From the NCBI GenBank assembly GCA_913056455.1, contig CAJXMJ010000002.1:725665-789664 (forward strand): DNA of 64,000 nt, in the 5' to 3' direction. Below the pieces are notes generated by a model, which did not search any database, was not told the origin of the DNA, and saw nothing but the letters and a program-made list of their open reading frames with translations. The stretch comes from an uncultured Fodinibius sp. (GTDB taxonomy: Bacteria > Bacteroidota > Rhodothermia > Balneolales > Balneolaceae). The position numbers and the translations under genes are program-made. Below, in pieces: positions 1 to 64,000 of this stretch. Each line of letters opens with the position of its first letter. Position 1 is the stretch's first letter.

Positions 1-1053
1 GAAAAAAATGCATTCAAAGCGCATCTGCGTACTACAATCGATTCTGTTTTCAACCGGAACAAGATGGATATTGAATATGAGTTTGGACTTGTATTACATG
101 AACCCGGCTGCAGGGACGGAGCCGAACAAGAAGAGGTCTTGTTTAGCACGATGTCTGCCCAAAACTCTGATCCCATCCTAAATACCAAGTACAAAACCTG
201 CAACTGTGTGCTGAATGATCAGGCACATATTAACTTCTACTTCCCCAACAAAAGTTTCTTTATTGCCAAACAGATAGGATGGATGCTTGGGCTCTCTATT
301 CTCTGTATTCTAATTGTTGTGGGATGTTTTGTCTTTACTATTATGACGATACGTCGGCAAAAGCGACTGGCTGAAATGAAGAATGATTTTATCAATAATA
401 TGACGCATGAGTTTAAGACCCCCATATTCTCAATATCACTGGCCTCCAAAGCGATTAGAAAGATCGAGGAGATTCAAGAATCCCCCAAATTAAAGAAGTA
501 TCTCAACTTAATTGACGATGAAAACAAGCGGCTCAAAGATCAGGTCAACAAGGTGTTGCAAATGGCGCTGGTCGATGCCAGTGAATCACGCCTTAATAAA
601 GAAGAAGTGGATATCCACCGAGTTATCAAAGACGTTGCCAGCAGTTTTGACCTGAAGTTGGAAGAACAGGGTGGGGCCATTAATTTCCAGCTTAATGCCA
701 ACAAGCACTTGATCAAAGCGGACGAGACGCATCTTTCCAATATCTTTCGGAGCCTAATTGATAACGCCATTAAATATTCTGAGGAGCAGCCCGAAATAGT
801 GATATCCACTCGGGACAAGGAAGACGGCGTTTGCTTTAGCATTGCGGATAACGGAATAGGGATGGATTCCCAAACCCAGGAGCATATTTTTGATAAGTTT
901 TATCGTGCGCAGTCGGGGGACCGCCATGACGTGAAGGGATTTGGTCTGGGCCTCAGCTATGTGAAAAATATTGTAGAAGCGCATCAGGGCTGGATCAAAC
1001 TCAAAAGTAAAGTTAACAAGGGGAGTACGTTTACCATTTTTCTGCCCGCTTAA
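1..1053 (+). CDS. Sensor histidine kinase, 5' end outside window
   Basis: Membrane sensor kinase that phosphorylates the response regulator encoded next to it. The reading frame is open from base 1, so the N-terminus lies outside the window; the ATG at 64 is internal. Visible order: extracytoplasmic segment, one transmembrane helix near codons 92-117, HisKA dimerisation domain with phospho-acceptor His (codon at 406-408, context THEFKTP), then HATPase with N box DNAIKYS, G1 box ADNGIGM and G2 box GFGLGLSYV. All catalytic boxes are intact. The regulator starts 11 bases downstream, so the two are surely co-transcribed. The signal sensed is unknown; the architecture resembles Bacteroidota RprX-type kinases, which I state as a likeness only. 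Confidence 0.95.
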   Translation, partial: EKNAFKAHLRTTIDSVFNRNKMDIEYEFGLVLHEPGCRDGAEQEEVLFSTMSAQNSDPILNTKYKTCNCVLNDQAHINFYFPNKSFFIAKQIGWMLGLSILCILIVVGCFVFTIMTIRRQKRLAEMKNDFINNMTHEFKTPIFSISLASKAIRKIEEIQESPKLKKYLNLIDDENKRLKDQVNKVLQMALVDASESRLNKEEVDIHRVIKDVASSFDLKLEEQGGAINFQLNANKHLIKADETHLSNIFRSLIDNAIKYSEEQPEIVISTRDKEDGVCFSIADNGIGMDSQTQEHIFDKFYRAQSGDRHDVKGFGLGLSYVKNIVEAHQGWIKLKSKVNKGSTFTIFLPA

Positions 1054-1064
1054 TATTCCGTGTT

Positions 1065-1745
1065 ATGAGTAATCAGCTGTTACTTGTAGAGGATGATGAA
1101 AATTTGGGATACATCCTCAAAGAATACCTACAGATGAATGAGTTTGCTGTTGACTGGGCAAAAGACGGGGAGGAGGGATTGTCTGACGTAAAAAGTAACG
1201 ATTATGATCTCTGTATCTTGGATATCATGATGCCGAAAAAGGATGGGTTCACGTTGGCCAAAGAAATAAAAGATCTCAATAAAGAGTTGCCGTTTATTTT
1301 TCTGACGGCTAAAACGCTGAAAGTTGACAAGCTAAAGGGATTTGATCTGGGAGCCGATGACTATATCGTAAAGCCGGTGGATGAAGAACTGCTAATTGCC
1401 CGAATTAGAGCCGTCTTAAATCGCTTTGACGATGATCCGTCGGCCGATACAGGTACATATACCGTTGGCGACTATACGTTTGAGGTGGACAAAAGAAGGT
1501 TGGTAAATGGTGATCAAGAACAATCATTAACACCTCGGGAGGCCGACTTACTAAGCTTGTTTTGCGAGAGAAAGGGAGAGCTATTGACCCGAAAACATGC
1601 ACTGAAAGAAATATGGGGCGAAAAAAACTACTTCAACCGACGTATTATGGATGTCTATATTTCAAAGCTTCGAAAGTATTTGTCCGATGACCCTGATGTG
1701 GAAATAAAAAATGTGCACAGCAAGGGATTTATCCTCTCTGATTGA
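1065..1745 (+). CDS. OmpR/PhoB-family response regulator
   Basis: DNA-binding response regulator of 226 residues. The receiver domain (about 1-115) has the acidic pair D10/D11, the phospho-acceptor D53 in ILDIMMP, T81 and K103, all standard. The C-terminal part (about 130-226) is a winged-helix DNA-binding domain with the usual LTPREADLL start and the RRIMDVYISKLRKYL recognition region. It is the partner of the kinase just upstream. A likely target is the thioredoxin-like gene downstream, because phased repeats of the type bound by this family lie in between (see 1812-1868). It resembles RprY-type regulators of Bacteroidota. Confidence 0.95.
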   Translation: MSNQLLLVEDDENLGYILKEYLQMNEFAVDWAKDGEEGLSDVKSNDYDLCILDIMMPKKDGFTLAKEIKDLNKELPFIFLTAKTLKVDKLKGFDLGADDYIVKPVDEELLIARIRAVLNRFDDDPSADTGTYTVGDYTFEVDKRRLVNGDQEQSLTPREADLLSLFCERKGELLTRKHALKEIWGEKNYFNRRIMDVYISKLRKYLSDDPDVEIKNVHSKGFILSD

Positions 1746-1811
1746 TTCCCCTTCTTTACGTCATCATTTCTTATAGTGGAGTATTCTTATAATATATATT
1801 AGCCCCCATAA

Positions 1812-1868
1812 TTTAAGTTTCGTTAACGTTTTTAAGGTTTTGTTAGCGCAATTTAACCTCTCGTTAAC
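1812..1868. promoter_or_regulatory. Phased tandem boxes, candidate response-regulator operator
   Basis: Six copies of a TTAA or TTAG core start at 1813, 1823, 1832, 1843, 1853 and 1864, i.e. at steps of 10, 9, 11, 10 and 11 bases. Several copies extend to GTTAAC or TTTAAG/TTTAACC. One-turn spacing on one DNA face is what tandem OmpR-family dimers bind. The array lies between the regulator gene and the secreted thioredoxin-like gene, so autoregulated or regulon control is a reasonable inference. No binding data. Confidence 0.55.
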
Positions 1869-1934
1869 TCACACTTCGGTCATATATGCGTATGATCAAG
1901 TGAATAATAATGAGTAACCAAACGGAGGTTAATT

Positions 1935-2465
1935 ATGAAGACGATCAAAATGATAAGCCTGCTTTTTATAGCTTTTTTCACACTGGCGATTACGGCAACA
2001 GATTTAATAGATGAAAAGGGCAGTTGTTCAGTTCCTGACTCTAAATTGGAGCAACTGCCTGACTTTAAGATGGAGCTGCTCGACTCTGGAAAAACATTCG
2101 ACAGCAACGAGCTCAACGGCAATTATGTGCTTGTTGATGTATGGGCGCCAAGTTGCGGAGTATGTGTTGACCATGTTCCAAAACTTCAAAAGCTGAACAA
2201 AAAATATAGTGACGCAAACTTTGAGATCATAAGTATTGCACTAAGCAGCAAAGAAAAGGTTCAGAAGTTTCGTCAAGAAAAATATCCGATGCCCTGGAAA
2301 CACGGTTTGGCAGAGAGAAGCAGAGATGGCAAAATAGTTCAGGCTTTGGAAGTCAAAAGCACTCCTACCTATTATTTAGTATCACCTGAAGGAGATGTGC
2401 TTGCTGATAATGAGGACTTTAAGGAAGAAGGCAGCTTCACTGGTATTATTGATCAATATCTGTGA
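1935..2465 (+). CDS. Secreted thioredoxin-like (TlpA/ResA type) protein
   Basis: Exported thiol-disulfide oxidoreductase of 176 residues. An N-terminal signal peptide (about 1-22) precedes a thioredoxin fold with the active site C74-G-V-C77 in the WAPSCGVC context and a cis-proline at P144 (STPTYY). An additional Cys at 31 lies just after the signal peptide. TlpA/ResA proteins reduce or oxidise envelope protein disulfides, for instance in cytochrome c maturation; the partner is not evident here. A clear AACGGAGG ribosome site ends 6 bases before the ATG. The gene follows the two-component pair and the phased operator-like boxes, suggesting an envelope redox stress output. Confidence 0.88.
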   Translation: MKTIKMISLLFIAFFTLAITATDLIDEKGSCSVPDSKLEQLPDFKMELLDSGKTFDSNELNGNYVLVDVWAPSCGVCVDHVPKLQKLNKKYSDANFEIISIALSSKEKVQKFRQEKYPMPWKHGLAERSRDGKIVQALEVKSTPTYYLVSPEGDVLADNEDFKEEGSFTGIIDQYL

Positions 2466-2490
2466 AGCAAAGATAACAACCAGCAAACTA

Positions 2491-2518
2491 CCCTGGCAAG
2501 GTTAACTCCTTGTCGGGG
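2491..2518. terminator. Hairpin between convergent genes
   Basis: An 11-bp stem (2491-2501 with 2508-2518, two wobble pairs) with a 6-base loop lies between the stop codons of the thioredoxin-like gene and the ABC ATPase gene. There is no good T run on either side, so terminator function is only probable. Confidence 0.45.
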
Positions 2519-2525
2519 TTACTTT

Positions 2526-3287
2526 CTATAGCCACTTCAGCACATCATTTTTAGGTTTTTCCACCTGTACATAGCTTTCGAAAATCTCGCTGAGGCTGGC
2601 ATCTTTTTGCAGTTCCTTGCGGGTTTCCGAATCGAGGTAGGCAATAATTTTTTGATTATGGAGGATGGCGATATCGTCGCAAAGGTTTTCAACAATCTCC
2701 AGAATATGACTGGTGATAATAATGGTAACTCCTTTTTGTTGCAGGCGATTAAGGATGGTTTTCATTCGTCCGATTGAAATCACATCGATACTTTCAAAAG
2801 GTTCATCTAAAAACAAAATTTCAGGATCACTCAGGATAGCTGCACAGAAGGATAGTTTCTTCCGACTTCCGGCGGATAGTTTGTTAATTTTTGCATGCTC
2901 AAATTCAGTAAGGCCTAAATATTCCAGCAGAGAATCCATTTTGTGTTGACGTGTTTTGGAGTCGACCTCATAAATATCACAGATGTAGTGTAGGAAATCG
3001 TGGCTGGAAAAGTGTTCAAAAAGAAGGGGCGGCTGAAGTACTGAGGCCACCTCATGTTTAATCATAAGCTCATTTTGCTCATTAAGTTCACGGCCGTTTA
3101 TAACAATTTTGCCTTCATCGTAATCAAGTAGCCCGGTCAAGATGCCAATCAGCGTACTTTTGCCGGCGCCATTGGGTCCGATGAGTCCAAAAATATTTCC
3201 CTGTGGAACAGATAAATCAAAGTCTGTCAGTACGTCCGTATCCCCATACGATTTTTGAAGTCCGGAAATTTGTATAGCTTGATTCAT
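2526..3287 (-). CDS. ABC transporter ATP-binding protein
   Basis: ATPase subunit of 253 residues that would power the membrane protein encoded just upstream on the same strand. Walker A is GPNGAGKST at 37-45, Q-loop Q85, signature LSAGS at 137-141 (a variant of LSGGQ), Walker B ILFLDEP at 157-163 and the H-loop His194 in TSH. Sequence type and pairing with a 12-TM-like permease fit the CcmA/EcsA-like exporter family. The permease gene ends 24 bases before this start, so the pair forms one operon. Substrate unknown. Confidence 0.9.
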   Translation of the reverse strand: MNQAIQISGLQKSYGDTDVLTDFDLSVPQGNIFGLIGPNGAGKSTLIGILTGLLDYDEGKIVINGRELNEQNELMIKHEVASVLQPPLLFEHFSSHDFLHYICDIYEVDSKTRQHKMDSLLEYLGLTEFEHAKINKLSAGSRKKLSFCAAILSDPEILFLDEPFESIDVISIGRMKTILNRLQQKGVTIIITSHILEIVENLCDDIAILHNQKIIAYLDSETRKELQKDASLSEIFESYVQVEKPKNDVLKWL

Positions 3288-3311
3288 GGTTAAAATAGTC
3301 GTGTGTTAAAC

Positions 3312-4868
3312 TTATTGACCGGAATTGGCCCACACTTTATGTAGAATATGTCTGTTAAAGGCACGTACTAACAGATCCATGTCACGCCAAAGATAAATTC
3401 CGATAGCTATGATTAATGCTCCCATTACCCAAAGTCGATAAACCTGGTATTCTCCCAACGGTGCAAAAACAGCATATCCGAGTCCAAAAATTAAGAACAT
3501 CATCATAAAGGTGACTTTTTGGGAAATGATGGGATGCTTGAAGCTAAAGGAGGAGTAATTTACTTGTTGGTAATAATAAAATGATGCCCAAAGAAATACG
3601 AGTGTAAAGCAAACAAAGAAGAAGGTGTTGGCAACATAGATTTCAATAACTGATCCCAATTGTGGTAAATAGATAATTTCAGCGGTTGTAATCAGATAAA
3701 ATATGAGTAGGGGAACAACAATAATCCCTAAAAAGCGCTCTTTGAGCTGCTTTTCAAATGAGACAGGAAACTGTTTGTGAAGCAGGAACTCTTTGTTTTC
3801 ATAGCCAAACATATTGGCCATTCCCATTGCAAGAAGTGCTACGGGGATAGCGGCCAGCATTATAGGAATAAGCAGGGCGCTGTAATAACTATTGCCCAAC
3901 TGCAGCAGAAGGGGAATATATACGGCAGGAATAAGTGCGATAGTTAGTAGCTGCAAACGGTTGTACGAGTGAGAAAATACATAATAGTAAAACTTACCGG
4001 CATTGTGTCCCAGCCATTTTTTGAGATAGTACCACCGCTTATTACGTTTAAATATATTTCGCTCTCTTACTGGTTTTTGTAATCCTTCTCGTGTTTTGAA
4101 AAAGTGATCTCTAAAGATCATGAAAATAAGCAGGGCACTGAATCCATAAATGGCCGATGCCGTAGGCAGGTTATAGGAACCGGTGGCCGTGTATTGCAGC
4201 AGCCCGCCGGGAGTATAAAAAAGGTAGTTGTTGATGATTTCTATACTGGGCAGGTAATGAACGATGATTTGTTCAAACTGGCGTGAGATAATCGCAATCG
4301 CTTGTATTGTGCCAAAAATCAGGAAGAGTGCACTAAAGATGATGATCTTAAAACGCTTTTCAACAATTTTGAGAAAACGGTGTTTAATGGAATATATAAC
4401 CGCGTAATTGAGCAGGACTACCGTAATGACAACCGGGATGTACATCAGGTTTTGAATCTGCATCAGCAAGAAAGCCAGCCAGGTGAAATTGTAGATGAGG
4501 TTGAGTGGATGAAAAAAACCTAATAGGTTGAGATGCCAACTTAGCTTTTTTACGGGGTATCCGTATGCCAGGAGCTTTCGGTTCTCTTGCATATTGAGTA
4601 GCCGAGTGCTGGTGAAGGAAAAGTGGAGAATCCACAGAACATTGGCGAAAATAAGGATTATGAGCTGATGAATTTGGTCAGTGAGCCAGGGTAGTTGACT
4701 GGTGACCATGGGATTTTGATCAAATAGAACAATAACCAGGGCGGAGCCGAGAAGGTTGGAGAAGAGGATCAGCAGGAAAATAATATATCCTATTACCAGA
4801 AAGCTCTGGAAGTTTGTGAGCCTGTTTAAAAACGCAGACCAATTAAGATATATAAGCTTACGCAGCAT
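3312..4868 (-). CDS. ABC transporter membrane subunit
   Basis: Integral membrane protein of 518 residues with about ten or more hydrophobic segments spread along its length and short connecting loops; a soluble basic stretch sits near 260-290 (KRNKRWYYLKKW region). It has no recognisable enzyme motif and pairs with the ATPase encoded 24 bases downstream, so it is the transmembrane part of an ABC exporter. Families of this kind (ABC-2 or EcsB-like) move lipids, peptides or drugs; nothing in the sequence tells which. Confidence 0.85.
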   Translation of the reverse strand: MLRKLIYLNWSAFLNRLTNFQSFLVIGYIIFLLILFSNLLGSALVIVLFDQNPMVTSQLPWLTDQIHQLIILIFANVLWILHFSFTSTRLLNMQENRKLLAYGYPVKKLSWHLNLLGFFHPLNLIYNFTWLAFLLMQIQNLMYIPVVITVVLLNYAVIYSIKHRFLKIVEKRFKIIIFSALFLIFGTIQAIAIISRQFEQIIVHYLPSIEIINNYLFYTPGGLLQYTATGSYNLPTASAIYGFSALLIFMIFRDHFFKTREGLQKPVRERNIFKRNKRWYYLKKWLGHNAGKFYYYVFSHSYNRLQLLTIALIPAVYIPLLLQLGNSYYSALLIPIMLAAIPVALLAMGMANMFGYENKEFLLHKQFPVSFEKQLKERFLGIIVVPLLIFYLITTAEIIYLPQLGSVIEIYVANTFFFVCFTLVFLWASFYYYQQVNYSSFSFKHPIISQKVTFMMMFLIFGLGYAVFAPLGEYQVYRLWVMGALIIAIGIYLWRDMDLLVRAFNRHILHKVWANSGQ

Positions 4869-4976
4869 GATCCATAGATGAATTCAACAGTTCTGTAATG
4901 TTCAAAATAGCATTTCGGGAATCAAGCTGACAATATTATCTTTTAACGTTGTTTAAATCCTGAAGGAAATGACGAT

Positions 4977-5225
4977 ATGACTTCAAAAAATACGCTCAAA
5001 TATATTTTTATAGCTGTGGTTGTTGTGTTGGCATCGCTGGCCTTGGCTGATGCACTCGGGTACTTCAATCCGAAACCTTATACAGCTGTATCACACGGCT
5101 CACATGTGCATTATGTGCCTAATGATCGGGATCCCGATGTATCTATTGATAAATTTCCACAGCAAGAACCGGGACCCCGCGAAAAGATAACGCCCACCGG
5201 GCAAATAGTGCCAATAGATCAGTAA
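4977..5225 (+). CDS. Small exported or membrane-anchored protein, unknown function
   Basis: An 82-residue protein that I do not recognise. Residues 8-28 form one hydrophobic helix that could be a signal anchor or an uncleaved signal peptide; the remainder is polar, His/Pro-rich and ends in a proline-rich tail. AAGGAAATGA precedes the ATG and serves as a weak ribosome site. It stands alone, diverging from the ABC transporter operon. Real-gene status rests on the coherent signal-plus-tail layout and the ribosome site. Confidence 0.6.
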   Translation: MTSKNTLKYIFIAVVVVLASLALADALGYFNPKPYTAVSHGSHVHYVPNDRDPDVSIDKFPQQEPGPREKITPTGQIVPIDQ

Positions 5226-5566
5226 TTTGTTACTGCCCCTTCTTTTAGAAATTAATTAGATTAGCCTTCCTTTACCCTTGGGTGACTAAGAAAATTGACG
5301 GTGGATCGTTGGTGTAGTTTGAGTGGCTGAAAATGACAGGCCGAGAAAACAATCAAAAAAATTAGTTCTTATAGATTATAAGAGCGAAGATACAGTCAAT
5401 TTGACCCCATTTAGTAATATTTCACGCATATACTAAGTGTAAGTGATTTTGTTAATGAATTGGTTTGATATTACAAATATTTACATTTATGGTTTAAATG
5501 AATTCAAAGTATCATCAAGATGCTTTTTAATTTTCTTTCATCAATACTAATCAAATAAGCATAACT
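5226..5566. other. Gene-free stretch of 341 bases
   Basis: AT-rich spacer upstream of the first collagen-like gene. I see no open frame with good coding character, no strong hairpin and no repeat. It presumably holds the promoter of the collagen-like gene, but no box is clear enough to name. Confidence 0.5.
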
Positions 5567-6184
5567 ATGACTTATTTAAAAGAGAATAACTTATTAATGT
5601 TTGTTCTATCGCTATGTATAGGATTGGTAATGGTAATAGGTTGTGAAGGACCGGAAGGTCCCCAAGGTCCAGCAGGACCGGAAGGACCACAAGGTCCACA
5701 GGGTGACCAAGGACCTCAGGGCGAAGAGGGAACAGCTAATGTAATTTACTCCGATTGGACAGATTTTGATGATTCTAACTGGAGTAGCCTGCAAAATGAT
5801 TTTGGAATTGATTACAGGGGATATCCGGTATCTGTTCCTGAGCTTGATTCTGCTATGGCTGCAACCGGAGTTGTAAAAGTTTATGTCTCATTTGTATGCT
5901 GTACCGATATTGATCCGCTTCCTGTTGTTATTGACAACGATAGTAAAGTGCGGTTTCAATATGAAGAAGAAGAAATTCAAATAAGATATCAACTCTTCCC
6001 TGACGCTTCGGGAGATCCCGGTACTTTTGGCAGTGGCAATAGGTATCGATATGTACTTATTCCAGGAGGGCAGTCTGCCAGTAAGACCAAAAATTATGAA
6101 AAAATGTCCTATGAAGAGCTTCAGCAGCGCTTCAATATTCCTGATGAAGGATCAGGAGTAATACGGAACGTCAGAACCAAATAA
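5567..6184 (+). CDS. Collagen-like lipoprotein
   Basis: Predicted surface lipoprotein of 205 residues. A signal peptide with lipobox ending VIGC places lipidated Cys at 26. It is followed at once by nine Gly-X-Y triplets (28-54), rich in GPQ and GPE, i.e. a short collagen-like stalk. The remaining 150 residues form a globular domain beginning ANVIYSDW. The neighbouring gene at 6531 has the same architecture and a related C-terminal domain with the same ANVI-x-S-x-W opening and a similar end, so the two are paralogues. Function unknown; trimeric adhesive stalks are the known role of such triplets in other bacteria. Confidence 0.85.
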   Translation: MTYLKENNLLMFVLSLCIGLVMVIGCEGPEGPQGPAGPEGPQGPQGDQGPQGEEGTANVIYSDWTDFDDSNWSSLQNDFGIDYRGYPVSVPELDSAMAATGVVKVYVSFVCCTDIDPLPVVIDNDSKVRFQYEEEEIQIRYQLFPDASGDPGTFGSGNRYRYVLIPGGQSASKTKNYEKMSYEELQQRFNIPDEGSGVIRNVRTK

Positions 6185-6210
6185 TTACTAATCCAACGTT
6201 AGCTGCTTTG

Positions 6211-6248
6211 AAAGGCTGTACTTCATTTTGAAGTACAGCCTTTTTATT
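6211..6248 (+). terminator. Strong intrinsic terminator after first collagen-like gene
   Basis: A perfect 14-bp stem (6211-6224 with 6230-6243), a 5-base ATTTT loop and a following T-rich tail. It lies 26 bases after the stop codon. Confidence 0.9.
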
Positions 6249-6530
6249 TGGAAGATCATAGAACAATTATGGGATTATAACACATCCTTCAAGTATTGTC
6301 TGGTAATAGTTACGAATAGGATAAGTGGAAATAATAATTTTTCATAGTAATCCCCTCTTTTTAGAGTTGTTATGTATCTCTAATGAAAAAAAGAGGCCTA
6401 TTGGCCCCCGGATAGCAGGAGAAAATACCTGCATTAGTTTGAGCTAATTCGGGATTGGCTTACGTATTAATAGGTGTAGCAGTGATTGGTTCAAAATCAC
6501 AATTATAAATTGAAAGAAATATCAAGAGAT
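6249..6530. other. Spacer between the two collagen-like genes
   Basis: With the preceding terminator this makes 346 bases without a gene. It contains a small hairpin (GCAGG at 6415-6419 with CCTGC at 6428-6432) and a GGCC-TATT-GGCC palindrome near 6395-6406. I see nothing else; the promoter of the second collagen-like gene should be here. Confidence 0.45.
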
Positions 6531-7523
6531 ATGGATAATTTGTTGAATATAAAGTTATATATTGTTAGACCATCTATTAAATTGCTGGTACTGATATGTA
6601 TGATAATAGGTGCCGGTTTATTAGCAGCATGTGAAGGGCCGGCCGGGCCTGAGGGGCCACAGGGGCAGCAAGGGTTGGTGGGTCCTGCTGGTGAGGATGG
6701 TAGCGAAATGTATGCCGGGGAAGGAGCCCCAGGGTCAGATATGGGAAGTAATGGTGACTACTATCTAGATAAGAATACAGGCGAAATTTATGGCCCGAAA
6801 ACAGACACCGGATGGGGAACACCCTTAATGTTGCGAGGAGAAGATGGCAAAGATGGCAGTGAAATACATGCAGGAAGCGGTTCTCCTGCAGATACCCTTG
6901 GTAGAGTTGGAGATTATTACCTCGATCGCAGTAGTACGAGACTATATGGACCTAAAACAGATAGTGGATGGAGCTCATTTGTTTATTTGAAAGGGCCAAA
7001 GGGAGATCCCGGCGAAGATGGTAACGCCAATGTTATATCCAGTGGCTGGAATCAAATTCCCGCAGGCGATTGGTCACAGAGTGGGGCGTATGCATCTCCT
7101 TTCGATATTTCTACTTATCCGATTACAACAGCCAGTGGAGGTTGGTTCAGCTTGAATTCCGTGGAGCAATTAAATGGTGCGGTCTTTGTGTACGTAAGGG
7201 GCCTCGGTAAGCAGTCAGGGGGTCGTGATACGGATGTGATACAACTGCCTACTCATGCCACTGTTTCCGGGGGCGGTGAGTCTGGCGGTATTGAATTACG
7301 TTTTACGCACGGCGGAGACCCCAATTACGCCATGTGGATTATGGTCAATGTTGGACTACAAAGTGGTACGTGGGATACCAGTTATATGATGAATACCTAT
7401 TTGCCGGATTTGGAGTTTAAAGCCGTAGTTATTCCTGCTACAACGTCTAAATCTAACAAAATGCCTCCAATGGACTATTCAGATTATGAGGCTGTAAAAG
7501 AATATTTTGATTTAGATAGCTAA
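6531..7523 (+). CDS. Collagen-like lipoprotein with internal repeats
   Basis: Predicted surface lipoprotein of 330 residues, paralogue of the preceding gene. I chose the ATG at 6531 over the in-frame TTG at 6486 because it leaves a normal signal peptide with lipidated C34 (GLLAAC). Gly-X-Y triplets follow the Cys and recur near 160-175 (GPKGDPGEDG). Between them are two copies of a unit of about 55 residues with the pattern GSE-AG-G-P...GDYYLD...YGPKTD-GW, a repeat known from collagen-like and tail-fibre-type proteins. The C-terminal globular domain starts NANVISSGW, matching the paralogue. Surface adhesion is an inference. Confidence 0.85.
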   Translation: MDNLLNIKLYIVRPSIKLLVLICMIIGAGLLAACEGPAGPEGPQGQQGLVGPAGEDGSEMYAGEGAPGSDMGSNGDYYLDKNTGEIYGPKTDTGWGTPLMLRGEDGKDGSEIHAGSGSPADTLGRVGDYYLDRSSTRLYGPKTDSGWSSFVYLKGPKGDPGEDGNANVISSGWNQIPAGDWSQSGAYASPFDISTYPITTASGGWFSLNSVEQLNGAVFVYVRGLGKQSGGRDTDVIQLPTHATVSGGGESGGIELRFTHGGDPNYAMWIMVNVGLQSGTWDTSYMMNTYLPDLEFKAVVIPATTSKSNKMPPMDYSDYEAVKEYFDLDS

Positions 7524-7546
7524 AGCTGATGAATTGATAGGATAAA

Positions 7547-7587
7547 AAGAGGGCTTGAGGATAACTAACTGAAGCCCTCTTCTCTTT
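7547..7587. terminator. Bidirectional terminator between collagen-like gene and uvrA
   Basis: A 10-bp stem AAGAGGGCTT/AAGCCCTCTT (7547-7556 with 7572-7581), 15-base loop, pyrimidine-rich tail on the plus strand and A-rich flank on the other. It sits between convergent genes and can serve both. Confidence 0.75.
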
Positions 7588-7597
7588 CCCATTATTT

Positions 7598-10408
7598 CTA
7601 TAGTTCCTCTTTGAGGTAGTGCCCCGTATGACTCTCTTCAACTTCGACGATTTCTTCAGGCGTACCGGTGGCAACTATTTGTCCCCCGGCAAAACCGCCT
7701 TCAGGTCCAATATCAATAATATGATCGGCACACTTGATCACGTCTAAATTGTGCTCAATGATAATAACAGTATGCCCATTATTAACCAGCTCGTTGAAGG
7801 AATCAAGCAGTTTAGCTATATCTTCGAAGTGAAGTCCGGTTGTGGGTTCATCAAAGAAATAGAGCGTGCTGTCTCCGGCTGACTTGCTAAGAAACTTGGC
7901 TAGCTTCACGCGCTGTGCTTCTCCACCGGAAAGGGTAGGAGCGCTTTGACCGAGTTTGAGGTAGCCGAGCCCTACATCTTCAAGCGTTTGCAGTTTGTTG
8001 GTGATCCGTTCCTCATCCACAAAAAACTCAATGGCTTCTGAGACCGACATATTTAGAATGTCGTGAATGTTTTTGCCGCGATATTTAACTTGTAGCACAT
8101 CTTTGCGATATCGCTTGCCACCGCATTCCTCGCAGGTTAACTCAATATCGGCCATGAACTGCATCTCAATTTTCTGGATGCCTTCGCCCTGGCAGGCTTC
8201 GCAACGTCCGCCGGGCACGTTAAAGGAAAAATGTCCCGGTTCGTAGCCCATAATTTTTGATTGACGTGTATTGGCAAAAAGGTCACGAATGCCGTCAAAT
8301 GCTTTGGTATAGGTGGCGGGGTTGGAACGCGATGACCTGCCAATGGGGGACTGGTCAACCATTTCAACTGAGTCAATATAGTTTGTCCCGGTAACTTTAC
8401 GATGGTGACCGATTTTATCGTTGTATGTGCCCATCTGGTTTTGAATAGCCGCATACAGCGTATCGTGAACCAGGGTGGACTTACCGGACCCGCTTACTCC
8501 GGTCACACAGATAAGTTTTTCGAGAGGGAACTCAACGTCGAGACTTTTGAGGTTGTTTTCCATTGCTCCCTCAAGTTTGATCGTTTTTCCGCTCCCCTTT
8601 CTACGTTTTTCGGGTACGGGAATTTCTTTTCGCCCACTGATATATTTACCGGTGAGGGTGTTGGCTTCTAATAGGTTATCATACGAACCGCTGTAGACAA
8701 CCTCTCCGCCGTGTATGCCTGCAAAAGGACCAATATCTATGATATTATCGGCCGCTTTTATCATCTCAGGATCGTGTTCTACAACGAGTACCGTATTGCC
8801 GATATCACGGAGTGATTTTAAAATGTTTATTAAGCGATCATTGTCCCGCGGGTGCAATCCGATAGTAGGTTCATCCAGCACATAAAGGCTTCCAATCAGC
8901 GAGCTGCCCAGCGAATTTGCAAGGCTGATGCGCTGAGCCTCACCACCGCTTAATGTTTTGGCTAATCGATTTAATGTAAGATAACTGAGTCCAACTTCAT
9001 CAAGATATTTGAGTCGTTTACGAATTTCAAAGAGGACCTGTTCGGCCACTTCCTTTTCAAACTCCGTAAGCTCCAGGTTTTCGAAGAAATCCCGGGCGTG
9101 GCCAATCGTCATTTCGGCAACCTGGCCAATGTGTTTATCGTTTACTTTCACATATAACGCATCTTTTCGCACCCGATAGCCTTTACAGTTGGGGCATCGA
9201 CTGTATCCGCGATAGCGCGAATAGAATACGCGCATATGCACTTTGTACGATTGGCTTTTGACGTCCTCAAAAAACGGACGAATACCAATATATTCGTCTT
9301 TACCTTCCCATATAATTTCTTTGACTTCATCATCAAGTTCTTGGTAAGGAGTATCAATAGGCAGGCTGTATCGTGCTGAAACTTTGATGAGGTCGCGAAG
9401 ATGGCGACTGAACTTTTCACCGCTATAGGGAGCAATAGCTCCGTTACGGATCGTTTCTTCGGGATCGGGAATAACCAGGTTCTCATCGATGCCCGAAACT
9501 TTACCAAACCCTTCACATTTATCACAGGCTCCAAACGGATTGTTAAACGAAAACATCTGTGGTTTGGGCTCAGTGAACTCCATACCGTCACGTTCAAACC
9601 GCTCACTGAAATTCAGCTCTTTACCATCGCGAATTTTAACTGAGCAGCGCCCACTGCCTTCCTGAAAAGCTGTTTCCAGGGATCCTGCGATCCGTGTTCG
9701 TGTATCCTCATCATCTTTTAAGATCAAGCGATCTACCAGAACCCGATAGAACTCTGCATTGATATCATCCGGGTCTACATCATCCGTTGTAAGATCTAAA
9801 ATGCTTTCGTCGTCGATATGGAGCAGTCGGGGGTAGCCTTTCTCTTTTAACACCCTTAGCTCGTCTTCAAGCCCCTTTTCTTCATGCTCAGGGATAGAAA
9901 ACAGCACATAAAATTTAGTTGCTTCGTCAAACTGGTTATGCAGTTCTTCAATGGCTGTTTTGGTACTGTCTTTATGAACCTCTTTTCCGGATTTTGGAGA
10001 TATGGTACGACCAATACGTGCATAAAGCAGCCGCATATAATCGTAAATCTCGGTAGTGGTACCGACCGTAGAACGCGGATTCGAAGAAGTGGTTTTCTGC
10101 TGAATAGCCATGGCCGGAGAAATACCCTGCATGAAATCAACATCGGGCTTGTCCATGCGTTCCAAAAATTGCCGCGCGTAACTGGAAAGGCTCTCTACAT
10201 AGCGGCGCTGTCCCTCGGCGTAGATAGTATCAAAAGCCAGGCTCGATTTCCCCGAACCGCTGACGCCGGTAACCACCGTCATCTCGTTCCGTGGAATTTC
10301 TACATCAATATCTTTGAGGTTATGAACGCGAGCCCCTTTGACAATAATAGGGCGATCTTCGTCGGTTTGTGATTGGTCTTTATCGGAGATCGTTTCGGTC
10401 TGAGACAT
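7598..10408 (-). CDS. uvrA: Excinuclease ABC subunit A
   Basis: DNA damage recognition ATPase of nucleotide excision repair, 936 residues, the family's usual length. It has two ABC modules: the first with Walker A GVSGSGKSS near 48-56, the second with GVSGSGKST near 645, each with an LSGGEAQR signature. Zinc-binding pairs are visible as CDKC and CPNC in the first half and CEAC and CEEC in the second. It loads UvrB onto lesions; uvrB and uvrC are not in the window. Single gene, convergent with the collagen-like gene, followed by a hairpin terminator. No LexA-type box was evident upstream. Confidence 0.98.
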   Translation of the reverse strand: MSQTETISDKDQSQTDEDRPIIVKGARVHNLKDIDVEIPRNEMTVVTGVSGSGKSSLAFDTIYAEGQRRYVESLSSYARQFLERMDKPDVDFMQGISPAMAIQQKTTSSNPRSTVGTTTEIYDYMRLLYARIGRTISPKSGKEVHKDSTKTAIEELHNQFDEATKFYVLFSIPEHEEKGLEDELRVLKEKGYPRLLHIDDESILDLTTDDVDPDDINAEFYRVLVDRLILKDDEDTRTRIAGSLETAFQEGSGRCSVKIRDGKELNFSERFERDGMEFTEPKPQMFSFNNPFGACDKCEGFGKVSGIDENLVIPDPEETIRNGAIAPYSGEKFSRHLRDLIKVSARYSLPIDTPYQELDDEVKEIIWEGKDEYIGIRPFFEDVKSQSYKVHMRVFYSRYRGYSRCPNCKGYRVRKDALYVKVNDKHIGQVAEMTIGHARDFFENLELTEFEKEVAEQVLFEIRKRLKYLDEVGLSYLTLNRLAKTLSGGEAQRISLANSLGSSLIGSLYVLDEPTIGLHPRDNDRLINILKSLRDIGNTVLVVEHDPEMIKAADNIIDIGPFAGIHGGEVVYSGSYDNLLEANTLTGKYISGRKEIPVPEKRRKGSGKTIKLEGAMENNLKSLDVEFPLEKLICVTGVSGSGKSTLVHDTLYAAIQNQMGTYNDKIGHHRKVTGTNYIDSVEMVDQSPIGRSSRSNPATYTKAFDGIRDLFANTRQSKIMGYEPGHFSFNVPGGRCEACQGEGIQKIEMQFMADIELTCEECGGKRYRKDVLQVKYRGKNIHDILNMSVSEAIEFFVDEERITNKLQTLEDVGLGYLKLGQSAPTLSGGEAQRVKLAKFLSKSAGDSTLYFFDEPTTGLHFEDIAKLLDSFNELVNNGHTVIIIEHNLDVIKCADHIIDIGPEGGFAGGQIVATGTPEEIVEVEESHTGHYLKEEL

Positions 10409-10526
10409 TCAGTTATTTTTGCGTTTTTATAAACGGGTAAAGGTACGAATTTTATGACAAAAAGTGAGGTTTTATTCCATAGGAGACAATCATTCAAAAC
10501 ATACCTGATTATAAATACGTTCGTTT

Positions 10527-11189
10527 ATGATGACTCGAACAAATGATACAAAAGAGGATCCGCCATCAGTTTCAGGACTTTTCATATTGGAAGGGATAGT
10601 CCTTTTTATAGGCTTGCCATTGCTGGAGTTTTTGGGATTTAATCCACTCCCTAAACTGGTGTTGCTTGTTTTGGTTGCATTGTATTGCGGTTATATGCTT
10701 TGGCGGGATGCTACATTTGGTAAAGGAATGTTTCGAAGGTCTGATGTTAATCAGATCAGCAAGACGATACTACTACGTCTGCTGATTATCGCACCAGGAT
10801 TATTAGGGTTAGTGTGGTTTTTACATCCTGAACAACTGTTTGCTTTTCCAAGAGAGCAGCCTTGGATATGGATGCTCGTGATGGTGTTATATCCGATTGT
10901 TTCGGCATTGCCTCAGGAGTTTATCTATCGCACGTTTTTCTTCCATCGATATAAAGGTGTGTTCTATTTCAAGAACAGTGATGTTCTATTGAGCGCATTG
11001 GTATTTTCTTTTCTGCACATGATATATGGGAACTGGATAGCAATTGGACTCAGTTTTGGCGGCGGTATATTATTCGGACTCACTTATAAACGAACTCAAT
11101 CCCTATTTTGGGTTACGGCGGAGCATGTTTTATACGGATGGTTGGTTTTTACGCTGGGCCTGGGAAGATATTTTTATGGCGGATTTTAA
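10527..11189 (+). CDS. CPBP-family membrane protein (Abi/Rce1-like)
   Basis: Polytopic membrane protein of 220 residues with the CPBP protease core. The glutamate motif reads Q130-E131-F-I-Y-R135, so the first Glu of the usual EExxxR is Gln; the second motif has H164 (FSFLHMIYGN) and a third conserved His at 200 (EHVLYGW). Members include prenyl-protein endopeptidases and bacteriocin-immunity proteins; the Gln variant is seen in some branches and may affect peptidase activity. The gene is divergent from uvrA. No ribosome site is obvious. A second, more canonical CPBP protein is encoded at 15846-16793. Confidence 0.85.
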   Translation: MMTRTNDTKEDPPSVSGLFILEGIVLFIGLPLLEFLGFNPLPKLVLLVLVALYCGYMLWRDATFGKGMFRRSDVNQISKTILLRLLIIAPGLLGLVWFLHPEQLFAFPREQPWIWMLVMVLYPIVSALPQEFIYRTFFFHRYKGVFYFKNSDVLLSALVFSFLHMIYGNWIAIGLSFGGGILFGLTYKRTQSLFWVTAEHVLYGWLVFTLGLGRYFYGGF

Positions 11190-11278
11190 TGATGCGGTAT
11201 CGGCTGTGAAGTTTCTATAGAAGAAAATTATATTCAGTTACTATTATTAAATATGTCAATGCAAAATAATTGTGGAAA

Positions 11279-12721
11279 ATGAGTCTTGATGTATCCCCCC
11301 AACAGTTTAAGTGCTGGATTGATGAAGCCGGCAAACTAGTAGCATCCCACTATCAAGAGCATAGTGAGGCGAAGGTTTTTGCCGGCAAAAGTCCTACCGA
11401 AGTGCAGGAGCTTCTGGGTGAACCTTTGCCGGATGATCCGCAAGATATGGGCTCCCTGCTGGATGAAGTGGGTGAAAAGATATTAAGCACGATTACCAAT
11501 AGCGCCGGTCCGCGTTATTTTGGATACATCACGGGCGGAGGAAATCAGGTGGCGGTGTTGGCAGAGATGATCAAGGCATCGCTTAACCAGAATAATTTAA
11601 AGTGGCACTCATCGCCGGTTAGCACTGAGCTGGAGCGACTGGTGATGCGTTGGGTGGCGGAGTTTATTGGCTATCCGACGAGTAGTGCAGGAGTGTTGCT
11701 CAGCGGTGGATCAGTGGCAAATTTTAATTGTTTGGCTGTAGCACGTACTATCAAGGCACCGGTTGATATATCGGATGAGGGGATCTATGGCTCCCAGCCG
11801 ATGACGGTTTATGTTTCGGAGGAAGGGCATTCTAGCTTTGACAAAGCGATGGATATGCTAGGTTTGGGCAAGAAGTATCTGCGCAAGATTCCGGTTGATG
11901 ATAAATTTCGTATTGATCCCAACCAGTTGGAGGAACAAGTTCGGACTGATAAAAATGCGGGACTGCATCCCATTTGTGTTATTGGAGTGGCGGGTACGAC
12001 CAATACAGGTGCCGTAGATAACCTGAATGCCGTAGCCGATATATGTCAGCGCTACGACCTGTGGTATCATGTTGATGCGGCCTATGGAGGACCAGCTGCT
12101 AAAGTTGAGCGGACCAGTGATTTGTTTTCGGGAATTGAGCGGGCCGATTCGGTGGTGGTTAATCCCCACAAATGGCTATATGTCCCTTTCGAAGCGGGCG
12201 GTGCCTTAGTCAAAAATCCGGATCATCTTCGAAAGACGTTCAGCACCATCCCCGATTACTTAAAATCGGACGAGCAAAATAGGGGTCGCACTGATTTGAT
12301 GGAGTACAACCTTCCGCTTACTAAGGAGTTCAAGGCTTTAAAGGTTTGGATGACAATAAAGGCGTTTGGTGCTGCTCGTTTGCGCGAAGAAATAGCTGCT
12401 GATATCAATAAGGCTAGGTATTTGTCGGAGCTCGTAGAGTCGGAGGAAAACCTGGAACTTATGGCCCCGGTTCCACTATCAATTGTTTGTTTTCGATATA
12501 ATCCCGGCGGGATGGCTGGGTCGGCTCTCAATGACTTGAATGATCAAATTATACAAACAATTGAGGCAGATGGACGTGTTTTTCTAACGGGTACCAAAAT
12601 ACATGGAAAAACGGCACTTCGGGTTTGTTTTATAAATCCTCGCACCGAGAAAGAAGATATACAATTACTGCAAAAGGTAGTTTTGGAAATTGGCAGTGAG
12701 TTGATGGAAAAAGGGGTTTAA
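11279..12721 (+). CDS. PLP-dependent amino acid decarboxylase (DDC/GAD family)
   Basis: Group II decarboxylase of 480 residues that removes the alpha-carboxyl of an amino acid. The ATG at 11279 is preferred over an in-frame TTG at 11270. The PLP Schiff-base lysine is K298 in NPHKWL; the cofactor-binding aspartate lies in HVDAAYGG upstream of it, and GTTNTGAVD is also typical. Length and motifs match aromatic-L-amino-acid/2,4-diaminobutyrate-type decarboxylases. The substrate cannot be fixed from sequence by eye. It stands between a CPBP protease and an SPT-like synthase, without sign of an operon. Confidence 0.9.
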   Translation: MSLDVSPQQFKCWIDEAGKLVASHYQEHSEAKVFAGKSPTEVQELLGEPLPDDPQDMGSLLDEVGEKILSTITNSAGPRYFGYITGGGNQVAVLAEMIKASLNQNNLKWHSSPVSTELERLVMRWVAEFIGYPTSSAGVLLSGGSVANFNCLAVARTIKAPVDISDEGIYGSQPMTVYVSEEGHSSFDKAMDMLGLGKKYLRKIPVDDKFRIDPNQLEEQVRTDKNAGLHPICVIGVAGTTNTGAVDNLNAVADICQRYDLWYHVDAAYGGPAAKVERTSDLFSGIERADSVVVNPHKWLYVPFEAGGALVKNPDHLRKTFSTIPDYLKSDEQNRGRTDLMEYNLPLTKEFKALKVWMTIKAFGAARLREEIAADINKARYLSELVESEENLELMAPVPLSIVCFRYNPGGMAGSALNDLNDQIIQTIEADGRVFLTGTKIHGKTALRVCFINPRTEKEDIQLLQKVVLEIGSELMEKGV

Positions 12722-12939
12722 ACGGGGAATAGAAAGAGTAAAAATTTAATATTGATGAGTATATGTTGCCTATAAATACAGTCATATCATCAACTTAGAA
12801 GGCGTTATTACAGGGGGTGTTATTTTTGACATGCGGGTTATTTTCGTTACCTTTTTTAAATGTTTTTACAGCCACTTTTTTTCGTGTTTTAGTAAAAGAA
12901 TCATCTACACATAACCAAACAATTAGTACACATTAGTTT

Positions 12940-14178
12940 ATGGATTTATTTGATAAGCTTGAGTCCAGACCAAGCCCATTAGGGGAATTTACTTCGGATG
13001 GATACGGATATTATACCTACCCCAAACTTGAAGGTCCGCTCGGTCCTGTCATGAAGTTTAATGGTGAGGATGTCATTGTCTGGAGCATTAATGATTATTT
13101 GGGCATTGGAAGTAATGAAGAAGTGAAAGAATATGATGCTCAAATCGCTCAGGATTACAGTTTAAGTAGTCCGATGGGTGCCCGCCTGATGACGGGTAAC
13201 TCCACTGAGCATGAGAAGCTGGAAGAAGAGCTTGCCGACTTTGTTCATAAGGATGATGCTTTTCTACTTAATTATGGTTACCAGGGCATTATGAGCGTTA
13301 TACACGCGCTGGTAGATCGCAACGATGTTCTTATTTATGATGAACTGAGCCATGCTTGCATTGTGGATGGAAAACAGCTGGCTATGGCAGAAAAGTATGT
13401 GTTTAAGCATAATGATATTGATAGTTTTAAGACGCAATTAGAACGTGCCCACCGTAAGAAAAAGGATGATGGAGCAGTTCTGGTGGTAACAGAAGGCGCT
13501 TTTGGTATGACCGGTGATCTGGGCATTTTAAACGAAATGATTGCGCTTAAAGAAGAGTATCCATTCCGTTTGCTTGTTGATGATGCCCATGGAGTAGGAA
13601 CGATGGGCGAAGACGGTTCTGGTACGGGAACACATCTGGGCTGCCATGATGGGATTGATCTCTATTTTGGAACTTTCGCTAAAGCATTTGCCCTGATTGG
13701 TGCTTTTGTTGCTACCGATGAACGTGTTGTAGAATTTCTGAAAGCAAATGTAAGAAGTCAGGTTTTTGCGAAGTCGGTACCGATGCCAATTGTGAAGTCT
13801 GCGCGCAAGCGACTCGAGATGATTCGTAATAATCCACAGTGGAGAGAAAAGTTGTGGGAAAATACGAATATGCTGCGCGGCGGACTCAGGGATATGGGCT
13901 ATAATGTATTGCCTGCCGAATGTCCGGTAACGCCTGTTTTAACAAAAGGAAGTACCGACCTCTGTCAGCTTATCATGCGTAAGATGCGAGAGGAGCACGG
14001 TATTTTTGTAAGCGGTGTGGCATATCCGGTTGTTCCAAAAGGGACGGTGTTAATTCGTTTGATACCGACTGCTGCTCATACCAAAGAGCATATTGAGAAA
14101 ACACTCAATGGTTTTGAGGAAATTAAGGATATGGTATTTGCTGAAGCAAAAAAGCAGAAAAAGAAGATGACTGCTTAA
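12940..14178 (+). CDS. Alpha-oxoamine synthase (serine palmitoyltransferase-like)
   Basis: PLP enzyme of 412 residues that condenses an amino acid with an acyl-CoA. Landmarks are the PLP lysine K248 in FGTFAKAF, cofactor-contacting D214 and H217 in LVDDAHGVG, and stacking H138 in DELSHAC. It resembles the family of SPT, AONS (BioF) and glycine C-acetyltransferase; the absence of biotin genes nearby and the taxonomic context favour SPT or the related cysteate acyltransferase that makes sulfonolipid (capnine) bases. Choice between these is inference. A comB phosphosulfolactate phosphatase gene occurs 30 kb away. A good terminator follows. Confidence 0.85.
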   Translation: MDLFDKLESRPSPLGEFTSDGYGYYTYPKLEGPLGPVMKFNGEDVIVWSINDYLGIGSNEEVKEYDAQIAQDYSLSSPMGARLMTGNSTEHEKLEEELADFVHKDDAFLLNYGYQGIMSVIHALVDRNDVLIYDELSHACIVDGKQLAMAEKYVFKHNDIDSFKTQLERAHRKKKDDGAVLVVTEGAFGMTGDLGILNEMIALKEEYPFRLLVDDAHGVGTMGEDGSGTGTHLGCHDGIDLYFGTFAKAFALIGAFVATDERVVEFLKANVRSQVFAKSVPMPIVKSARKRLEMIRNNPQWREKLWENTNMLRGGLRDMGYNVLPAECPVTPVLTKGSTDLCQLIMRKMREEHGIFVSGVAYPVVPKGTVLIRLIPTAAHTKEHIEKTLNGFEEIKDMVFAEAKKQKKKMTA

Positions 14179-14203
14179 CTTGTTACCAGTATTGATATTT
14201 TTT

Positions 14204-14240
14204 AAAGCCCTGTCCATTAGCCGGTGGGGCTTTTTTATTT
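14204..14240 (+). terminator. Intrinsic terminator after oxoamine synthase
   Basis: AAAGCCC at 14204-14210 pairs with GGGCTTT at 14227-14233, followed by a T-rich run to 14240. Confidence 0.85.
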
Positions 14241-14313
14241 CTTGTTTTTAACATCAATAGCATGATTTATTGGTGGGCATTATGGGCAACGCCGTAATGC
14301 TTCTTGTTCCATT

Positions 14314-14346
14314 ATAAATAAAAAAGGACGAGCCTGAACCCGTCCT
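14314..14346 (-). terminator. Intrinsic terminator of the DEAD-box-like gene
   Basis: On the minus strand AGGACG and CGTCCT (14341-14346 with 14325-14330) enclose a 10-base loop and are followed by six T residues and a further T-rich tail. Confidence 0.85.
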
Positions 14347-14382
14347 CTTTTATAGTATTTAATTTATTATGCTACTTCGATA

Positions 14383-15756
14383 TTAAGAAAAGAGCTTCTT
14401 GATCAGGCCGATAACCCCATCTTTCTGATCTTTGGGAGAATCGCCCTTCTTACCACCGCTGAGCTTATCATAGCTTGGCCGCGGTAATTGAAGTTCATTA
14501 TCCTTTTTCTTTTTGCCTCGTCCATTATTGCTGCCGCGCTTGGATCGGTTATCACGTTTACCACCTCGTGACTTTTTCTTTTTCTTCTTCTGTTTCTTTC
14601 GTTCTTCAAGCTTTTGCTTAACCTTATCAGGGAGCGGCAGTTCTTTGGGCGCTTGTCCCAGACTGTTTTCTAATTCATTTATATCACTGCGATCCTGTTT
14701 GGAAACCAGCGAGACGATCCTTGAAGCAGTCCCCGAGCCGACTAAATTAGCGCGGTAGCGATACTCATTGGGATCGTTGGGTACGTCATAGTTGATTACT
14801 TGTGTAACTCGATCTAACCCAAGTTCAGCGGCTGGGATATCGGCAACCAAGAGGTATTGTACGTCACCGTTACTAAAGTTAGCAAATCGCTGCGATTGCT
14901 TTTCATCTGAAAGCTTGCCGTGCAGACTTGTAGCTTTCATGTCATTTTTGCGCAGCGTTCTATAGAGACGATCTGTTCCACGTTTTGAGGCTGTGAAAAT
15001 AACGCAGTTATCATGAGGCGTATCCTCAAGATGGGCCATCAAGGTCGTTATTTTCATGCGATTAGGCACATAGATGTACCCTTGTGAAAGATTTTGGTCA
15101 ACTTTGGGAGGTTCTGTCAACATACCCGGTGTTTCATCAAAGCCGATCGCAATGGGATCTTCAGTATGCTGTTTTGTAAGCTCTTTGACATCATCATTAA
15201 CCTCATTAGAATAGACGAGGGTCTGATAATCGCTGAGTACACGTTTTAAAATGTTCTGGATTTTGTCCTGTAGGTTCAGAGCCACCATTTCGTCAGCGGC
15301 ATCAATAACTACTAATCCAACGTGTCGGAATATAAATCTCAGATCTTGGCAGACATCCAGCAAAGGACCGGGATTGCCCACAATAACTTCCACTTCACTT
15401 TGAATAGCCTCTTTTTGTTCTTCGAGGTCCGTATCCATATCGATGGAAGCGCACTCAATTTGAGCGTGATACCCCATGGCCCAAACCAATTCGTCAATTT
15501 GTTGAGATTCCTCGGGATTGGGTGTTAGTACTAGTACCGAGGTACCGTCTTTATCTTCTCTTTTGTTAACTTGCTCAAGTGCAGGTATAACAAATGAAGC
15601 AATTTTGCTGCTTCCTGGTTCGGCTTTTATAAGTGCATCATTGCCTTCCAGTACAGCTGGGATTACTTTTTCTTGTAATTCAGTAAGCTCAGTATAATTA
15701 ATGTCTTGAAGCCCGCTCATTATATTGGGGCTCAACGTCATTTCTTCAAACTTCAA
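14383..15756 (-). CDS. DEAD-box RNA helicase-like protein with degenerate motifs
   Basis: 457 residues with the fold of a DEAD-box helicase: two RecA-like domains (about 1-200 and 220-370) and a strongly basic, Lys/Gly/Arg-rich tail (about 380-430). The Q motif Gln28 is present, but catalytic motifs are altered: motif I is A45-E-P-G-S-S-K-I52 instead of AxTGxGKT, motif II is D152-A-A-D instead of DEAD, motif III retains only Ser183, and motif VI is Y334-R-A-N-L-V-G-S instead of HRxGRxGR. The reading frame is otherwise intact and has its own terminator, so it is a kept gene. I infer an RNA-binding pseudo-helicase; a highly diverged active enzyme is less likely. Confidence 0.8.
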   Translation of the reverse strand: MKFEEMTLSPNIMSGLQDINYTELTELQEKVIPAVLEGNDALIKAEPGSSKIASFVIPALEQVNKREDKDGTSVLVLTPNPEESQQIDELVWAMGYHAQIECASIDMDTDLEEQKEAIQSEVEVIVGNPGPLLDVCQDLRFIFRHVGLVVIDAADEMVALNLQDKIQNILKRVLSDYQTLVYSNEVNDDVKELTKQHTEDPIAIGFDETPGMLTEPPKVDQNLSQGYIYVPNRMKITTLMAHLEDTPHDNCVIFTASKRGTDRLYRTLRKNDMKATSLHGKLSDEKQSQRFANFSNGDVQYLLVADIPAAELGLDRVTQVINYDVPNDPNEYRYRANLVGSGTASRIVSLVSKQDRSDINELENSLGQAPKELPLPDKVKQKLEERKKQKKKKKKSRGGKRDNRSKRGSNNGRGKKKKDNELQLPRPSYDKLSGGKKGDSPKDQKDGVIGLIKKLFS

Positions 15757-15845
15757 CGTTCTAACCTTTCATTTTATTAATGTTTGTTCTTCATGCATTC
15801 GCTTCAAAACCAAGCGATGCGTATCAATAGCAGAATATACAAAAC

Positions 15846-16793
15846 TTATGCCGTTTGCTCATCTGATTTCGTTGTTTCTTGATAGCCTTTTTTAAACAGC
15901 GGATCAACATAAAGTTCGTGACGGCTCTTCTTTATGTAAACGAGTGATCCCCCTAACATTATTGCCATTCCCATCAATCCAAGAATACCCGCTTCGGGCC
16001 CAAAAGAACCGCCGGTAAAAAAATCAGCCCCGGATTGCTGAATCTGGAGCATAGAAAATTCGATATTTTTACCGCTCACGGGAAAGCCGAGAATACCAGC
16101 CATTACAAAATTCCAGCTAAAATGAAGACCGACAGATAAGCCCAAACTACCGGTTAGAACGTATGGGATAGCCAAGACAATACCGGCTAAAATAATATTG
16201 AACGTAGAGATAAACGAGGCGTTGGGATTAAAAAAGTGCATGAAGCCAAAGAGAGAAGAAGTGAGTATAATTGCTGTAACAAGGGCGCCATTTAGTCCCA
16301 CACCGGGGTACTTTGATCCCTCGGTGAGATTGAGAAGTTGGTAGCCCCGCGAAAGCAACTCTTCATGAAAGCCCACCATAAGCATAGCCCCAAAGAAGCT
16401 GATAATGCCCGTAAGAAAAGGGGTCTCCAATTCTGCTTGCCAACCATATTCAATGATAGTGATCCAGCCCAGCAACCATTGAATAAGAAATATAGAGCTT
16501 ATGGAAACAGTTGCAATCAGGCATCCCGTAAAAAAGTCTTTCATCCATTCTTTGTTGAAGTTAATCCCGTAATTAAAGAAAGAGCGTTTATCCAACAATC
16601 TTGCTGCAAGCCAGACACTTAGGATGATTCCCACAAATTGAGGAATGGTAGTATATATCATTAGCGGATCATCCAACATTTGTTGCACGCCCAGAATGCC
16701 AAAACCGACGAACAGAAACATGAAAATGAATTGGATTAACAGTCGCCATCCGGCTCTGAGGCGCTTTTCGTTCTCATTAATAAAGATGTTCAT
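15846..16793 (-). CDS. CPBP-family intramembrane metalloprotease
   Basis: Membrane protein of 315 residues with about eight hydrophobic segments. The full CPBP set is visible: E144-E145-L-L-S-R149-G, the second motif with H186 and N189 (FGFMHFFNPN) and the third with H224 and N228 (HFSWNFV). These residues form the metal-dependent active site of Rce1/Abi-type proteases. Substrate unknown. The gene lies 89 bases upstream of the DEAD-box-like gene on the same strand but no coupling is evident. Confidence 0.9.
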   Translation of the reverse strand: MNIFINENEKRLRAGWRLLIQFIFMFLFVGFGILGVQQMLDDPLMIYTTIPQFVGIILSVWLAARLLDKRSFFNYGINFNKEWMKDFFTGCLIATVSISSIFLIQWLLGWITIIEYGWQAELETPFLTGIISFFGAMLMVGFHEELLSRGYQLLNLTEGSKYPGVGLNGALVTAIILTSSLFGFMHFFNPNASFISTFNIILAGIVLAIPYVLTGSLGLSVGLHFSWNFVMAGILGFPVSGKNIEFSMLQIQQSGADFFTGGSFGPEAGILGLMGMAIMLGGSLVYIKKSRHELYVDPLFKKGYQETTKSDEQTA

Positions 16794-16884
16794 AGAGAAA
16801 AAGAAACATTAGCAGTTTAAATTCGGTTACCTTAGTATAAAGGCAACATAATCTACGTGAAAAGCTAAAGGAAGTCATACATTT

Positions 16885-17559
16885 ATGAGTGATCGTTTTG
16901 TTTTAGAGGCATCCAAAGAGGAAGTCGAAGAACTATTTGGTATATCAACGGCACGAGATGATTTTTTTAAGCCGAATTATAATATAACGCCAGGCTCGCT
17001 TATCCCGGTGATATATAAAGAGGATGGAGAACGAAAAGTCTATAATTTTCGCTGGGGATTGATTCCGCCTGACGCTGAAGAAGAGATTGAGGGTAATGAC
17101 AATTTTGTTGTTCCGGCTGAAGAACTTGAAGAGGATGAATGGCTTACGGAATGCATAGAGCGGTGCCGTTGTCTAATTCCTGCTAACGGATTTTACAAGT
17201 GGAAGTTTAGCGAAAAGAAAAGCACACCTTTTTATATTCGGTTGCTCTCTAATGAGCTGACAGCCATAGCCGGGATATATTCTGTTTGGGAATCCTCGGC
17301 AGGGCGTGATGTGTATTCCTGCGCAATGCTTACGACGGAGGCCAATACGCTCATTCAGCCGGTTGATGATCGGATGCCTATTTTTGTGCATCCTGATGAC
17401 TATGAGCAATGGTTGGGAGAGGGTGAATTAAGTGAATCAGAGTTGGAGGAAGTTATGAATGGCTACGCCATGACCGAATTGACGGTCAATCGTGTGTCTG
17501 AAGATGTTAATGATCCCGAAAATAACAGTCCTGAGCTTATTCAGCCGATTCCGAAATAG
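16885..17559 (+). CDS. SRAP (YedK/HMCES) domain protein lacking catalytic residues
   Basis: 224 residues matching the SOS-response-associated peptidase family, whose members crosslink to abasic sites in single-stranded DNA through Cys2. Conserved landmarks are NYNITPG at 31-37, FRWGLIP at 55-61, RCLIPANGFYKW at 95-106 and RMPIFV. However, the N-terminus is Met-Ser-Asp instead of Met-Cys-Gly, the catalytic Glu of GFYEW is K105, and the His of the HDRMP motif is D161. N73 may keep the conserved Asn. The protein should thus be unable to form the thiazolidine crosslink and is probably a DNA-binding pseudoenzyme. AAAGGAAG upstream supports the start. Confidence 0.85.
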   Translation: MSDRFVLEASKEEVEELFGISTARDDFFKPNYNITPGSLIPVIYKEDGERKVYNFRWGLIPPDAEEEIEGNDNFVVPAEELEEDEWLTECIERCRCLIPANGFYKWKFSEKKSTPFYIRLLSNELTAIAGIYSVWESSAGRDVYSCAMLTTEANTLIQPVDDRMPIFVHPDDYEQWLGEGELSESELEEVMNGYAMTELTVNRVSEDVNDPENNSPELIQPIPK

Positions 17560-17596
17560 GAAAAAGACCGACGGATGATCCAAGCAGTTGACGAAT

Positions 17597-18490
17597 TTAT
17601 TGTTCGCCTTCTTTATAAATTCGCATGGTGGGATATGCTAGCTCAATGTTATCGTGTTCATCAAACTTATCCAGAATATCTTCCCAGATAGCCTCCCCGA
17701 GACTCCGTCGCCGCCGGGGATTGGAGAGGTGGCGAATTGTCAGATTAATACCGCTGTCACGCACATCCGTATAGACCGTAGGGGTTAGGTAACGATAATG
17801 GATGAGATACGATTTCTTGGCCCGGCTCACTTGGTTTTGGGCTTCTTTCACGTAATCCTTTAGGTGTTTGTCGGCAACATCCTGAAGAATGTGTTTTGCT
17901 TTCTTCCAGTCACTTTCAAAGGTGACGAGCACCTGCAGCTCGTTCCAGATAAACTCAAAATCGCTGGTATAATTGGCCAGGGAGTCATCAAACACCAGAT
18001 GATTGGGCACGTGGATAACGCGACCGGTGCTTTGGTCGGCATGTACCCAGTTGCCAATTTCCAACAGGGTAAACTTAAAAACACGAATATCAATTACATC
18101 TCCTTTGACATCCCCAACCTGAATGCGATCTCCAACATCAAAAGGTTTGCGCCACACCAAGAATATCCATCCGGCAAAATCAGTGACGGGGCCTCTCAGC
18201 GCAATGGCTAAACCAGCAGAAAGTAGCCCTAAAAAGGTGGCCAGTGATTGCAATCCTTCAAACCAAATGCGCCCCACGACCAAAAAGCCAATGAAGACGG
18301 CGATGTAGGTCATATTTTTACGCCATTTATACTGGGCTTTGGCATCCGGCAATTTTCTGTTGATAATGCGTATAGCGATAATACGAACCAGCCAAATTAC
18401 AAAGATGGCCATGATAGAAAGAACAACCTGGTAGGTAATACCGGGCGAATTCTGAATAAACTCTTGTACTCTATTTGGAAAGTCTGGCAC
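17597..18490 (-). CDS. MscS-family mechanosensitive ion channel
   Basis: Small-conductance mechanosensitive channel-like protein of 297 residues. Three N-terminal helices occupy roughly residues 18-105; the pore-lining helix region is rich in Gly and Ala (LGLLSAGLAIALRGPVTDF), followed by the beta domain FDVGDRIQVGDVKGDVIDI and the C-terminal alpha/beta domain. It releases solutes on hypo-osmotic shock. The start is a GTG, because an in-frame stop lies just upstream and the next Met is inside helix 1. Single gene. Confidence 0.9.
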   Translation of the reverse strand: MPDFPNRVQEFIQNSPGITYQVVLSIMAIFVIWLVRIIAIRIINRKLPDAKAQYKWRKNMTYIAVFIGFLVVGRIWFEGLQSLATFLGLLSAGLAIALRGPVTDFAGWIFLVWRKPFDVGDRIQVGDVKGDVIDIRVFKFTLLEIGNWVHADQSTGRVIHVPNHLVFDDSLANYTSDFEFIWNELQVLVTFESDWKKAKHILQDVADKHLKDYVKEAQNQVSRAKKSYLIHYRYLTPTVYTDVRDSGINLTIRHLSNPRRRRSLGEAIWEDILDKFDEHDNIELAYPTMRIYKEGEQ

Positions 18491-18640
18491 GGCTAATTAA
18501 TTAGGAGATGAAATATTTATTAATTCAAATAGTTATTATAGGTGCATTACAACTAAATTTCTATTATATCTTCATTGGAAAGAAAAGGAATTTTGAATAA
18601 CTTTACGGGTCTGAAAATCACCGTCACATAGTTTATACTC

Positions 18641-19048
18641 ATGCTTTATACAATTATACTTTCGATAATTACACTTGTCAGCGTTCTTTTGGTAATTGTA
18701 ATTCTCTTGCAACCGGGTCAGGGACAAGGAATTTCCGGCGGTTTAGCAGGGGGTCAAGCAGGCGGGCAGGGTCTTGGCGCTCGTCGCACAGCCGATCTTT
18801 TGTCAAAATCAACGACCGTACTGGGTACGGCTTTGCTGGTGCTGAGCGTACTGGCGAACTTTGCTATTGAACGAGGCGGTACAACCGAAAGTGCAGTACA
18901 GCAAAGTGGTGTTGAAGTTCCGGCACAACAGGGTAATGGGTTGAATGATGCATCCCAAACGCCATCAGCAGTACCTGAATTGCCCCAGAACCAAGGTGGC
19001 AATAACGGTGGTGGAGATAACGGAGGAAGCTCAGGAGATGATAACTAA
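18641..19048 (+). CDS. secG: Preprotein translocase subunit SecG
   Basis: Accessory membrane subunit of the SecYEG protein-export channel, 135 residues. Two transmembrane helices (about 3-23 and 56-76) flank the conserved cytoplasmic loop, with LLQPGQGQG, a glycine-rich GGLAGGQAGGQG stretch and LSKSTTVLGT. The tail from about 80 onward is long, low in complexity and rich in Gln, Gly, Asn and Asp, as often in Bacteroidota SecG. A strong terminator follows. Confidence 0.93.
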   Translation: MLYTIILSIITLVSVLLVIVILLQPGQGQGISGGLAGGQAGGQGLGARRTADLLSKSTTVLGTALLVLSVLANFAIERGGTTESAVQQSGVEVPAQQGNGLNDASQTPSAVPELPQNQGGNNGGGDNGGSSGDDN

Positions 19049-19074
19049 CTCCTGACCAAGTAAGGATTTTACAG

Positions 19075-19106
19075 CCCGATTTCCGAAGAGGAGATCGGGT
19101 TTTGTT
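19075..19106 (+). terminator. Intrinsic terminator of secG
   Basis: A 10-bp stem (19075-19084 with 19090-19099, one wobble) and 5-base loop followed by TTTTGTT. The tail reaches the stop codon of the convergent gene. Confidence 0.85.
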
Positions 19107-20115
19107 ATTGGCTGTTCATGATTTCGGAAAGGAGTCGATGTGATTTAAGCCGCTGGTCGTGATCATAAATATAGGTGGCGGTCATAATCTCATCGGCAGC
19201 GGTTTTTGCTACGAAACCTGAAAGCTCTTCTCTCACCGTTTCTTTGCTCCCCACGAATGTGTATTTCAACATCTGCTCTACCGCCATCTTTGTAGGTAAA
19301 TTCCAGACTGTATTCATATCGTCAACAGGGGGCGGCATGGGATCTCGGTTGCCGGTGACTACGCCCATGAACATCTGCTTTAGGGATGTAGATAAAAAAT
19401 TAGCCTGCTCATCCGTATCAGCTACAACAATATTAACACAGGGCATTACGTAAGGTTCATCAAGCTGCTTAGAGGGTTCAAACTTCTCGCGGTACACCTG
19501 CAGTGCTGCATGCAGCTGTTGGGGTGAAAAGTGGCTGGCAAATACATAAGGTAATCCCAGGGCAGCCGCCAGGTGTGCACTGTCTGTACTTGATCCTAAG
19601 ATCCATATCGGCACTTCGGTTCCTTCTCCGGGAATAGCGCGTACATCAGCCGAACTGTTATCCGGAGAAAAATATTGCTGCAGTTGTTTTACATTTTGAG
19701 GAAATTGTTGTACCTGCTGTATGCGGTCGGGACGAATAGCCTGCGCTGTTTTTTGATCGGTGCCGGGCGCACGTCCAAGTCCCAGATCAATGCGATTAGG
19801 ATAGAGCGTAGCCAGTGTGCCGTAGTGCTCGGCAATAATCAAAGGAGAATGATTTGGCAGCATTACTCCACCTGAGCCAATGCGCAACGATTCGGTAGCT
19901 TCTGCTACATGTCCCAGCAGAACTGAAGTGGCCGAGCTGGCAATATTTTCCATATTATGATGTTCAGCCATCCAAAATCGGGTATAGCCCCAGTCTTCTG
20001 CATGGCGGGCTAAATTCCGGCTGTTGTTAATGGCATCAGCGGGGGATTGTCCTTCGGTAATAACAGCTAAATCTAAAATGGAATACGTTACGTCAGAGAA
20101 GGGGTTTTTACTCAT
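19105..20115 (-). CDS. LLM-class flavin-dependent oxidoreductase (luciferase-like)
   Basis: 336-residue TIM-barrel monooxygenase of the bacterial-luciferase superfamily, using reduced flavin. Typical stretches are [15 protein letters not shown] near the N-terminus, FWMAEHHNM near 46-54, [12 protein letters not shown] near 83-94, [11 protein letters not shown] near 131-141 and the SSTDS region. Many orthologues (YhbW/MsnO8-like) have no assigned substrate. It stands alone, convergent with secG. Confidence 0.9.
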
Positions 20116-20171
20116 GGTTTACTTAAAAGCTTTAAAAATTAAAACTGAGAAATGTCACTTAGAGGGTAGGT

Positions 20172-20801
20172 TTATAACTCTTTAGTATGCTCAATCTTAA
20201 CGGAATCAAAATGAGTGGCGGGAAAGCGAACGGTCCAGATACCGCGTAAATCACCCATTGAGAAACCAGTAGCCTGATCTTTGGGATACAGTTCCTGAAT
20301 CGTAGCTAGGTTTTCTTTGCTGATGTCTTCATTGACCTTACCGTGACAGTTCAGACAGAGAGAATTGGTAATAGTGATTGGAGCATGAAAGGTGATTCTG
20401 TTTTCATCGGCATAGGTAACAGGTTTTAACTCGTCACCCGATTCCAACTTGTCGATATATTGTTTAATAACCTCGACTTCGAGTGAGTCGGCGGTATTGT
20501 ATGGGGTGCGCGGCTTATGGCTGGCACGTCGTATACTTACATCATGATGTTTGGAAAGGGAGTCGGTAAGGGGAATGGCCTCTACATTACAAAACTGCAG
20601 GGCATGTTCTACGCCTCCTTCTGCTATAGCATTTTTGAGGTTTGAGCTTAAGGTTTGGAACGTTGCTTTAGCAATTTGTTGTCCCTCATTAACAACAGCC
20701 GTTGTGTCGTAGGAAATCAACTGTTCCTTTTCTTGTTGTGATTCATGCTGACAACCAAATCCCATGGCTAAAACAAAGGCTATTAATATACCATATCGCA
20801 T
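20172..20801 (-). CDS. Tll0287-like (DUF3365) haem lipoprotein
   Basis: Predicted periplasm-facing lipoprotein of 209 residues. The signal peptide ends in a lipobox with Cys17 (MGFGC). The body matches the DUF3365/Tll0287-like sensor fold and contains one c-type haem site C149-L-N-C-H153-G, with Cys71 in the conserved FCN motif and the RRASHKPRTPYN block before it. Such proteins bind haem c and are proposed redox sensors. No partner gene is adjacent: the next upstream gene is an SDR protein and the downstream one a flavin monooxygenase. Confidence 0.85.
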   Translation of the reverse strand: MRYGILIAFVLAMGFGCQHESQQEKEQLISYDTTAVVNEGQQIAKATFQTLSSNLKNAIAEGGVEHALQFCNVEAIPLTDSLSKHHDVSIRRASHKPRTPYNTADSLEVEVIKQYIDKLESGDELKPVTYADENRITFHAPITITNSLCLNCHGKVNEDISKENLATIQELYPKDQATGFSMGDLRGIWTVRFPATHFDSVKIEHTKEL

Positions 20802-20864
20802 AATGAGTAGGGCTTAGGTTTATAAGGATATCACCTGTAATCTAATAGAAAAGTAGCTGCTCTG

Positions 20865-21467
20865 CTATTCAATGTTAATAATTTGTCCGGTGATGAGTGT
20901 TTTCAGGCTTTTTTCGTAGCCGTTGACGACGTGCTCCATTTTGGCAGGTGTATGACCGGGAAAGAAGTCACCGAGCGCATCAGCGGAATCTTCGACCAGA
21001 GCAGGACTTACGGCATTGATGCGAAATCCTTTCTGCAGGAATTCTCCGTAAGCGCCGGTTACAAATCCATTGACTGCGCCATTGATTGTGCTTAGGATGG
21101 TTCCCTGTGGAATAGGATCGTCAGAAAGAATACCGGATGTCAGCGTAACACTGCCACCCTCGTTCAGGTAATCCAGAGCCGTAAGTGCTACATTTATTTG
21201 TCCCATCATTTTGCTCCGAACCCCTTTCAAAAAGTCCTCATTATTAGAATTAGGTAACGGTTTTACAGGTGCCGATCCCGCCGTGACAATTACGGCATCC
21301 ACGGATCCTGTTTCTACAAAGAGGTTTTGAATGGATTCAGGGTTGGTAATATCCACCTGTACGTCGCCAGAACTTCTACCGGCAATAATTAGCTCGTTTT
21401 CAGCATCAAGTCGATTTGCCACTTTCGATCCAATTGTGCCGGTTCCACCTATCAGTAAGATTTTCAT
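20865..21467 (-). CDS. Short-chain dehydrogenase-like protein
   Basis: Rossmann-fold protein of 200 residues. I placed the start at the ATG at 21467 (protein MKILLIGG...) because the longer TTG-initiated frame adds 22 residues before the nucleotide-binding strand. The motif G7-G-T-G-T-I-G13 binds NAD(P), and NAVSPALVED is the usual SDR segment after the active site. The YxxxK catalytic pair is not present: the corresponding stretch reads STINGAVNGF. This is typical of a small subgroup of SDR-like proteins with unproven activity. Confidence 0.85.
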   Translation of the reverse strand: MKILLIGGTGTIGSKVANRLDAENELIIAGRSSGDVQVDITNPESIQNLFVETGSVDAVIVTAGSAPVKPLPNSNNEDFLKGVRSKMMGQINVALTALDYLNEGGSVTLTSGILSDDPIPQGTILSTINGAVNGFVTGAYGEFLQKGFRINAVSPALVEDSADALGDFFPGHTPAKMEHVVNGYEKSLKTLITGQIINIE

Positions 21468-21609
21468 AACCACTAATAAATTTATTGAAATGTTTCTATA
21501 AGATATCCTTAGGATGGATATTTTTAGATCCAAAGGAAAATATATTCTTCAAATAGGTGGGATAGGAAGAGTTTATTATATATAAAAATATACCGCCTTT
21601 GATTGGAAA

Positions 21610-23022
21610 TTACTTTCCGATACAAAACCGCGAAAAAATGGAATCCAAAATATCTTCAGTGGTAATTTCGCCGGTTATGGTTCCCAGATCTTTAAGGGCT
21701 GATCGCAAATCAATGGAAAGGAAGTCGCCGGTCATGCCCTGATCAAGCGCTTTTAAAGCACTGCGCACATTTTCTTGGGCATTTTGAAGTGCATCGCGAT
21801 GCCGGCTGGAGGTGACCAGCAGACTTGACGAGTCATACTCTTTATTTTCGAGCGCCCGCTGCTTCATCAGTTTTTTGAGTTCGTCAATTTTTTCACCTTC
21901 CAGCGCCGATATCTTTAAGTCGTAATCCATGCGTTCGTCCTCAATATCCAGTGCAATATCATTTTTGGTGCCGATAAGTACGAAGGGGGTATCACCGGCA
22001 CTTTTTTGAAACCGGGCAATATCTTTACGCTCTTCTGGGGTTACCTCCTGCGAGAGGTCCTTAAGATAAACCGCCAGATCAGCTTTTTCGAAAGCTTCTT
22101 GTGATCGTTTAACGCCCTCGGCTTCAATGACATCCTCAGTATCACGAAGCCCGGCTGTGTCGGTGAGTTGAAAGCGGAGTCCGTCATAGCTCCAATCCAC
22201 GTCGATGGTATCACGCGTAGTGCCCGCAATATCAGTTACAATCGCACGCTCTTTGCCCACCAGAGTATTTAGCAGGGTAGATTTGCCGGCATTGGGCAGT
22301 CCGATAAAAACAGTTCGCACACCGTGTTTAACTAAGCGCCCAGTTTCGTAGGTGGACAGCAGATTATCTATCTCTTCATCCAATTCTTTTAGAAGTCGCT
22401 CCAGTTCTTCTTTGTCAGCAAACTCGACGTCTTCTTCCACAAAGTCGAGCTCGAGTTCTACCATGGCCGTCGCATCAATAATCTGCTGTCGGAATTGTTT
22501 GATGTGTTTACCGAGCTGCCCTTCGAGCTGCTGGTGAGCGGCATCCATCGCCTTTTGGCTTTTAGCGTGGATGAGATCGGCAACAGCTTCGGCTTGACTG
22601 AGTTCCATTTTGCCATTCAGAAAAGCCCGCTGGGTAAATTCCCCCGGTTCAGCGGAGCGGATGCCAAGTGCCAGCATGGCTTCTAAGACAGCTTGGGTAA
22701 CGAGGACACCACCGTGACATGAAATCTCAACTGTTTCTTCCCCGGTGTATGATTTTGGTGAGTGAAACAGTGTAGCTAACACTTCATCTACTACGTTATC
22801 GTCTTGATCTATAATATTACCAAAATGTACCGTATGGGATTCCTGTTCGGTGAGATCTTTACCGCTAAACGCTTCATTAACTTTGGCAATTGCATTCTTT
22901 CCCGATACACGGATTACCGCAATACCTCCTTCGCCTACAGGGGTGGCAATGGCCGCTATAGGTTCTTTCTGGTTGATTTGGCGCTGTTCTTTTGTATCGG
23001 GAGTGGGTTCCTGTTTTGTCAT
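21610..23022 (-). CDS. mnmE: tRNA modification GTPase MnmE
   Basis: GTPase of 470 residues that, with MnmG, installs carboxymethylaminomethyl groups on wobble uridine of certain tRNAs. The N-terminal folate-binding domain begins with IAAIATPVGEGGIAVIRVSG; the G domain has GLPNAGKSTLL (G1), DTAGL (G3) and GTKND (G4); and the C-terminus carries the essential Cys in FCIGK. All key parts are intact. mnmG is not in the window. Confidence 0.97.
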   Translation of the reverse strand: MTKQEPTPDTKEQRQINQKEPIAAIATPVGEGGIAVIRVSGKNAIAKVNEAFSGKDLTEQESHTVHFGNIIDQDDNVVDEVLATLFHSPKSYTGEETVEISCHGGVLVTQAVLEAMLALGIRSAEPGEFTQRAFLNGKMELSQAEAVADLIHAKSQKAMDAAHQQLEGQLGKHIKQFRQQIIDATAMVELELDFVEEDVEFADKEELERLLKELDEEIDNLLSTYETGRLVKHGVRTVFIGLPNAGKSTLLNTLVGKERAIVTDIAGTTRDTIDVDWSYDGLRFQLTDTAGLRDTEDVIEAEGVKRSQEAFEKADLAVYLKDLSQEVTPEERKDIARFQKSAGDTPFVLIGTKNDIALDIEDERMDYDLKISALEGEKIDELKKLMKQRALENKEYDSSSLLVTSSRHRDALQNAQENVRSALKALDQGMTGDFLSIDLRSALKDLGTITGEITTEDILDSIFSRFCIGK

Positions 23023-23060
23023 AGCAATAAATATAAGGGGTTTTGTGCCTTATATCATTC

Positions 23061-23101
23061 AAATAAAAAACCCTGTCAAAGTACTGTACTCTGACAGGGT
23101 T
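23061..23101 (-). terminator. Intrinsic terminator of the peptide transporter gene
   Basis: A perfect 10-bp stem AACCCTGTCA/TGACAGGGTT (23069-23078 with 23092-23101). On the minus strand it is followed by TTTTTTATTT. Confidence 0.9.
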
Positions 23102-23123
23102 AAGGGAAAAATATTCTGAATTA

Positions 23124-24818
23124 TTACTCTACATCGCCCATTAACTTTTGTACAAATGGACTTGCAATCAGGGCAATGACTCCACCACCGCCTACAATCA
23201 TAGCTACCCACCAGAAGAGGCTGGTTTCAGAAAGAACTTCAAGCTGACCGGCCATAAGACCTGCAAAGAGGTTCCCTACGGCAGCTGCCACAAACCAGAT
23301 TCCCATCATTTGACTGACGCGAGATGGAGGTGCCAGCTTTGTCATGGATGAAAGTCCTACAGGTGACAGACAAAGTTCACCGGCTGTATGAAGGAAATAG
23401 GTGACTACCAGCCAGGCAGGGCTAACTGGGTTTGCTTCAGTGGCATTGGCAGCACCCCATGAAAGGACAAAGAATCCGGCAGCGAGGCCAAAGAGTCCCA
23501 AACCAAATTTAACAGGGATGGATGGATTAGCATTACGAGCCGCTAACCAAGTCCACATAAATCCAAAAATAGGTGCAAAAACAACAATGAAAAAGGGATT
23601 AATAAGTTGTAGCGTACTGGCAGGTGTTTCCCATCCGATACCAATGCGCTGTATGAGCCACCAAAGGAAGATAAGAATACCAACCGAAGAGACAGCAACG
23701 ACACCTTTTGCAAAGCTCCATAAGTCATCTCGTTTATATACACGGTAAACTACATATAATATTGGAATAGCAATTAGGGCAGTAATTAACAATGCTACCC
23801 CGCCATCAAGCCAGGCAATGTCACCAATGTTTCGGTTGGTGAGGTCTTTGGCAAAGAGATTCAGAGAAGAACCGGCCTGCTCAAATCCACTCCAAAAGAG
23901 CGCGGCAAGAAGAAACAGCCAAAAGATGACGCCAAGTTTCTTTTGCTCTTCTTTGTTGTGTCCACCAAAGAAGATGATGTATCCAAAAAAGATAATGGTA
24001 ATTGCAACGGCAGCACCACCAAGGTATTCAGCAAGTGTTTGTAGCGTAATATTAATGACACCAGAACTCATCAAGAAGGTGAAAGCGACAATACTTGCAG
24101 CTACTGCTGAGATCGTAGCATAAAATGTACGACTGCGCGCTTGTAGAACTTCTTCACTTTCCCCGGTTTTTAGGTTTCCGGCATTGCCCAGAAATTTATA
24201 GCCATACTTGTATGAGATCAGTCCGAGCACCATTCCGAAGCCAGCCAGGGAGAATCCCCAGTGCCAGTTGTAGCCTTCGCCTAAAACACCGCAAAGCAGA
24301 GGACCTAAGATGGCACCAAAGTTAATGCCCATATAAAAGATGGAGAATCCCGCATCGCGTCGGGCTCCGCCCTCAGGATAGAGGTCGCCAACCATGGAGC
24401 TTACGTTGGGCTTAAGCAGTCCGGTACCAATTACAATAAGTGCCAGACCGAGGTAGAAAAATTCAATCCAGGGAACAGCCATGCTAAAGTGTCCGGCGGC
24501 AATAATAACACCACCTACAAAAACAGCTTTACGTTGTCCCCAAAGTTTATCAGCAACCCATCCACCGGGCAGTGAAAGTACGTATACGAAAAAAGTGTAA
24601 AGTCCGTAGATAGCTGTGGCTTTACCAACGCTGAATCCCAAACCGGGATTCGCGGTCATCGTTTCTGCTGTCATATACAGAACGAGCAATGCCCGCATTC
24701 CATAGTAACTGAAGCGTTCCCAAAGCTCAGTAAAGAATAGAGTTGACAGCCCCCGCGGATGACCAAAAAAGTCATTTTGTTGGGCGGCGTCTACCGTCCC
24801 TGTTTGTTCGTTTGCCAT
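23124..24818 (-). CDS. POT/PTR2-family proton-dependent oligopeptide transporter
   Basis: Membrane transporter of 564 residues that imports di- and tripeptides with protons. The family signature E-x-x-E-R-F-x-Y-Y-G is seen at the start of TM1 (FTELWERFSYYGMRALL), and the PTR2 pattern around GxGGxKP-like and FYMGINFGAILGP regions follows. It has about 14 hydrophobic segments. It ends with its own terminator and is upstream of and divergent from hutU. Peptide uptake next to histidine catabolism is metabolically sensible but not proof of linkage. Confidence 0.93.
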   Translation of the reverse strand: MANEQTGTVDAAQQNDFFGHPRGLSTLFFTELWERFSYYGMRALLVLYMTAETMTANPGLGFSVGKATAIYGLYTFFVYVLSLPGGWVADKLWGQRKAVFVGGVIIAAGHFSMAVPWIEFFYLGLALIVIGTGLLKPNVSSMVGDLYPEGGARRDAGFSIFYMGINFGAILGPLLCGVLGEGYNWHWGFSLAGFGMVLGLISYKYGYKFLGNAGNLKTGESEEVLQARSRTFYATISAVAASIVAFTFLMSSGVINITLQTLAEYLGGAAVAITIIFFGYIIFFGGHNKEEQKKLGVIFWLFLLAALFWSGFEQAGSSLNLFAKDLTNRNIGDIAWLDGGVALLITALIAIPILYVVYRVYKRDDLWSFAKGVVAVSSVGILIFLWWLIQRIGIGWETPASTLQLINPFFIVVFAPIFGFMWTWLAARNANPSIPVKFGLGLFGLAAGFFVLSWGAANATEANPVSPAWLVVTYFLHTAGELCLSPVGLSSMTKLAPPSRVSQMMGIWFVAAAVGNLFAGLMAGQLEVLSETSLFWWVAMIVGGGGVIALIASPFVQKLMGDVE

Positions 24819-25025
24819 TGAAACTGGTGTTTATTTAGAATTGCAATTCCCAATAATACAATTGATTTACGCCGTGCATGATAATTAAACCGACATAGTG
24901 AAGCAACTTTAAAGTTATTCTGTTGTATAGCAACGTAAGCTGAAACGTTTTCACTGTTTTAAATGGTACGCAATGCCTATTAAATTTATTACATTGCCTA
25001 AAATCCGAAGAAAAAAACAGTAGTG

Positions 25026-26696
25026 ATGAGTACAGATAAAGGTGTTGTCAAAAATATTAAAGCACCAAGGGGAACGGATCTGCAGTGCAAGGGTTGGCAC
25101 CAAGAGGCCGCCCTGCGCATGCTGATGAATAACCTTGATCCGGATGTAGCTGAAAAGCCGGATGAGCTGATTGTCTATGGCGGAAGCGGCAAGGCGGCGC
25201 GTAACTGGGAGAGCTATCACAAAATTGTTGAAACGCTGAAACGACTTGAAAATGACGAGACGCTTTTAGTACAAAGCGGTAAACCCGTGGGCGTATTTCG
25301 GACCCACGAAGAAGCCCCGCGCGTGCTTATTGCCAATTCCCACTTAGTGCCAAACTGGGCAAATTGGGATGAGTTTCGTGATCTGGAAAAGAAGGGGCTT
25401 ACAATGTACGGTCAGATGACGGCCGGTTCGTGGATTTATATTGGTACGCAGGGAATTTTGCAGGGCACATACGAAACTTTTGCGGAATGCGCCCGCCAGA
25501 AGTTTGACGGCACGCTCGAAGGCCAGCTGCTGGTTACGGCGGGACTTGGTGGCATGGGCGGTGCACAACCGTTGGCGGCTACGATGAACGGGGCAGTATG
25601 TATCGCCATAGAGGTGGAGGAAAGTCATATAGATCGCCGTATTGAAACCGGTTATTGTGATATAAAATGTACCAATTTGGATGAGGCTCTCGATAAGGCA
25701 CTGGATGCCAAAGAAAAAAGGGAAGCGCTATCTATTGGGCTGCAGGGCAATGTGGCTGAGGTTCTGCCTAAAATGCTTGAAAAGGATGTGATTCCCGATG
25801 TGTTGACGGATCAGACTGCAGCTCATGACCTTCATCTTGGATATATTCCGGCTGGAATGTCGGTCGAAGAGGCCGCTGAAGAACGCGAGCTAAACCCCGA
25901 CATGTATCAGGAGGCAGTGCTCGACTCGATGGTAACCCACGTAGAAACGATGCTGAAAATGCAGGAAAAAGGAGCTATAACCTTTGATTATGGCAATAAT
26001 TTGCGGGGACAGGTTGCCGATCATCGTGGTATGGAAGAGGCCTTTAATTTCCCCGGATTTGTGCCTGCTTTTGTACGTCCGCTGTTCTGCAGAGGATCGG
26101 GTCCGTTTCGATGGGCAGCGCTGTCCGGTAATCCCGAAGATATTTATACGACTGACCAGGCAGTATTAGAGACTTTTCCTGAAAAAGAAGCCCTTCACCG
26201 CTGGATTCATAAAGCGCAGGATCAGGTGCAGTTCCAGGGATTGCCATCTCGTATCTGCTGGCTGGAATACGGAGAACGCGCCGAAATGGGTGCCAAGTTT
26301 AACTGGCTTGTTAAAAATAACAAAGTAGATGCCCCGCTTGTTATTGGTCGAGACCACTTGGATACTGGCTCGGTTGCATCACCCAACCGCGAAACCGAGG
26401 GCATGAAAGACGGCTCCGATGCTATAGCCGATTGGCCATTATTGAATGCTATGCTCAATACGGCAAGTGGAGCAAGTTGGGTTTCTTTGCATCACGGTGG
26501 AGGTGTAGGTATTGGCTACTCTATTCACGCAGGAATGGTTTGCGTAGCCGATGGAACCGAATTGGCCGATGAGCGTCTGCAACGCGTGCTGACCAATGAT
26601 CCCGGGAGTGGCGTAATGCGTCATGCGGATGCCGGTTATGATGAAGCTGTTAAAACGGCCAAAGAGCGTGGCGTAGATCTTCCGATGGTGGAGTAA
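25026..26696 (+). CDS. hutU: Urocanate hydratase
   Basis: Second enzyme of histidine degradation: adds water to urocanate to give imidazolonepropionate, using bound NAD+. 556 residues; I use the ATG at 25026 rather than the GTG one codon before. Landmarks are [11 protein letters not shown] near the N-terminus, the [12 protein letters not shown] nucleotide-binding loop and the [15 protein letters not shown] active-site region with the conserved Cys. Length is normal for the family. The MFS gene starts three bases after the stop, so the two are translationally linked. hutH, hutI and hutG lie 6-15 kb downstream. Confidence 0.97.
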
Positions 26697-26699
26697 TTG

Positions 26700-27890
26700 A
26701 TGCAGAACTCTATACCCAAGCGCATACTTCCTGTCATTGTTTTTGCCCAATTTGCCGGCACTTCGCTCTGGTTTGCAGGCAATGCCGTTATTCCTGATTT
26801 AGTGCAAGAGCTGCATCTTACGGAGATGGCTGTCGGATATATCACTTCGGCTGTACAATTTGGTTTTATTTCTGGGACGCTGGTCTTTGCTTTTCTCAGT
26901 GTTGCGGACCGTATTTCGCCGAGCAAGGTGTTTTTGTGGTGTGCGATATTAGGTGCCAGCGGGAATGCACTAACAGTTTACAGTGGCACATTTACACTGT
27001 TGATGCTCAGCCGGTTTGCCACGGGTTTCTTTTTAGCGGGTATTTATCCGGTGGGGATGAAGATCGCTTCAGACTGGCACAAAGAAGGGCTGGGAAAAGC
27101 ATTGGGCTATTTAGTTGGCGCGCTGGTATTAGGTACGGCTTTTCCACATCTGATTAAGTATTTCAGTGCTGACTTGCCGTGGAAGATCATTCTCTTCGCC
27201 ACCTCGTGGTTTGCTACCATTGGGGGCGTGGTTCTTTACTTTGCAGTTCCTGATGGACCCTACCAGGGAGATAAGGGGGCATTTAAACCTTCTGCCATAA
27301 TTCAACTATTTAAAAACAAGAACTTTCGCTCGGCAGCTTTCGGATACTTTGGACACATGTGGGAACTCTATGCTTTTTGGGCTTTTGTCCCCCTCATGGT
27401 TGCTTATTATAGTTCAGTTAATGGAAACATGTATGGACAGACCTCGCTTTGGGCTTTTGCGATCATCGGTGTTGGAGGCATAAGTTGCGCAATAGGCGGA
27501 CATTGGTCCGTTAAATCAAACAGTAAAACAGTGGCTTTGATATCATTAGTTGGTTCGGGACTTTGCTGTTTGTTGGCACCCTTGATGTTCGATCTTCCAT
27601 TTTATCTTTTTGTCGGACTCTTACTGGTTTGGGGACTTTTTGTAGTGTCTGATTCTCCGCAATTTTCAACGCTTGTGGCACAATCATCAGATTCAAAGTA
27701 TGTGGCTACAGGACTAACGATTGTCAACAGTATTGGTTTTGCTATTACTATTGTCAGTATTCAACTAATTAATATGATGTGGGCTCAATGGCAAAGCCCA
27801 GTGGTATTTTTAGTGTTAGGAGTAGGTCCGTTTTTTGGGGCTATATCTATTATGCGATATGAATTAATACCACATCGTGAAACTCCATAG
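26700..27890 (+). CDS. MFS transporter coupled to hutU
   Basis: Major-facilitator protein of 396 residues with 12 predicted membrane helices; the GASGNALTVYSGTFTLLMLSRFATGF segment spans helices 3-4. The ATG at 26700 lies three bases after the hutU stop, which points to co-expression. By context it could carry histidine, urocanate or a product of the pathway; sequence alone does not show the substrate. Confidence 0.85.
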   Translation: MQNSIPKRILPVIVFAQFAGTSLWFAGNAVIPDLVQELHLTEMAVGYITSAVQFGFISGTLVFAFLSVADRISPSKVFLWCAILGASGNALTVYSGTFTLLMLSRFATGFFLAGIYPVGMKIASDWHKEGLGKALGYLVGALVLGTAFPHLIKYFSADLPWKIILFATSWFATIGGVVLYFAVPDGPYQGDKGAFKPSAIIQLFKNKNFRSAAFGYFGHMWELYAFWAFVPLMVAYYSSVNGNMYGQTSLWAFAIIGVGGISCAIGGHWSVKSNSKTVALISLVGSGLCCLLAPLMFDLPFYLFVGLLLVWGLFVVSDSPQFSTLVAQSSDSKYVATGLTIVNSIGFAITIVSIQLINMMWAQWQSPVVFLVLGVGPFFGAISIMRYELIPHRETP

Positions 27891-27937
27891 TTCAAGAAAC
27901 GTGCAATAAGATCTAAAGATCAACGAATCTATTACCT

Positions 27938-28411
27938 ATGGAAATAATACTGATTATTGTAGGGGCGTTATGTATTCTTGCCGGACTTATCGGATCTTTT
28001 CTTCCTGTAGTTCCAGGCACGCCGGTAGCCTATTGTGGGTTACTGATTTTACAATTGGCCACCCAACCATTCTCAGCTACGTTTTTAATTGTCTGGGTTC
28101 TGATTGTTGCTGCCATCATGATTTTAGACAATGTGATTCCTGTCTATGGGACAAAAAAATTCGGCGGATCCCCTTATGGGATCTGGGGTAGCCTACTGGG
28201 CATGGTTGTTGGGATCTTTTTCTTTCCTCCATTGGGTATTATTGTTGGGCCGCTTATAGGGGCTTTTGCCGGAGAACTTATTGGCGGAAGAACCTCTGAT
28301 CGGGCACTAAAATCAGCCCTTGGATCATTCGCCGGCTTATTGGTCAATACGTTGATGAAAGTGATTGCCAGCGGAATTATGGGATATTACTTTATTATAA
28401 ATGTTTTTTGA
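27938..28411 (+). CDS. DUF456 membrane protein
   Basis: 157-residue membrane protein with four to five hydrophobic segments and the typical DUF456 features: LAGLIGSFLPVVPGTP at the start, LDNVIPVYGTKKFGGSP in the middle and a Gly-rich GPLIGAFAGELIGG stretch. Function of the family is unknown. It lies 47 bases after the MFS gene and its stop codon abuts the stop codon of the convergent methyltransferase gene with no base in between. Confidence 0.88.
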   Translation: MEIILIIVGALCILAGLIGSFLPVVPGTPVAYCGLLILQLATQPFSATFLIVWVLIVAAIMILDNVIPVYGTKKFGGSPYGIWGSLLGMVVGIFFFPPLGIIVGPLIGAFAGELIGGRTSDRALKSALGSFAGLLVNTLMKVIASGIMGYYFIINVF

Positions 28412-29071
28412 TTAACCGGATTTTTGAAAGATAATTACCCTGTCAGCAGGGAAATCCACCGAGGCGTTCCAGTGATCGGCCAGCCAGTAAAAGGTGTCTT
28501 TGGTGTAAAATGTGACGTGGGTTATATCGAGTCGATAGTGCCAATCGGCAAAAAAGGGGACATCATCTTCAGCAATTTTAGTCATTATACCCAAATATCC
28601 GCCGGGTCGCAGGCAACTCCACAGTCGTTCTAATTCTTTGCCGGGGTGGAAGAGGTGCTCCACCACTTCAGTAGCGGTAATAAAGTCATAGGTTTCATCA
28701 AACACAGAGGGATCATCATCATAAAAAGAGTCATAGATTGACATCTCATGACCTGCTTCCTCAAACATTAGATTTAGTGTGGGACCGGGCCCTGATCCAA
28801 AGTCGAGTCCCTTACTTTCTGGTTTCAATAGCTTGTTTAGTGGATTAAAAAGCTGACCCAGAAAATTGCGGTATCCTTCATCCTCAGGGTCATTTTCGTG
28901 GGTTTCATATCGCTCAAATTCCTCATCGGTTGAGGGACGGTCTTTGGGTGGAACAAAGATTAGCCGGCAATTTGGACACCGGTAATAATCACTGGCATAG
29001 TGATCCGACTGATCTCGATAAAAAAGTTGAACATTGGTTCCATCGCATAATATACAAGAAGATATACCCAT
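28412..29071 (-). CDS. SAM-dependent methyltransferase with N-terminal zinc ribbon
   Basis: Class I methyltransferase of 219 residues. An N-terminal CxxC...CxxC pair (C6/C9 and C32/C35) suggests a zinc ribbon; the SAM-binding loop is LDFGSGPG near 89-96, followed by the FDFITATEVVEHL-type motif region and a PGGYLGIMTK strand. The layout is common for Bacteroidota proteins annotated as methyltransferase type 11/12. Substrate unknown. Convergent and end-to-end with the DUF456 gene. Confidence 0.88.
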   Translation of the reverse strand: MGISSCILCDGTNVQLFYRDQSDHYASDYYRCPNCRLIFVPPKDRPSTDEEFERYETHENDPEDEGYRNFLGQLFNPLNKLLKPESKGLDFGSGPGPTLNLMFEEAGHEMSIYDSFYDDDPSVFDETYDFITATEVVEHLFHPGKELERLWSCLRPGGYLGIMTKIAEDDVPFFADWHYRLDITHVTFYTKDTFYWLADHWNASVDFPADRVIIFQKSG

Positions 29072-29215
29072 ATAGAGCTAGTTCTGATTTAGTTCTTTTT
29101 GTAGAAGATACAAATTACAGCCCCCTTTCTTTTTATCAAGACTGGAGAAAACTCAGGAGAATCAAAAAGGTGTATTGGTAACATATAGATAGCCGGAATA
29201 ATTTTTATATATTAA

Positions 29216-29235
29216 ATGAATGAACGTTCATTCAT
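29216..29235. promoter_or_regulatory. TetR operator: perfect 20-bp palindrome
   Basis: ATGAATGAAC followed by its exact reverse complement, 40 bases upstream of the TetR gene start. It has the shape of operators bound by FadR-type TetR regulators (TGAATGA...TCATTCA). Autoregulation and control of the following genes is a strong inference. Confidence 0.85.
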
Positions 29236-29274
29236 AGTTGTTGTATTCTCCAGCAGTAAGAAAAACCTATTAAA

Positions 29275-29850
29275 ATGACAGACAAAAATACCGACAAGCG
29301 TTCCGCTTTGTTATCAGCCACACTAGACCTGGTAAGCAATCATGGGTTTCATAATACCCCAATGGCTAAAATTGCCAAGCTTGCTGATGTCTCAGCGGGG
29401 ACCATCTATAATTACTTCAGTAATAAACAGGACCTTGTAGATAGTCTTTACCTGCACATCAAAGATGAGTTCACGAATGCTGCGTTTCAGGGTTACGATG
29501 AAGAAAAGCCTGTTAAAGAAGGGGTTAAGCTGATTTGGTTTAATATGATTGAGTATAAGATGTCAAACCCAAAGCAGGCAAACTTTCTATCTCAGTGTGA
29601 GAACTCACAGATTGTATCAGCTTCAGTGCGTGAACAGGCACTACAACATCTGCAACCACTACTAGATCTTTGGGAGCGCGGCCAAGAAGAAGAGATAATA
29701 CGAGATGTTTCTCCCTACCTGCTTTATGCCTATGCCGTCTATCCACTGTCATTTTTTGTAGCAGTTAAGAAACGAGATGAATTTCACCTAACACAAGAAA
29801 TGCAACAACACTCTTTTGAGATGGCGTGGAGTGCCATCACAACAAAATAA
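29275..29850 (+). CDS. TetR-family transcriptional regulator
   Basis: Repressor-type regulator of 191 residues. The N-terminal helix-turn-helix (about 25-48) reads MAKIAKLADVSAGTIYNYFSNK, standard for the family; the C-terminal part is the ligand-binding and dimerisation domain. A perfect palindrome just upstream is its probable operator. The three following genes (MDR reductase, YqhD-type alcohol dehydrogenase, DJ-1-type protein) run in the same direction with short gaps, so it most likely controls them in response to an electrophile, aldehyde or fatty acyl ligand. Confidence 0.93.
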   Translation: MTDKNTDKRSALLSATLDLVSNHGFHNTPMAKIAKLADVSAGTIYNYFSNKQDLVDSLYLHIKDEFTNAAFQGYDEEKPVKEGVKLIWFNMIEYKMSNPKQANFLSQCENSQIVSASVREQALQHLQPLLDLWERGQEEEIIRDVSPYLLYAYAVYPLSFFVAVKKRDEFHLTQEMQQHSFEMAWSAITTK

Positions 29851-29883
29851 CAGAACAAATATTCGAACTTTAAAAAGTATCAG

Positions 29884-30879
29884 ATGAATAAAGTAATAAA
29901 ACTAGCAAACAGACCAGTTGGAAAGCCTGAGTTATCGGATTTTTATTTTGAAGAAATCGATAAACCTACTCCTTCAGAAGGGGAGGTGCTATTGGAAGCC
30001 AAATATGTATCGGTAGATCCATATTTGCGTGGTCGAATGAGTGAAGCGGAATCCTATGTAGAGCCATTTGAGCTGAACAAACCTATTAGTTCGGCTATCG
30101 TAGCAAAGGTAGTTTCAACTAAGAATAAAGAATTTAATGAAGGGGACTATGTGTCGGGCGAGCTGGATTGGAAGGAGCTCCAATTATCGGATGGAAAAGA
30201 GCTACGGAAATTGGATCCTGATGGAGCCCCGCTTTCTGCGAACCTTGGAATTTTGGGAATGACCGGCATTACCGCCTATATAGGATTAACAGAAATAGGC
30301 GAATTAAAAGAAGGGGAAACATTAGTCGTTTCCGGTGCTGCAGGTGCTGTAGGCAGTGTTGTGGGACAGATTGGAAAGATCAAAAATTGTCATGTTGTAG
30401 GTATCGCTGGCTCGGATGAAAAAGTTGAGTTATTAAAAACAAAGTTCGGCTTTGATGAAGGAATCAACTACAAAAAGACAGAAAATATGGGGGAAGCTAT
30501 TGCTAAAGCAAGTCCCGATGGCGTTGATGTGTACTTCGACAATGTTGGCGGGCGTATCTCTGATGGGGTGTATCAAAATATGAATGACTTTGGCCGGGTA
30601 ATAAACTGTGGCGCTATTGCCCTGTATAATGCTACCAAAATGCCGACCGGCCCCCGCGTGGAACCAATGCTGGTCCAAAAGCGGCTTACTATGCGAGGTT
30701 TTATTGTAGGAGACCATCAAGATAAGTTTGGCAAAGCAGTAAAACAGCTGGCAGGATGGTTGGCAGAAGGAAAGCTAGAGTATTCAGAAACAATAGTAGA
30801 AGGCTTTGAAAATATTCCCCAGGCCTTTTTGGATCTATTTGAAGGGAAGAATCAAGGAAAAATGATCGTTAAAGTTTAA
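29884..30879 (+). CDS. NADP-dependent MDR oxidoreductase (CurA/YncB-like)
   Basis: Zinc-free medium-chain reductase of 331 residues related to leukotriene B4 dehydrogenase and CurA. It begins with the typical NRPVGKPELSDF segment, has YVSVDPYLRGRMS near residue 45, the dinucleotide motif GAAGAVGSVVGQIGK near 153-167 and VYFDNVGG near 216. These enzymes reduce the C=C bond of alpha,beta-unsaturated carbonyls. It is the first gene after the TetR regulator and fits an electrophile-detoxification role. Confidence 0.92.
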   Translation: MNKVIKLANRPVGKPELSDFYFEEIDKPTPSEGEVLLEAKYVSVDPYLRGRMSEAESYVEPFELNKPISSAIVAKVVSTKNKEFNEGDYVSGELDWKELQLSDGKELRKLDPDGAPLSANLGILGMTGITAYIGLTEIGELKEGETLVVSGAAGAVGSVVGQIGKIKNCHVVGIAGSDEKVELLKTKFGFDEGINYKKTENMGEAIAKASPDGVDVYFDNVGGRISDGVYQNMNDFGRVINCGAIALYNATKMPTGPRVEPMLVQKRLTMRGFIVGDHQDKFGKAVKQLAGWLAEGKLEYSETIVEGFENIPQAFLDLFEGKNQGKMIVKV

Positions 30880-30896
30880 ACCATATCATATACAGA

Positions 30897-32057
30897 ATGC
30901 AAAATTTCGACTTTTACAATCCGACAAAAATATTATTTGGTGAAGGAAAAATTGAAACCATAACCGAAGAAATTCCAGATGATGCCAAAGTGCTGATGAC
31001 GTACGGCGGTGGAAGTATCAAGCGAAATGGTATCTATGAGCAGGTGATCGAAGCACTATCCGGTTTTGAAGTTGTTGAATTTGGCGGTATTCCCCCGAAT
31101 CCCGAATACGAAGTGCTTTTGGAAGCATTAGACGTTATTAAGGATGAAGATATAGACTTCATGTAGGCCGTTGGCGGTGGATCGGTTATTGACGGCACCA
31201 AGTTCCTGTCTGCAGCGGCACTGTATGATGGGGATGAACCTTGGGAGCTCTTATCGGACCCCATTCGCGTGGAAGAAGGTTTACCCTTTGGGACGGTCTT
31301 AACGCTTCCCGCGACGGCATCTGAGATGAATTCCGGTGCTGTGGTATCGCGTGAAGAGACCAAAGAAAAATTAGCGATGGGCGGTCCAGGACTGTTCCCA
31401 AAGTTTTCGGTATTGGATCCCACTGCTGTTAGAACCGTACCCGAGAGACAGTTGGCAAATGGGATCACGGATGCGTTTACGCACGTACTCGAGCAATATA
31501 TGACGTACCCTGCAGGAGGACATCTGCAGGATCGTTTTGCCGAAAGCATTATGCAGACTCTTATTGAGGTGGCTCCAAAGGTTATGGAAGACCCGTCTGA
31601 TTATGAGGCCGCCTCTAACTTTATGTGGAGCTGTACGATGGCATTGAATGGATTAATCCAAAAGGGAGTACCCACTGACTGGGCCGTGCATGCAATGGGA
31701 CACGAACTTACTGCTTTGTATGGAATAGACCATGCGCGCACACTTGCCATCATTGCTCCCCGCCATTACGAAGAGAACTTTGGGCACAAAAAAGAGAAGC
31801 TAGCTCAATATGGAGAGCGCGTTTGGAATATTACTGATGGGGATACCGATACAAAAGCAACCAAAGCTATTGAAAAGACCGAGTCCTTTTTTCATTCCCT
31901 CAATATAGATACAAAACTCTCTGATTATACTGATGATTACGAAGAGACTGCCCAGATCATAGCAGAACGCTTTAAAGAACGCGGATGGACCGGGTTGGGC
32001 GAGCATAAGGAGTTAGGTCCTGATCAGGTGAAAACCATTGTGGAAAAGAGCTACTAG
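30897..32057 (+). pseudogene. YqhD-like iron-containing alcohol dehydrogenase, interrupted by TAG
   Basis: NADPH-dependent aldehyde reductase gene split by one in-frame TAG at 31164-31166 (codon 90). Both parts are in the same frame and together give 386 codons, close to the 387 of E. coli YqhD. The TAG falls within DFM-stop-AVGGGSVIDG, where the family has a Leu, so one base change from TTG would explain it. The nucleotide-binding GGGS and the metal ligands (Asp in NGITDAFTH, then His in TDAFTHVLEQ, GHEL and DHART) all follow the stop. Only an inactive 89-residue piece would be made unless the stop is read through or translation restarts. A sequencing error is possible. Confidence 0.85.
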
Positions 32058-32102
32058 CATTTAAATAAATACAAGATCAAATTGAGTAAAAGTAATATTA
32101 CT

Positions 32103-32777
32103 ATGGACATTTTATTTGTATTAACATCGCACGATGAATTGGGAGATACTGGCAAGAAGACCGGTTTTTGGGTCGAAGAATTTGCCAGTCCCTATTATAC
32201 CCTTTTAGATGAGGGGGCAAATATAACACTGGCGACTCCCAAAGGTGGGGCTGCTCCTGTTGATCCTCAAAGTGAAGCCGACGATGCCCAGACAGAAGCA
32301 ACAGAACGATTTTATAACGATGAGGAAACAAAGCAAAAAATTAACAACACAAAGCGTATTTTGGAGATAGACGCAGATGATTTTGATGCGGTATTTTATC
32401 CTGGTGGTCATGGTCCGCTTTGGGATCTGGCCGAGGATGAAGAATCTATCTCACTCATTGAAGCCTTTAATGCCCAGGGGAAACCCGTTTCATTTGTTTG
32501 CCATGCACCGGCTGCATTGAAGAATGTGAAAGGAACAGATGGAGATCCCTTGGTTAACGGTAAGAAGGTAACCGGCTTTTCCAATGATGAAGAAGCCGCC
32601 GTTGGTCTTACTGAGGTTGTTCCATTCCTGGTTGAGGATATGCTGGTTAAGAATGGAGCTGATTACAATAAAGCCGAAAGTTGGTCTCCTTATGCTGTAG
32701 AAGATGGGAATCTTATCACCGGACAAAATCCTGCCTCATCAGAATTGGTAGCTAAAAAATTGTTGGGGAAGATCTAG
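32103..32777 (+). CDS. DJ-1/PfpI-family protein (Hsp31/glyoxalase III type)
   Basis: 224 residues from the ATG at 32103; an in-frame TTG at 32082 would add seven residues but has no ribosome site. The nucleophile elbow is FVC133-H134-APAAL, with an acidic partner in FWVEEF (E25/E26), as in Hsp31-like class I glutamine-amidotransferase-fold proteins that remove methylglyoxal or repair glycated groups. Last gene of the TetR-controlled set; a good terminator follows. Its presence beside a YqhD-type aldehyde reductase supports a shared role in carbonyl stress. Confidence 0.9.
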   Translation: MDILFVLTSHDELGDTGKKTGFWVEEFASPYYTLLDEGANITLATPKGGAAPVDPQSEADDAQTEATERFYNDEETKQKINNTKRILEIDADDFDAVFYPGGHGPLWDLAEDEESISLIEAFNAQGKPVSFVCHAPAALKNVKGTDGDPLVNGKKVTGFSNDEEAAVGLTEVVPFLVEDMLVKNGADYNKAESWSPYAVEDGNLITGQNPASSELVAKKLLGKI

Positions 32778-32803
32778 CATAATCACTCAAGGCAAAAATA
32801 AAG

Positions 32804-32838
32804 AGGGACAGTGCTTAAATTGTACTGTCCTTTTTTTG
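32804..32838 (+). terminator. Intrinsic terminator of the TetR-controlled set
   Basis: GGACAGT at 32807-32813 pairs with ACTGTCC at 32825-32831, 11-base loop, followed by seven T residues. Confidence 0.88.
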
Positions 32839-32969
32839 TGAGAAAGTACATACTAAGTCCTCAATGGAATACTAATATGAAGAAAACTTAAGTGTATGCC
32901 GAGATCGTAAGTTGGGCAACTGCCGTGTATACCCTATCTTCGGGAAAATAAAAGCAATATGGCATTCAG

Positions 32970-34466
32970 ATGATTACGCTACAAAACCTATACTCAGATT
33001 TATCCGAAAGCATTGAAAGTTTTAAGCAAAATCCTGAATCGCTACGTGCCTCTCGTGATATCGTGGAACAGGCGTTGGACCGAGATGAACCGATGTATGG
33101 AATTAACACGGGCTTTGGCGCCTTGGCGAACAAACGTGTAAGTGAAGAACAGCTTGAGCAGCTCCAGCGCAATCTAATCCTGTCCCATTCTGTAGGGGTG
33201 GGAGAACTCATTCCCAAAGATATTTCTCGATTAATGCTGCAGCTTAAAATTCACGCGCTGGGATTGGGTAATTCAGGAATATCCGAGAAGACCTTTGATC
33301 GGCTAATCTATTTCTCGGATCACGACCTGATTCCCGCTATGCCTGAAAAGGGAAGTGTAGGCGCTTCTGGTGATCTAGCCCCGCTGGCACATATGTCGCT
33401 TCCGTTACTGGGTTATGGATTGTTTTGGGAGGAGGATGGTACCGATACAATTCCTGCAGAAGAGGTCTTAAATGATCATGATTTGGAACCTATTAACCTC
33501 CAGCCTAAAGACGGGCTATCGCTGATCAATGGTACGCAACAGATGGGCGCGTATGGAGCGTATGTTTTGGAAAAATCGTTGAACATATTGAAAGCTGCTG
33601 ATCTGATTGCGGCCATGAGTTTGGAGGCGCTGCAGGGTAGCATCAAACCGTTTGATGAGCGCATTCACGAAATTCGGCCGCATAATGGGCAACAAGAAGT
33701 AGCCCGAAATGTACGAGCGCTTTTGGTAGAAAGTGAGATTTTGGAGTCGCACCGTGATTGTGGAAAAGTTCAGGATCCGTACTGTTTGCGTTGCGTCCCG
33801 CAGGTGCACGGTGCCAGCCGTGACGGATTACGTTATTGTCAAAAAACAATTGAAACCGAGTTGAATTCGGTAACGGATAATCCCCTCGTTTTTGAAAATG
33901 GCGATATCATCAGCGGAGGGAATTTCCATGGACAGCCGTTGGCTCTGGCGCTTGATCATGCTAAGATTGCGTTGGCAGAACTGGCCAGCATTTCCGAGCG
34001 TCGGACCTACTTGTTGCTCGAAGGCCATGATGGGTTACCGGAACTACTGATGGAAGAGACAGGCATTAATTCCGGATTCATGATTCCGCAATACACCTCG
34101 GCATCGCTGGTGTCAGAAAATAAAGTCTTATGCCATCCTTCATCGGTCGATTCCATTCCTACAAGTTTGGGACAGGAAGACCATGTGAGTATGGGGAGTA
34201 TTAGCGCGTTAAAGTTGCTTGAGGTGTACCAAAATGTAGAGCAGGTGCTGGCTATTGAATTATTTACGGCGGCACAGGCACTCGACTTCCGCAAACCGCT
34301 GAAGCCGGGGAAGGGCGTGGAAATTGCGCATAAGTTTGTGCGTGATGCCATTCCTCATGCGGAGGAAGATCATTATTTTAAAGACGATATCAGCAAGGCG
34401 GTAGAGGTGTTACAGAGCCGAAGTATGGTAGAAGAAGTCGAAAAGGAACTAACTCAGCTGGTATAA
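32970..34466 (+). CDS. hutH: Histidine ammonia-lyase
   Basis: First enzyme of histidine degradation: removes ammonia from L-histidine to give urocanate. 498 residues, normal length. The self-formed MIO cofactor arises from A132-S133-G134 in GSVGASGDLAPLAHM; the N-terminal YGINTGFG (Tyr43) and the NPLVFENGDIISGGNFHG block complete the active site. Product goes to HutU, encoded 6 kb upstream. The gene stands alone behind a terminator and has its own promoter region of about 130 bases. Confidence 0.97.
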   Translation: MITLQNLYSDLSESIESFKQNPESLRASRDIVEQALDRDEPMYGINTGFGALANKRVSEEQLEQLQRNLILSHSVGVGELIPKDISRLMLQLKIHALGLGNSGISEKTFDRLIYFSDHDLIPAMPEKGSVGASGDLAPLAHMSLPLLGYGLFWEEDGTDTIPAEEVLNDHDLEPINLQPKDGLSLINGTQQMGAYGAYVLEKSLNILKAADLIAAMSLEALQGSIKPFDERIHEIRPHNGQQEVARNVRALLVESEILESHRDCGKVQDPYCLRCVPQVHGASRDGLRYCQKTIETELNSVTDNPLVFENGDIISGGNFHGQPLALALDHAKIALAELASISERRTYLLLEGHDGLPELLMEETGINSGFMIPQYTSASLVSENKVLCHPSSVDSIPTSLGQEDHVSMGSISALKLLEVYQNVEQVLAIELFTAAQALDFRKPLKPGKGVEIAHKFVRDAIPHAEEDHYFKDDISKAVEVLQSRSMVEEVEKELTQLV

Positions 34467-34531
34467 GTTCTAAACTGATAGGTGTAAAGAAAGATGCGCT
34501 GCCCGCATTCTACAATACGAGTACAACGATT

Positions 34532-35770
34532 TTAGTGTACCACTTTCAAATCCTCAAAATCAATAAGTAGATTAACAGGTCGAGGGAAGGAAATTACGTA
34601 GGCATCTTTATGAAAGTCAGTCATAATTTGTTGGATATTTGATGCATCCTTGATTTCGGTTAAGACCCCAATCAACACTTCATAGTATTGCTTGCGCTTG
34701 ATGATGAAAATCTTTTCTTCAGCATCTTGCACCGAGTTCACTAACATATTCACGGCATGATCTCTAACACGTTGAGCAGTTGGCAAATTATAGGAAGCAA
34801 AGATTTGTACGTAATGTCCGGCCGGTAATAGTTCGGCCGCACCGGTTTTTTGATTGACTGGGATAGAATTGATTTGGCCTTCCATATTTGCAAAAGCCAT
34901 TTCAAGGTCATCCAAACGCTGCTCAAGGAGATTCATGCGTATTTTTAGAGAATCGATTTCTGCTCTGTTATCACCAATGGCACTGTTGAATCCCCGGTGA
35001 TCTTCTCGGTTCTCTTTATCTATTTTATCGATCTTGTCAGTCAAAGCCTGAATGCGGTCGGCTTGTGCCATGAGTGTATTATAATCTGAACGGTTCAGAT
35101 CCATGGGAAATGGTTTCCACGATGGATGAATAGCACTTGGTTTTCCAAAGTTAAGGCGGATGCCAGCGGTTAGCGAATTAATCAGATCGGCCCCCCATCC
35201 TTCGGTCTCGTTATCCATTTCATTTGATCCGATATGGTAATCGTAGTGGGTGAATAGATCTATGGTATTTGATAATTTATAAGCGATGCCGGCTCCGAGA
35301 TTATAGCTCGAGTTATGGTTATAGATTTTTTTATTCGGGTCGCGGTAGTTGTATAGGTCATACCCCACACCCGCCGTTAAAAAGGGATTAATTCGCTCAG
35401 TGATTAAGTTAATCATCAAGAGTTGATTGAGGTTAATGATGTTTCTGAATGAGATCATATTCATTTGTGTCTCAAACGGATAATCAAATCCTTTAATCTG
35501 GGTCCGTTGATAACCGAGCTCGAGCGACCAAGCTGGGGTTAAGGCGTATTGTAGGCCCCCGCCAAAAGAATAGGTGTCTTTGGTATTAGTGCTGAAGTTG
35601 CTTGAGAGAAAATATTCCCCCCGATTGGTATCGCCGAGACTTGCTCCCCCATTGAAGGTGAGGCTGATCTTGCGAAATTCATATCCAAAATAGTCTTGTG
35701 CAAAACCGAGTGCTGGAATGATTGCAAAAATACACAAGACCAGAAATCCCTTTTTAATTGATAATGTCAT
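34532..35770 (-). CDS. Outer-membrane barrel protein with coiled coil and SPOR-like domain
   Basis: 412 residues. Signal peptide at 1-24, then an OmpA-like beta-barrel of about 190 residues with alternating strands and aromatic ends (25-215), a helical stretch of likely coiled coil with repeated DKI/RIQ units (about 235-300), and a C-terminal domain starting GHYVQIFASYNLPTAQRV that looks like a SPOR peptidoglycan-binding fold. This layout would tie the outer membrane to the septal or denuded cell wall. I assign the SPOR call from pattern only. Single gene, convergent with hutH. Confidence 0.75.
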   Translation of the reverse strand: MTLSIKKGFLVLCIFAIIPALGFAQDYFGYEFRKISLTFNGGASLGDTNRGEYFLSSNFSTNTKDTYSFGGGLQYALTPAWSLELGYQRTQIKGFDYPFETQMNMISFRNIINLNQLLMINLITERINPFLTAGVGYDLYNYRDPNKKIYNHNSSYNLGAGIAYKLSNTIDLFTHYDYHIGSNEMDNETEGWGADLINSLTAGIRLNFGKPSAIHPSWKPFPMDLNRSDYNTLMAQADRIQALTDKIDKIDKENREDHRGFNSAIGDNRAEIDSLKIRMNLLEQRLDDLEMAFANMEGQINSIPVNQKTGAAELLPAGHYVQIFASYNLPTAQRVRDHAVNMLVNSVQDAEEKIFIIKRKQYYEVLIGVLTEIKDASNIQQIMTDFHKDAYVISFPRPVNLLIDFEDLKVVH

Positions 35771-35988
35771 AATATACTCCCTTTTGAGCCGTATTCTATA
35801 GATTTGCAGAACTACTTGGCTGTCGTGTTTTTAGATACTTTTACTCTCTGTTATTTTTCAAACTCTAAAAAATCTACGCAGAATCCCTTATTAAGTCATG
35901 TTTGAATCTTCTAATTATTGGGAGTAATAATTATTATTGTGTGGGTGATAGCGAGAAATAAAAGTTATTGTTAATTAAGCTAAAAGGT

Positions 35989-37203
35989 ATGCCAATACTT
36001 AGAAACATCGGGTTTTTAGCAATGTGCAAAGATGAAGGCGGGCAGGGAGAGATTCATCCCATAAAAAATGCAGCAATCGCCTGGCAAGATGATACCATCT
36101 CTTGGGTGGGAACCGAGTCTGATTTGCCTTCGGAGTATAAAGATGAGGAAGCGTTTGATGCGAAGGAGAAAATGGTCATCCCGGGCCTTATAGATTGTCA
36201 TACACATCTGGCATTCGGGGGGTGGCGTCCCGATGAGTTTGCTATGCGGGTACAAGGGAAAAGCTATCTTGAAATTGCTAAGGCTGGTGGTGGAATTCTG
36301 TCAACGGTTAAGGAGACGCGAAAGGACAGCGAGGATGAGCTTTATGAAAAAGCAGCCGGTTTTTTAAAGGAGATAGCTAGGCTTGGTGTTACCACAGTTG
36401 AATGTAAAAGCGGCTATGGATTGACAGTGAAGGATGAGCTGAAATCACTGCGCGTGTATCAGCGACTGGCTGAGGATCAGCTAATACAGATTGTTGGTAC
36501 TTTTTTAGGTGCGCATACCATACCACCGGAATATAAAGACAATCGACAAGCATATATCGATTTGGTGATAGAAGAGATGATTCCGGAAGTGGCTGAGCAA
36601 GAGCTGGCAGAGTTTTGTGATATCTTCGCCGAGGAATCGGCTTTTACGATTGAGGAATCACGCCGTATCCTTACAAATGCAAAAGCAGCGGGACTAACGC
36701 CCAAGCTGCATGCTGATCAGTTAACCTCTTGCGGTGGAGCGGAATTGGCCGCGGAGATGGAGGCAGCCAGCGCCGACCATCTTGAAAAGATTTCTGACGC
36801 AGGAATTGAGGCAATGGCTAAAGCCGGTGTTGTGGGGGTAACGCTTCCATTAGCTTCTTTATATACCCAGGAGGAACCGCTCAACTGCCGGAAGTTAGTG
36901 GATGGTGGAGTAGAAGTAGCAGTTGCTACAGATTTTAACCCGGGTTCGGCGCCCAGCTTTGACCTTCCGCTGGCCATGATGTTGGCCTGTAATCAGGGAC
37001 GAATGAGTCCGGCAGAGGTATTGAAAGGAGCTACAATCTATGCAGCCAAGGCGATTAAGAAAGATATTCAGGTGGGTTCTATCGAAAAAGGCAAATTAGC
37101 TGACTTTGCTATTATTGATGTACCCAATCCCGATTTCTGGATGTATCATTATAAGGGGGCACAATGTTTAAGAAGTTTTAAAAAGGGACGAAAACTTATT
37201 TAG
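35989..37203 (+). CDS. hutI: Imidazolonepropionase
   Basis: Third enzyme of histidine degradation: hydrolyses imidazolone-5-propionate to N-formimidoyl-glutamate. 404 residues from the ATG at 35989, which has AAAAGG just upstream; a TTG 21 bases earlier is rejected. Amidohydrolase metal site is seen in H71-T-H73 of LIDCHTHLAFGG, and later HADQL and TDFNPGSAPS carry further metal and substrate residues. A class III cyclase gene follows 27 bases later on the same strand. Confidence 0.97.
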   Translation: MPILRNIGFLAMCKDEGGQGEIHPIKNAAIAWQDDTISWVGTESDLPSEYKDEEAFDAKEKMVIPGLIDCHTHLAFGGWRPDEFAMRVQGKSYLEIAKAGGGILSTVKETRKDSEDELYEKAAGFLKEIARLGVTTVECKSGYGLTVKDELKSLRVYQRLAEDQLIQIVGTFLGAHTIPPEYKDNRQAYIDLVIEEMIPEVAEQELAEFCDIFAEESAFTIEESRRILTNAKAAGLTPKLHADQLTSCGGAELAAEMEAASADHLEKISDAGIEAMAKAGVVGVTLPLASLYTQEEPLNCRKLVDGGVEVAVATDFNPGSAPSFDLPLAMMLACNQGRMSPAEVLKGATIYAAKAIKKDIQVGSIEKGKLADFAIIDVPNPDFWMYHYKGAQCLRSFKKGRKLI

Positions 37204-37230
37204 GAGTTTTAATAAATATCGTCGACATAG

Positions 37231-37818
37231 ATGCCACGAAATTTTAACGCTGAAAGGAGAAACGGAACGGTTTTGTTCTGTGATATTCGCAATTTTACCC
37301 ATTTGTTTGAAGCAGAAGATCCGCTGAAGGCTGTCGCTTTTGCAAACTCCGTATTGGCTGAGTTGGGAACGGTAGTCGAGCGGGGCGGCGGTGCTGTAGA
37401 CCGATTTACTGGAGATGGGTTTCTGGCACATTTTGGAGTGACCCAAGATGATGATGCTCATATTGAAAGTGCCTGTAATGTAGCTATTGAAATGCGAGGG
37501 GCATTACAAGAAATAAATGCGCAACGGTATATAGATGTGGAGAGCGTAGTGTCTATTGGGGTTGGTATCCACAGTGGAGAGGTGGCATATGGCGAAATTA
37601 AGACCGATCACATTAATCAGAAAACTGTGCTTGGCGATGTAGTAAATACCGCGGCTCGTATTGAAGAATTGACCAAGTATTTTTCGGTGGATATTTTGTT
37701 GTCGGAATTTAGCTATAAGAGGGTTAGCAAAGATTTTAATTTTAAAAAAATGCCAGCTCGAAAGTTGAGTGGAAAGAAAAATAAAGTTATTACGCATTGG
37801 TTACTGCCGATGAATTAG
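37231..37818 (+). CDS. Stand-alone class III nucleotidyl cyclase domain
   Basis: 195 residues that consist almost entirely of one adenylate/guanylate cyclase catalytic domain. The two metal Asp residues are D18 (FCDIRNFT) and D62 (FTGDGF); the transition-state Asn/Arg pair is N139 and R143 (GDVVNTAARIE). The purine-selecting Lys of adenylate cyclases is replaced by R58, while T132 fits the class IIIb pattern, so cAMP is likely but not certain. It lacks any sensor or membrane part. It is in line with hutI upstream and a small unknown gene 21 bases downstream, which may encode its regulator. Confidence 0.88.
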   Translation: MPRNFNAERRNGTVLFCDIRNFTHLFEAEDPLKAVAFANSVLAELGTVVERGGGAVDRFTGDGFLAHFGVTQDDDAHIESACNVAIEMRGALQEINAQRYIDVESVVSIGVGIHSGEVAYGEIKTDHINQKTVLGDVVNTAARIEELTKYFSVDILLSEFSYKRVSKDFNFKKMPARKLSGKKNKVITHWLLPMN

Positions 37819-37839
37819 GAATAAAAGTGTTTTTATAAG

Positions 37840-38151
37840 ATGGATATTACAGTAGAAGATGGGAGTCAGATAAGTGAAAAAGCAGTTGAGGAACTAAAGA
37901 AGCACGCGGACATGATCGAGTGTGAGTGTCCAGCAAAGCTGATGGAGATTTTAGAGCAGGTACGGGAATTTACGAGATATACCGAGGAGTGTATCGAGAA
38001 ATATCCCGAGGATAAAACAACACATAAGTGGCTCAAATCTTCATCGATGAATATTGATCAGTTGCTATCGACAACACTTATCCAGTTGGCTCGCTATGAG
38101 GGGTTTATTAATGAGGACAATGAAATAGTCGAGCGGGAAGCGGCTCAGTAA
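37840..38151 (+). CDS. Small helical protein of unknown function
   Basis: 103 residues, acidic, mostly alpha-helical by composition, with CECPAKLMEILEQVREF near the middle. I recognise no family with certainty. It follows the cyclase gene by 21 bases and is probably co-transcribed with it. Two closely spaced Cys residues (C48, C50) could be redox- or metal-linked, but there is no further sign. Confidence 0.65.
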   Translation: MDITVEDGSQISEKAVEELKKHADMIECECPAKLMEILEQVREFTRYTEECIEKYPEDKTTHKWLKSSSMNIDQLLSTTLIQLARYEGFINEDNEIVEREAAQ

Positions 38152-38261
38152 CTGGAAAAATATATTTAAAATAGGGATTCCCCTACATTGTTTTTGGAAC
38201 TTCCAACGGTTGTAAGTCGTAGTAATACGACATTTATTAAACTTATATAGTGGAGGAAGTT

Positions 38262-38660
38262 ATGGCACCAAAAACAATGCGAAAAATGAAAAATGCTGTT
38301 TCATGGTTTGAGATTCCTGCCAAGAAATTGAGTAGAGCAAAGAGGTTCTATGAGTCTATCCTTGATATAAAAATGGAGGATATGGAGATAGATGATGACC
38401 TTAAGATGACCATGTTTCCAGTTGAGGAAGGAGGGGTTGGTGGAGCAATCTGTGAACAAAAGAAGTTTTATAAACCCAGCCATGAAGGATCTTTGGTTTA
38501 TATCAGTGCTAACCCTGACCTACAAAAAGTGTTGGATAAAGTGGAACGAAATAGGGGCAAGATCATCCAGAAAAAAACGATCATAACTGATGAGTATGGT
38601 TATATGGCTATTATCGAGGATACGGAAGGTAATCGCGTAGCCTTACATTCTGAACATTAA
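38262..38660 (+). CDS. VOC-family protein (glyoxalase/dioxygenase fold)
   Basis: 132 residues of the vicinal-oxygen-chelate superfamily. The ATG at 38262 has GGAGG at 38252-38256; an earlier in-frame GTG overlaps the ribosome site and is rejected. The two beta-alpha-beta-beta-beta units are visible: VSWFEIPAKKLSRAKRFYE at the start and the YGYMAIIEDTEGNRVALHS end. It resembles YaeR/glyoxalase-like members with no known substrate. A very strong terminator follows. Confidence 0.85.
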   Translation: MAPKTMRKMKNAVSWFEIPAKKLSRAKRFYESILDIKMEDMEIDDDLKMTMFPVEEGGVGGAICEQKKFYKPSHEGSLVYISANPDLQKVLDKVERNRGKIIQKKTIITDEYGYMAIIEDTEGNRVALHSEH

Positions 38661-38687
38661 ACTGTAACATCCTAAAGTCTGGATTGG

Positions 38688-38724
38688 AAAATGCTGTCGA
38701 CAAAATGTTGACAGCATTTTTTAT
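38688..38724 (+). terminator. Intrinsic terminator after VOC gene
   Basis: A 15-bp stem (38688-38702 with 38706-38720, one wobble) with a 3-base loop and a T tail. Confidence 0.92.
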
Positions 38725-38780
38725 TAAAGAAATTGTCTCGTTAGTATATAGCGATATCAATAGTTAAAAGGACGATTGTT

Positions 38781-39857
38781 TTGATTGCTACGATACTCTT
38801 TTTTGTTGCCGGACTCATATTGCTTATTGGCGGAGCTGAACTTTTGGTGCGTGGGGCATCTGAGCTGGCCGGCCGTTTGGGGATGACGCCGCTGGTGATT
38901 GGATTAACAGTGGTAGCTTTTGGTACTAGTGCCCCGGAACTTGCCATTAGTTTGCAGTCGGGAATAGCCGGGGAAGATGCTCTTCTTTTAGGTAATGTAA
39001 TTGGCAGCAATATTTTTAATGTACTGTTTATTTTAGGTATTTCAGCTATTCTTATCCCATTAGTTGTCTCCAAAAATCTAATTAAACTTGATGTCCCCCT
39101 GATGATTGGAGCTTCAATTATGCTTTATTTTTTCGCCTGGGATGGGGTGATAAGTCGAATTGAGGGAGGGATCCTCTTTGTTTCCTTATTGAGTTATATT
39201 GGATATTTGGTTTATGATGCTCGAAAACAATACCACACGAAGTCAAAGGAGAAAAATGCACAGGCTGAGGCATCAAGTCGCTATTGGGTGTGGGATATCG
39301 TATTTGTTCTTTTTGGTTTTATCCTCTTAGTGGTTGGCGCACGATGGCTGGTTAACGGGGCTGTAACTTTCGCTGAATATCTGGGAGTAAGCAGTCTTGT
39401 TGTTGGGCTAACCATTGTTGCCGCAGGAACTTCACTGCCCGAAATAGCTACGTCGGTATTGGCAAGTATAAAAGGAGAACGTGATTTGGCTGTTGGTAAT
39501 ATAGTTGGCAGCAATTTGTTTAATATAATGTGCATTGTTGGTTTAACGGCCATCGTATTACCGGATGGCATTACAGTACAGCCGGGGGTGGTGGGGTTTG
39601 ATATCCCTGTGATGATTGCAGCATCAATTGTATGCTTACCCATTTTTATTACGGGTAAGTTGATCAGCCGTTGGGAGGGTATCTTCTTTTTGGGATACTA
39701 TATTGCTTTCACAGCATATTTGATTTTAACAGCTACCGAACATCATTTGCTGTCTTATTTTAATGCTGCCATGGGATGGTTTGTGTTGCCCATGACATTA
39801 ATGACGGGACTTTTTATGTTGGTCAGAGAATGGAAAAACGGAACAAAAAAGATTTAA
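38781..39857 (+). CDS. CaCA-family Na+/Ca2+ antiporter (YrbG-like)
   Basis: Inner-membrane cation exchanger of 358 residues made of two inverted halves. The alpha-repeat signatures occur in each half: LTVVAFGTSAPELA and GNVIGSNIFNV, then LTIVAAGTSLPEIA and GNIVGSNLFN. About 10-11 membrane helices. The start is a TTG with AAAGGA 8 bases upstream; no ATG fits before helix 1. hutG begins one base after the stop, so the two are tightly coupled, an unusual pairing. Confidence 0.93.
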   Translation: MIATILFFVAGLILLIGGAELLVRGASELAGRLGMTPLVIGLTVVAFGTSAPELAISLQSGIAGEDALLLGNVIGSNIFNVLFILGISAILIPLVVSKNLIKLDVPLMIGASIMLYFFAWDGVISRIEGGILFVSLLSYIGYLVYDARKQYHTKSKEKNAQAEASSRYWVWDIVFVLFGFILLVVGARWLVNGAVTFAEYLGVSSLVVGLTIVAAGTSLPEIATSVLASIKGERDLAVGNIVGSNLFNIMCIVGLTAIVLPDGITVQPGVVGFDIPVMIAASIVCLPIFITGKLISRWEGIFFLGYYIAFTAYLILTATEHHLLSYFNAAMGWFVLPMTLMTGLFMLVREWKNGTKKI

Positions 39858-39858
39858 A

Positions 39859-40797
39859 ATGTCATTATTAAAACAAGTGTCGGTAAGTGTCCCAAAAACA
39901 AGGGATGATGATCCGAGAATTGGTCAATTAATTGAATCTGATCTCAGTAAGAATGATACACCACGGGCCGTTATTATTGGTTTTCCGTCAGATAAGGGAG
40001 TGACCATAAATGGTGGACGTGCCGGCGCAGCGGATGCCCCCGAGGCTATTCGGAAACAGTTATATAAAATGACGCCAAACTCTGAAAACCATGATGCTTT
40101 TGTAGAGTTAATAGGTAATATGCGGGATGTTGGGGATCTAAACATTCGCTATGAAGTGGAGGAGGATCAGCAGAATTTAGGTAAGGTATTGGCAAGTTAT
40201 TTAGAGCAGGGAGTAATTCCCATTATTCTTGGCGGCGGTCACGAAACCGCTTTCGGTCACTTTGCCGGATATGCAGAAGCAGGATTGAAAACAGCAATCT
40301 TTAATTTAGATGCACATTCCGATGTGCGTCCGCTAAAAGAGGGGCAAGCACATTCTGGCTCGCCCTTTCGTCAGGCTATAGAACATGAGAGTGAATGCGC
40401 CGAAATGTATTTGGTGACGGGATTGCAGCCACAATCTGTGGCAAAATCCCATCTGCGGTATATAAAAAACAGCGGTGGTGAGTATATGTTCAGGGATGAA
40501 ACAAACATCACCTCTATTTCGGGATTATTTCATCAGCATGAGAGTGATCGACTCATGGTCACGTTTGATATGGATGCTGTTGATCAATCGCAGGCTCCGG
40601 GCGTAAGCGCCCCTTGTGCCAATGGTTTGCCTTCCGATTTGTGGATCACAGCTGCATATTTGGCCGGACGAAATAAGCAGGTCACCTCTTTTGATTTGTC
40701 AGAAGTAAATCCCCGCCACGATAGAGATAACCAAACGGCCAAGCTGGCTGCGCTTACAATCTGGAATTTTCTGTTGGGCCTAAGTGAGCGGGAGTAG
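39859..40797 (+). CDS. hutG: Formimidoylglutamase (arginase family)
   Basis: Last enzyme of the pathway: hydrolyses N-formimidoyl-L-glutamate to glutamate and formamide. 312 residues of the ureohydrolase fold. Mn2+ ligands are visible: H128 in GGGHE, D151/H153/D155 in DAHSD, and D237/D239 in TFDMDAVD. With hutH, hutU and hutI in the window, it completes a route from histidine to glutamate. Assignment as HutG rather than agmatinase or arginase rests on this context. Starts one base after the antiporter stop. Confidence 0.88.
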   Translation: MSLLKQVSVSVPKTRDDDPRIGQLIESDLSKNDTPRAVIIGFPSDKGVTINGGRAGAADAPEAIRKQLYKMTPNSENHDAFVELIGNMRDVGDLNIRYEVEEDQQNLGKVLASYLEQGVIPIILGGGHETAFGHFAGYAEAGLKTAIFNLDAHSDVRPLKEGQAHSGSPFRQAIEHESECAEMYLVTGLQPQSVAKSHLRYIKNSGGEYMFRDETNITSISGLFHQHESDRLMVTFDMDAVDQSQAPGVSAPCANGLPSDLWITAAYLAGRNKQVTSFDLSEVNPRHDRDNQTAKLAALTIWNFLLGLSERE

Positions 40798-40874
40798 AGT
40801 TCGGTTTATAGAGATTGCTCTAATTTAGATAGGGTTGAAGGTTCGTAAATAAATCGGCTGTAAACATTAAGCGT

Positions 40875-40903
40875 TTATTCTGATTATCTTATCAGAATAA
40901 TTT
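40875..40903 (+). terminator. AT-rich hairpin downstream of hutG
   Basis: A perfect 10-bp stem TTATTCTGAT/ATCAGAATAA (40875-40884 with 40891-40900), 6-base loop, short T tail (TTT). Probable terminator; operator use for the next gene is the alternative. Confidence 0.5.
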
Positions 40904-40983
40904 AGCAATTATGGAACCTTTGCATAGGTATATATGGTTTGTGCCTATCGGTTAAATAAATTAGAAAAAGGCAAAGGAGGTCC

Positions 40984-41436
40984 ATGTACAAATTATACCA
41001 GGAGCAGCTATTAGATACTTCAGCAGATCAACTTTGGCAGTTTATATCGCATCCGGCGAACCTTAATAAAATAACGCCTCCTGAGCTTGACTTTACGATT
41101 ATCAGTGAGGTTCCGGAAACAATGTATAATGGCTTGCTTATCGAATATGATGTAAAGCTTCCTTTGTTAGGGGAATCGGAATGGATTACTGAGATCAAGT
41201 ATATTATCCCTGGCAAAGAGTTTGTTGATGAGCAACGGATAGGTCCATACCGATTTTGGTATCACCATCACAAAATTGAAGAGATGGAAACGGGAGTAAA
41301 AATGATCGATCAAGTAAATTATGTGCCTCCCTATGGAATATTGGGAAGAATTGTAAATACCTTGCTGATCAGGAGTAAGCTGCGTGATATTTTTGACTAT
41401 CGAAAACAGGTGCTTCATCAGCGGTATAACAATTGA
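40984..41436 (+). CDS. SRPBCC-family (START/polyketide-cyclase-like) protein
   Basis: 150-residue helix-grip protein with the beginning LYQEQLLDTSADQLWQFIS typical of the SRPBCC superfamily, a hydrophobic ligand cavity fold. It resembles YfiR-type cell-division-inhibitor-like SRPBCC proteins of Bacteroidota (CDP-ring proteins); no catalytic residue is conserved. It has the best ribosome site in the region, AAAGGAGG directly before CATG. Function unknown. Confidence 0.85.
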   Translation: MYKLYQEQLLDTSADQLWQFISHPANLNKITPPELDFTIISEVPETMYNGLLIEYDVKLPLLGESEWITEIKYIIPGKEFVDEQRIGPYRFWYHHHKIEEMETGVKMIDQVNYVPPYGILGRIVNTLLIRSKLRDIFDYRKQVLHQRYNN

Positions 41437-41461
41437 CCCCAGCCTATGAAAGAAGTAAATG

Positions 41462-41520
41462 TCATCCCGAACTTATTTCGGGATCTGTTAACGATAGATG
41501 CTGAAACAAGTTCAGCATGA
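41462..41520. repeat. Double-hairpin intergenic repeat
   Basis: Two hairpins in a row with equal geometry: ATCCCGAA-CTTAT-TTCGGGAT (41464-41484) and ATGCTGAA-ACAAG-TTCAGCAT (41498-41518); outer TCAT and ATGA also pair. The unit is placed between convergent genes and lies 9 bases from the stop codon of the Mrp gene. This palindromic pattern recurs across Bacteroidota genomes as a REP-like intergenic element and may act as a bidirectional terminator. Other copies in this window were not found. Confidence 0.75.
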
Positions 41521-41528
41521 TATTCCGC

Positions 41529-42686
41529 CTAGGGCCGAATCTTGATATCGATTTTCTCCGTGGGATCCTGCTCCTGATTCCGGATCGCCAATTGCTGAAT
41601 TACATTGTTGGAAAGCTCTACAAACTTTTGCGCTGATTTTGTTTCCATATCACCCAGTACAATAGGTTTGCCATCGTCACTGCTTTCGCGGACTTTCTGT
41701 TCCAGTGGTATTTCGCCCAGGAAGTTGGTGCCCATGCGATCCGCCAGATTACGAACACCGTGTTTGCCAAAGATATAGTATTTCTTATCCGGCATATCTT
41801 CGGGTATGAAATAGGCCATATTTTCAACCATGCCCAATACCGGCACGTTTACCTTTTTGAACATAGCAACGCCTTTACGGGCATCATCAAGGGCAACATC
41901 CTGCGGGGTGGAAACAATAACAGCTCCGGTCAGTGGAACGGTTTGTACGAGTGTCAGCTGGATATCACCGGTTCCCGGCGGAAGATCCAATACCATATAA
42001 TCCAGTTCGCCCCACTCTACTTCATTCATAAATTGTTTAACGGCACTGGTTACCATGGGCCCGCGCCAGATCATGGCTTGATCCGGGTCAACGAGCATAC
42101 CCATTGATAGAAAACGGACTCCATATTTTTCTTTGGGTATAAGCTTCTTTTGAGTTGTAATATTGGGTCGCCCGTGGGCATCCATCATCGTGGGAATACT
42201 GGGACCGTAGATATCCGTATCCAACAGTCCAACTTTTGCACCGGTACGCGCTAATCCGCAAGCGAGATTAACGGCTACGGTAGATTTGCCTACGCCCCCC
42301 TTGCCAGAAGCAACTGCGATAATATTTTTAACGCCTGAAAGGACTTCCTCATCGCCTTGTTCCTGCTGCTGTTCTTTTTTCTTGCGATGACCTTGACCCG
42401 GGAATTCGCCCTTGTCCTCATTATTGCGGAATTTCGAGATATTTACCGCCGTCGTTATATCAAGCACGGCATCCTTATCCACAAATTTTCGAATCGCATC
42501 CTCACACATCTCCTTCAGTTTGGATTCCAGTTTGGGATCTTTTTCCGGTAGATCAATGGTGAAGGTGATGAATGAATCCTGAACAATAAGATCTTCGATC
42601 ATGTCGAGAGTGACCAGATCTTTCTCCATCTCAGGATGCATTACATGGGTAAGTGCCGTACGTACTTGTTGCTTGTTAATGGCCAT
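41529..42686 (-). CDS. Mrp/ApbC iron-sulfur carrier ATPase
   Basis: P-loop ATPase of 385 residues that carries Fe-S clusters to client proteins. An N-terminal MIP18/DUF59 domain (1-100) is fused to the ParA-like ATPase with the deviant Walker A GKGGVGKST (near 136-144), the Mrp signature and LDLPPGTGDIQLT. The usual CxxC of some members is not seen in the C-terminal part. It stands alone; its stop is next to the double-hairpin repeat. Confidence 0.92.
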   Translation of the reverse strand: MAINKQQVRTALTHVMHPEMEKDLVTLDMIEDLIVQDSFITFTIDLPEKDPKLESKLKEMCEDAIRKFVDKDAVLDITTAVNISKFRNNEDKGEFPGQGHRKKKEQQQEQGDEEVLSGVKNIIAVASGKGGVGKSTVAVNLACGLARTGAKVGLLDTDIYGPSIPTMMDAHGRPNITTQKKLIPKEKYGVRFLSMGMLVDPDQAMIWRGPMVTSAVKQFMNEVEWGELDYMVLDLPPGTGDIQLTLVQTVPLTGAVIVSTPQDVALDDARKGVAMFKKVNVPVLGMVENMAYFIPEDMPDKKYYIFGKHGVRNLADRMGTNFLGEIPLEQKVRESSDDGKPIVLGDMETKSAQKFVELSNNVIQQLAIRNQEQDPTEKIDIKIRP

Positions 42687-43064
42687 TGGGTAAAAAGTGT
42701 TCTGTTCGTCGCTAATTTTTTCAGTCTTGAAAGATAAGGATTTCTTCCCAGATGCTAAACGCTGATTAGCTAAAAAGAATTCGGTCTAATGGCACGTGTA
42801 TCTCAATTATTAGGGAAAGGCTATATGACTGACAATTCCGTGGAGTTGCGAACATCAGGCTAAAAAACCATGAAGTCTGCCTAAAGCAGATTTGTTTTAT
42901 CCTTAGCCAATGAAATTATAGCTAGGAACATTATTCTAATAATGGGCATTCCGCAAAGAGGATTATCAAAGCAAATGGGTGTTCAATTACGATTCTCTAT
43001 TCTATTGCGAAATCCGTATTTTGGGCGACTGTAAGTTTGGAACTGAAAGAAATGTAATGCTACC
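42687..43064. other. Gene-free stretch of 378 bases between divergent mrp and gcvT
   Basis: This region should hold the promoters of both genes. It has a small hairpin (TCTGC at 42876-42880 with GCAGA at 42886-42890) followed by a T-rich stretch. I looked for the glycine riboswitch often found before gcvT in other bacteria and did not see its conserved core. Confidence 0.45.
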
Positions 43065-44159
43065 ATGTTAAAACGAACGCCTTTTTACAATCTTCACGAA
43101 CAAGCCGGAGCAAAACTTATCGACTTTGGCGGATTTGAAATGCCCGTGCAGTACGACAGTATCCGTAAAGAACATAACGCCGTGCGCGAGAAGGTGGGTA
43201 TGTTTGACGTCTCACATATGGGTGAGTTTTATGTGACGGGTGAAGAGGCGCTGGATTTAATACAGTATGTAACAATCAATGATGCCTCAAAATTGGTGCC
43301 CGGCAAGGCTCAGTATTCGGCTATGTGTTACGAAGACGGGGGTATCGTTGACGACCTTTTAGTATATATGCTGGAGGAAAATGAATATATCTTGGTGGTG
43401 AATGCTTCGAACATCGAGAAAGATTTTGAGTGGATTGATGAGAATAACTCCTTTGATGCCGATCTGAGTAATCTTTCAGATGACACTTGTTTGTTGGCAG
43501 TACAGGGACCTAAATCCGTAGAAACGCTGCAAAAGCTGACAGATACTGATCTTTCGGCCATAAAATTTTATACCTTTGAGCTGGGGACCTTGGCAGGCTA
43601 TGATGATGTGACTCTTTCGGCTACGGGTTATACCGGCGAAAAGGGATTTGAGCTTTACTTTAATAAAGATCACGTTGATTCCGAAGGTATCTGGAATGCG
43701 ATTATGGAGGCAGGCGAAGAATTCGGTATTGAGCCCTGCGGACTTGGCGCCCGTGATACGTTGCGCCTGGAGAAGGGTTTTGCGCTTTACGGCAATGATA
43801 TTACCAAAGATACGCATCCGCTTGAAGCACGCATGGGTTGGCTAACTAAGTTGGATAAGGGTGACTTTATAGGCCGTGAGGCTCTTCTTAAAGCAAAAGA
43901 GGAAGGGCTTTCACGTAAATTGGTGGGTCTTACTATTGATGATAAACGTTCTATTCCGCGAAAAGACTATACAATTTTTAATGATGAGGATGATGAGATC
44001 GGCTTTATAACCAGTGGTTCCCGTTCTATTACGCTGGGCACTAATATTGCTATGGGATATGTGGATGTTAGTCACGCAGATGAGGGAGCATCAGTTTTTG
44101 TAGAAATCCGAAACAAAAAAGCCGAGGCTACAGTAACAAAACCACCGTTTGTAAAATAA
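43065..44159 (+). CDS. gcvT: Glycine cleavage system aminomethyltransferase (T protein)
   Basis: Folate-dependent enzyme of 364 residues that releases ammonia from the aminomethyl-lipoyl H protein and makes methylene-THF. N-terminal TPFYNLHEQAGAKLIDFGGFEMPVQY and VGMFDVSHMGEF are diagnostic; the substrate-contacting region YTGEKGFELYF near 190 and GLGARDTLRLEKGFALYGND near 225-244 follow. Length is normal. No gcvH or gcvP in the window. Confidence 0.96.
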   Translation: MLKRTPFYNLHEQAGAKLIDFGGFEMPVQYDSIRKEHNAVREKVGMFDVSHMGEFYVTGEEALDLIQYVTINDASKLVPGKAQYSAMCYEDGGIVDDLLVYMLEENEYILVVNASNIEKDFEWIDENNSFDADLSNLSDDTCLLAVQGPKSVETLQKLTDTDLSAIKFYTFELGTLAGYDDVTLSATGYTGEKGFELYFNKDHVDSEGIWNAIMEAGEEFGIEPCGLGARDTLRLEKGFALYGNDITKDTHPLEARMGWLTKLDKGDFIGREALLKAKEEGLSRKLVGLTIDDKRSIPRKDYTIFNDEDDEIGFITSGSRSITLGTNIAMGYVDVSHADEGASVFVEIRNKKAEATVTKPPFVK

Positions 44160-44233
44160 AGGTGGTTGCAGAAAGGAATAGTTACTAATATATCAATTGG
44201 GATAAACAGAGATCAGGATATTACTTATAGCAT

Positions 44234-44965
44234 ATGAAAAATCAAATTGACGTGTTTTCGTCGGCTCACTCTTTTAAGGAAGAAGATATTCGGGACAAGA
44301 CTGTGGTGATGATTGATGTACTGCGAGCCAGTTCAACGATGGTCACAGCATTGCAAAATGGTGCGAAGGGTGTTATTGCAGTTGAGGATATGGACGACGC
44401 CAGCAAAATTTCGCATAACCTGGATCCCAAAAGTTTTTTGATGAGTGGGGAAAAAAACGGAGTAACTATTGAAGGATATGATTTAGGTAATTCCCCACTG
44501 GAACATACCAGAGAGGTGGTAAATGGAAAGACGATTATCCTGAATACTACGAATGGTACAAAGGCGATTCGGCGCTGCAGCTTAGCGGACCAAATTATTG
44601 TGGGTTCGTTTTTGAACCTGGATGCCGTCGTTGACTATTTGCAGAATATTGATGAAGAGGTGCTGCTGGTTTGTGCCGGATGGCGGGGGCGGCTGTCACT
44701 GGAGGATATTCTTTGTGCCGGGAATATTATTTACGAACTTTGTGGAGGTGATTTGCCAGATGAGGTCAGAGACGGAGCAAAAGTTGCTTTTGGTCTTTAT
44801 GAAAAATTTAGTGATGATATAGAAAAGAGCATCAAATCATCGAATTATGCGATACGCCTCAAAGATATTGTAAGTAAAGAGGACCTTGAGTATTGCTGTC
44901 AACGCAGTATTACGGATATTTTACCGGCACTTAATGAAGGAATCATTACAGATATAAATGGCTAA
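44234..44965 (+). CDS. comB: 2-phosphosulfolactate phosphatase (ComB family)
   Basis: Mg2+-dependent phosphatase of 243 residues that converts 2-phosphosulfolactate to sulfolactate. Motifs: MIDVLRASST near 26-35, GEKNGVTIEGYDLGNSP near 72-88, TTNGTKA near 104-110, VCAGWRGRLSLED near 146-158. In methanogens it belongs to coenzyme M synthesis; in bacteria the product is a sulfonate metabolite, and in this group could feed sulfonolipids or osmolytes. comA and comC are not seen. Its last 8 bases overlap ftsK. Confidence 0.9.
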   Translation: MKNQIDVFSSAHSFKEEDIRDKTVVMIDVLRASSTMVTALQNGAKGVIAVEDMDDASKISHNLDPKSFLMSGEKNGVTIEGYDLGNSPLEHTREVVNGKTIILNTTNGTKAIRRCSLADQIIVGSFLNLDAVVDYLQNIDEEVLLVCAGWRGRLSLEDILCAGNIIYELCGGDLPDEVRDGAKVAFGLYEKFSDDIEKSIKSSNYAIRLKDIVSKEDLEYCCQRSITDILPALNEGIITDING

Positions 44966-47504
44966 GAAAAGTAGTTCAGATAGTTTTTTGGGAGGCCTTT
45001 CGGAATCCCGGAAAATGGAAATACTGGGGATTTTGGTGATGGCCGTCGGAGGCCTGCTTGGGTTTAGTATTGTTACGTATAATCCTGCAGATTATACGCT
45101 CATCCAATCACTGTCGACGGATAGTTTATTTGCTTTGGATCAAGGTCCGGCCCTGCGCATCCAAAATGGATTAGGTGTTATTGGGGCTTACTTAGCGCAC
45201 TTTTTTGTCCACCTTCTTTTCGGGTATATGAGTATTATTATGCCGCTAATCATCGTGGGATACGGGTGGTTTATTTTCAGAAATCGAGATATAGGTCTGA
45301 TGTTGTGGCCAACGGCTTACGGCATCTGGAGTATGGTGTTATTGTCAGCCGTTTTAGGGTGGCTCAACACCAATTATGACTGGGTTGAATCTGTATGGAA
45401 TGGTTCGGCCGGCTTTTACATAGCTCGCATTCTGCAAAATATTACAGGTATCGGGTCTATTATTATTCTCTCGGTATTGTTGCTAACGACCTTGCTGGCA
45501 CTGCTCGATCGCGATCTCCAACACACCGTGGAGCGAGTAAAAGAATGGATTGATAATATTAAGGCCTCGTATGCCGACTGGAAAGAACGACGCCGCCAGA
45601 AGAAAGAGCAAAAAAGAAAACGAAAGCAACAGGAAGCTGAGCAGAAAGAGATTGAAAAGCAGCGGCAGGCCGAACAGCAGATGCGTAAAAAATCACAAAA
45701 ATCAGAGCAACAACAGGCTGAGCCCCAACCTCAAACGAAGACTAAACCTGAAGAAGAGGAACCGGAACCCCGATCTATTGATGATATTGTAGAAGAGTCG
45801 CAGAAACGCGATCGGGAACGAATGCGTCAGCAGAAAGAAGAAGTGAAATCACTGGATCAGCGTCCCCGGGCGGATATAGAAAAGAAGAAAATTGCCGAGG
45901 ACGAGGAAGACGATGTCGATATTTCGGTATACGTCGGTGAGGGGGATGAGCAGGCCGATGAGAAAGAGCTCGATAAGCAGAATAAGGATAAAGCCAAGGA
46001 GGTGCCCAAGGTTCGCTACAAGTTCCCGACGATAGATCTGCTGGATTCACCCCCGAATGAAGGAAATGAGGTTGATCTTGAGGAGATCAAAGAGAACAAG
46101 CGCATTATCCTCGATAAGCTGAAGCGACACAATATTGAGATTCGTAGCATTAACGCGATTGTGGGTCCCACGGTTACCCTTTATGAGCTTGATCCCGCAC
46201 CGGATGTCAAGATTAGTAAGATTGAGAGCTATGCGAACGACCTGAAAATGGCTACGGCGGCGAAAGGACTACGTATTATGGCCCCTATTCCCGGACGCTC
46301 GGCGGTAGGAATTGAGGTGCCCAATGGATCGCGTGAAACTGTATTTATTAAGTCAGTCATTAATACCAAAAAATTCGTAGAAAGTGATTATGAGCTTCCG
46401 GTGGCCTTTGGTAAGACCATCGAGAACGAAGTATTTATGGTTGATCTGACAAAGATGCCGCACTTGCTTATTGCCGGTGCCACGGGATCGGGTAAAACAG
46501 TGGGTATCAATACAATTATTACATGTCTGCTGTACAAATGCCATCCCGATGATCTGAAATTTGTAATGATTGATCCCAAGAAAATTGAGCTCTCGCTGTT
46601 TCAAAAAATTGAAAAACACTTTTTAGCCACACTTCCTGGTGCCGAAGAACCTATTATCACGGATACCTCTGCAGCGAAAGAAACGCTCGAAAGTCTGACC
46701 AAAGAGATGGATGAGCGCTACGACTTGCTCAAAGATGGGATGGTCCGCGATATTCGAGCATACAACGAAAAATTTGACAACGGGGAGCTTGATGAGGATG
46801 AAGGACACCGCCATCTGCCCTATATTGTGGTGCTTATTGATGAGCTTGCAGATTTAATGATGACGGCCGGAAAAGATATTGAGGAACCGATTGCCCGATT
46901 GGCTCAGCTTGCTCGTGCCGTTGGTATTCATCTTGTTGTAGCAACACAGCGTCCGTCGGTGAATGTGGTTACCGGAACGATAAAGGCGAACTTCCCGGCA
47001 CGTATCGCGTACCAGGTGGCCTCAAAAGTGGACTCGCGTACTATTCTTGATACCGGTGGCGCCGATCAGCTTATTGGTCGCGGTGATATGTTATTTACCA
47101 ACGGTGGCGGTATGACCCGAATCCAGAATGCTTTTGTATCCACTGAGGAGGTGGAAGAAATTACTGATTTCATTGGAAATCAACGAGGATACAATAATAA
47201 GTATGAACTACCTGTTTTAGAAGATGAAACCTCAGCAAGTGGTGACATCCCTGATCCACTGGATGACATTGATGAACTTTTTGAGGCAGCTGCGAAAGTT
47301 ATTGTACTGCACCAGCAGGGATCGGTATCACTGTTGCAGCGTAAACTTAAGATCGGCTATAATCGTGCCGGACGAATTGTTGATCAGCTCTATAATGCCG
47401 GTATTGTTGGCCCTTACCAGGGCAGTACGGCGCGTGATGTGTTAGTTGACGATGAAGAAGAATTAGAAGAATTATTAGATGATCTGGAAGAATTTGACCG
47501 ATAA
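44958..47504 (+). CDS. ftsK: DNA translocase FtsK/SpoIIIE family
   Basis: 848-residue septal DNA pump that clears chromosomes from the division site. The N-terminal part (about 20-190) holds four membrane helices; a long charged linker (about 195-360) is rich in Lys, Gln and Glu; the motor domain carries Walker A GATGSGKT near 507-514 and Walker B VVLIDELADLMM near 623-634; the C-terminal gamma winged helix (about 775-835) reads KOPS-type signals. Overlaps comB by 8 bases and lolA by 26 bases, so the three are co-expressed. Confidence 0.96.
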   Translation: MAKKSSSDSFLGGLSESRKMEILGILVMAVGGLLGFSIVTYNPADYTLIQSLSTDSLFALDQGPALRIQNGLGVIGAYLAHFFVHLLFGYMSIIMPLIIVGYGWFIFRNRDIGLMLWPTAYGIWSMVLLSAVLGWLNTNYDWVESVWNGSAGFYIARILQNITGIGSIIILSVLLLTTLLALLDRDLQHTVERVKEWIDNIKASYADWKERRRQKKEQKRKRKQQEAEQKEIEKQRQAEQQMRKKSQKSEQQQAEPQPQTKTKPEEEEPEPRSIDDIVEESQKRDRERMRQQKEEVKSLDQRPRADIEKKKIAEDEEDDVDISVYVGEGDEQADEKELDKQNKDKAKEVPKVRYKFPTIDLLDSPPNEGNEVDLEEIKENKRIILDKLKRHNIEIRSINAIVGPTVTLYELDPAPDVKISKIESYANDLKMATAAKGLRIMAPIPGRSAVGIEVPNGSRETVFIKSVINTKKFVESDYELPVAFGKTIENEVFMVDLTKMPHLLIAGATGSGKTVGINTIITCLLYKCHPDDLKFVMIDPKKIELSLFQKIEKHFLATLPGAEEPIITDTSAAKETLESLTKEMDERYDLLKDGMVRDIRAYNEKFDNGELDEDEGHRHLPYIVVLIDELADLMMTAGKDIEEPIARLAQLARAVGIHLVVATQRPSVNVVTGTIKANFPARIAYQVASKVDSRTILDTGGADQLIGRGDMLFTNGGGMTRIQNAFVSTEEVEEITDFIGNQRGYNNKYELPVLEDETSASGDIPDPLDDIDELFEAAAKVIVLHQQGSVSLLQRKLKIGYNRAGRIVDQLYNAGIVGPYQGSTARDVLVDDEEELEELLDDLEEFDR

Positions 47505-48114
47505 AGTAACTGTAGTTCTCATTATAATAATTATTGGTTTGGGGTTGCCCTCGTTGGCTTTGGGACAGGAGTCCTATTTCTCAGACTTAAAACAAACGTT
47601 TGAGGATGGGGCTATTTTTAAGGCTGATTTCCATCATCAGACCGTGGATTCCTACACTCAGGATACAGTTGCCAGTAATGGACATATTTGGGTTGGGAGT
47701 CAGCAGTACAGAGTAGAGTCTGATAATAAATCGGTTGTTGTAGATGGAGAAACATCTACGGTGTATGATGAGGATAGAAATCGTGTTATCATCAGCAAAT
47801 ATGAGCCGGAAGATGATGACTTTGCGCCTTCGCGAATTTTGAACGGTGTTGACTCCACATTTACTGTAGAGACCCAGGAAAAGCGAGAAGGTAATATTTA
47901 TATATTATTGTCTTCTGATGATCCTTTTGCAATATACCAGAAGGTCGAAATTTTTCTATCCAAAGGTCTGCTGCCGAAAAAAATTAAAGCGATAGATCCG
48001 GCTAATAATGTAATTACCACGACCTTTTCTGAAGGGGAGTTTATGGATCCAAAGGAAGGGATTTTTACTCTTAGCTATCCTGAGAGTGCCGAAAAAGTTG
48101 ACATGCGAAACTAA
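47479..48114 (+). CDS. lolA: Outer-membrane lipoprotein carrier-like protein LolA
   Basis: Periplasmic chaperone-type protein of 211 residues for moving lipoproteins to the outer membrane. Signal peptide at 1-29 with a long hydrophobic core (VVLIIIIIGLGLPSLALG). The beta-half-barrel pattern starts FSDLKQTFEDGAIFKADFHHQTVD, typical of Bacteroidota LolA homologues. The start overlaps the end of ftsK by 26 bases in another frame. This ftsK–lolA pair is known in Bacteroidota. Confidence 0.88.
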   Translation: MIWKNLTDKVTVVLIIIIIGLGLPSLALGQESYFSDLKQTFEDGAIFKADFHHQTVDSYTQDTVASNGHIWVGSQQYRVESDNKSVVVDGETSTVYDEDRNRVIISKYEPEDDDFAPSRILNGVDSTFTVETQEKREGNIYILLSSDDPFAIYQKVEIFLSKGLLPKKIKAIDPANNVITTTFSEGEFMDPKEGIFTLSYPESAEKVDMRN

Positions 48115-48131
48115 CTTACTGTTAGATATTA

Positions 48132-49163
48132 ATGTATAAAAAAATAATTAAGATCGGGCTCGCACTATCACTGGGAGCCCTTTTTCTGTGGTTGGCTTTT
48201 CGTAATGTGCAGCTGCAAGAAGTATGGGAGTATTCGAAGAATATCCAGTTTGGATGGTTGTTCCCCTTCGCAATTACAGCTCTGTTCAGTCATATCTTTA
48301 GAGCAGAGCGTTGGCGCCTGTTTATTGAACAGGATAAGGAAGAGCTTGATCGCATTACCTTGATCTGTGGGGTGTTGGTTGGATATATGATGAATCTTGT
48401 TGGGCCGCGTTTTGGAGAGGTTTCCCGTCCGGTGTATGTAGGCAAAAAGGAGGGATTGAGCAGTTCGAAATTAATGGGCACAATTGTCTTGGAGCGTGTG
48501 ATTGATATTGCAGTCATGGCATTTCTTATGGTTGTGGTATCGGTATATGTTATTGCCGACCTTAACTTGCTGCGACAGATTTTTGGGGATGAAACCATCA
48601 ATTTTCTCACCAATGAATCGAGCTTGCTCACTTATTTATGGGTAGCGTTTTTATTGGCAGCTGTTATTGGCATTGGTTTCCTGTTGATCAAGTTTATAGT
48701 CTATCTTGGGTCCAGGTTTGAAGTTCTCCGAAGCTGGATTTTTAAAGCCAAAAGGGCCTTTATTATGTTTAGGAATGGACTGCTGGCAGCACGTGATGTA
48801 GAGCGATGGTGGCTATTTATTCTTTATACGGTTTTAATTTGGTTGTGCTATACATTGATGACCTACATTCCATTCTGGATGTTTGATATGCAGGAGGCAT
48901 ATAGTCTGGATATGCTGGATGCGCTTGTTATTACTGTTATTTCTGCCATAGGTATTGCTATCCCGTCGCCCGGAGGATTGGGAACCTATCACTATTTTGT
49001 AAAACAGTCGCTATTGGTATTGTTTGCTGTACCGGCAGTTACCGGTATCGCTTACGCAACGGTTACACATGGCGTGATGGTGTTATTCGTTTCAAGTATA
49101 ACACCCATATTTTTGTTTATTGATAAGCTTCGATCGACCAAGGCAGGAGAACCGGTCGTATAG
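48132..49163 (+). CDS. Lysylphosphatidylglycerol synthetase-like flippase (UPF0104/AglD-type)
   Basis: Membrane protein of 343 residues with about eight hydrophobic helices. It has features of the LPG-synthetase transmembrane (flippase-like) domain: FRAERWRLFIEQ near 55-66, NLVGPRFGEVSRPVYVGKKEGLSSSK near 93-118, and AIPSPGGLGTYHYFV near 278-292. The family includes the lipid-flipping half of MprF and is thought to move lipids. It follows lolA by 17 bases. Confidence 0.9.
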   Translation: MYKKIIKIGLALSLGALFLWLAFRNVQLQEVWEYSKNIQFGWLFPFAITALFSHIFRAERWRLFIEQDKEELDRITLICGVLVGYMMNLVGPRFGEVSRPVYVGKKEGLSSSKLMGTIVLERVIDIAVMAFLMVVVSVYVIADLNLLRQIFGDETINFLTNESSLLTYLWVAFLLAAVIGIGFLLIKFIVYLGSRFEVLRSWIFKAKRAFIMFRNGLLAARDVERWWLFILYTVLIWLCYTLMTYIPFWMFDMQEAYSLDMLDALVITVISAIGIAIPSPGGLGTYHYFVKQSLLVLFAVPAVTGIAYATVTHGVMVLFVSSITPIFLFIDKLRSTKAGEPVV

Positions 49164-49354
49164 TTTATCTAAATAATATTTTCAGGACTTTTTGCTATAA
49201 GGTAAACCCTGTAGCAATTCTCTTATTCTTTTTTCGTTATTCGAAACAGATGTACCGTAACCGGGTATAAAATGACCTTAATTGAGACATTAATCGTTGC
49301 TAAAAAATTAGTACCTTTAACACTGATTTTAGAGCTTATAGCAAGAAAAATTAT

Positions 49355-51058
49355 ATGAAAGGGATATCAGCAATAGCATTTATTATCGTAACCGTTTTGG
49401 CGGCTAATCCTCTGATTGCTCAACAGCAACAGGATACGGAATCATCGATGCTACCGGAGATCGATCCACAGGATATTGAAATACGCAGTCAGTTTCAGGC
49501 CCGTTTCCCCGGTTTGCGCCGACAACCTATTTTGGGGTTTGATCCCAATCCGCGAGTATATCAGATAAATCCTAATCGTACCCCCTTTATGGAAACGCAT
49601 GAGCAGGTTGTAGCAAATCTTCCGGTAAGCCAACTCTCCCGCCCCGAACCACCAGCTTATCTTTCTTTTCCCTATGCGTCAGCCCAGAATCTTTACAGCC
49701 GATTAGGCTTTGGAAGTTTTGTAAGTCCCGAGGCGGAATTTTGGGGGGTAAAGCGTTTTAATAGTAAAAGTTATATCGGTGGCGACTTTGATTACTCTTC
49801 TTCTGATGGACACTTGGATAATCAAAACAGCAGTTTTCGCTTTTTTGATGCCAATGCAGAATATGCCACAAAGCTGAATAAAAAAAGTCAGCTGACAGTA
49901 AATGGGGGATTCAAAACGAGCTTTAATAATATGTTTGACCTGCCTGCTACTACTATCCCGGCCAATGCTCGAAAAGAGTATAATGGGTTTAATTTAGGAA
50001 CCGAATTTCAGCATTTTAAAAATACCATTACCGGTTGGAAAGCAAGTGCCGGTATTCGTTATTACAATATAGATCTGAAAAATGCGGATGCGTCATCCGG
50101 AAAGAGTGAAGAGCGAGTGTATAATCTATCGTTAGCTAAAAGATGGGCCGGTGGAAGCACTGACGAGACGTTTACTGCCAAGGTTGGTGCTAAAGGCGGG
50201 AATTATGAAAATGCCATCGCCCAAGACTCTTGGCTTACCGCTCAGGGTGGTCTGGTGTATGAGCGACAATTTAATTATACAACTGATATTACGGTAGACG
50301 CCAGTGTCTATTATGCGCAAAATAATGTTGAGGAAAAAATATATGTGGGTCCTGAGGTTACAGTAGAGCATCCATTGCTGGATATACTGACAGTAAAAGT
50401 TACGGCCGGGGCCCAGCCATATCTAAAGACATTAGAGCAGCGGCACACAGAGAATCGATTTTTGACCGTGGATAATACCCTCCGGCACTCCTATCGCATG
50501 TATGGAAAAGGGGAAGCCAGTTTCGAATACACCGATCAGGGAGAGTTTAACTTTGGGTTCCAATACGAGGATATATCGGACTACCCTATTTTCCTTCGTT
50601 CCAATAACGGAGTGCCCGGTAATCCTGTTTATGGGTTTTACGAGATGCAGTATCGTGATGCTTACAAAGTATCAGCGTATGCGAGTGTAGTGCATCAGAT
50701 AATACCTAAAAAATTACAAGTGAATGGGAAGGTCTACTTGCGTTCTCCTAAACTTAAGGGGGGAGGACGTATACCATTTGAGGAAAAAATAGGGGTTAAT
50801 TCTGGATTAATGGTACGACCTTTTGATGGCATTACTTTCGAAGCTTGGGCTGATTATGTAGGTTCACGGAGAACCTTTCAAACAGATGAAAAGCTGGATG
50901 GTTTTTTATTGCTTGGTGGCCGGGCAGATGTACAAATTACAGAGCGGTTTGGAGCCTATATAAAGTTGGTAAATATATTAAGTCAGGACTACGAGGTTTG
51001 GCAAGGATATAATGAGCGACCGTTTCAGGCGTATGGCGGGGTAACAGTAAAGTTATAA
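49355..51058 (+). CDS. Outer-membrane beta-barrel protein
   Basis: 567-residue exported protein with a signal peptide (1-22) and a long run of alternating strands characteristic of a large outer-membrane barrel, ending in GGVTVKL with the usual terminal hydrophobic signature. Residues 30-110 form a Pro/Gln-rich N-terminal part with no clear TonB-dependent plug. It resembles TonB-dependent-receptor-like barrels of Bacteroidota, but the plug domain is absent, so transport coupling is unproven. The mini-HU gene overlaps its stop by one base (TAATG). Confidence 0.75.
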   Translation: MKGISAIAFIIVTVLAANPLIAQQQQDTESSMLPEIDPQDIEIRSQFQARFPGLRRQPILGFDPNPRVYQINPNRTPFMETHEQVVANLPVSQLSRPEPPAYLSFPYASAQNLYSRLGFGSFVSPEAEFWGVKRFNSKSYIGGDFDYSSSDGHLDNQNSSFRFFDANAEYATKLNKKSQLTVNGGFKTSFNNMFDLPATTIPANARKEYNGFNLGTEFQHFKNTITGWKASAGIRYYNIDLKNADASSGKSEERVYNLSLAKRWAGGSTDETFTAKVGAKGGNYENAIAQDSWLTAQGGLVYERQFNYTTDITVDASVYYAQNNVEEKIYVGPEVTVEHPLLDILTVKVTAGAQPYLKTLEQRHTENRFLTVDNTLRHSYRMYGKGEASFEYTDQGEFNFGFQYEDISDYPIFLRSNNGVPGNPVYGFYEMQYRDAYKVSAYASVVHQIIPKKLQVNGKVYLRSPKLKGGGRIPFEEKIGVNSGLMVRPFDGITFEAWADYVGSRRTFQTDEKLDGFLLLGGRADVQITERFGAYIKLVNILSQDYEVWQGYNERPFQAYGGVTVKL

Positions 51059-51255
51059 TGGGAATGGATAAAAAGTTTATCAAAGCTTTTTCTGAGGTTA
51101 TACGTGAAGAGATAGCCCGGAAAAATGACGTATATCTTGAAGGCGTTGGCCGATTCGAGTTTGAACATCAGAAACAATTTCAAAAACAGTATGACAGCGG
51201 CCGGGTTGTGATGATGCCGCCGAAGGATACCATCACTTTTATTCCGGAAAACTAA
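51058..51255 (+). CDS. Mini HU-like (HU-CCDC81-type) protein
   Basis: 65-residue protein that resembles the core of HU DNA-binding folds: AFSEVIREEIARKNDVYLEGVGRFEFE corresponds to the helix and first beta strand pair, but the long DNA-embracing arm is missing. This is the short N-terminal HU-CCDC81-like unit known from Bacteroidota HU–SPOR proteins. In those it is usually fused to the next domain; here it is a separate gene whose start overlaps the upstream stop and whose end is 8 bases from the next start, in a different frame. Confidence 0.7.
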   Translation: MGMDKKFIKAFSEVIREEIARKNDVYLEGVGRFEFEHQKQFQKQYDSGRVVMMPPKDTITFIPEN

Positions 51256-51263
51256 TTGGGGAT

Positions 51264-52415
51264 ATGACTATTGATAAGGAACAACTGATATCACTTCTTG
51301 AGGAAAAAACAGGACTGGAACGTGAACAAGTTGAGACACAGCTTTCGGAGTTGATAGGCCGGATCCAAAAGGCAGCTGAGGAAAATAAAACCTTTGAGGT
51401 CGAAGGGTTTGGTACGTTCAGTATGGAGGACGGAAGTTTGCAATTTGAGCCGGAGGATACTCTTGAGACGGAAATCAATAATAAGTACGCGGGTATGAAG
51501 CCCATAGAGCTTATAGGAGCGTTTAAGGAGCCCGAAAGTGATGAGGAAGTTCCCGAAGTAAATATGAGTGAGGCAGGATCTGATGATATAGATACGGAAG
51601 ATAAGTGGGCTTTTGATGCTGATGCAACTGAAAAAGAGAAAGAAGAACAAGAAATAGAAGCGACGGCTTCTGACGAAGGGTTGGATGAGGAAGAGCCGGA
51701 TACAGAGAAGGTTACAGGGGCAGAAGAGGTAGTAAAAGAAGAAGATCAACAAGACGCAGAAGAAGTTTTCGACGCTGTTTTTGGAACAACTGCCGAGGAG
51801 CCGGAAAAACAGCAATCCGCAAAAGAACCGGAGCCTGCTGAAGACATTGAAAAAGAAGAGCCCAGAGACCCTATTGGAACTATTATAGTTGCTGTAGTAG
51901 TGGTATTGGTTATAGGTGTTGGCGGGTGGCTAATTTATGATTTCGGGTTATCCGGAATGACTAATAATGAAATGTCAACAACATCACCTCAGCCTACCGA
52001 GACGGTAGCCCCTACTGATGATAATACAAAATCAGAAGAACAGCCGGATCAAGGTGAAGAGGGTATGGAACCTGAGCAGCCGCAAGCAGTATCAACAGGA
52101 GAAGAAGATGCAGAATCGACCTCGACTACCCGGCAGCAAAATGGTTATGGATTGATGGGGGAACCCAATCAGGCTATTGCCAATGGTTATACGATTGTGG
52201 TACATTCTCTGCGTGACCAACAGCAAGCGGAGCAAAATCGTCAGCAACTACAGGAGGCCGGGTATCGTGCACTGATAAGCCAGGCTCAAGTAGAGGGATC
52301 TACTTATTATCGTGTGGGTATTGGTCAGTTTGAGACAGTTAGTGATGCCCAGCAGGCAATCGGTGATATTCCAAAGCGATATCGCGATAATAATTTCATA
52401 AAAAGAATTCAATAA
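51264..52415 (+). CDS. Membrane-anchored HU–SPOR protein
   Basis: 383 residues with three parts. Residues 1-88 form an HU-like domain (LISLLEEKTGLEREQVE... EVEGFGTFSM), then a very acidic linker to about 200, one transmembrane helix at about 203-228, a second acidic/Thr-rich linker and a SPOR domain at about 308-383. SPOR domains bind peptidoglycan stripped of stem peptides at the division site. The protein would place an HU domain in the cytoplasm and SPOR in the periplasm, joining nucleoid-side contact to the septum. Neighbours are the mini-HU gene and the ExbB-ExbD-TonB genes. Confidence 0.82.
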   Translation: MTIDKEQLISLLEEKTGLEREQVETQLSELIGRIQKAAEENKTFEVEGFGTFSMEDGSLQFEPEDTLETEINNKYAGMKPIELIGAFKEPESDEEVPEVNMSEAGSDDIDTEDKWAFDADATEKEKEEQEIEATASDEGLDEEEPDTEKVTGAEEVVKEEDQQDAEEVFDAVFGTTAEEPEKQQSAKEPEPAEDIEKEEPRDPIGTIIVAVVVVLVIGVGGWLIYDFGLSGMTNNEMSTTSPQPTETVAPTDDNTKSEEQPDQGEEGMEPEQPQAVSTGEEDAESTSTTRQQNGYGLMGEPNQAIANGYTIVVHSLRDQQQAEQNRQQLQEAGYRALISQAQVEGSTYYRVGIGQFETVSDAQQAIGDIPKRYRDNNFIKRIQ

Positions 52416-52438
52416 TAGACTCGTAACTAAATAAAACT

Positions 52439-53173
52439 ATGCAAGCGTTATTCTTTTTGCTCATACAAGCACAAACTGATACTGTAGCCGCTGATACGTT
52501 AAGTATGGCTGCAGAACAGGAACAAATGTCAATGTTTGAACTGCTGGCAGAAGGCGGGGTGCTTATGATTCCGCTGTTTATTTTGTCGATCGTAGCGGTA
52601 TACGTTATTGCCGAACGCTGGCGCTCGCTGAATAATGCGCGAATAGAAATCGATGGCTTTTTACGCACCGTTGAAAGCATGTTAAAAGATGGCGACCGAC
52701 AGCGTGCGCTCACTTATTGTGATGGCATAGATAAACCATTGGCACGTATTCTTAAGGCAGGTATCCGCAGATTGGGACGCCCCATTAGAGATATTGAAGA
52801 TGCTATCGGTAATGCCGGCAAAAAGGAAATTTATCACCTTGAAAAACGAATGAACTGGTTAGCTACGATAGCGGGTGTTGCCCCACTGGTAGGATTTACG
52901 GGAACGGTTACCGGCATGATTGAAGCCTTTATGGACATACAATCGTTGCAGGGTAATGTAAACCCAAGTGTATTAGCCGGCGGTATCTGGGAGGCATTAA
53001 TAACTACGGCAACAGGATTGATTGTAGGTATTATTGCCTATGGATTTTATAACTTCTTGTTGGGTAAAATCAATCGCATGGTTCACGAGCTCGAAAATGC
53101 ATCAGCAGATTTTATCGACTTATTGCAGGCACCATCAAACAAGAAAGAAAAAGAGCGTGAGAAGGTAGGATAA
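52439..53173 (+). CDS. MotA/TolQ/ExbB proton-channel protein
   Basis: 244-residue inner-membrane component of a proton-motive-force motor. A short first hydrophobic region precedes the three-helix TolQ/ExbB fold: helix 1 near 38-58 (GGVLMIPLFILSIVAVYVIAERW), and the paired C-terminal helices carrying GVAPLVGFTGTVTGMIEAF and LITTATGLIVGIIAYGFYNF. ExbD overlaps its stop by one base, and TonB follows; together they make a complete Exb/Tol-type energiser. Confidence 0.92.
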   Translation: MQALFFLLIQAQTDTVAADTLSMAAEQEQMSMFELLAEGGVLMIPLFILSIVAVYVIAERWRSLNNARIEIDGFLRTVESMLKDGDRQRALTYCDGIDKPLARILKAGIRRLGRPIRDIEDAIGNAGKKEIYHLEKRMNWLATIAGVAPLVGFTGTVTGMIEAFMDIQSLQGNVNPSVLAGGIWEALITTATGLIVGIIAYGFYNFLLGKINRMVHELENASADFIDLLQAPSNKKEKEREKVG

Positions 53174-53583
53174 TGGACTTTAGAAAAGATGATGACCGTA
53201 TGGAGCCGCTGACGCTGTTTTCACAGTCGTCACTGACAGATATTGTATTGTTGCTCCTGATTTTCTTCCTGTTGACTTCGTCGTTTGTTACGAACTTTGG
53301 AATTAAGGTGGATATCCCCAAAGCAGAAACCGGGGCACAGACCGAAGCCCAGTTTATTACCGTTGCCGTAACCAAGGACGGACAGTTTTATGTTGATGGT
53401 AAGCCTACAAGTAGTGGAATGTTGGCGTCAGCACTGCGCGAGGCCAGAGGAAACAATACCCAGGCTACACTTGTTTTAAGAGCAGACAAAGATGCCATCA
53501 TTGATAATGCGGTACGCGTGATGAATATTGCCAAAGCACTGGATCTAAAAATTGTGATGGCAACAGAGCAGGCAACACGGTAA
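53173..53583 (+). CDS. ExbD/TolR-family protein
   Basis: 136 residues with one N-terminal transmembrane helix containing the functionally required Asp in SLTDIVLLLLIFFLL (near 24-38), followed by the periplasmic domain with TVAVTKDGQFYVDGKP. It forms the proton path with the preceding ExbB-type protein (one-base overlap TAATG). Confidence 0.92.
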   Translation: MDFRKDDDRMEPLTLFSQSSLTDIVLLLLIFFLLTSSFVTNFGIKVDIPKAETGAQTEAQFITVAVTKDGQFYVDGKPTSSGMLASALREARGNNTQATLVLRADKDAIIDNAVRVMNIAKALDLKIVMATEQATR

Positions 53584-53597
53584 GACCGAACACCCTT

Positions 53598-54422
53598 ATG
53601 GAGCAACCTGTATTCAATAACGAAGAAGATCGTTTTGCCTTGGCCATAACGGGTGGGGTACATGTGGCCCTGGTTATCGTTTTTTTGCTTTATACCTTTT
53701 CTATCGAGTCGAATGTACGACCCTCTTTTATTGAGGTAGAGTTTGGGGAGTTTAAAACGGGAACGCCTGCAGAATATGCCGAGCAGCAGGCCGAACAGGT
53801 GGCCACCCGTCCTAATCCTTCTGAGACAGAACCCGAAAATCCGGAGCCAGAAGAACCGGAGCCGGTTGAAGAACAGCAGGAATCTACCGAAGAAACGACG
53901 AAACCGGTAGATGCCCCCGACCAAACTGAAGAAATTGAGGAGGAACCGATTGAAACACCGGAAACCGATAAAGTAGATCCGCAGGAGGACACCGAAACCG
54001 ACGAGCCTAAAGAAGTAACCATTCCGCCGAAGACAGAAGAAGACGAAGTACAGCAAGAGGGCGCAGAAAGCAGCGGCGATGAACAAGGGAATACCGGAGA
54101 GCTTAATGCTGATCAGGGAACGGGGAATGAACAGGAGAAGTCTGCACCCTACGAACTTAATTGGGAAGGGGATATCGAACGAAATCCCATGGTACAACCC
54201 TTACCCGATAATACAACCGACGCCGAAGCAACGATTACTATTCGTTTTGAGGTGAAACCGGATGGTTCTATCGGGAGAATTGTACCTCTCAAAAAAATGA
54301 ATCCTGAACTGGAACGTGAAGTAATGCGAACCCTGCGCAGTTGGCGTTTTTCCCAGCTTCCTTCAGGAGTACCCCAACAATCACAATGGGGGACGATCAC
54401 CTTCCGCTTTGTGTTAGAATAA
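53598..54422 (+). CDS. TonB/TolA-type energy transducer
   Basis: 274 residues: one transmembrane helix near 14-34 (GGVHVALVIVFLLYTF), a long Pro/Glu-rich periplasmic linker (about 60-175) and a C-terminal TonB domain (about 190-274) with ITIRFEVKPDGSIG and VMRTLRSWRFSQLP. It would transmit proton-motive force from ExbB/ExbD to an outer-membrane partner; the barrel protein encoded upstream is one candidate. Third gene of the module, 14 bases after exbD. Confidence 0.9.
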   Translation: MEQPVFNNEEDRFALAITGGVHVALVIVFLLYTFSIESNVRPSFIEVEFGEFKTGTPAEYAEQQAEQVATRPNPSETEPENPEPEEPEPVEEQQESTEETTKPVDAPDQTEEIEEEPIETPETDKVDPQEDTETDEPKEVTIPPKTEEDEVQQEGAESSGDEQGNTGELNADQGTGNEQEKSAPYELNWEGDIERNPMVQPLPDNTTDAEATITIRFEVKPDGSIGRIVPLKKMNPELEREVMRTLRSWRFSQLPSGVPQQSQWGTITFRFVLE

Positions 54423-54557
54423 GTCCTTTTTTAAGTATTGCGTTGGAGTATTGGACGAAGATTTTAACATGAGTAGATCTCTTTAAGCATCAAAATAAAT
54501 TCTTAGATTGAATAGGTGGGATTCGATTTCAATTCAGTTCGTCTTATTGAATAGATT

Positions 54558-56252
54558 ATGAAATTTTTTACTTCGCAAATCAGCTACTTCCTTTCAAACC
54601 GCAATACCAAGGTAAATATAAAGCGGTTATTTCGATTCTTGGGAGCGCTTTCGGCTTTGATTATTGCGTACAGCGTTATTTTTCACTTCATCATGCTGTA
54701 TGAGGGACAGCAGCACAGCTGGGTAACCGGATTTTATTGGACACTTACGGTGATGTCTACACTGGGCTTTGGGGATATTACTTTCACCAGTGATTTAGGC
54801 AGAGCGTTTTCAGTTATTGTATTACTCTCAGGAATGATTTCACTGCTAATACTTCTCCCCTTTACCTTCATCGAATTTTTCTATGCTCCCTGGCTCGAAG
54901 CACAATCGAAAGCACGGGCCCCTCGGGAATTGCCCGAGGATACCAAAAACCATGTGATCATCACGCATTTCGATCCCATCACAAAATCACTGATCGAGAA
55001 ATTGGACCAATATAATTATGAATATGTTCTCTTGGTTACTGATTTACCCAAAGCGCTGGAGCTGTATGATGAAGGCTATCGGGTTGTATTTGGGGATCTG
55101 GATGACCCTGATACCTATAAGCAACTTCGTGTAGAACAAGCGGCTATGGTGGTTTCTATTGGCACGGATATGGTTAATTCTAACATCAGTAATACCGTTC
55201 GTGAATTGGATGAGGATGTAACAATCGTGACTACGGCAAATTCTGCTGATTCGGTGGATCTGTTGAAAATGGCCGGTGCAGACCATGTTATTCAGCTGGG
55301 ACAAATGATGGGGAAAACGCTCTCGCGTAGAACTATAAGTCAGGATTCACGTGTGCATGTAGTGGGACGTTTTGAAGAATTAGTGATAGCCGAAGCCACT
55401 GCTGATGGCACTCCCCTAGTTGGAAAAACAATAGCCCAAAGTAACCTGCGCGAAGAGTTGAATATTAATGTCGTGGGAGTATGGGAGCGCGGTAATTTTA
55501 TTAAGCCAACACCGGATACATTAATTAACAAAGAAAGCGTTTTGCTTTTGGCGGGTTCGGTAGAGCAGCTGCGTAGTTACGATGAATATATGGCAATCTA
55601 TGGGTCCAATGATAAGCCTGTCATTATTGTAGGCGCCGGACGGGTGGGACGTGGAACGGCAGAAGCATTTGAAGAGCGGGGGATGGATTACCGTGTTATT
55701 GAAAAAGATCCTGACCGTGTATGTGATAATGATAAATATATTTTAGGAGGTGGCGAGGATATTGATATTCTGAAAAAAGCGGGTATCGAAGAGGCTCCCT
55801 GTATTATTATGACGACTCATGACGACGATATGAATGTCTATCTGACTATTTATGCCCGAAGGCTACGTCCTGATATTCAAATTATAAGTCGGGCCACCCT
55901 GCAACGCAATGTATCGACGCTACACAGGGCCGGAGCAGATTTTGTAATGTCTTACGCCACGATGGGTGCCAATGTGATATTTAATATTCTCGAGCGTAAC
56001 GATGTGGTTATGATTGCAGAGGGACTGAATGTGTTTAACCTGGAAACGCCGAAATCATTAGTTGGCAAAACCCTTTTAGAATCCAATATCCGAAAGGATA
56101 CCGGATGCAGCGTATTATCCATTAAGCAAAATGGACAACAGAAAATTAATCCACATCCAGAGACCAAACTAAACCCCGACAGTGAGTTAGTTTTAATTGG
56201 AAATGTAGAACAGGAAAGCCAGTTTATGAATCTGTATTTTGAAGAACGATAA
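54558..56252 (+). CDS. Potassium channel with two RCK units
   Basis: 564-residue two-helix K+ channel. The pore loop reads S67-T-L-G-F-G-D73, i.e. a GFGD filter rather than GYGD. After the second helix come an RCK-N/RCK-C unit (about 115-340) and a second RCK-N/RCK-C unit (about 350-564), with nucleotide-binding loops in the N halves (HVIITHFDP and VIIVGAGRVGRGTAEAFEERG). Such gating rings bind Ca2+ or nucleotides. Tandem RCK in one chain means a tetramer gives a full octameric ring. Single gene. Confidence 0.92.
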   Translation: MKFFTSQISYFLSNRNTKVNIKRLFRFLGALSALIIAYSVIFHFIMLYEGQQHSWVTGFYWTLTVMSTLGFGDITFTSDLGRAFSVIVLLSGMISLLILLPFTFIEFFYAPWLEAQSKARAPRELPEDTKNHVIITHFDPITKSLIEKLDQYNYEYVLLVTDLPKALELYDEGYRVVFGDLDDPDTYKQLRVEQAAMVVSIGTDMVNSNISNTVRELDEDVTIVTTANSADSVDLLKMAGADHVIQLGQMMGKTLSRRTISQDSRVHVVGRFEELVIAEATADGTPLVGKTIAQSNLREELNINVVGVWERGNFIKPTPDTLINKESVLLLAGSVEQLRSYDEYMAIYGSNDKPVIIVGAGRVGRGTAEAFEERGMDYRVIEKDPDRVCDNDKYILGGGEDIDILKKAGIEEAPCIIMTTHDDDMNVYLTIYARRLRPDIQIISRATLQRNVSTLHRAGADFVMSYATMGANVIFNILERNDVVMIAEGLNVFNLETPKSLVGKTLLESNIRKDTGCSVLSIKQNGQQKINPHPETKLNPDSELVLIGNVEQESQFMNLYFEER

Positions 56253-56392
56253 GTAATTAGCCACCTAACAATGTCTGTATAGATATTAGGCAGATATCAT
56301 AAATATCATTTAGCGACAGGGTTAAATTCTCAATCCTTTTTTGAATTTAATAGTATTTCTCAACCCCATTCGCACGCAGTTCCTTATTTTGC

Positions 56393-56581
56393 CTACGAAC
56401 GCTTTTCTTGTAATTCCTCAATGGCTTTGATAAGTGGGTCAACACTTCCTCTTTTAAGTCGGTTATTTACTGCTTGAGGGGTGATATCAAGATGCTTAGC
56501 AATCATTTTTTGTGTTATATCAGCATCGATCATCATTTTCATGACCTCTTTCTCAGCTTCATTACGCTTTCTGTGTTGCAT
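56393..56581 (-). CDS. Small HTH (Cro-like) regulator
   Basis: 62-residue basic protein with a helix-turn-helix reading ITQKMIAKHLDITPQAVNNRLKRG (about 23-46). It is shorter than most regulators and has no other domain. It is divergent from the CI-like gene, with both starts facing a 90-bp region that contains two palindromes, which is the layout of a Cro/CI switch. Confidence 0.7.
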   Translation of the reverse strand: MQHRKRNEAEKEVMKMMIDADITQKMIAKHLDITPQAVNNRLKRGSVDPLIKAIEELQEKRS

Positions 56582-56629
56582 TTGTTTTCGATTTAAAAGT
56601 TGTTTATTTATAAATTGAATATTTGTTTA

Positions 56630-56663
56630 TTCACATAATGTGAACTTATAAAATGTAGACATT
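56630..56663. promoter_or_regulatory. Palindromic operators between divergent regulators
   Basis: A perfect inverted repeat TTCACAT-A-ATGTGAA at 56630-56644 and a second AATGT-AG-ACATT at 56652-56663. They sit between the Cro-like and CI-like genes; the second is 8 bases before the CI-like start, so repression of that gene is likely. TTGTTTAT also occurs twice nearby. Confidence 0.6.
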
Positions 56664-56671
56664 AATACAAA

Positions 56672-57289
56672 GTGAATGAAATATTAGAACGTATTAAAGA
56701 GGCATATCATTTAGAGACAGATGCGGAAGTTGCCGATTTTTTAGATATCAAACCGAGTACCCTAAGCATGCAGAAGAACAGGGGAAGGTTAGATCTCGAG
56801 AGAATAATTGAGAGATGTAGTGACTTAAATAAAAATTGGTTGCTGGATGGGGAAGGCAGGAAAAGAACAGTTGATGGGGCTTATACGCAAACGCCTATTC
56901 CAATTTATACCTCTTTGGATATAAAAGATCTGAAGCCTGATTTTAAAAACAGTCCAAAAGCGGGAGACATTTATACTGATATTTCCAATGGGCTTGGTGG
57001 ACTTTCGGAAAGGGACAATTTGATAGGTTACGTTAACTCCGGAAATGAGATGGCACCAATAATAAAAGAGAACGATATTGCTGTCATCAACCTTGGTGAA
57101 GAGCCTGTTCATGATGAAATATTTCTTATTGCTTCCTCCCATGAAGCTTCGTTACGACGTCTCCAAAAGGAACAGAATAAGTTAATTGCGGAATCCCAAA
57201 ATGGGAAGGGAACCCCTATCGATATTGACGTCAATGAACTCCACCGGTGTATTGGGAAGTTACTTTGGGTGATACGAAGAGTACAGTAA
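56672..57289 (+). CDS. CI-like repressor with S24 domain lacking catalytic residues
   Basis: 205-residue phage-type repressor with a GTG start. The N-terminal helix-turn-helix (about 15-40, DAEVADFLDIKPSTLSMQK) matches the Phage CI repressor family. The C-terminal part (about 110-205) is LexA/S24-like, yet the G-D-S-M nucleophile motif is G124-N-E126-M and the general-base Lys is R162. Self-cleavage on DNA damage is therefore unlikely, and the repressor would be controlled otherwise. No phage structural genes surround it. The target may be the divergent small HTH gene and itself. Confidence 0.8.
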   Translation: MNEILERIKEAYHLETDAEVADFLDIKPSTLSMQKNRGRLDLERIIERCSDLNKNWLLDGEGRKRTVDGAYTQTPIPIYTSLDIKDLKPDFKNSPKAGDIYTDISNGLGGLSERDNLIGYVNSGNEMAPIIKENDIAVINLGEEPVHDEIFLIASSHEASLRRLQKEQNKLIAESQNGKGTPIDIDVNELHRCIGKLLWVIRRVQ

Positions 57290-57555
57290 TGCCATAATAT
57301 AGTTGATTCTGGAATAGGGTTTTTGCTCAAAAAATATGGTCAGAAGTTCTGGGGAAACAACCTTTCTCAACATGCTATGTTATTCTTTGCATGGTTGAAA
57401 GTTGATGATGTAGTCAGGCTATGATGGTTTTATGTTTTAGTTTCCTTAGTCCGATATTGAGATATTAGTTTCTTTGCCAAAGGGATGTACCATTGTTTAA
57501 ATGGTTTGTTTATACTTTATCCTCATTATAACTATTTAACTAAAAGCATCGGACT

Positions 57556-58170
57556 GTGAATAATACTACAACCTTTATCATCATTGTTACTTGTGTATTC
57601 TTATTAGGGTCTTCGATAGGTTATGGACAATCTGATACATTGAGTAAAGAAAATCAGATTAAGGCCGCTGTTAGTCCTGCACCTGATGCCATGAAAGAGG
57701 GAGCCAAGGTTTTGGGATACGATGGCTCCGGAAACCTTACTACCTTGCGAGAGGGATCAAACCAGCTGATTTGCATTGCAGATAATCCTCAACAGGATAA
57801 TTTTCATGTAGCTTGTTATCATAAGGACTTAGATCCGTTTATGAGAAGAGGTCGCGAATTAAAAGCCAAAGGGTTGTCTCGAGAGAAAGTGGATAGCATT
57901 CGTTATAGAGAAATTGAAGAGGGAGAAATTGCGTTGCCGCAAAAACCGATGGCGTTGTATTCGTTGACGGGATCTAAGAATGGATTTGATTACAAAACCG
58001 GGATGGTAAAAAATGTTTCATCGCTTTACGTGATTTATATTCCATATGCTACAGAGGAGTCCACCGGATTGCCGAAAAAGCCTGCCAGCAAAGGCGCTCC
58101 CTGGATTATGGAGCCGGGCACACCCTGGGCACATATTATGGTTATGACTGGCAAAAATGCATATAAATAA
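57556..58170 (+). CDS. Secreted protein of unknown function
   Basis: 204 residues with a GTG start and a signal peptide at about 1-23 (FIIIVTCVFLLGSSIGYG). The mature part has two Cys residues (CIADNPQQDNFHVAC, near 73-88) that may form a disulfide, and ends in a Pro-rich region followed by a compact strand pattern. I recognise no family. It lies between the CI-like gene and the curli genes, with no coupling visible. Confidence 0.65.
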   Translation: MNNTTTFIIIVTCVFLLGSSIGYGQSDTLSKENQIKAAVSPAPDAMKEGAKVLGYDGSGNLTTLREGSNQLICIADNPQQDNFHVACYHKDLDPFMRRGRELKAKGLSREKVDSIRYREIEEGEIALPQKPMALYSLTGSKNGFDYKTGMVKNVSSLYVIYIPYATEESTGLPKKPASKGAPWIMEPGTPWAHIMVMTGKNAYK

Positions 58171-58346
58171 TAGCTCTTAAAAAGAATGACCCATCTGTAA
58201 AACAGGTAAACAAATTTAGTCTTGCTATAAAACCATTAGATATTTTTAAGGTGGTTGATTTTTTAAACTCAGATTATGAGTATTATTAAGCAGTAAAGAC
58301 AGTCAAGGAGAGACAACAAAATTTAGTTTTAGGTAATTAGGCTAGT

Positions 58347-59087
58347 ATGGGTCAGTGGTTCACAAGATGTGCTACTTGTATAATAGTTGTGTTTTCGTGT
58401 TTATTCCTCTTCGGAGTAAATGAGTACGATCCGGAGCCCTTAACGTATGAAGTACAACCGGGCGATACCTTATATGAAATTGCAGCCGATTTCGGCAATT
58501 CTATCTGGTGGTTTGATATCTATAAGGCAAATGAAGAGAAGATTGATAATCCAAGATTTATCTTTCCCGGCCAAGAGTTAGAGATTCCCATCTATATTAC
58601 CCAGGATTTTCGGCTTCCTGTCACAACCGATGAGTTTGACAGAGTATTAGAAATGAGTAAGAAGTTTGAGCGTCAAGAGAAGAATAAAAAGCTTAAAAAG
58701 TTCCGTAAAGCCTTTAGTAAATTAGTTGAGAAAGGAGAAAAGAAAGAGAAGAACGTTTCCAGAGTAGAAGAATATGAGGGGCTGGGACTTGGCGGCTTGA
58801 TACTGGATGAAACCCGTAGCAAGATGGGCAACAATTTCTACTCGGTCTTCTACAAGCACTGGAAGGATCCAAAGGACGTACAGAATTTTACGATTACCGT
58901 TTCGGAACAGCCCATGCCTTCTCGAGGAACGATGGTACAGGTGGAAATTGACAACCAACTTGTGTTTAGGAATCGCCTTGAGCCGCGATACTACAAAACG
59001 GAGCAGGCGGCAAAACAGGCAGTGAAGATTTGCCAGCGCAGGCTTCAGCGAATCGTATCAAATGAAAATGAACTAGCAGGGTATTAA
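58347..59087 (+). CDS. csgE: LysM–CsgE fusion, curli assembly factor
   Basis: 246 residues. After a hydrophobic N-terminus (10-24, signal peptide or anchor) comes one LysM peptidoglycan-binding module (33-80, VQPGDTLYEIAADFG), a basic coiled-coil-like spacer (96-135) and a CsgE domain (142-234) with LILDETRSKMGNNFYSVFYKHW. Enterobacterial CsgE is about 130 residues with no LysM and caps the CsgG channel. Here the chaperone could be tethered to the wall, an inference. The csgF gene starts two bases after its stop. Confidence 0.85.
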   Translation: MGQWFTRCATCIIVVFSCLFLFGVNEYDPEPLTYEVQPGDTLYEIAADFGNSIWWFDIYKANEEKIDNPRFIFPGQELEIPIYITQDFRLPVTTDEFDRVLEMSKKFERQEKNKKLKKFRKAFSKLVEKGEKKEKNVSRVEEYEGLGLGGLILDETRSKMGNNFYSVFYKHWKDPKDVQNFTITVSEQPMPSRGTMVQVEIDNQLVFRNRLEPRYYKTEQAAKQAVKICQRRLQRIVSNENELAGY

Positions 59088-59089
59088 CC

Positions 59090-59551
59090 ATGAAGAGATT
59101 AATCACTACATTTTTTGCAACAGGGATTCTGGCCAGTTTGATGTTGCTGGCCCCGGGACAGGCAGATGCACAGGACTTTGTGTATGAACCGACGAATCCT
59201 GCCTTTGGAGGCAGCCCTGTGAATTACAGCTGGATGATGAATTCTGCCAACAGCCAGAATAAATTTCAGCGTTCTGGTAGTGGATTCAGCAGAGATCCGT
59301 TGGCTAACTTTGAAGAGTCTTTGCAACGACAGGTATTGTCACAATTGACGCGACAAATTATTGGGGATCGTTTCGGTGAAGGAGGTATTGATTTGAGTGA
59401 GCGGAGCAACTTTGAATTCGGGGAATTCAATATCAGTGTCAATCCCGGACCGGACGGTGTAAGTATTCAGATTCAGAATATATTATCCGGGGAATCGACG
59501 ACTGTAACCATACCGTCAGGTTTTAGCGGTGGGAATTTTGGAGGAAGTTAA
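59090..59551 (+). CDS. csgF: Curli assembly protein CsgF
   Basis: 153 residues with signal peptide (1-27). The mature N-terminus has the FVYEPTNPAFGGSP motif that in CsgF inserts into the CsgG pore, then a helical neck (about 65-95, FEESLQRQVLSQLTRQI) and a beta-rich head. It helps nucleate fibre growth at the channel exit. It directly follows the CsgE gene. Confidence 0.92.
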   Translation: MKRLITTFFATGILASLMLLAPGQADAQDFVYEPTNPAFGGSPVNYSWMMNSANSQNKFQRSGSGFSRDPLANFEESLQRQVLSQLTRQIIGDRFGEGGIDLSERSNFEFGEFNISVNPGPDGVSIQIQNILSGESTTVTIPSGFSGGNFGGS

Positions 59552-59621
59552 CGCGAAATTATTAACAAAAGAAGAGTTATAAATGAAATTGCACAAAGAA
59601 TTTAGGAGCTGAATCAAATAA

Positions 59622-59756
59622 GGAAGGCAGCACCAGGGGGTCTTCTCCAACCGAAGGGTTAGGAGAAGGGAGGACCTCTGATGCCGCCCATTGAAAATAT
59701 TAAAACATCTTAATATAGAAAGATGTGATCACTTCTTCAATGGGGTACCGCCTTCC
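59622..59756 (+). ncRNA. Candidate structured RNA (three-way junction) in the curli leader
   Basis: Complementary segments define three helices: P1 GGAAGGC/GCCTTCC (59622-59628 with 59750-59756); P2, an 11-bp stem with one bulge and a GAAG loop (59642-59652 with 59657-59668), extended by 59637-59641 with 59674-59678; P3 of nine perfect pairs (59687-59695 with 59736-59744), itself holding a 7-bp hairpin (59697-59703 with 59710-59716). All close onto P1. It lies between csgF and the fibre gene. Inside it, GGGAGG precedes an ATG at 59681 by seven bases. It matches no riboswitch class I know. Confidence 0.6.
59681..59713 (+). CDS. Possible 10-residue leader peptide
   Basis: ATG with GGGAGG seven bases upstream (59668-59673), coding MPPIENIKTS and a TAA. 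It lies within the candidate structured leader, so its translation would disrupt P3. Very short; chance is a fair alternative. Confidence 0.25.
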   Translation: MPPIENIKTS

Positions 59757-59775
59757 GTACTGTTCGTTCCTATGT

Positions 59776-59819
59776 GATCCGGAGATAAGCTCCCGGATCC
59801 TATTCCGAAAAACGGAATA
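59776..59819 (+). other. Two further hairpins upstream of the fibre gene
   Basis: GATCCGG/CCGGATC (59776-59782 with 59793-59799) and TATTCCG/CGGAATA (59801-59807 with 59813-59819, AAAAA loop) follow each other directly. Neither has a T run, so they are not simple terminators. They probably belong to the same leader RNA. Confidence 0.6.
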
Positions 59820-59883
59820 CTAATTAGTTGGCTTATTAAATCTTCAATTAATGTGAATAAAAACAACATAGGGGTAACCTATT

Positions 59884-60816
59884 ATGAAGAAGCTAACAAC
59901 ACTACTTTTTGTTCTGGTATTTGCCAGTTCAATGGCATTCGCTCAGAACAATTCTTCGGACTTGGATCAAGAGGGCACTGGTAATAGTGCTGACATTGAC
60001 CAAATATATGACGCTGGTCAATCTTCAGGCACAAATCATGCTATGGTTTATCAAGATGGACAGTCTAATGAGGTTCGAGGCCTGAACCAGAAGGGTGCCG
60101 GTAACTACTATGGTATAACCCAGATTGGTGAGGGTAACATTGTACAATCGCATCCTGAGCAAGGTGGCCAAGGTGGGGTCAACAGTTATGATGGCTTCAT
60201 CCAAATTAGTCAATTTGCTCTCGAAGGTGCAGATGGTAATAAAGTTTGGGACGCTGACCAAGCCGGTGAAGGAAACTTTTTAACCATCACACAAAATGGT
60301 GGAGACATTGCCAATGTCGAAGCTCAGGTATCAAAAGGTTCAGGTGAATCAGTTAATCAAATCTATATCACTCAAACGTTTGGAGATAATAAAGTGGGTG
60401 AATATAGTGATAATGGACCCGGTGCTTACCAAGAGGGTAGTGATAATGTTATGACTATTACCCAGAGTGGTGGTGCTTCTGCCGGAACAGAGAGCAAGAT
60501 GGTAAGTGGAGCTGACGATACATTTTTCAGAGGTAATGCTGAAGGTGGTCAAGCTCTTGTTCAGCTAGGTGAAATGAACTTATTGAATATTAACCAGAAT
60601 GGTGCCAGCAAAGTTGAGTATGCCATTCAAACAGATAATAGTAATTATAATGTAACTGGCTGGAATACAGCAACCATTTCACAAACTGGTGATGATCACA
60701 TGGTTGATCTTGAACAACACGGTGCTAATAAAGCAACAGTTACACAAACCGGTGGTAATCATTCGGCCTCTGTTTGGCAATCTGGTAGTAATACTGCAAC
60801 CATCACTCAAAACTAA
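59884..60816 (+). CDS. Curli fibre subunit (CsgA/CsgB-like)
   Basis: 310 residues: signal peptide (1-20) and a Gln/Asn/Gly-rich repeat region over the entire mature part. Imperfect units follow the curlin pattern with hxIxQxGxxN and related spacing (for instance ITQIGEGN, ITQNGG, ITQSGG, ISQTGDDH, VTQTGGN, ITQN at the end). About a dozen units can be counted, more than the five of E. coli CsgA, so the fibre rung number is larger. The gene has its own leader and a terminator. Major-subunit role is inferred from length and strength of the repeats. Confidence 0.88.
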   Translation: MKKLTTLLFVLVFASSMAFAQNNSSDLDQEGTGNSADIDQIYDAGQSSGTNHAMVYQDGQSNEVRGLNQKGAGNYYGITQIGEGNIVQSHPEQGGQGGVNSYDGFIQISQFALEGADGNKVWDADQAGEGNFLTITQNGGDIANVEAQVSKGSGESVNQIYITQTFGDNKVGEYSDNGPGAYQEGSDNVMTITQSGGASAGTESKMVSGADDTFFRGNAEGGQALVQLGEMNLLNINQNGASKVEYAIQTDNSNYNVTGWNTATISQTGDDHMVDLEQHGANKATVTQTGGNHSASVWQSGSNTATITQN

Positions 60817-60829
60817 TAGAATCTAAAAG

Positions 60830-60863
60830 TGACTTGAAGGGAAAGGGATTTCCTTTCAAGTCA
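60830..60863 (+). other. Hairpin downstream of the fibre gene
   Basis: A 12-bp stem (60830-60841 with 60852-60863, including wobble) with no T run. Could protect the 3' end of the fibre mRNA; the true terminator is the next hairpin. Confidence 0.5.
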
Positions 60864-60888
60864 ATCACTACAATAAATAAAATTATCG

Positions 60889-60926
60889 ACCGGAGAGGAT
60901 GGAAAACTCCTCTCTCGGTTTTCTTT
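60889..60926 (+). terminator. Intrinsic terminator between fibre gene and csgG
   Basis: An 11-bp stem with one bulge (60889-60899 with 60908-60919), 8-base loop, and T-rich tail TTTTCTTT. It lies 51 bases before the csgG start and should separate expression levels of fibre and channel. Confidence 0.85.
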
Positions 60927-60977
60927 AAACAGCAAGATATTATTTTAACAAACTGTAATTTCACGTTATCAAATTTA

Positions 60978-62348
60978 ATGCATAGTAAAGCAGTTACGAT
61001 CTGCGGCATATTTATAGTGGTATTCATGTTTGGCTCTTGCACGACAGCCTTACAACCGTTGGAAACCGAGCGGGTAAAGCCGGGCATTCAAAGCAAGGTA
61101 CATGACGAATTAACCGAAATGCCCGAGCCCCAAAGCAAGGTGGTGGCGGCTGTATATAGGTTCCGAGACCAGACGGGGCAGTACAAACCCTCGGAACGCG
61201 GTGCAAGTTGGTCAACAGCCGTAACGCAGGGCGCAACATCCATCCTTATTAAGTCGATGGAAGATTCCGGATGGTTTACACCCATCGAGCGAGCGGGAGT
61301 TTCGAACCTGCTTAACGAGCGCCAGATTATTCAAAAGACACGCCAGCAAAATAACCAAAGTGGGCAGCTACCTCCCATGTTGTTTGCCGGCGTCATTCTG
61401 GAAGGCGGTATTATTGGTTATGATACGAATGTAATTACCGGGGGTGGGGGTGCGCGACTGCTTGGTACCGGCGCTTCAGGTCAGTATCGTAAAGATCAGG
61501 TAACGATTTACCTGCGTGCCGTTTCCACCAAAACAGGAAAGGTGCTCGAAACCGTGCATACCACCAAGTCCATTATATCCCAGGAGCTCCAAAGTGGAGC
61601 GTTCCGCTACATCGATACGAATAGGTTGCTCGAGGCCGAAGCGGGATTTACCTATAACGAACCGCCAGTGATGGCCGTAACAGAAGCCATTGACGAAGCG
61701 GTGAAAATGCTAGTTATTAATGGAGAAAAACAGGGAATTTGGAGTGCCCAGGATACGACCGAATTCAACCAGTATGTTGAAAAATTTGAAGAGAAAAAGG
61801 AGTGGGAGCAGCGGGCGCAAACCGACTATTTTGGGTTGAACAACAATGAAAAACTCCGGTCAGGATTAAATGTCTCTGGAAATATTATGTTTGGCAGTCA
61901 TATAGGCAGTTATCCTTCGGCTAATAATGAGATAGGGGCTTCTCTGAAAGCTGAATACTTTTTTAGTCCCCAATTTTCGCTAAAAGGAAATCTGGAACGA
62001 TCGAATGTGGGAGCACAAAAGGTGTTTTCAAGACCTTATACGGCCTTTGATGTAACAGTTAATAAATACTTTATGCCTAATTTAAAGTTTTCACCCTTTA
62101 TTGGAATTGGAGCCGGAAATATTACCTACGACCGTAAACCTAAATTTTCGAATAGGGGATATTTTCCAACGGTATCTGCCGAAGCGGGATTGGATTACCG
62201 GATATCAGAACGAATTGGAGTGCAGGTGGGATTTAATTATCGTTATTTGATTAGGGATGGCATTGATGGAATAAGTAAGGGTACAATACATGATCAGACA
62301 TGGAACGTAAGTACCGGCGTAAGTTATTCGCCGAAGTTTTTGCAATAA
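60978..62348 (+). CDS. csgG: CsgG curli secretion channel with C-terminal barrel domain
   Basis: 456 residues from the ATG at 60978; the longer TTG-initiated frame would run through the terminator and hides the lipoprotein signal. Lipidated Cys is C21 (MFGSC). The CsgG fold (about 42-255) has VVAAVYRFRDQTGQYKPS, MEDSGWFTPIERAGVSNLLNE and the pore hairpin region YLRAVSTKTGKVLETV. E. coli CsgG is 277 residues; here about 160 more follow (295-456) with the strand pattern of an OmpA-like barrel ending VSTGVSYSPKF. It exports curli subunits through the outer membrane. Confidence 0.92.
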   Translation: MHSKAVTICGIFIVVFMFGSCTTALQPLETERVKPGIQSKVHDELTEMPEPQSKVVAAVYRFRDQTGQYKPSERGASWSTAVTQGATSILIKSMEDSGWFTPIERAGVSNLLNERQIIQKTRQQNNQSGQLPPMLFAGVILEGGIIGYDTNVITGGGGARLLGTGASGQYRKDQVTIYLRAVSTKTGKVLETVHTTKSIISQELQSGAFRYIDTNRLLEAEAGFTYNEPPVMAVTEAIDEAVKMLVINGEKQGIWSAQDTTEFNQYVEKFEEKKEWEQRAQTDYFGLNNNEKLRSGLNVSGNIMFGSHIGSYPSANNEIGASLKAEYFFSPQFSLKGNLERSNVGAQKVFSRPYTAFDVTVNKYFMPNLKFSPFIGIGAGNITYDRKPKFSNRGYFPTVSAEAGLDYRISERIGVQVGFNYRYLIRDGIDGISKGTIHDQTWNVSTGVSYSPKFLQ

Positions 62349-62411
62349 ATTATCAGAAAATATGATACTCACTTTGAGTAAAAATATTCATAAAACACAA
62401 GGAGGCTCGCT

Positions 62412-62996
62412 ATGAAATTACGCAAATTACTAATTACGGTCTTTGCAATCCTATTTATGGGTTTTGGGACAGCTTTTGGACAAGAAGACGAAAGAGAAGG
62501 TCAAGCAATTAACAAACCATTTGCAATAGAAGATCTTAGTAACCCAGGAATAGAACACAACAACGCATTTACGGAGTTTGGGCTACAATATTTCCTGTCA
62601 TTTGGTTTCAATATTCCAGAAAATAATGTTGGGTCAGGAGGAAATGTGGCAATTATTGAGCAGGTCGGTGTCGAGAATAGAGCTGAGTTAACCCAAAATG
62701 GAAGTAACCTTTTTGGCAAGATATATCAAGAGGGAAACTTGAATACCGCGCTTGTTGAACAAAAAGGTAACCAACTTATTTCGATAGTAAGTATGCAAGG
62801 GAATAACAACTATTTGGATTTTATGCAGGACGCAGATAACAAGGGAGCATATTTCCAATTTCACGGTAATAATATGCAGTTCAATGCTAAACAGACTGGT
62901 TCTAACTTTTCATTATCACACCGAAATTCCAGTATACCTGCTATCAATATTGAAACAACCCGTCAGTCCCTGCCAATAATCATTAGTAATCATTAA
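62412..62996 (+). CDS. Curlin-repeat protein, minor subunit candidate (CsgB-like)
   Basis: 194 residues with signal peptide (1-23). The mature N-terminus (24-75) is non-repetitive; after it come curlin-type units such as VAIIEQVGVENRAELTQNG, NTALVEQKGN and NAKQTGSN. Repeats are fewer and less regular than in the fibre gene, so a nucleator role like CsgB is plausible. An AAGGAGG site lies 10 bases before the ATG. Confidence 0.82.
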   Translation: MKLRKLLITVFAILFMGFGTAFGQEDEREGQAINKPFAIEDLSNPGIEHNNAFTEFGLQYFLSFGFNIPENNVGSGGNVAIIEQVGVENRAELTQNGSNLFGKIYQEGNLNTALVEQKGNQLISIVSMQGNNNYLDFMQDADNKGAYFQFHGNNMQFNAKQTGSNFSLSHRNSSIPAINIETTRQSLPIIISNH

Positions 62997-63022
62997 TTTT
63001 AGAACGCATAGATATTTCAAAT

Positions 63023-63661
63023 ATGAAGATTAAGCATTCGCTATTCATAATTTTATGCTTTGTAATACTATCTGGCTGTTCTAAGGAAACCATTACGCCC
63101 GAAACCTTTGGTAATATTGATGGTCAGGTTTTAAACAGTGAGACCGAAGAAGGGGTTGGCGGGGTTAATATTACCACTTCTCCCGCCACAAACTCAATAT
63201 TAACAAATAAGGATGGCAGTTTTGGTCTTAATGAAGTTACCACCGGTAATTATAATGTAACGGCCAGTAAGTCCGGTTATGAGTCAGCGACAGTAAGCGT
63301 TAACGTCCGTGAAGACAAAACGGCAACGGCACAGATTTTTCTCGATCCCGAAGGTAAAAACGGGGAGCAAAGTTTAACAGCCGAAGTTACCGCTTGGAAC
63401 CAGAGGACAGTTGATGTGGATACCACAGACAGTGACAGTACATTTGTGGATGTAGAATACCAAGTGATGAATAACAGTGAAGATATCGATATAGACGAAT
63501 ACGAAGTTTATTTTGATATTTATACCTCTGGTGAAACGTTTTCTAGGGAAGAAGGGGATACAGCACTTGCTGCCGGCGAAAGAAATATTGGGGAGTTTTC
63601 AAAATATGCTCACCAAACCACAATAGATTCTGTAGTGGTAAGTGGTACCTATGCCGAGTAA
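63023..63661 (+). CDS. Lipoprotein with carboxypeptidase-regulatory-like domain
   Basis: 212 residues. Lipobox ILSGC19. Residues 32-110 are a CarboxypepD-regulatory-like beta sandwich (GNIDGQVLNSETEEGVGGVNI... GNYNVTASKSGYE), followed by a second beta domain of FxLYD/CARDB-like pattern (about 115-212). Such domains mediate envelope protein contacts. It closes the curli gene block, 26 bases after the minor subunit gene. Exact role unknown. Confidence 0.8.
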   Translation: MKIKHSLFIILCFVILSGCSKETITPETFGNIDGQVLNSETEEGVGGVNITTSPATNSILTNKDGSFGLNEVTTGNYNVTASKSGYESATVSVNVREDKTATAQIFLDPEGKNGEQSLTAEVTAWNQRTVDVDTTDSDSTFVDVEYQVMNNSEDIDIDEYEVYFDIYTSGETFSREEGDTALAAGERNIGEFSKYAHQTTIDSVVVSGTYAE

Positions 63662-63715
63662 GTAGCCGGATGGTTTTATATAGTTAGATCGGAGTGGCTG
63701 TGTTATCTTTTTAAT

Positions 63716-64000
63716 ATGAAAAACTCGCGTAAAAAATATTGGTTTTATAGGGTTGTTTCTGTTGTTGTACTGGCAACACTGGTATTCCTGTTGAAATATG
63801 ACCTGAAACGGCTTATTGATACTGCTCCCTTGTCACCTTCAACTCCGGAAACACAGCAGTTAACTCCCCCGGATTCATATTTCTTTTCTCCCGATAGTAG
63901 CATTCCGGATAATGGGACACTAAGCGATTTGGATTATATTGATAAACCAACGGTACCATTATATCAGTATTCTGAAATCCTTGAACCGAATATTCAGAAG
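63716..64000 (+). CDS. Membrane-anchored protein, 3' end outside window
   Basis: Frame open from the ATG at 63716 to the window end (95 codons). One transmembrane helix at about 14-26 (VVSVVVLATLVFLL) after a basic start, then a Ser/Pro/Thr-rich segment. No domain is recognisable in the visible part. It follows the curli lipoprotein by 54 bases. Confidence 0.6.
   Translation, partial: MKNSRKKYWFYRVVSVVVLATLVFLLKYDLKRLIDTAPLSPSTPETQQLTPPDSYFFSPDSSIPDNGTLSDLDYIDKPTVPLYQYSEILEPNIQK

Follow-up and report, generated by a model that had tools for sequence, protein, structure and literature searches.

A structured element conserved beside curlin genes of Balneolales, with one helix seemingly constrained as minus-strand RNA

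What does the long gap ahead of a curli fibre gene carry, and on which strand does it act? The question is raised by the csg cluster of an uncultured Fodinibius sp., which lies in a window of 64,000 nucleotides (the whole stretch of DNA that was analyzed, to which all positions given here refer unless a locus is named). The genes stand in the order csgE, csgF, a 332-base gap, curlin, csgG and a second curlin-repeat gene (Table 1). Curli are produced in large amounts and, to our knowledge, little is known about their control outside enteric bacteria. A first-pass annotation had described the gap as a highly structured leader RNA, with a closed three-way junction of exactly complementary strands (P1, P2 and P3) and two further hairpins, and its position before the fibre gene had suggested regulation. 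Upstream of the cluster, at 56672-57286, there is a regulator of the CI-repressor/S24-peptidase type (Phage_CI_repr, Peptidase_S24).

Table 1. Positions of the csg genes and of the helices, motifs and putative transcript in and around the csgF-curlin gap
Feature	Positions	Strand	Remarks
csgE	58347-59087		First gene of the csg cluster
csgF, upstream neighbour	59090-59551	+	Pfam CsgF PF10614, 9.7e-38
csgF-curlin gap	59552-59883		332 bases
P0a 5' strand, TAGGAGC	59603-59609	+	Partner 59766-59772; 80.3% of cells paired in 21 hand-aligned rows, the alignment leaning towards structure
Putative transcript, about 100 nt	59606-59705	-	From promoter-like motif, hairpin and tail; ends estimated
T-rich tail TTCCTTATTTGA after the P2 stem, terminator-like	59614-59625	-	7 T in 12 nt; on plus, 4 T in the 12 nt after P2
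P0b 5' strand (outer part of the P1 first annotated)	59620-59625	+	Partner 59753-59758
P2 hairpin with inner stem P2b, core of the putative minus-strand RNA	59626-59688	-	
P3 hairpin, overlapping the minus-strand promoter-like motif	59689-59742	+	CATTGA/TCAATG, versus CGTTGA/TCAACG in relatives
Promoter-like TTGAAG-N17-TATATT, inside the P3 first annotated	59712-59740	-	In the consensus scan list
P0b/P0a 3' strand, including the anti-Shine-Dalgarno-like TTCCTA	59753-59772	+	Alternative partner CATAGGGG
P4 hairpin	59776-59799	+	Fold; C-G to U-A change within Fodinibius
P5 hairpin	59801-59819	+	Fold
CATAGGGG, ribosome-site region of curlin	59867-59874	+	Complementary, G·U included, to TTCCTATG at 59767-59774
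Curlin fibre gene, downstream neighbour and likely target	59884-60816	+	Curlin_rpt PF07012, 2.2e-19
csgG	60834-62348		After the curlin fibre gene
Second curlin-repeat gene	62412-62996		After csgG

The gap between csgF and the fibre gene does fold far beyond chance, with a minimum free energy of -101.6 kcal/mol (z -4.64) that none of 100 shuffles reaches. P1 (GGAAGGC 59622-59628 / GCCTTCC 59750-59756), P3 (CATTGA 59689-59694 / TCAATG 59737-59742) and the two downstream hairpins P4 and P5 (jointly z -5.25) are present as first drawn, the GGC of P1 being equally able to lengthen P2, but the exactness of P2 fails on the plus strand, where A·C and C·A mismatches are found. The statement that nothing else in the window is as structured holds in part. 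A screen of 1596 segments of 170 nt on the plus strand ranked energy against G+C and shuffled the 60 most extreme; 59601-59770 had the lowest energy (-66.3) among the 16 segments listed, but was third by z (-5.5). Two overlapping segments in 6081-6290 outrank it by z (-6.9 and -6.4) and contain an ordinary intrinsic terminator. This strong terminator, at about 6211-6245, lies inside the top-z segment of those scored and follows the ORF 5567-6184, which together with the adjacent ORF 6486-7523 encodes collagen-like GPxGPQGP repeats and a lipoprotein-like start.

The annotation had found no match of the structure to TPP, c-di-GMP, purine, cobalamin or glycine elements, and the Rfam check agrees: Rfam 15 gave no match at gathering score over the whole window on both strands. 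Around the gap (59400-60000), with E up to 10, there were three weak and unrelated matches (E 0.96-8.1), and on 10 related loci one tRNA was found and nothing else. No description of the element was found in those parts of the open-access literature that were available to us, and the terms looked up in PMC6429828 and PMC2864571 gave no mention of it there.

Relatives of the element were found by several searches. In a DNA search of 92 genomes of the family, two carry a relative over the full length and at the corresponding place (84 and 82%), and a match of 103 bases (77%) in a different genus precedes a curlin-like gene on a different contig from csgF. Weak DNA matches in G010, G015, G028, G059, G068, G085 and G088 were dropped, their 3-kb loci having no curlin-like ORF. 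Twelve elements were collected from csgF-curlin and csgG-curlin gaps and made into a covariance model (R2). Of the 25 rows that it gave on 128 genomes of the order at E<=0.5, 22 are elements, spread over 18 genomes; two others are reverse-strand shadows, and the last (L101) is a terminator falsely matched. Ten of the 22 elements were absent from the set used to build the model. From sequence and neighbours, matches L046-L051 of model R1 were judged to be chance or terminators, and L052 was a reverse-strand shadow. Model R3 was applied to 395 genomes of the phylum with nine candidates scored per genome, and 10 had a match, all in the order of the window; R3 missed G012, an element carrier, so distant copies are not excluded by this search. 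On 80 csgF loci the same model gave 13 rows, namely 12 elements in 11 loci, apparently all from genomes already found (L122, labelled Bacteroidetes only, being taken for G104), and one reverse shadow. A P2-like sequence that R3 did not report was seen by eye in L123 (Balneolales). All three models represent the plus strand.

The element is tied to curlin genes. Downstream of 21 of the 22 elements there is an ORF recognized as curlin-like, mostly from its repeat pattern and otherwise by protein search, not by Pfam, and the remaining element is at a contig end after csgG; in G037b a second copy sits between the element and its ORF. Within the family, 15 of the 18 genomes with csgF have the element, and it is absent from all 74 in which csgF was not found (Fisher p 1.2e-14, kinship ignored). 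The exceptions are G068 (Rhodohalobacter sulfatireducens), where, according to which start codon is taken, just 22 to 61 nt separate csgG from curlin, and G027 and G078, whose contigs stop short of the relevant place. The position of the element tracks the curlin gene rather than csgG, since it occupies the csgF-curlin gap in the window and in five relatives, and elsewhere follows csgG or a csgE-like ORF. An extra copy precedes the second curlin gene of G016, two tandem copies stand before one gene in G037, and a second copy was identified by eye in the gap of G062. Other curlin genes in tandem arrays have gaps of 61-127 nt instead of the element, several with simple hairpins. The stand-alone curlin locus of G037 is preceded (L012 1-840) by an array of near-identical repeats resembling pieces of tRNA, with one tRNA match at 364-435 on the minus strand.

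Such a distribution bears on whether the element could be mobile. P0, the outermost helix, forms inverted repeats at the ends of the element, and together with the tandem copies in two genomes this would suit a MITE or REP-like inverted-repeat element. Dispersed copies were not found, however: the genome of the window has one significant copy, all 22 accepted elements in the 128 genomes are at curlin genes or at the contig end after csgG, and 50,697 phage records contain no match. A mobile origin is thus very improbable.

The structure is conserved across Balneolales and it covaries. The unbiased evidence for covariation comes from RNAalifold on the untouched MAFFT alignment of 7 sequences, which gave 34 pairs, 11 of them with changes on both sides. 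A hand alignment of 21 rows, with loops trimmed or padded with N, was also evaluated, and its figures lean towards structure because the rows were aligned by structure: pairing holds in 82.7% of 819 cells, a share that falls to 34-49% with one strand slid and to 65.0% after shuffling, and double changes are found in 33 of 39 pairs, with 169 double-change cells against 63.5 in shuffles, all counts ignoring relatedness among the sequences. Further pair types in these rows are not conspicuous in number, at 67 against 62.7 in shuffles, 49 of 500 shuffles being as high. P0a is nearly fixed as GGAG/CTCC, while P0b covaries freely, with changes on both sides in 6 of its 6 pairs in the hand-aligned rows. 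By the comparison of csgF-fibre gaps and the covariance model, then, the element is kept in related genomes with covariation, and no confident Rfam match competes with it; in these respects the first-pass annotation was borne out.

The strand is a different matter, and P2 is the helix that speaks to it. Its ten basal pairs give 210 cells over the 21 rows. Watson-Crick pairs fill 155 of these and A·C or C·A the remaining 55, with no G·U or any other combination; A·C is seen in nine of the ten columns and G·U in none, and within the columns it is A·C that connects the A-U and G-C forms. A G·U wobble is the normal intermediate between A-U and G-C pairs. Because an A·C on the plus strand is a G·U on the minus strand, all 210 cells of P2 pair on the minus strand. 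Over all helices of the same structure-guided alignment, 734 of 819 cells are standard pairs on the minus strand versus 677 on the plus. The ratios of G·U to A·C cells on the plus strand are 5:0 in P3, whose pairs were chosen with plus folds in view, 7:6 in P0a and 3:5 in P0b, which favours plus or leaves the strand undecided; a constraint on the strand opposite to the fibre gene is seen for P2 and not for P0 or P3. The mismatches could be read as pH-sensing A+·C pairs, but this was put aside, since they change position from one lineage to the next and yet remain A·C; a coding role on the minus strand was also set aside, since the ORFs there differ between species.

Folding energies point mostly in the same direction. 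Consensus folds, for which the alignments were remade for each strand and the hand structure was not supplied, favour the minus strand in two of three groups (-26.2 minus versus -11.4 plus for 9 group B sequences, and -35.0 versus -21.2 for 5 loci of Salinivenus/Rhodothermaceae type), while group A, to which the window belongs, is slightly better on the plus (-27.2 versus -23.6). This goes against the annotated leader strand in the first two groups. Single folds favour minus in 15 of 20 cores (sums -1248 minus versus -1105 plus), and 13 of 20 have their lower z-score on that strand, the plus fold being better in the core of the window (-71.6 versus -69.3) and in G019, G014, G011 and G017. The segment of the putative transcript folds at -37.3 kcal/mol (z -4.0) on the minus strand and at -33.7 (z -3.0) on the plus. 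For P4 and P5 the summed energies (-551 plus, -530 minus) leave the strand undecided. The simplest reading is that P2 would be constrained as minus-strand RNA, and that P0, perhaps with P3, P4 and P5, would matter in the plus-strand leader or as DNA.

A P2 of the same kind (CGACGCTCGCGG / CCCACGARCGYCG) is present between csgG and curlin at the five Salinivenus/Rhodothermaceae-type loci (L119 from an uncultured Rhodothermaceae, L128 and L130 from Salinivenus, L124 and L126 labelled Bacteroidetes only), which were recognized by reading the gaps. Their P2 mismatches on the plus strand are exclusively A·C, and there is a T-run on the minus strand. Seven loci entered a no-filter search with R3; two of these, L118 and L125, lack the P2 motif by eye, and in-place matches were obtained for L126 and L119 only, neither significant (E 0.58 and 0.92), so that homology rests on the shared P2 sequence and pairing. 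On this basis the P2 of the five loci is likely homologous to the Balneolales element.

What follows P2 on the minus strand resembles the end of a transcript. Among the 12 nt past the P2 stem, T averages 7.3 on minus versus 3.1 on plus, with minus higher in 26 of 26 elements; the minus tail of G037c has 2 T of 12. The stem followed by a T-run that defines an intrinsic terminator is found on the minus strand, and several Balneolales elements have T-runs also after P0b on the plus. A conserved terminator or insulator, ending minus-strand transcription, and perhaps that of csgG as well, with no regulatory RNA function, would account for these T-runs, and generic terminators elsewhere did match the model weakly (L049, L051/L101). 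The element shares with intrinsic terminators the stem and T-rich tail on the minus strand, but differs from them in its conserved stem sequence, its inner stem P2b and its location, as the accepted matches are at curlin genes only; conservation of the stem, P2b and outer P0 across genera is unexpected for a plain terminator, and this explanation seems to us quite unlikely.

A promoter-like motif lies on the other side of P2. A consensus scan had the copy of the window before the targeted look, the yield of that scan in the region being at chance (10 versus 8.6 expected). On the minus strand, TTGAA(G/C)-N17-TAnnTT is present in 7 of 7 group A elements and T(A/G)G..(T/A)-N17-TAnnTT in 9 of 9 of group B. 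In the common form TDG-N20-TAnnTT, defined post hoc after the alignments had been viewed, the motif occurs on minus in 16 of 21 elements, on the plus of the same stretches in 0 of 21, and in 0.2-5% of shuffles. Among the 21 elements scanned it is missing from G016, G018, G030, G016b and G037c, and no TAnnTT was found in the five Salinivenus/Rhodothermaceae-type loci. The 55 A·C to 0 G·U cells of P2, the tail in 26 of 26 and the motif in 16 of 21 together oppose a plain mRNA leader.

P0 lies outside the putative transcript, and its covariation therefore needs a separate explanation. For the 3' strand of P0, the ribosome site of the same leader is a better partner than sites swapped in from other leaders (p 0.008 over 20 leaders, 0.04 over the 16 left once near copies are removed, 0.23 outside Fodinibius/G037), while in G011, G017, G030, G104, G061 and G062 the complementarity is no better than swapped. 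GGAGTAA is common to the P0 5' strand and the ribosome site in G016 and G018. In the predicted ensembles of G018 and G016b, and partly in those of G067 and G041, the P0 3' strand takes up the site, but in the window P0 is closed (mean pair probability 0.79) and the site unpaired with it. A possible ORF of nine codons on the plus strand (ATG...TGA, 59583-59612) stops just past the P0a 5' strand and has counterparts in G019, G014 and G011; it might explain the conserved AATTGC ahead of P0. In seven group B loci (L064, L070, L081, L083, L087, L088 and L097) there is a hairpin of the CTCAC-loop-GTGAG type (P4) between the element and curlin, with a variable loop and a CTCGC variant in L070.

These contacts would fit a riboswitch-like switch in the plus-strand leader, in which P0 closes an aptamer-like three-way junction and its 3' strand (CTCC), once P0 opens, blocks the Shine-Dalgarno sequence of curlin. 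The preference of P0 for its own site, the shared GGAGTAA, the ensembles of the four genomes named and the covariation of P0 are all consistent with it, as are the better plus fold of the window core, the tandem copies before one gene in G037 (and, by eye, in G062) and the location of the element 5' of curlin genes, even a stand-alone one. Riboswitches are also known at curli genes elsewhere: PMC9481103 describes tandem glycine/c-di-GMP-I riboswitches near csgG. The element resembles them as structured RNA at curli genes with tandem copies possible, but it has no Rfam match to either class and the strand evidence opposes an mRNA aptamer. The P2 signature, the T-rich tail on minus, the six genomes and the p of 0.23 outside Fodinibius/G037, and the closed P0 in the window ensemble all weigh against such a switch, which we regard as doubtful. 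Ligand sensing, one of the roles first suggested, gained no positive support.

A regulatory role of the element is nonetheless likely, because it is conserved, covaries and is tied to curlin genes; to this extent the first proposal of a regulatory structured leader survives, but its plain equation of the conserved RNA with the mRNA leader is not supported. From the strand signature of P2, the T-rich tail and the promoter-like motif, we give about an even chance to a cis-encoded antisense RNA whose target would be the curlin leader and whose effect would more likely be repression. We infer its transcription, its action on curlin and the sign of that action from the sequence. A small RNA gene would be nested on the minus strand in the region upstream of curlin, and a sigma70-like promoter inside P3, pointing to the left and away from curlin, would drive it. 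Its product, about 100 nt in length, would fold into a single long hairpin (P2 with the inner P2b) and end ahead of csgF or csgG in a terminator-like tail rich in U. As a cis-encoded RNA, it would have full complementarity to whatever plus-strand transcript passes through the curlin leader, and by pairing with that leader it could lower curlin output. The plus-strand leader, framed by P0, whose 3' strand could also cover the ribosome site, would be the possible target, and a plus-strand fold of P0, P4 and P5 may thus exist beside the minus-strand RNA.

Direct contact between the putative minus-strand RNA and curlin starts was also considered. In G117 its complementarity to two curlin start sites is perfect over 12 nt, and one of these sites belongs to a second curlin gene that has no model match beside it; in G124 there are 9 nt of complementarity to a curlin start. 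Exact copies of GGYGACCAACCATG in eight genomes number four, all at curlin-like starts; with one mismatch or less there are 24 matches versus 17 for the reversed control, so that the exact ones alone stand out. In G062 the site is at the curlin start, yet the RNA loop is in the inverse sense. The overall permutation p is 0.02-0.04. Outside G117 and G124 the other genomes are at background, in a comparison whose controls still include some windows overlapping the RNA, and this pairing was rejected as a general mechanism. The sequence AAGGTGACCAACCATG is an identical start context at four curlin-like genes in three genomes (L202, L194, L195, L190).

The antisense arrangement has known parallels. 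In CopA/CopT and RNAI/RNAII, a short hairpin RNA with its own promoter and terminator lies opposite the leader of the gene that it controls. The element is similar in having a putative hairpin RNA opposite a leader, a likeness of architecture, but it is chromosomal and beside an amyloid fibre gene, and its interaction is putative. In enteric bacteria, the trans-encoded small RNAs OmrA/B, McaS and RprA act on the regulator csgD. Both cases would be small-RNA control of curli, putatively so for the element, but here the RNA gene adjoins the fibre gene itself.

We suggest, only tentatively, that the element belongs to a new amyloid-dedicated RNA family common to Balneolales and Rhodothermales, in which an antisense gene is nested in the leader, pairing of the hairpin with P2 sets whether P0 is closed or the ribosome site covered, and the whole has been duplicated together with curlin genes. 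The pattern of A·C versus G·U can indicate, with genome sequences as the sole data, which strand an RNA is read from, here contrary to the first reading. For Balneolota, a curlin-linked RNA that has no Rfam match is a defined candidate for an element of curli control.
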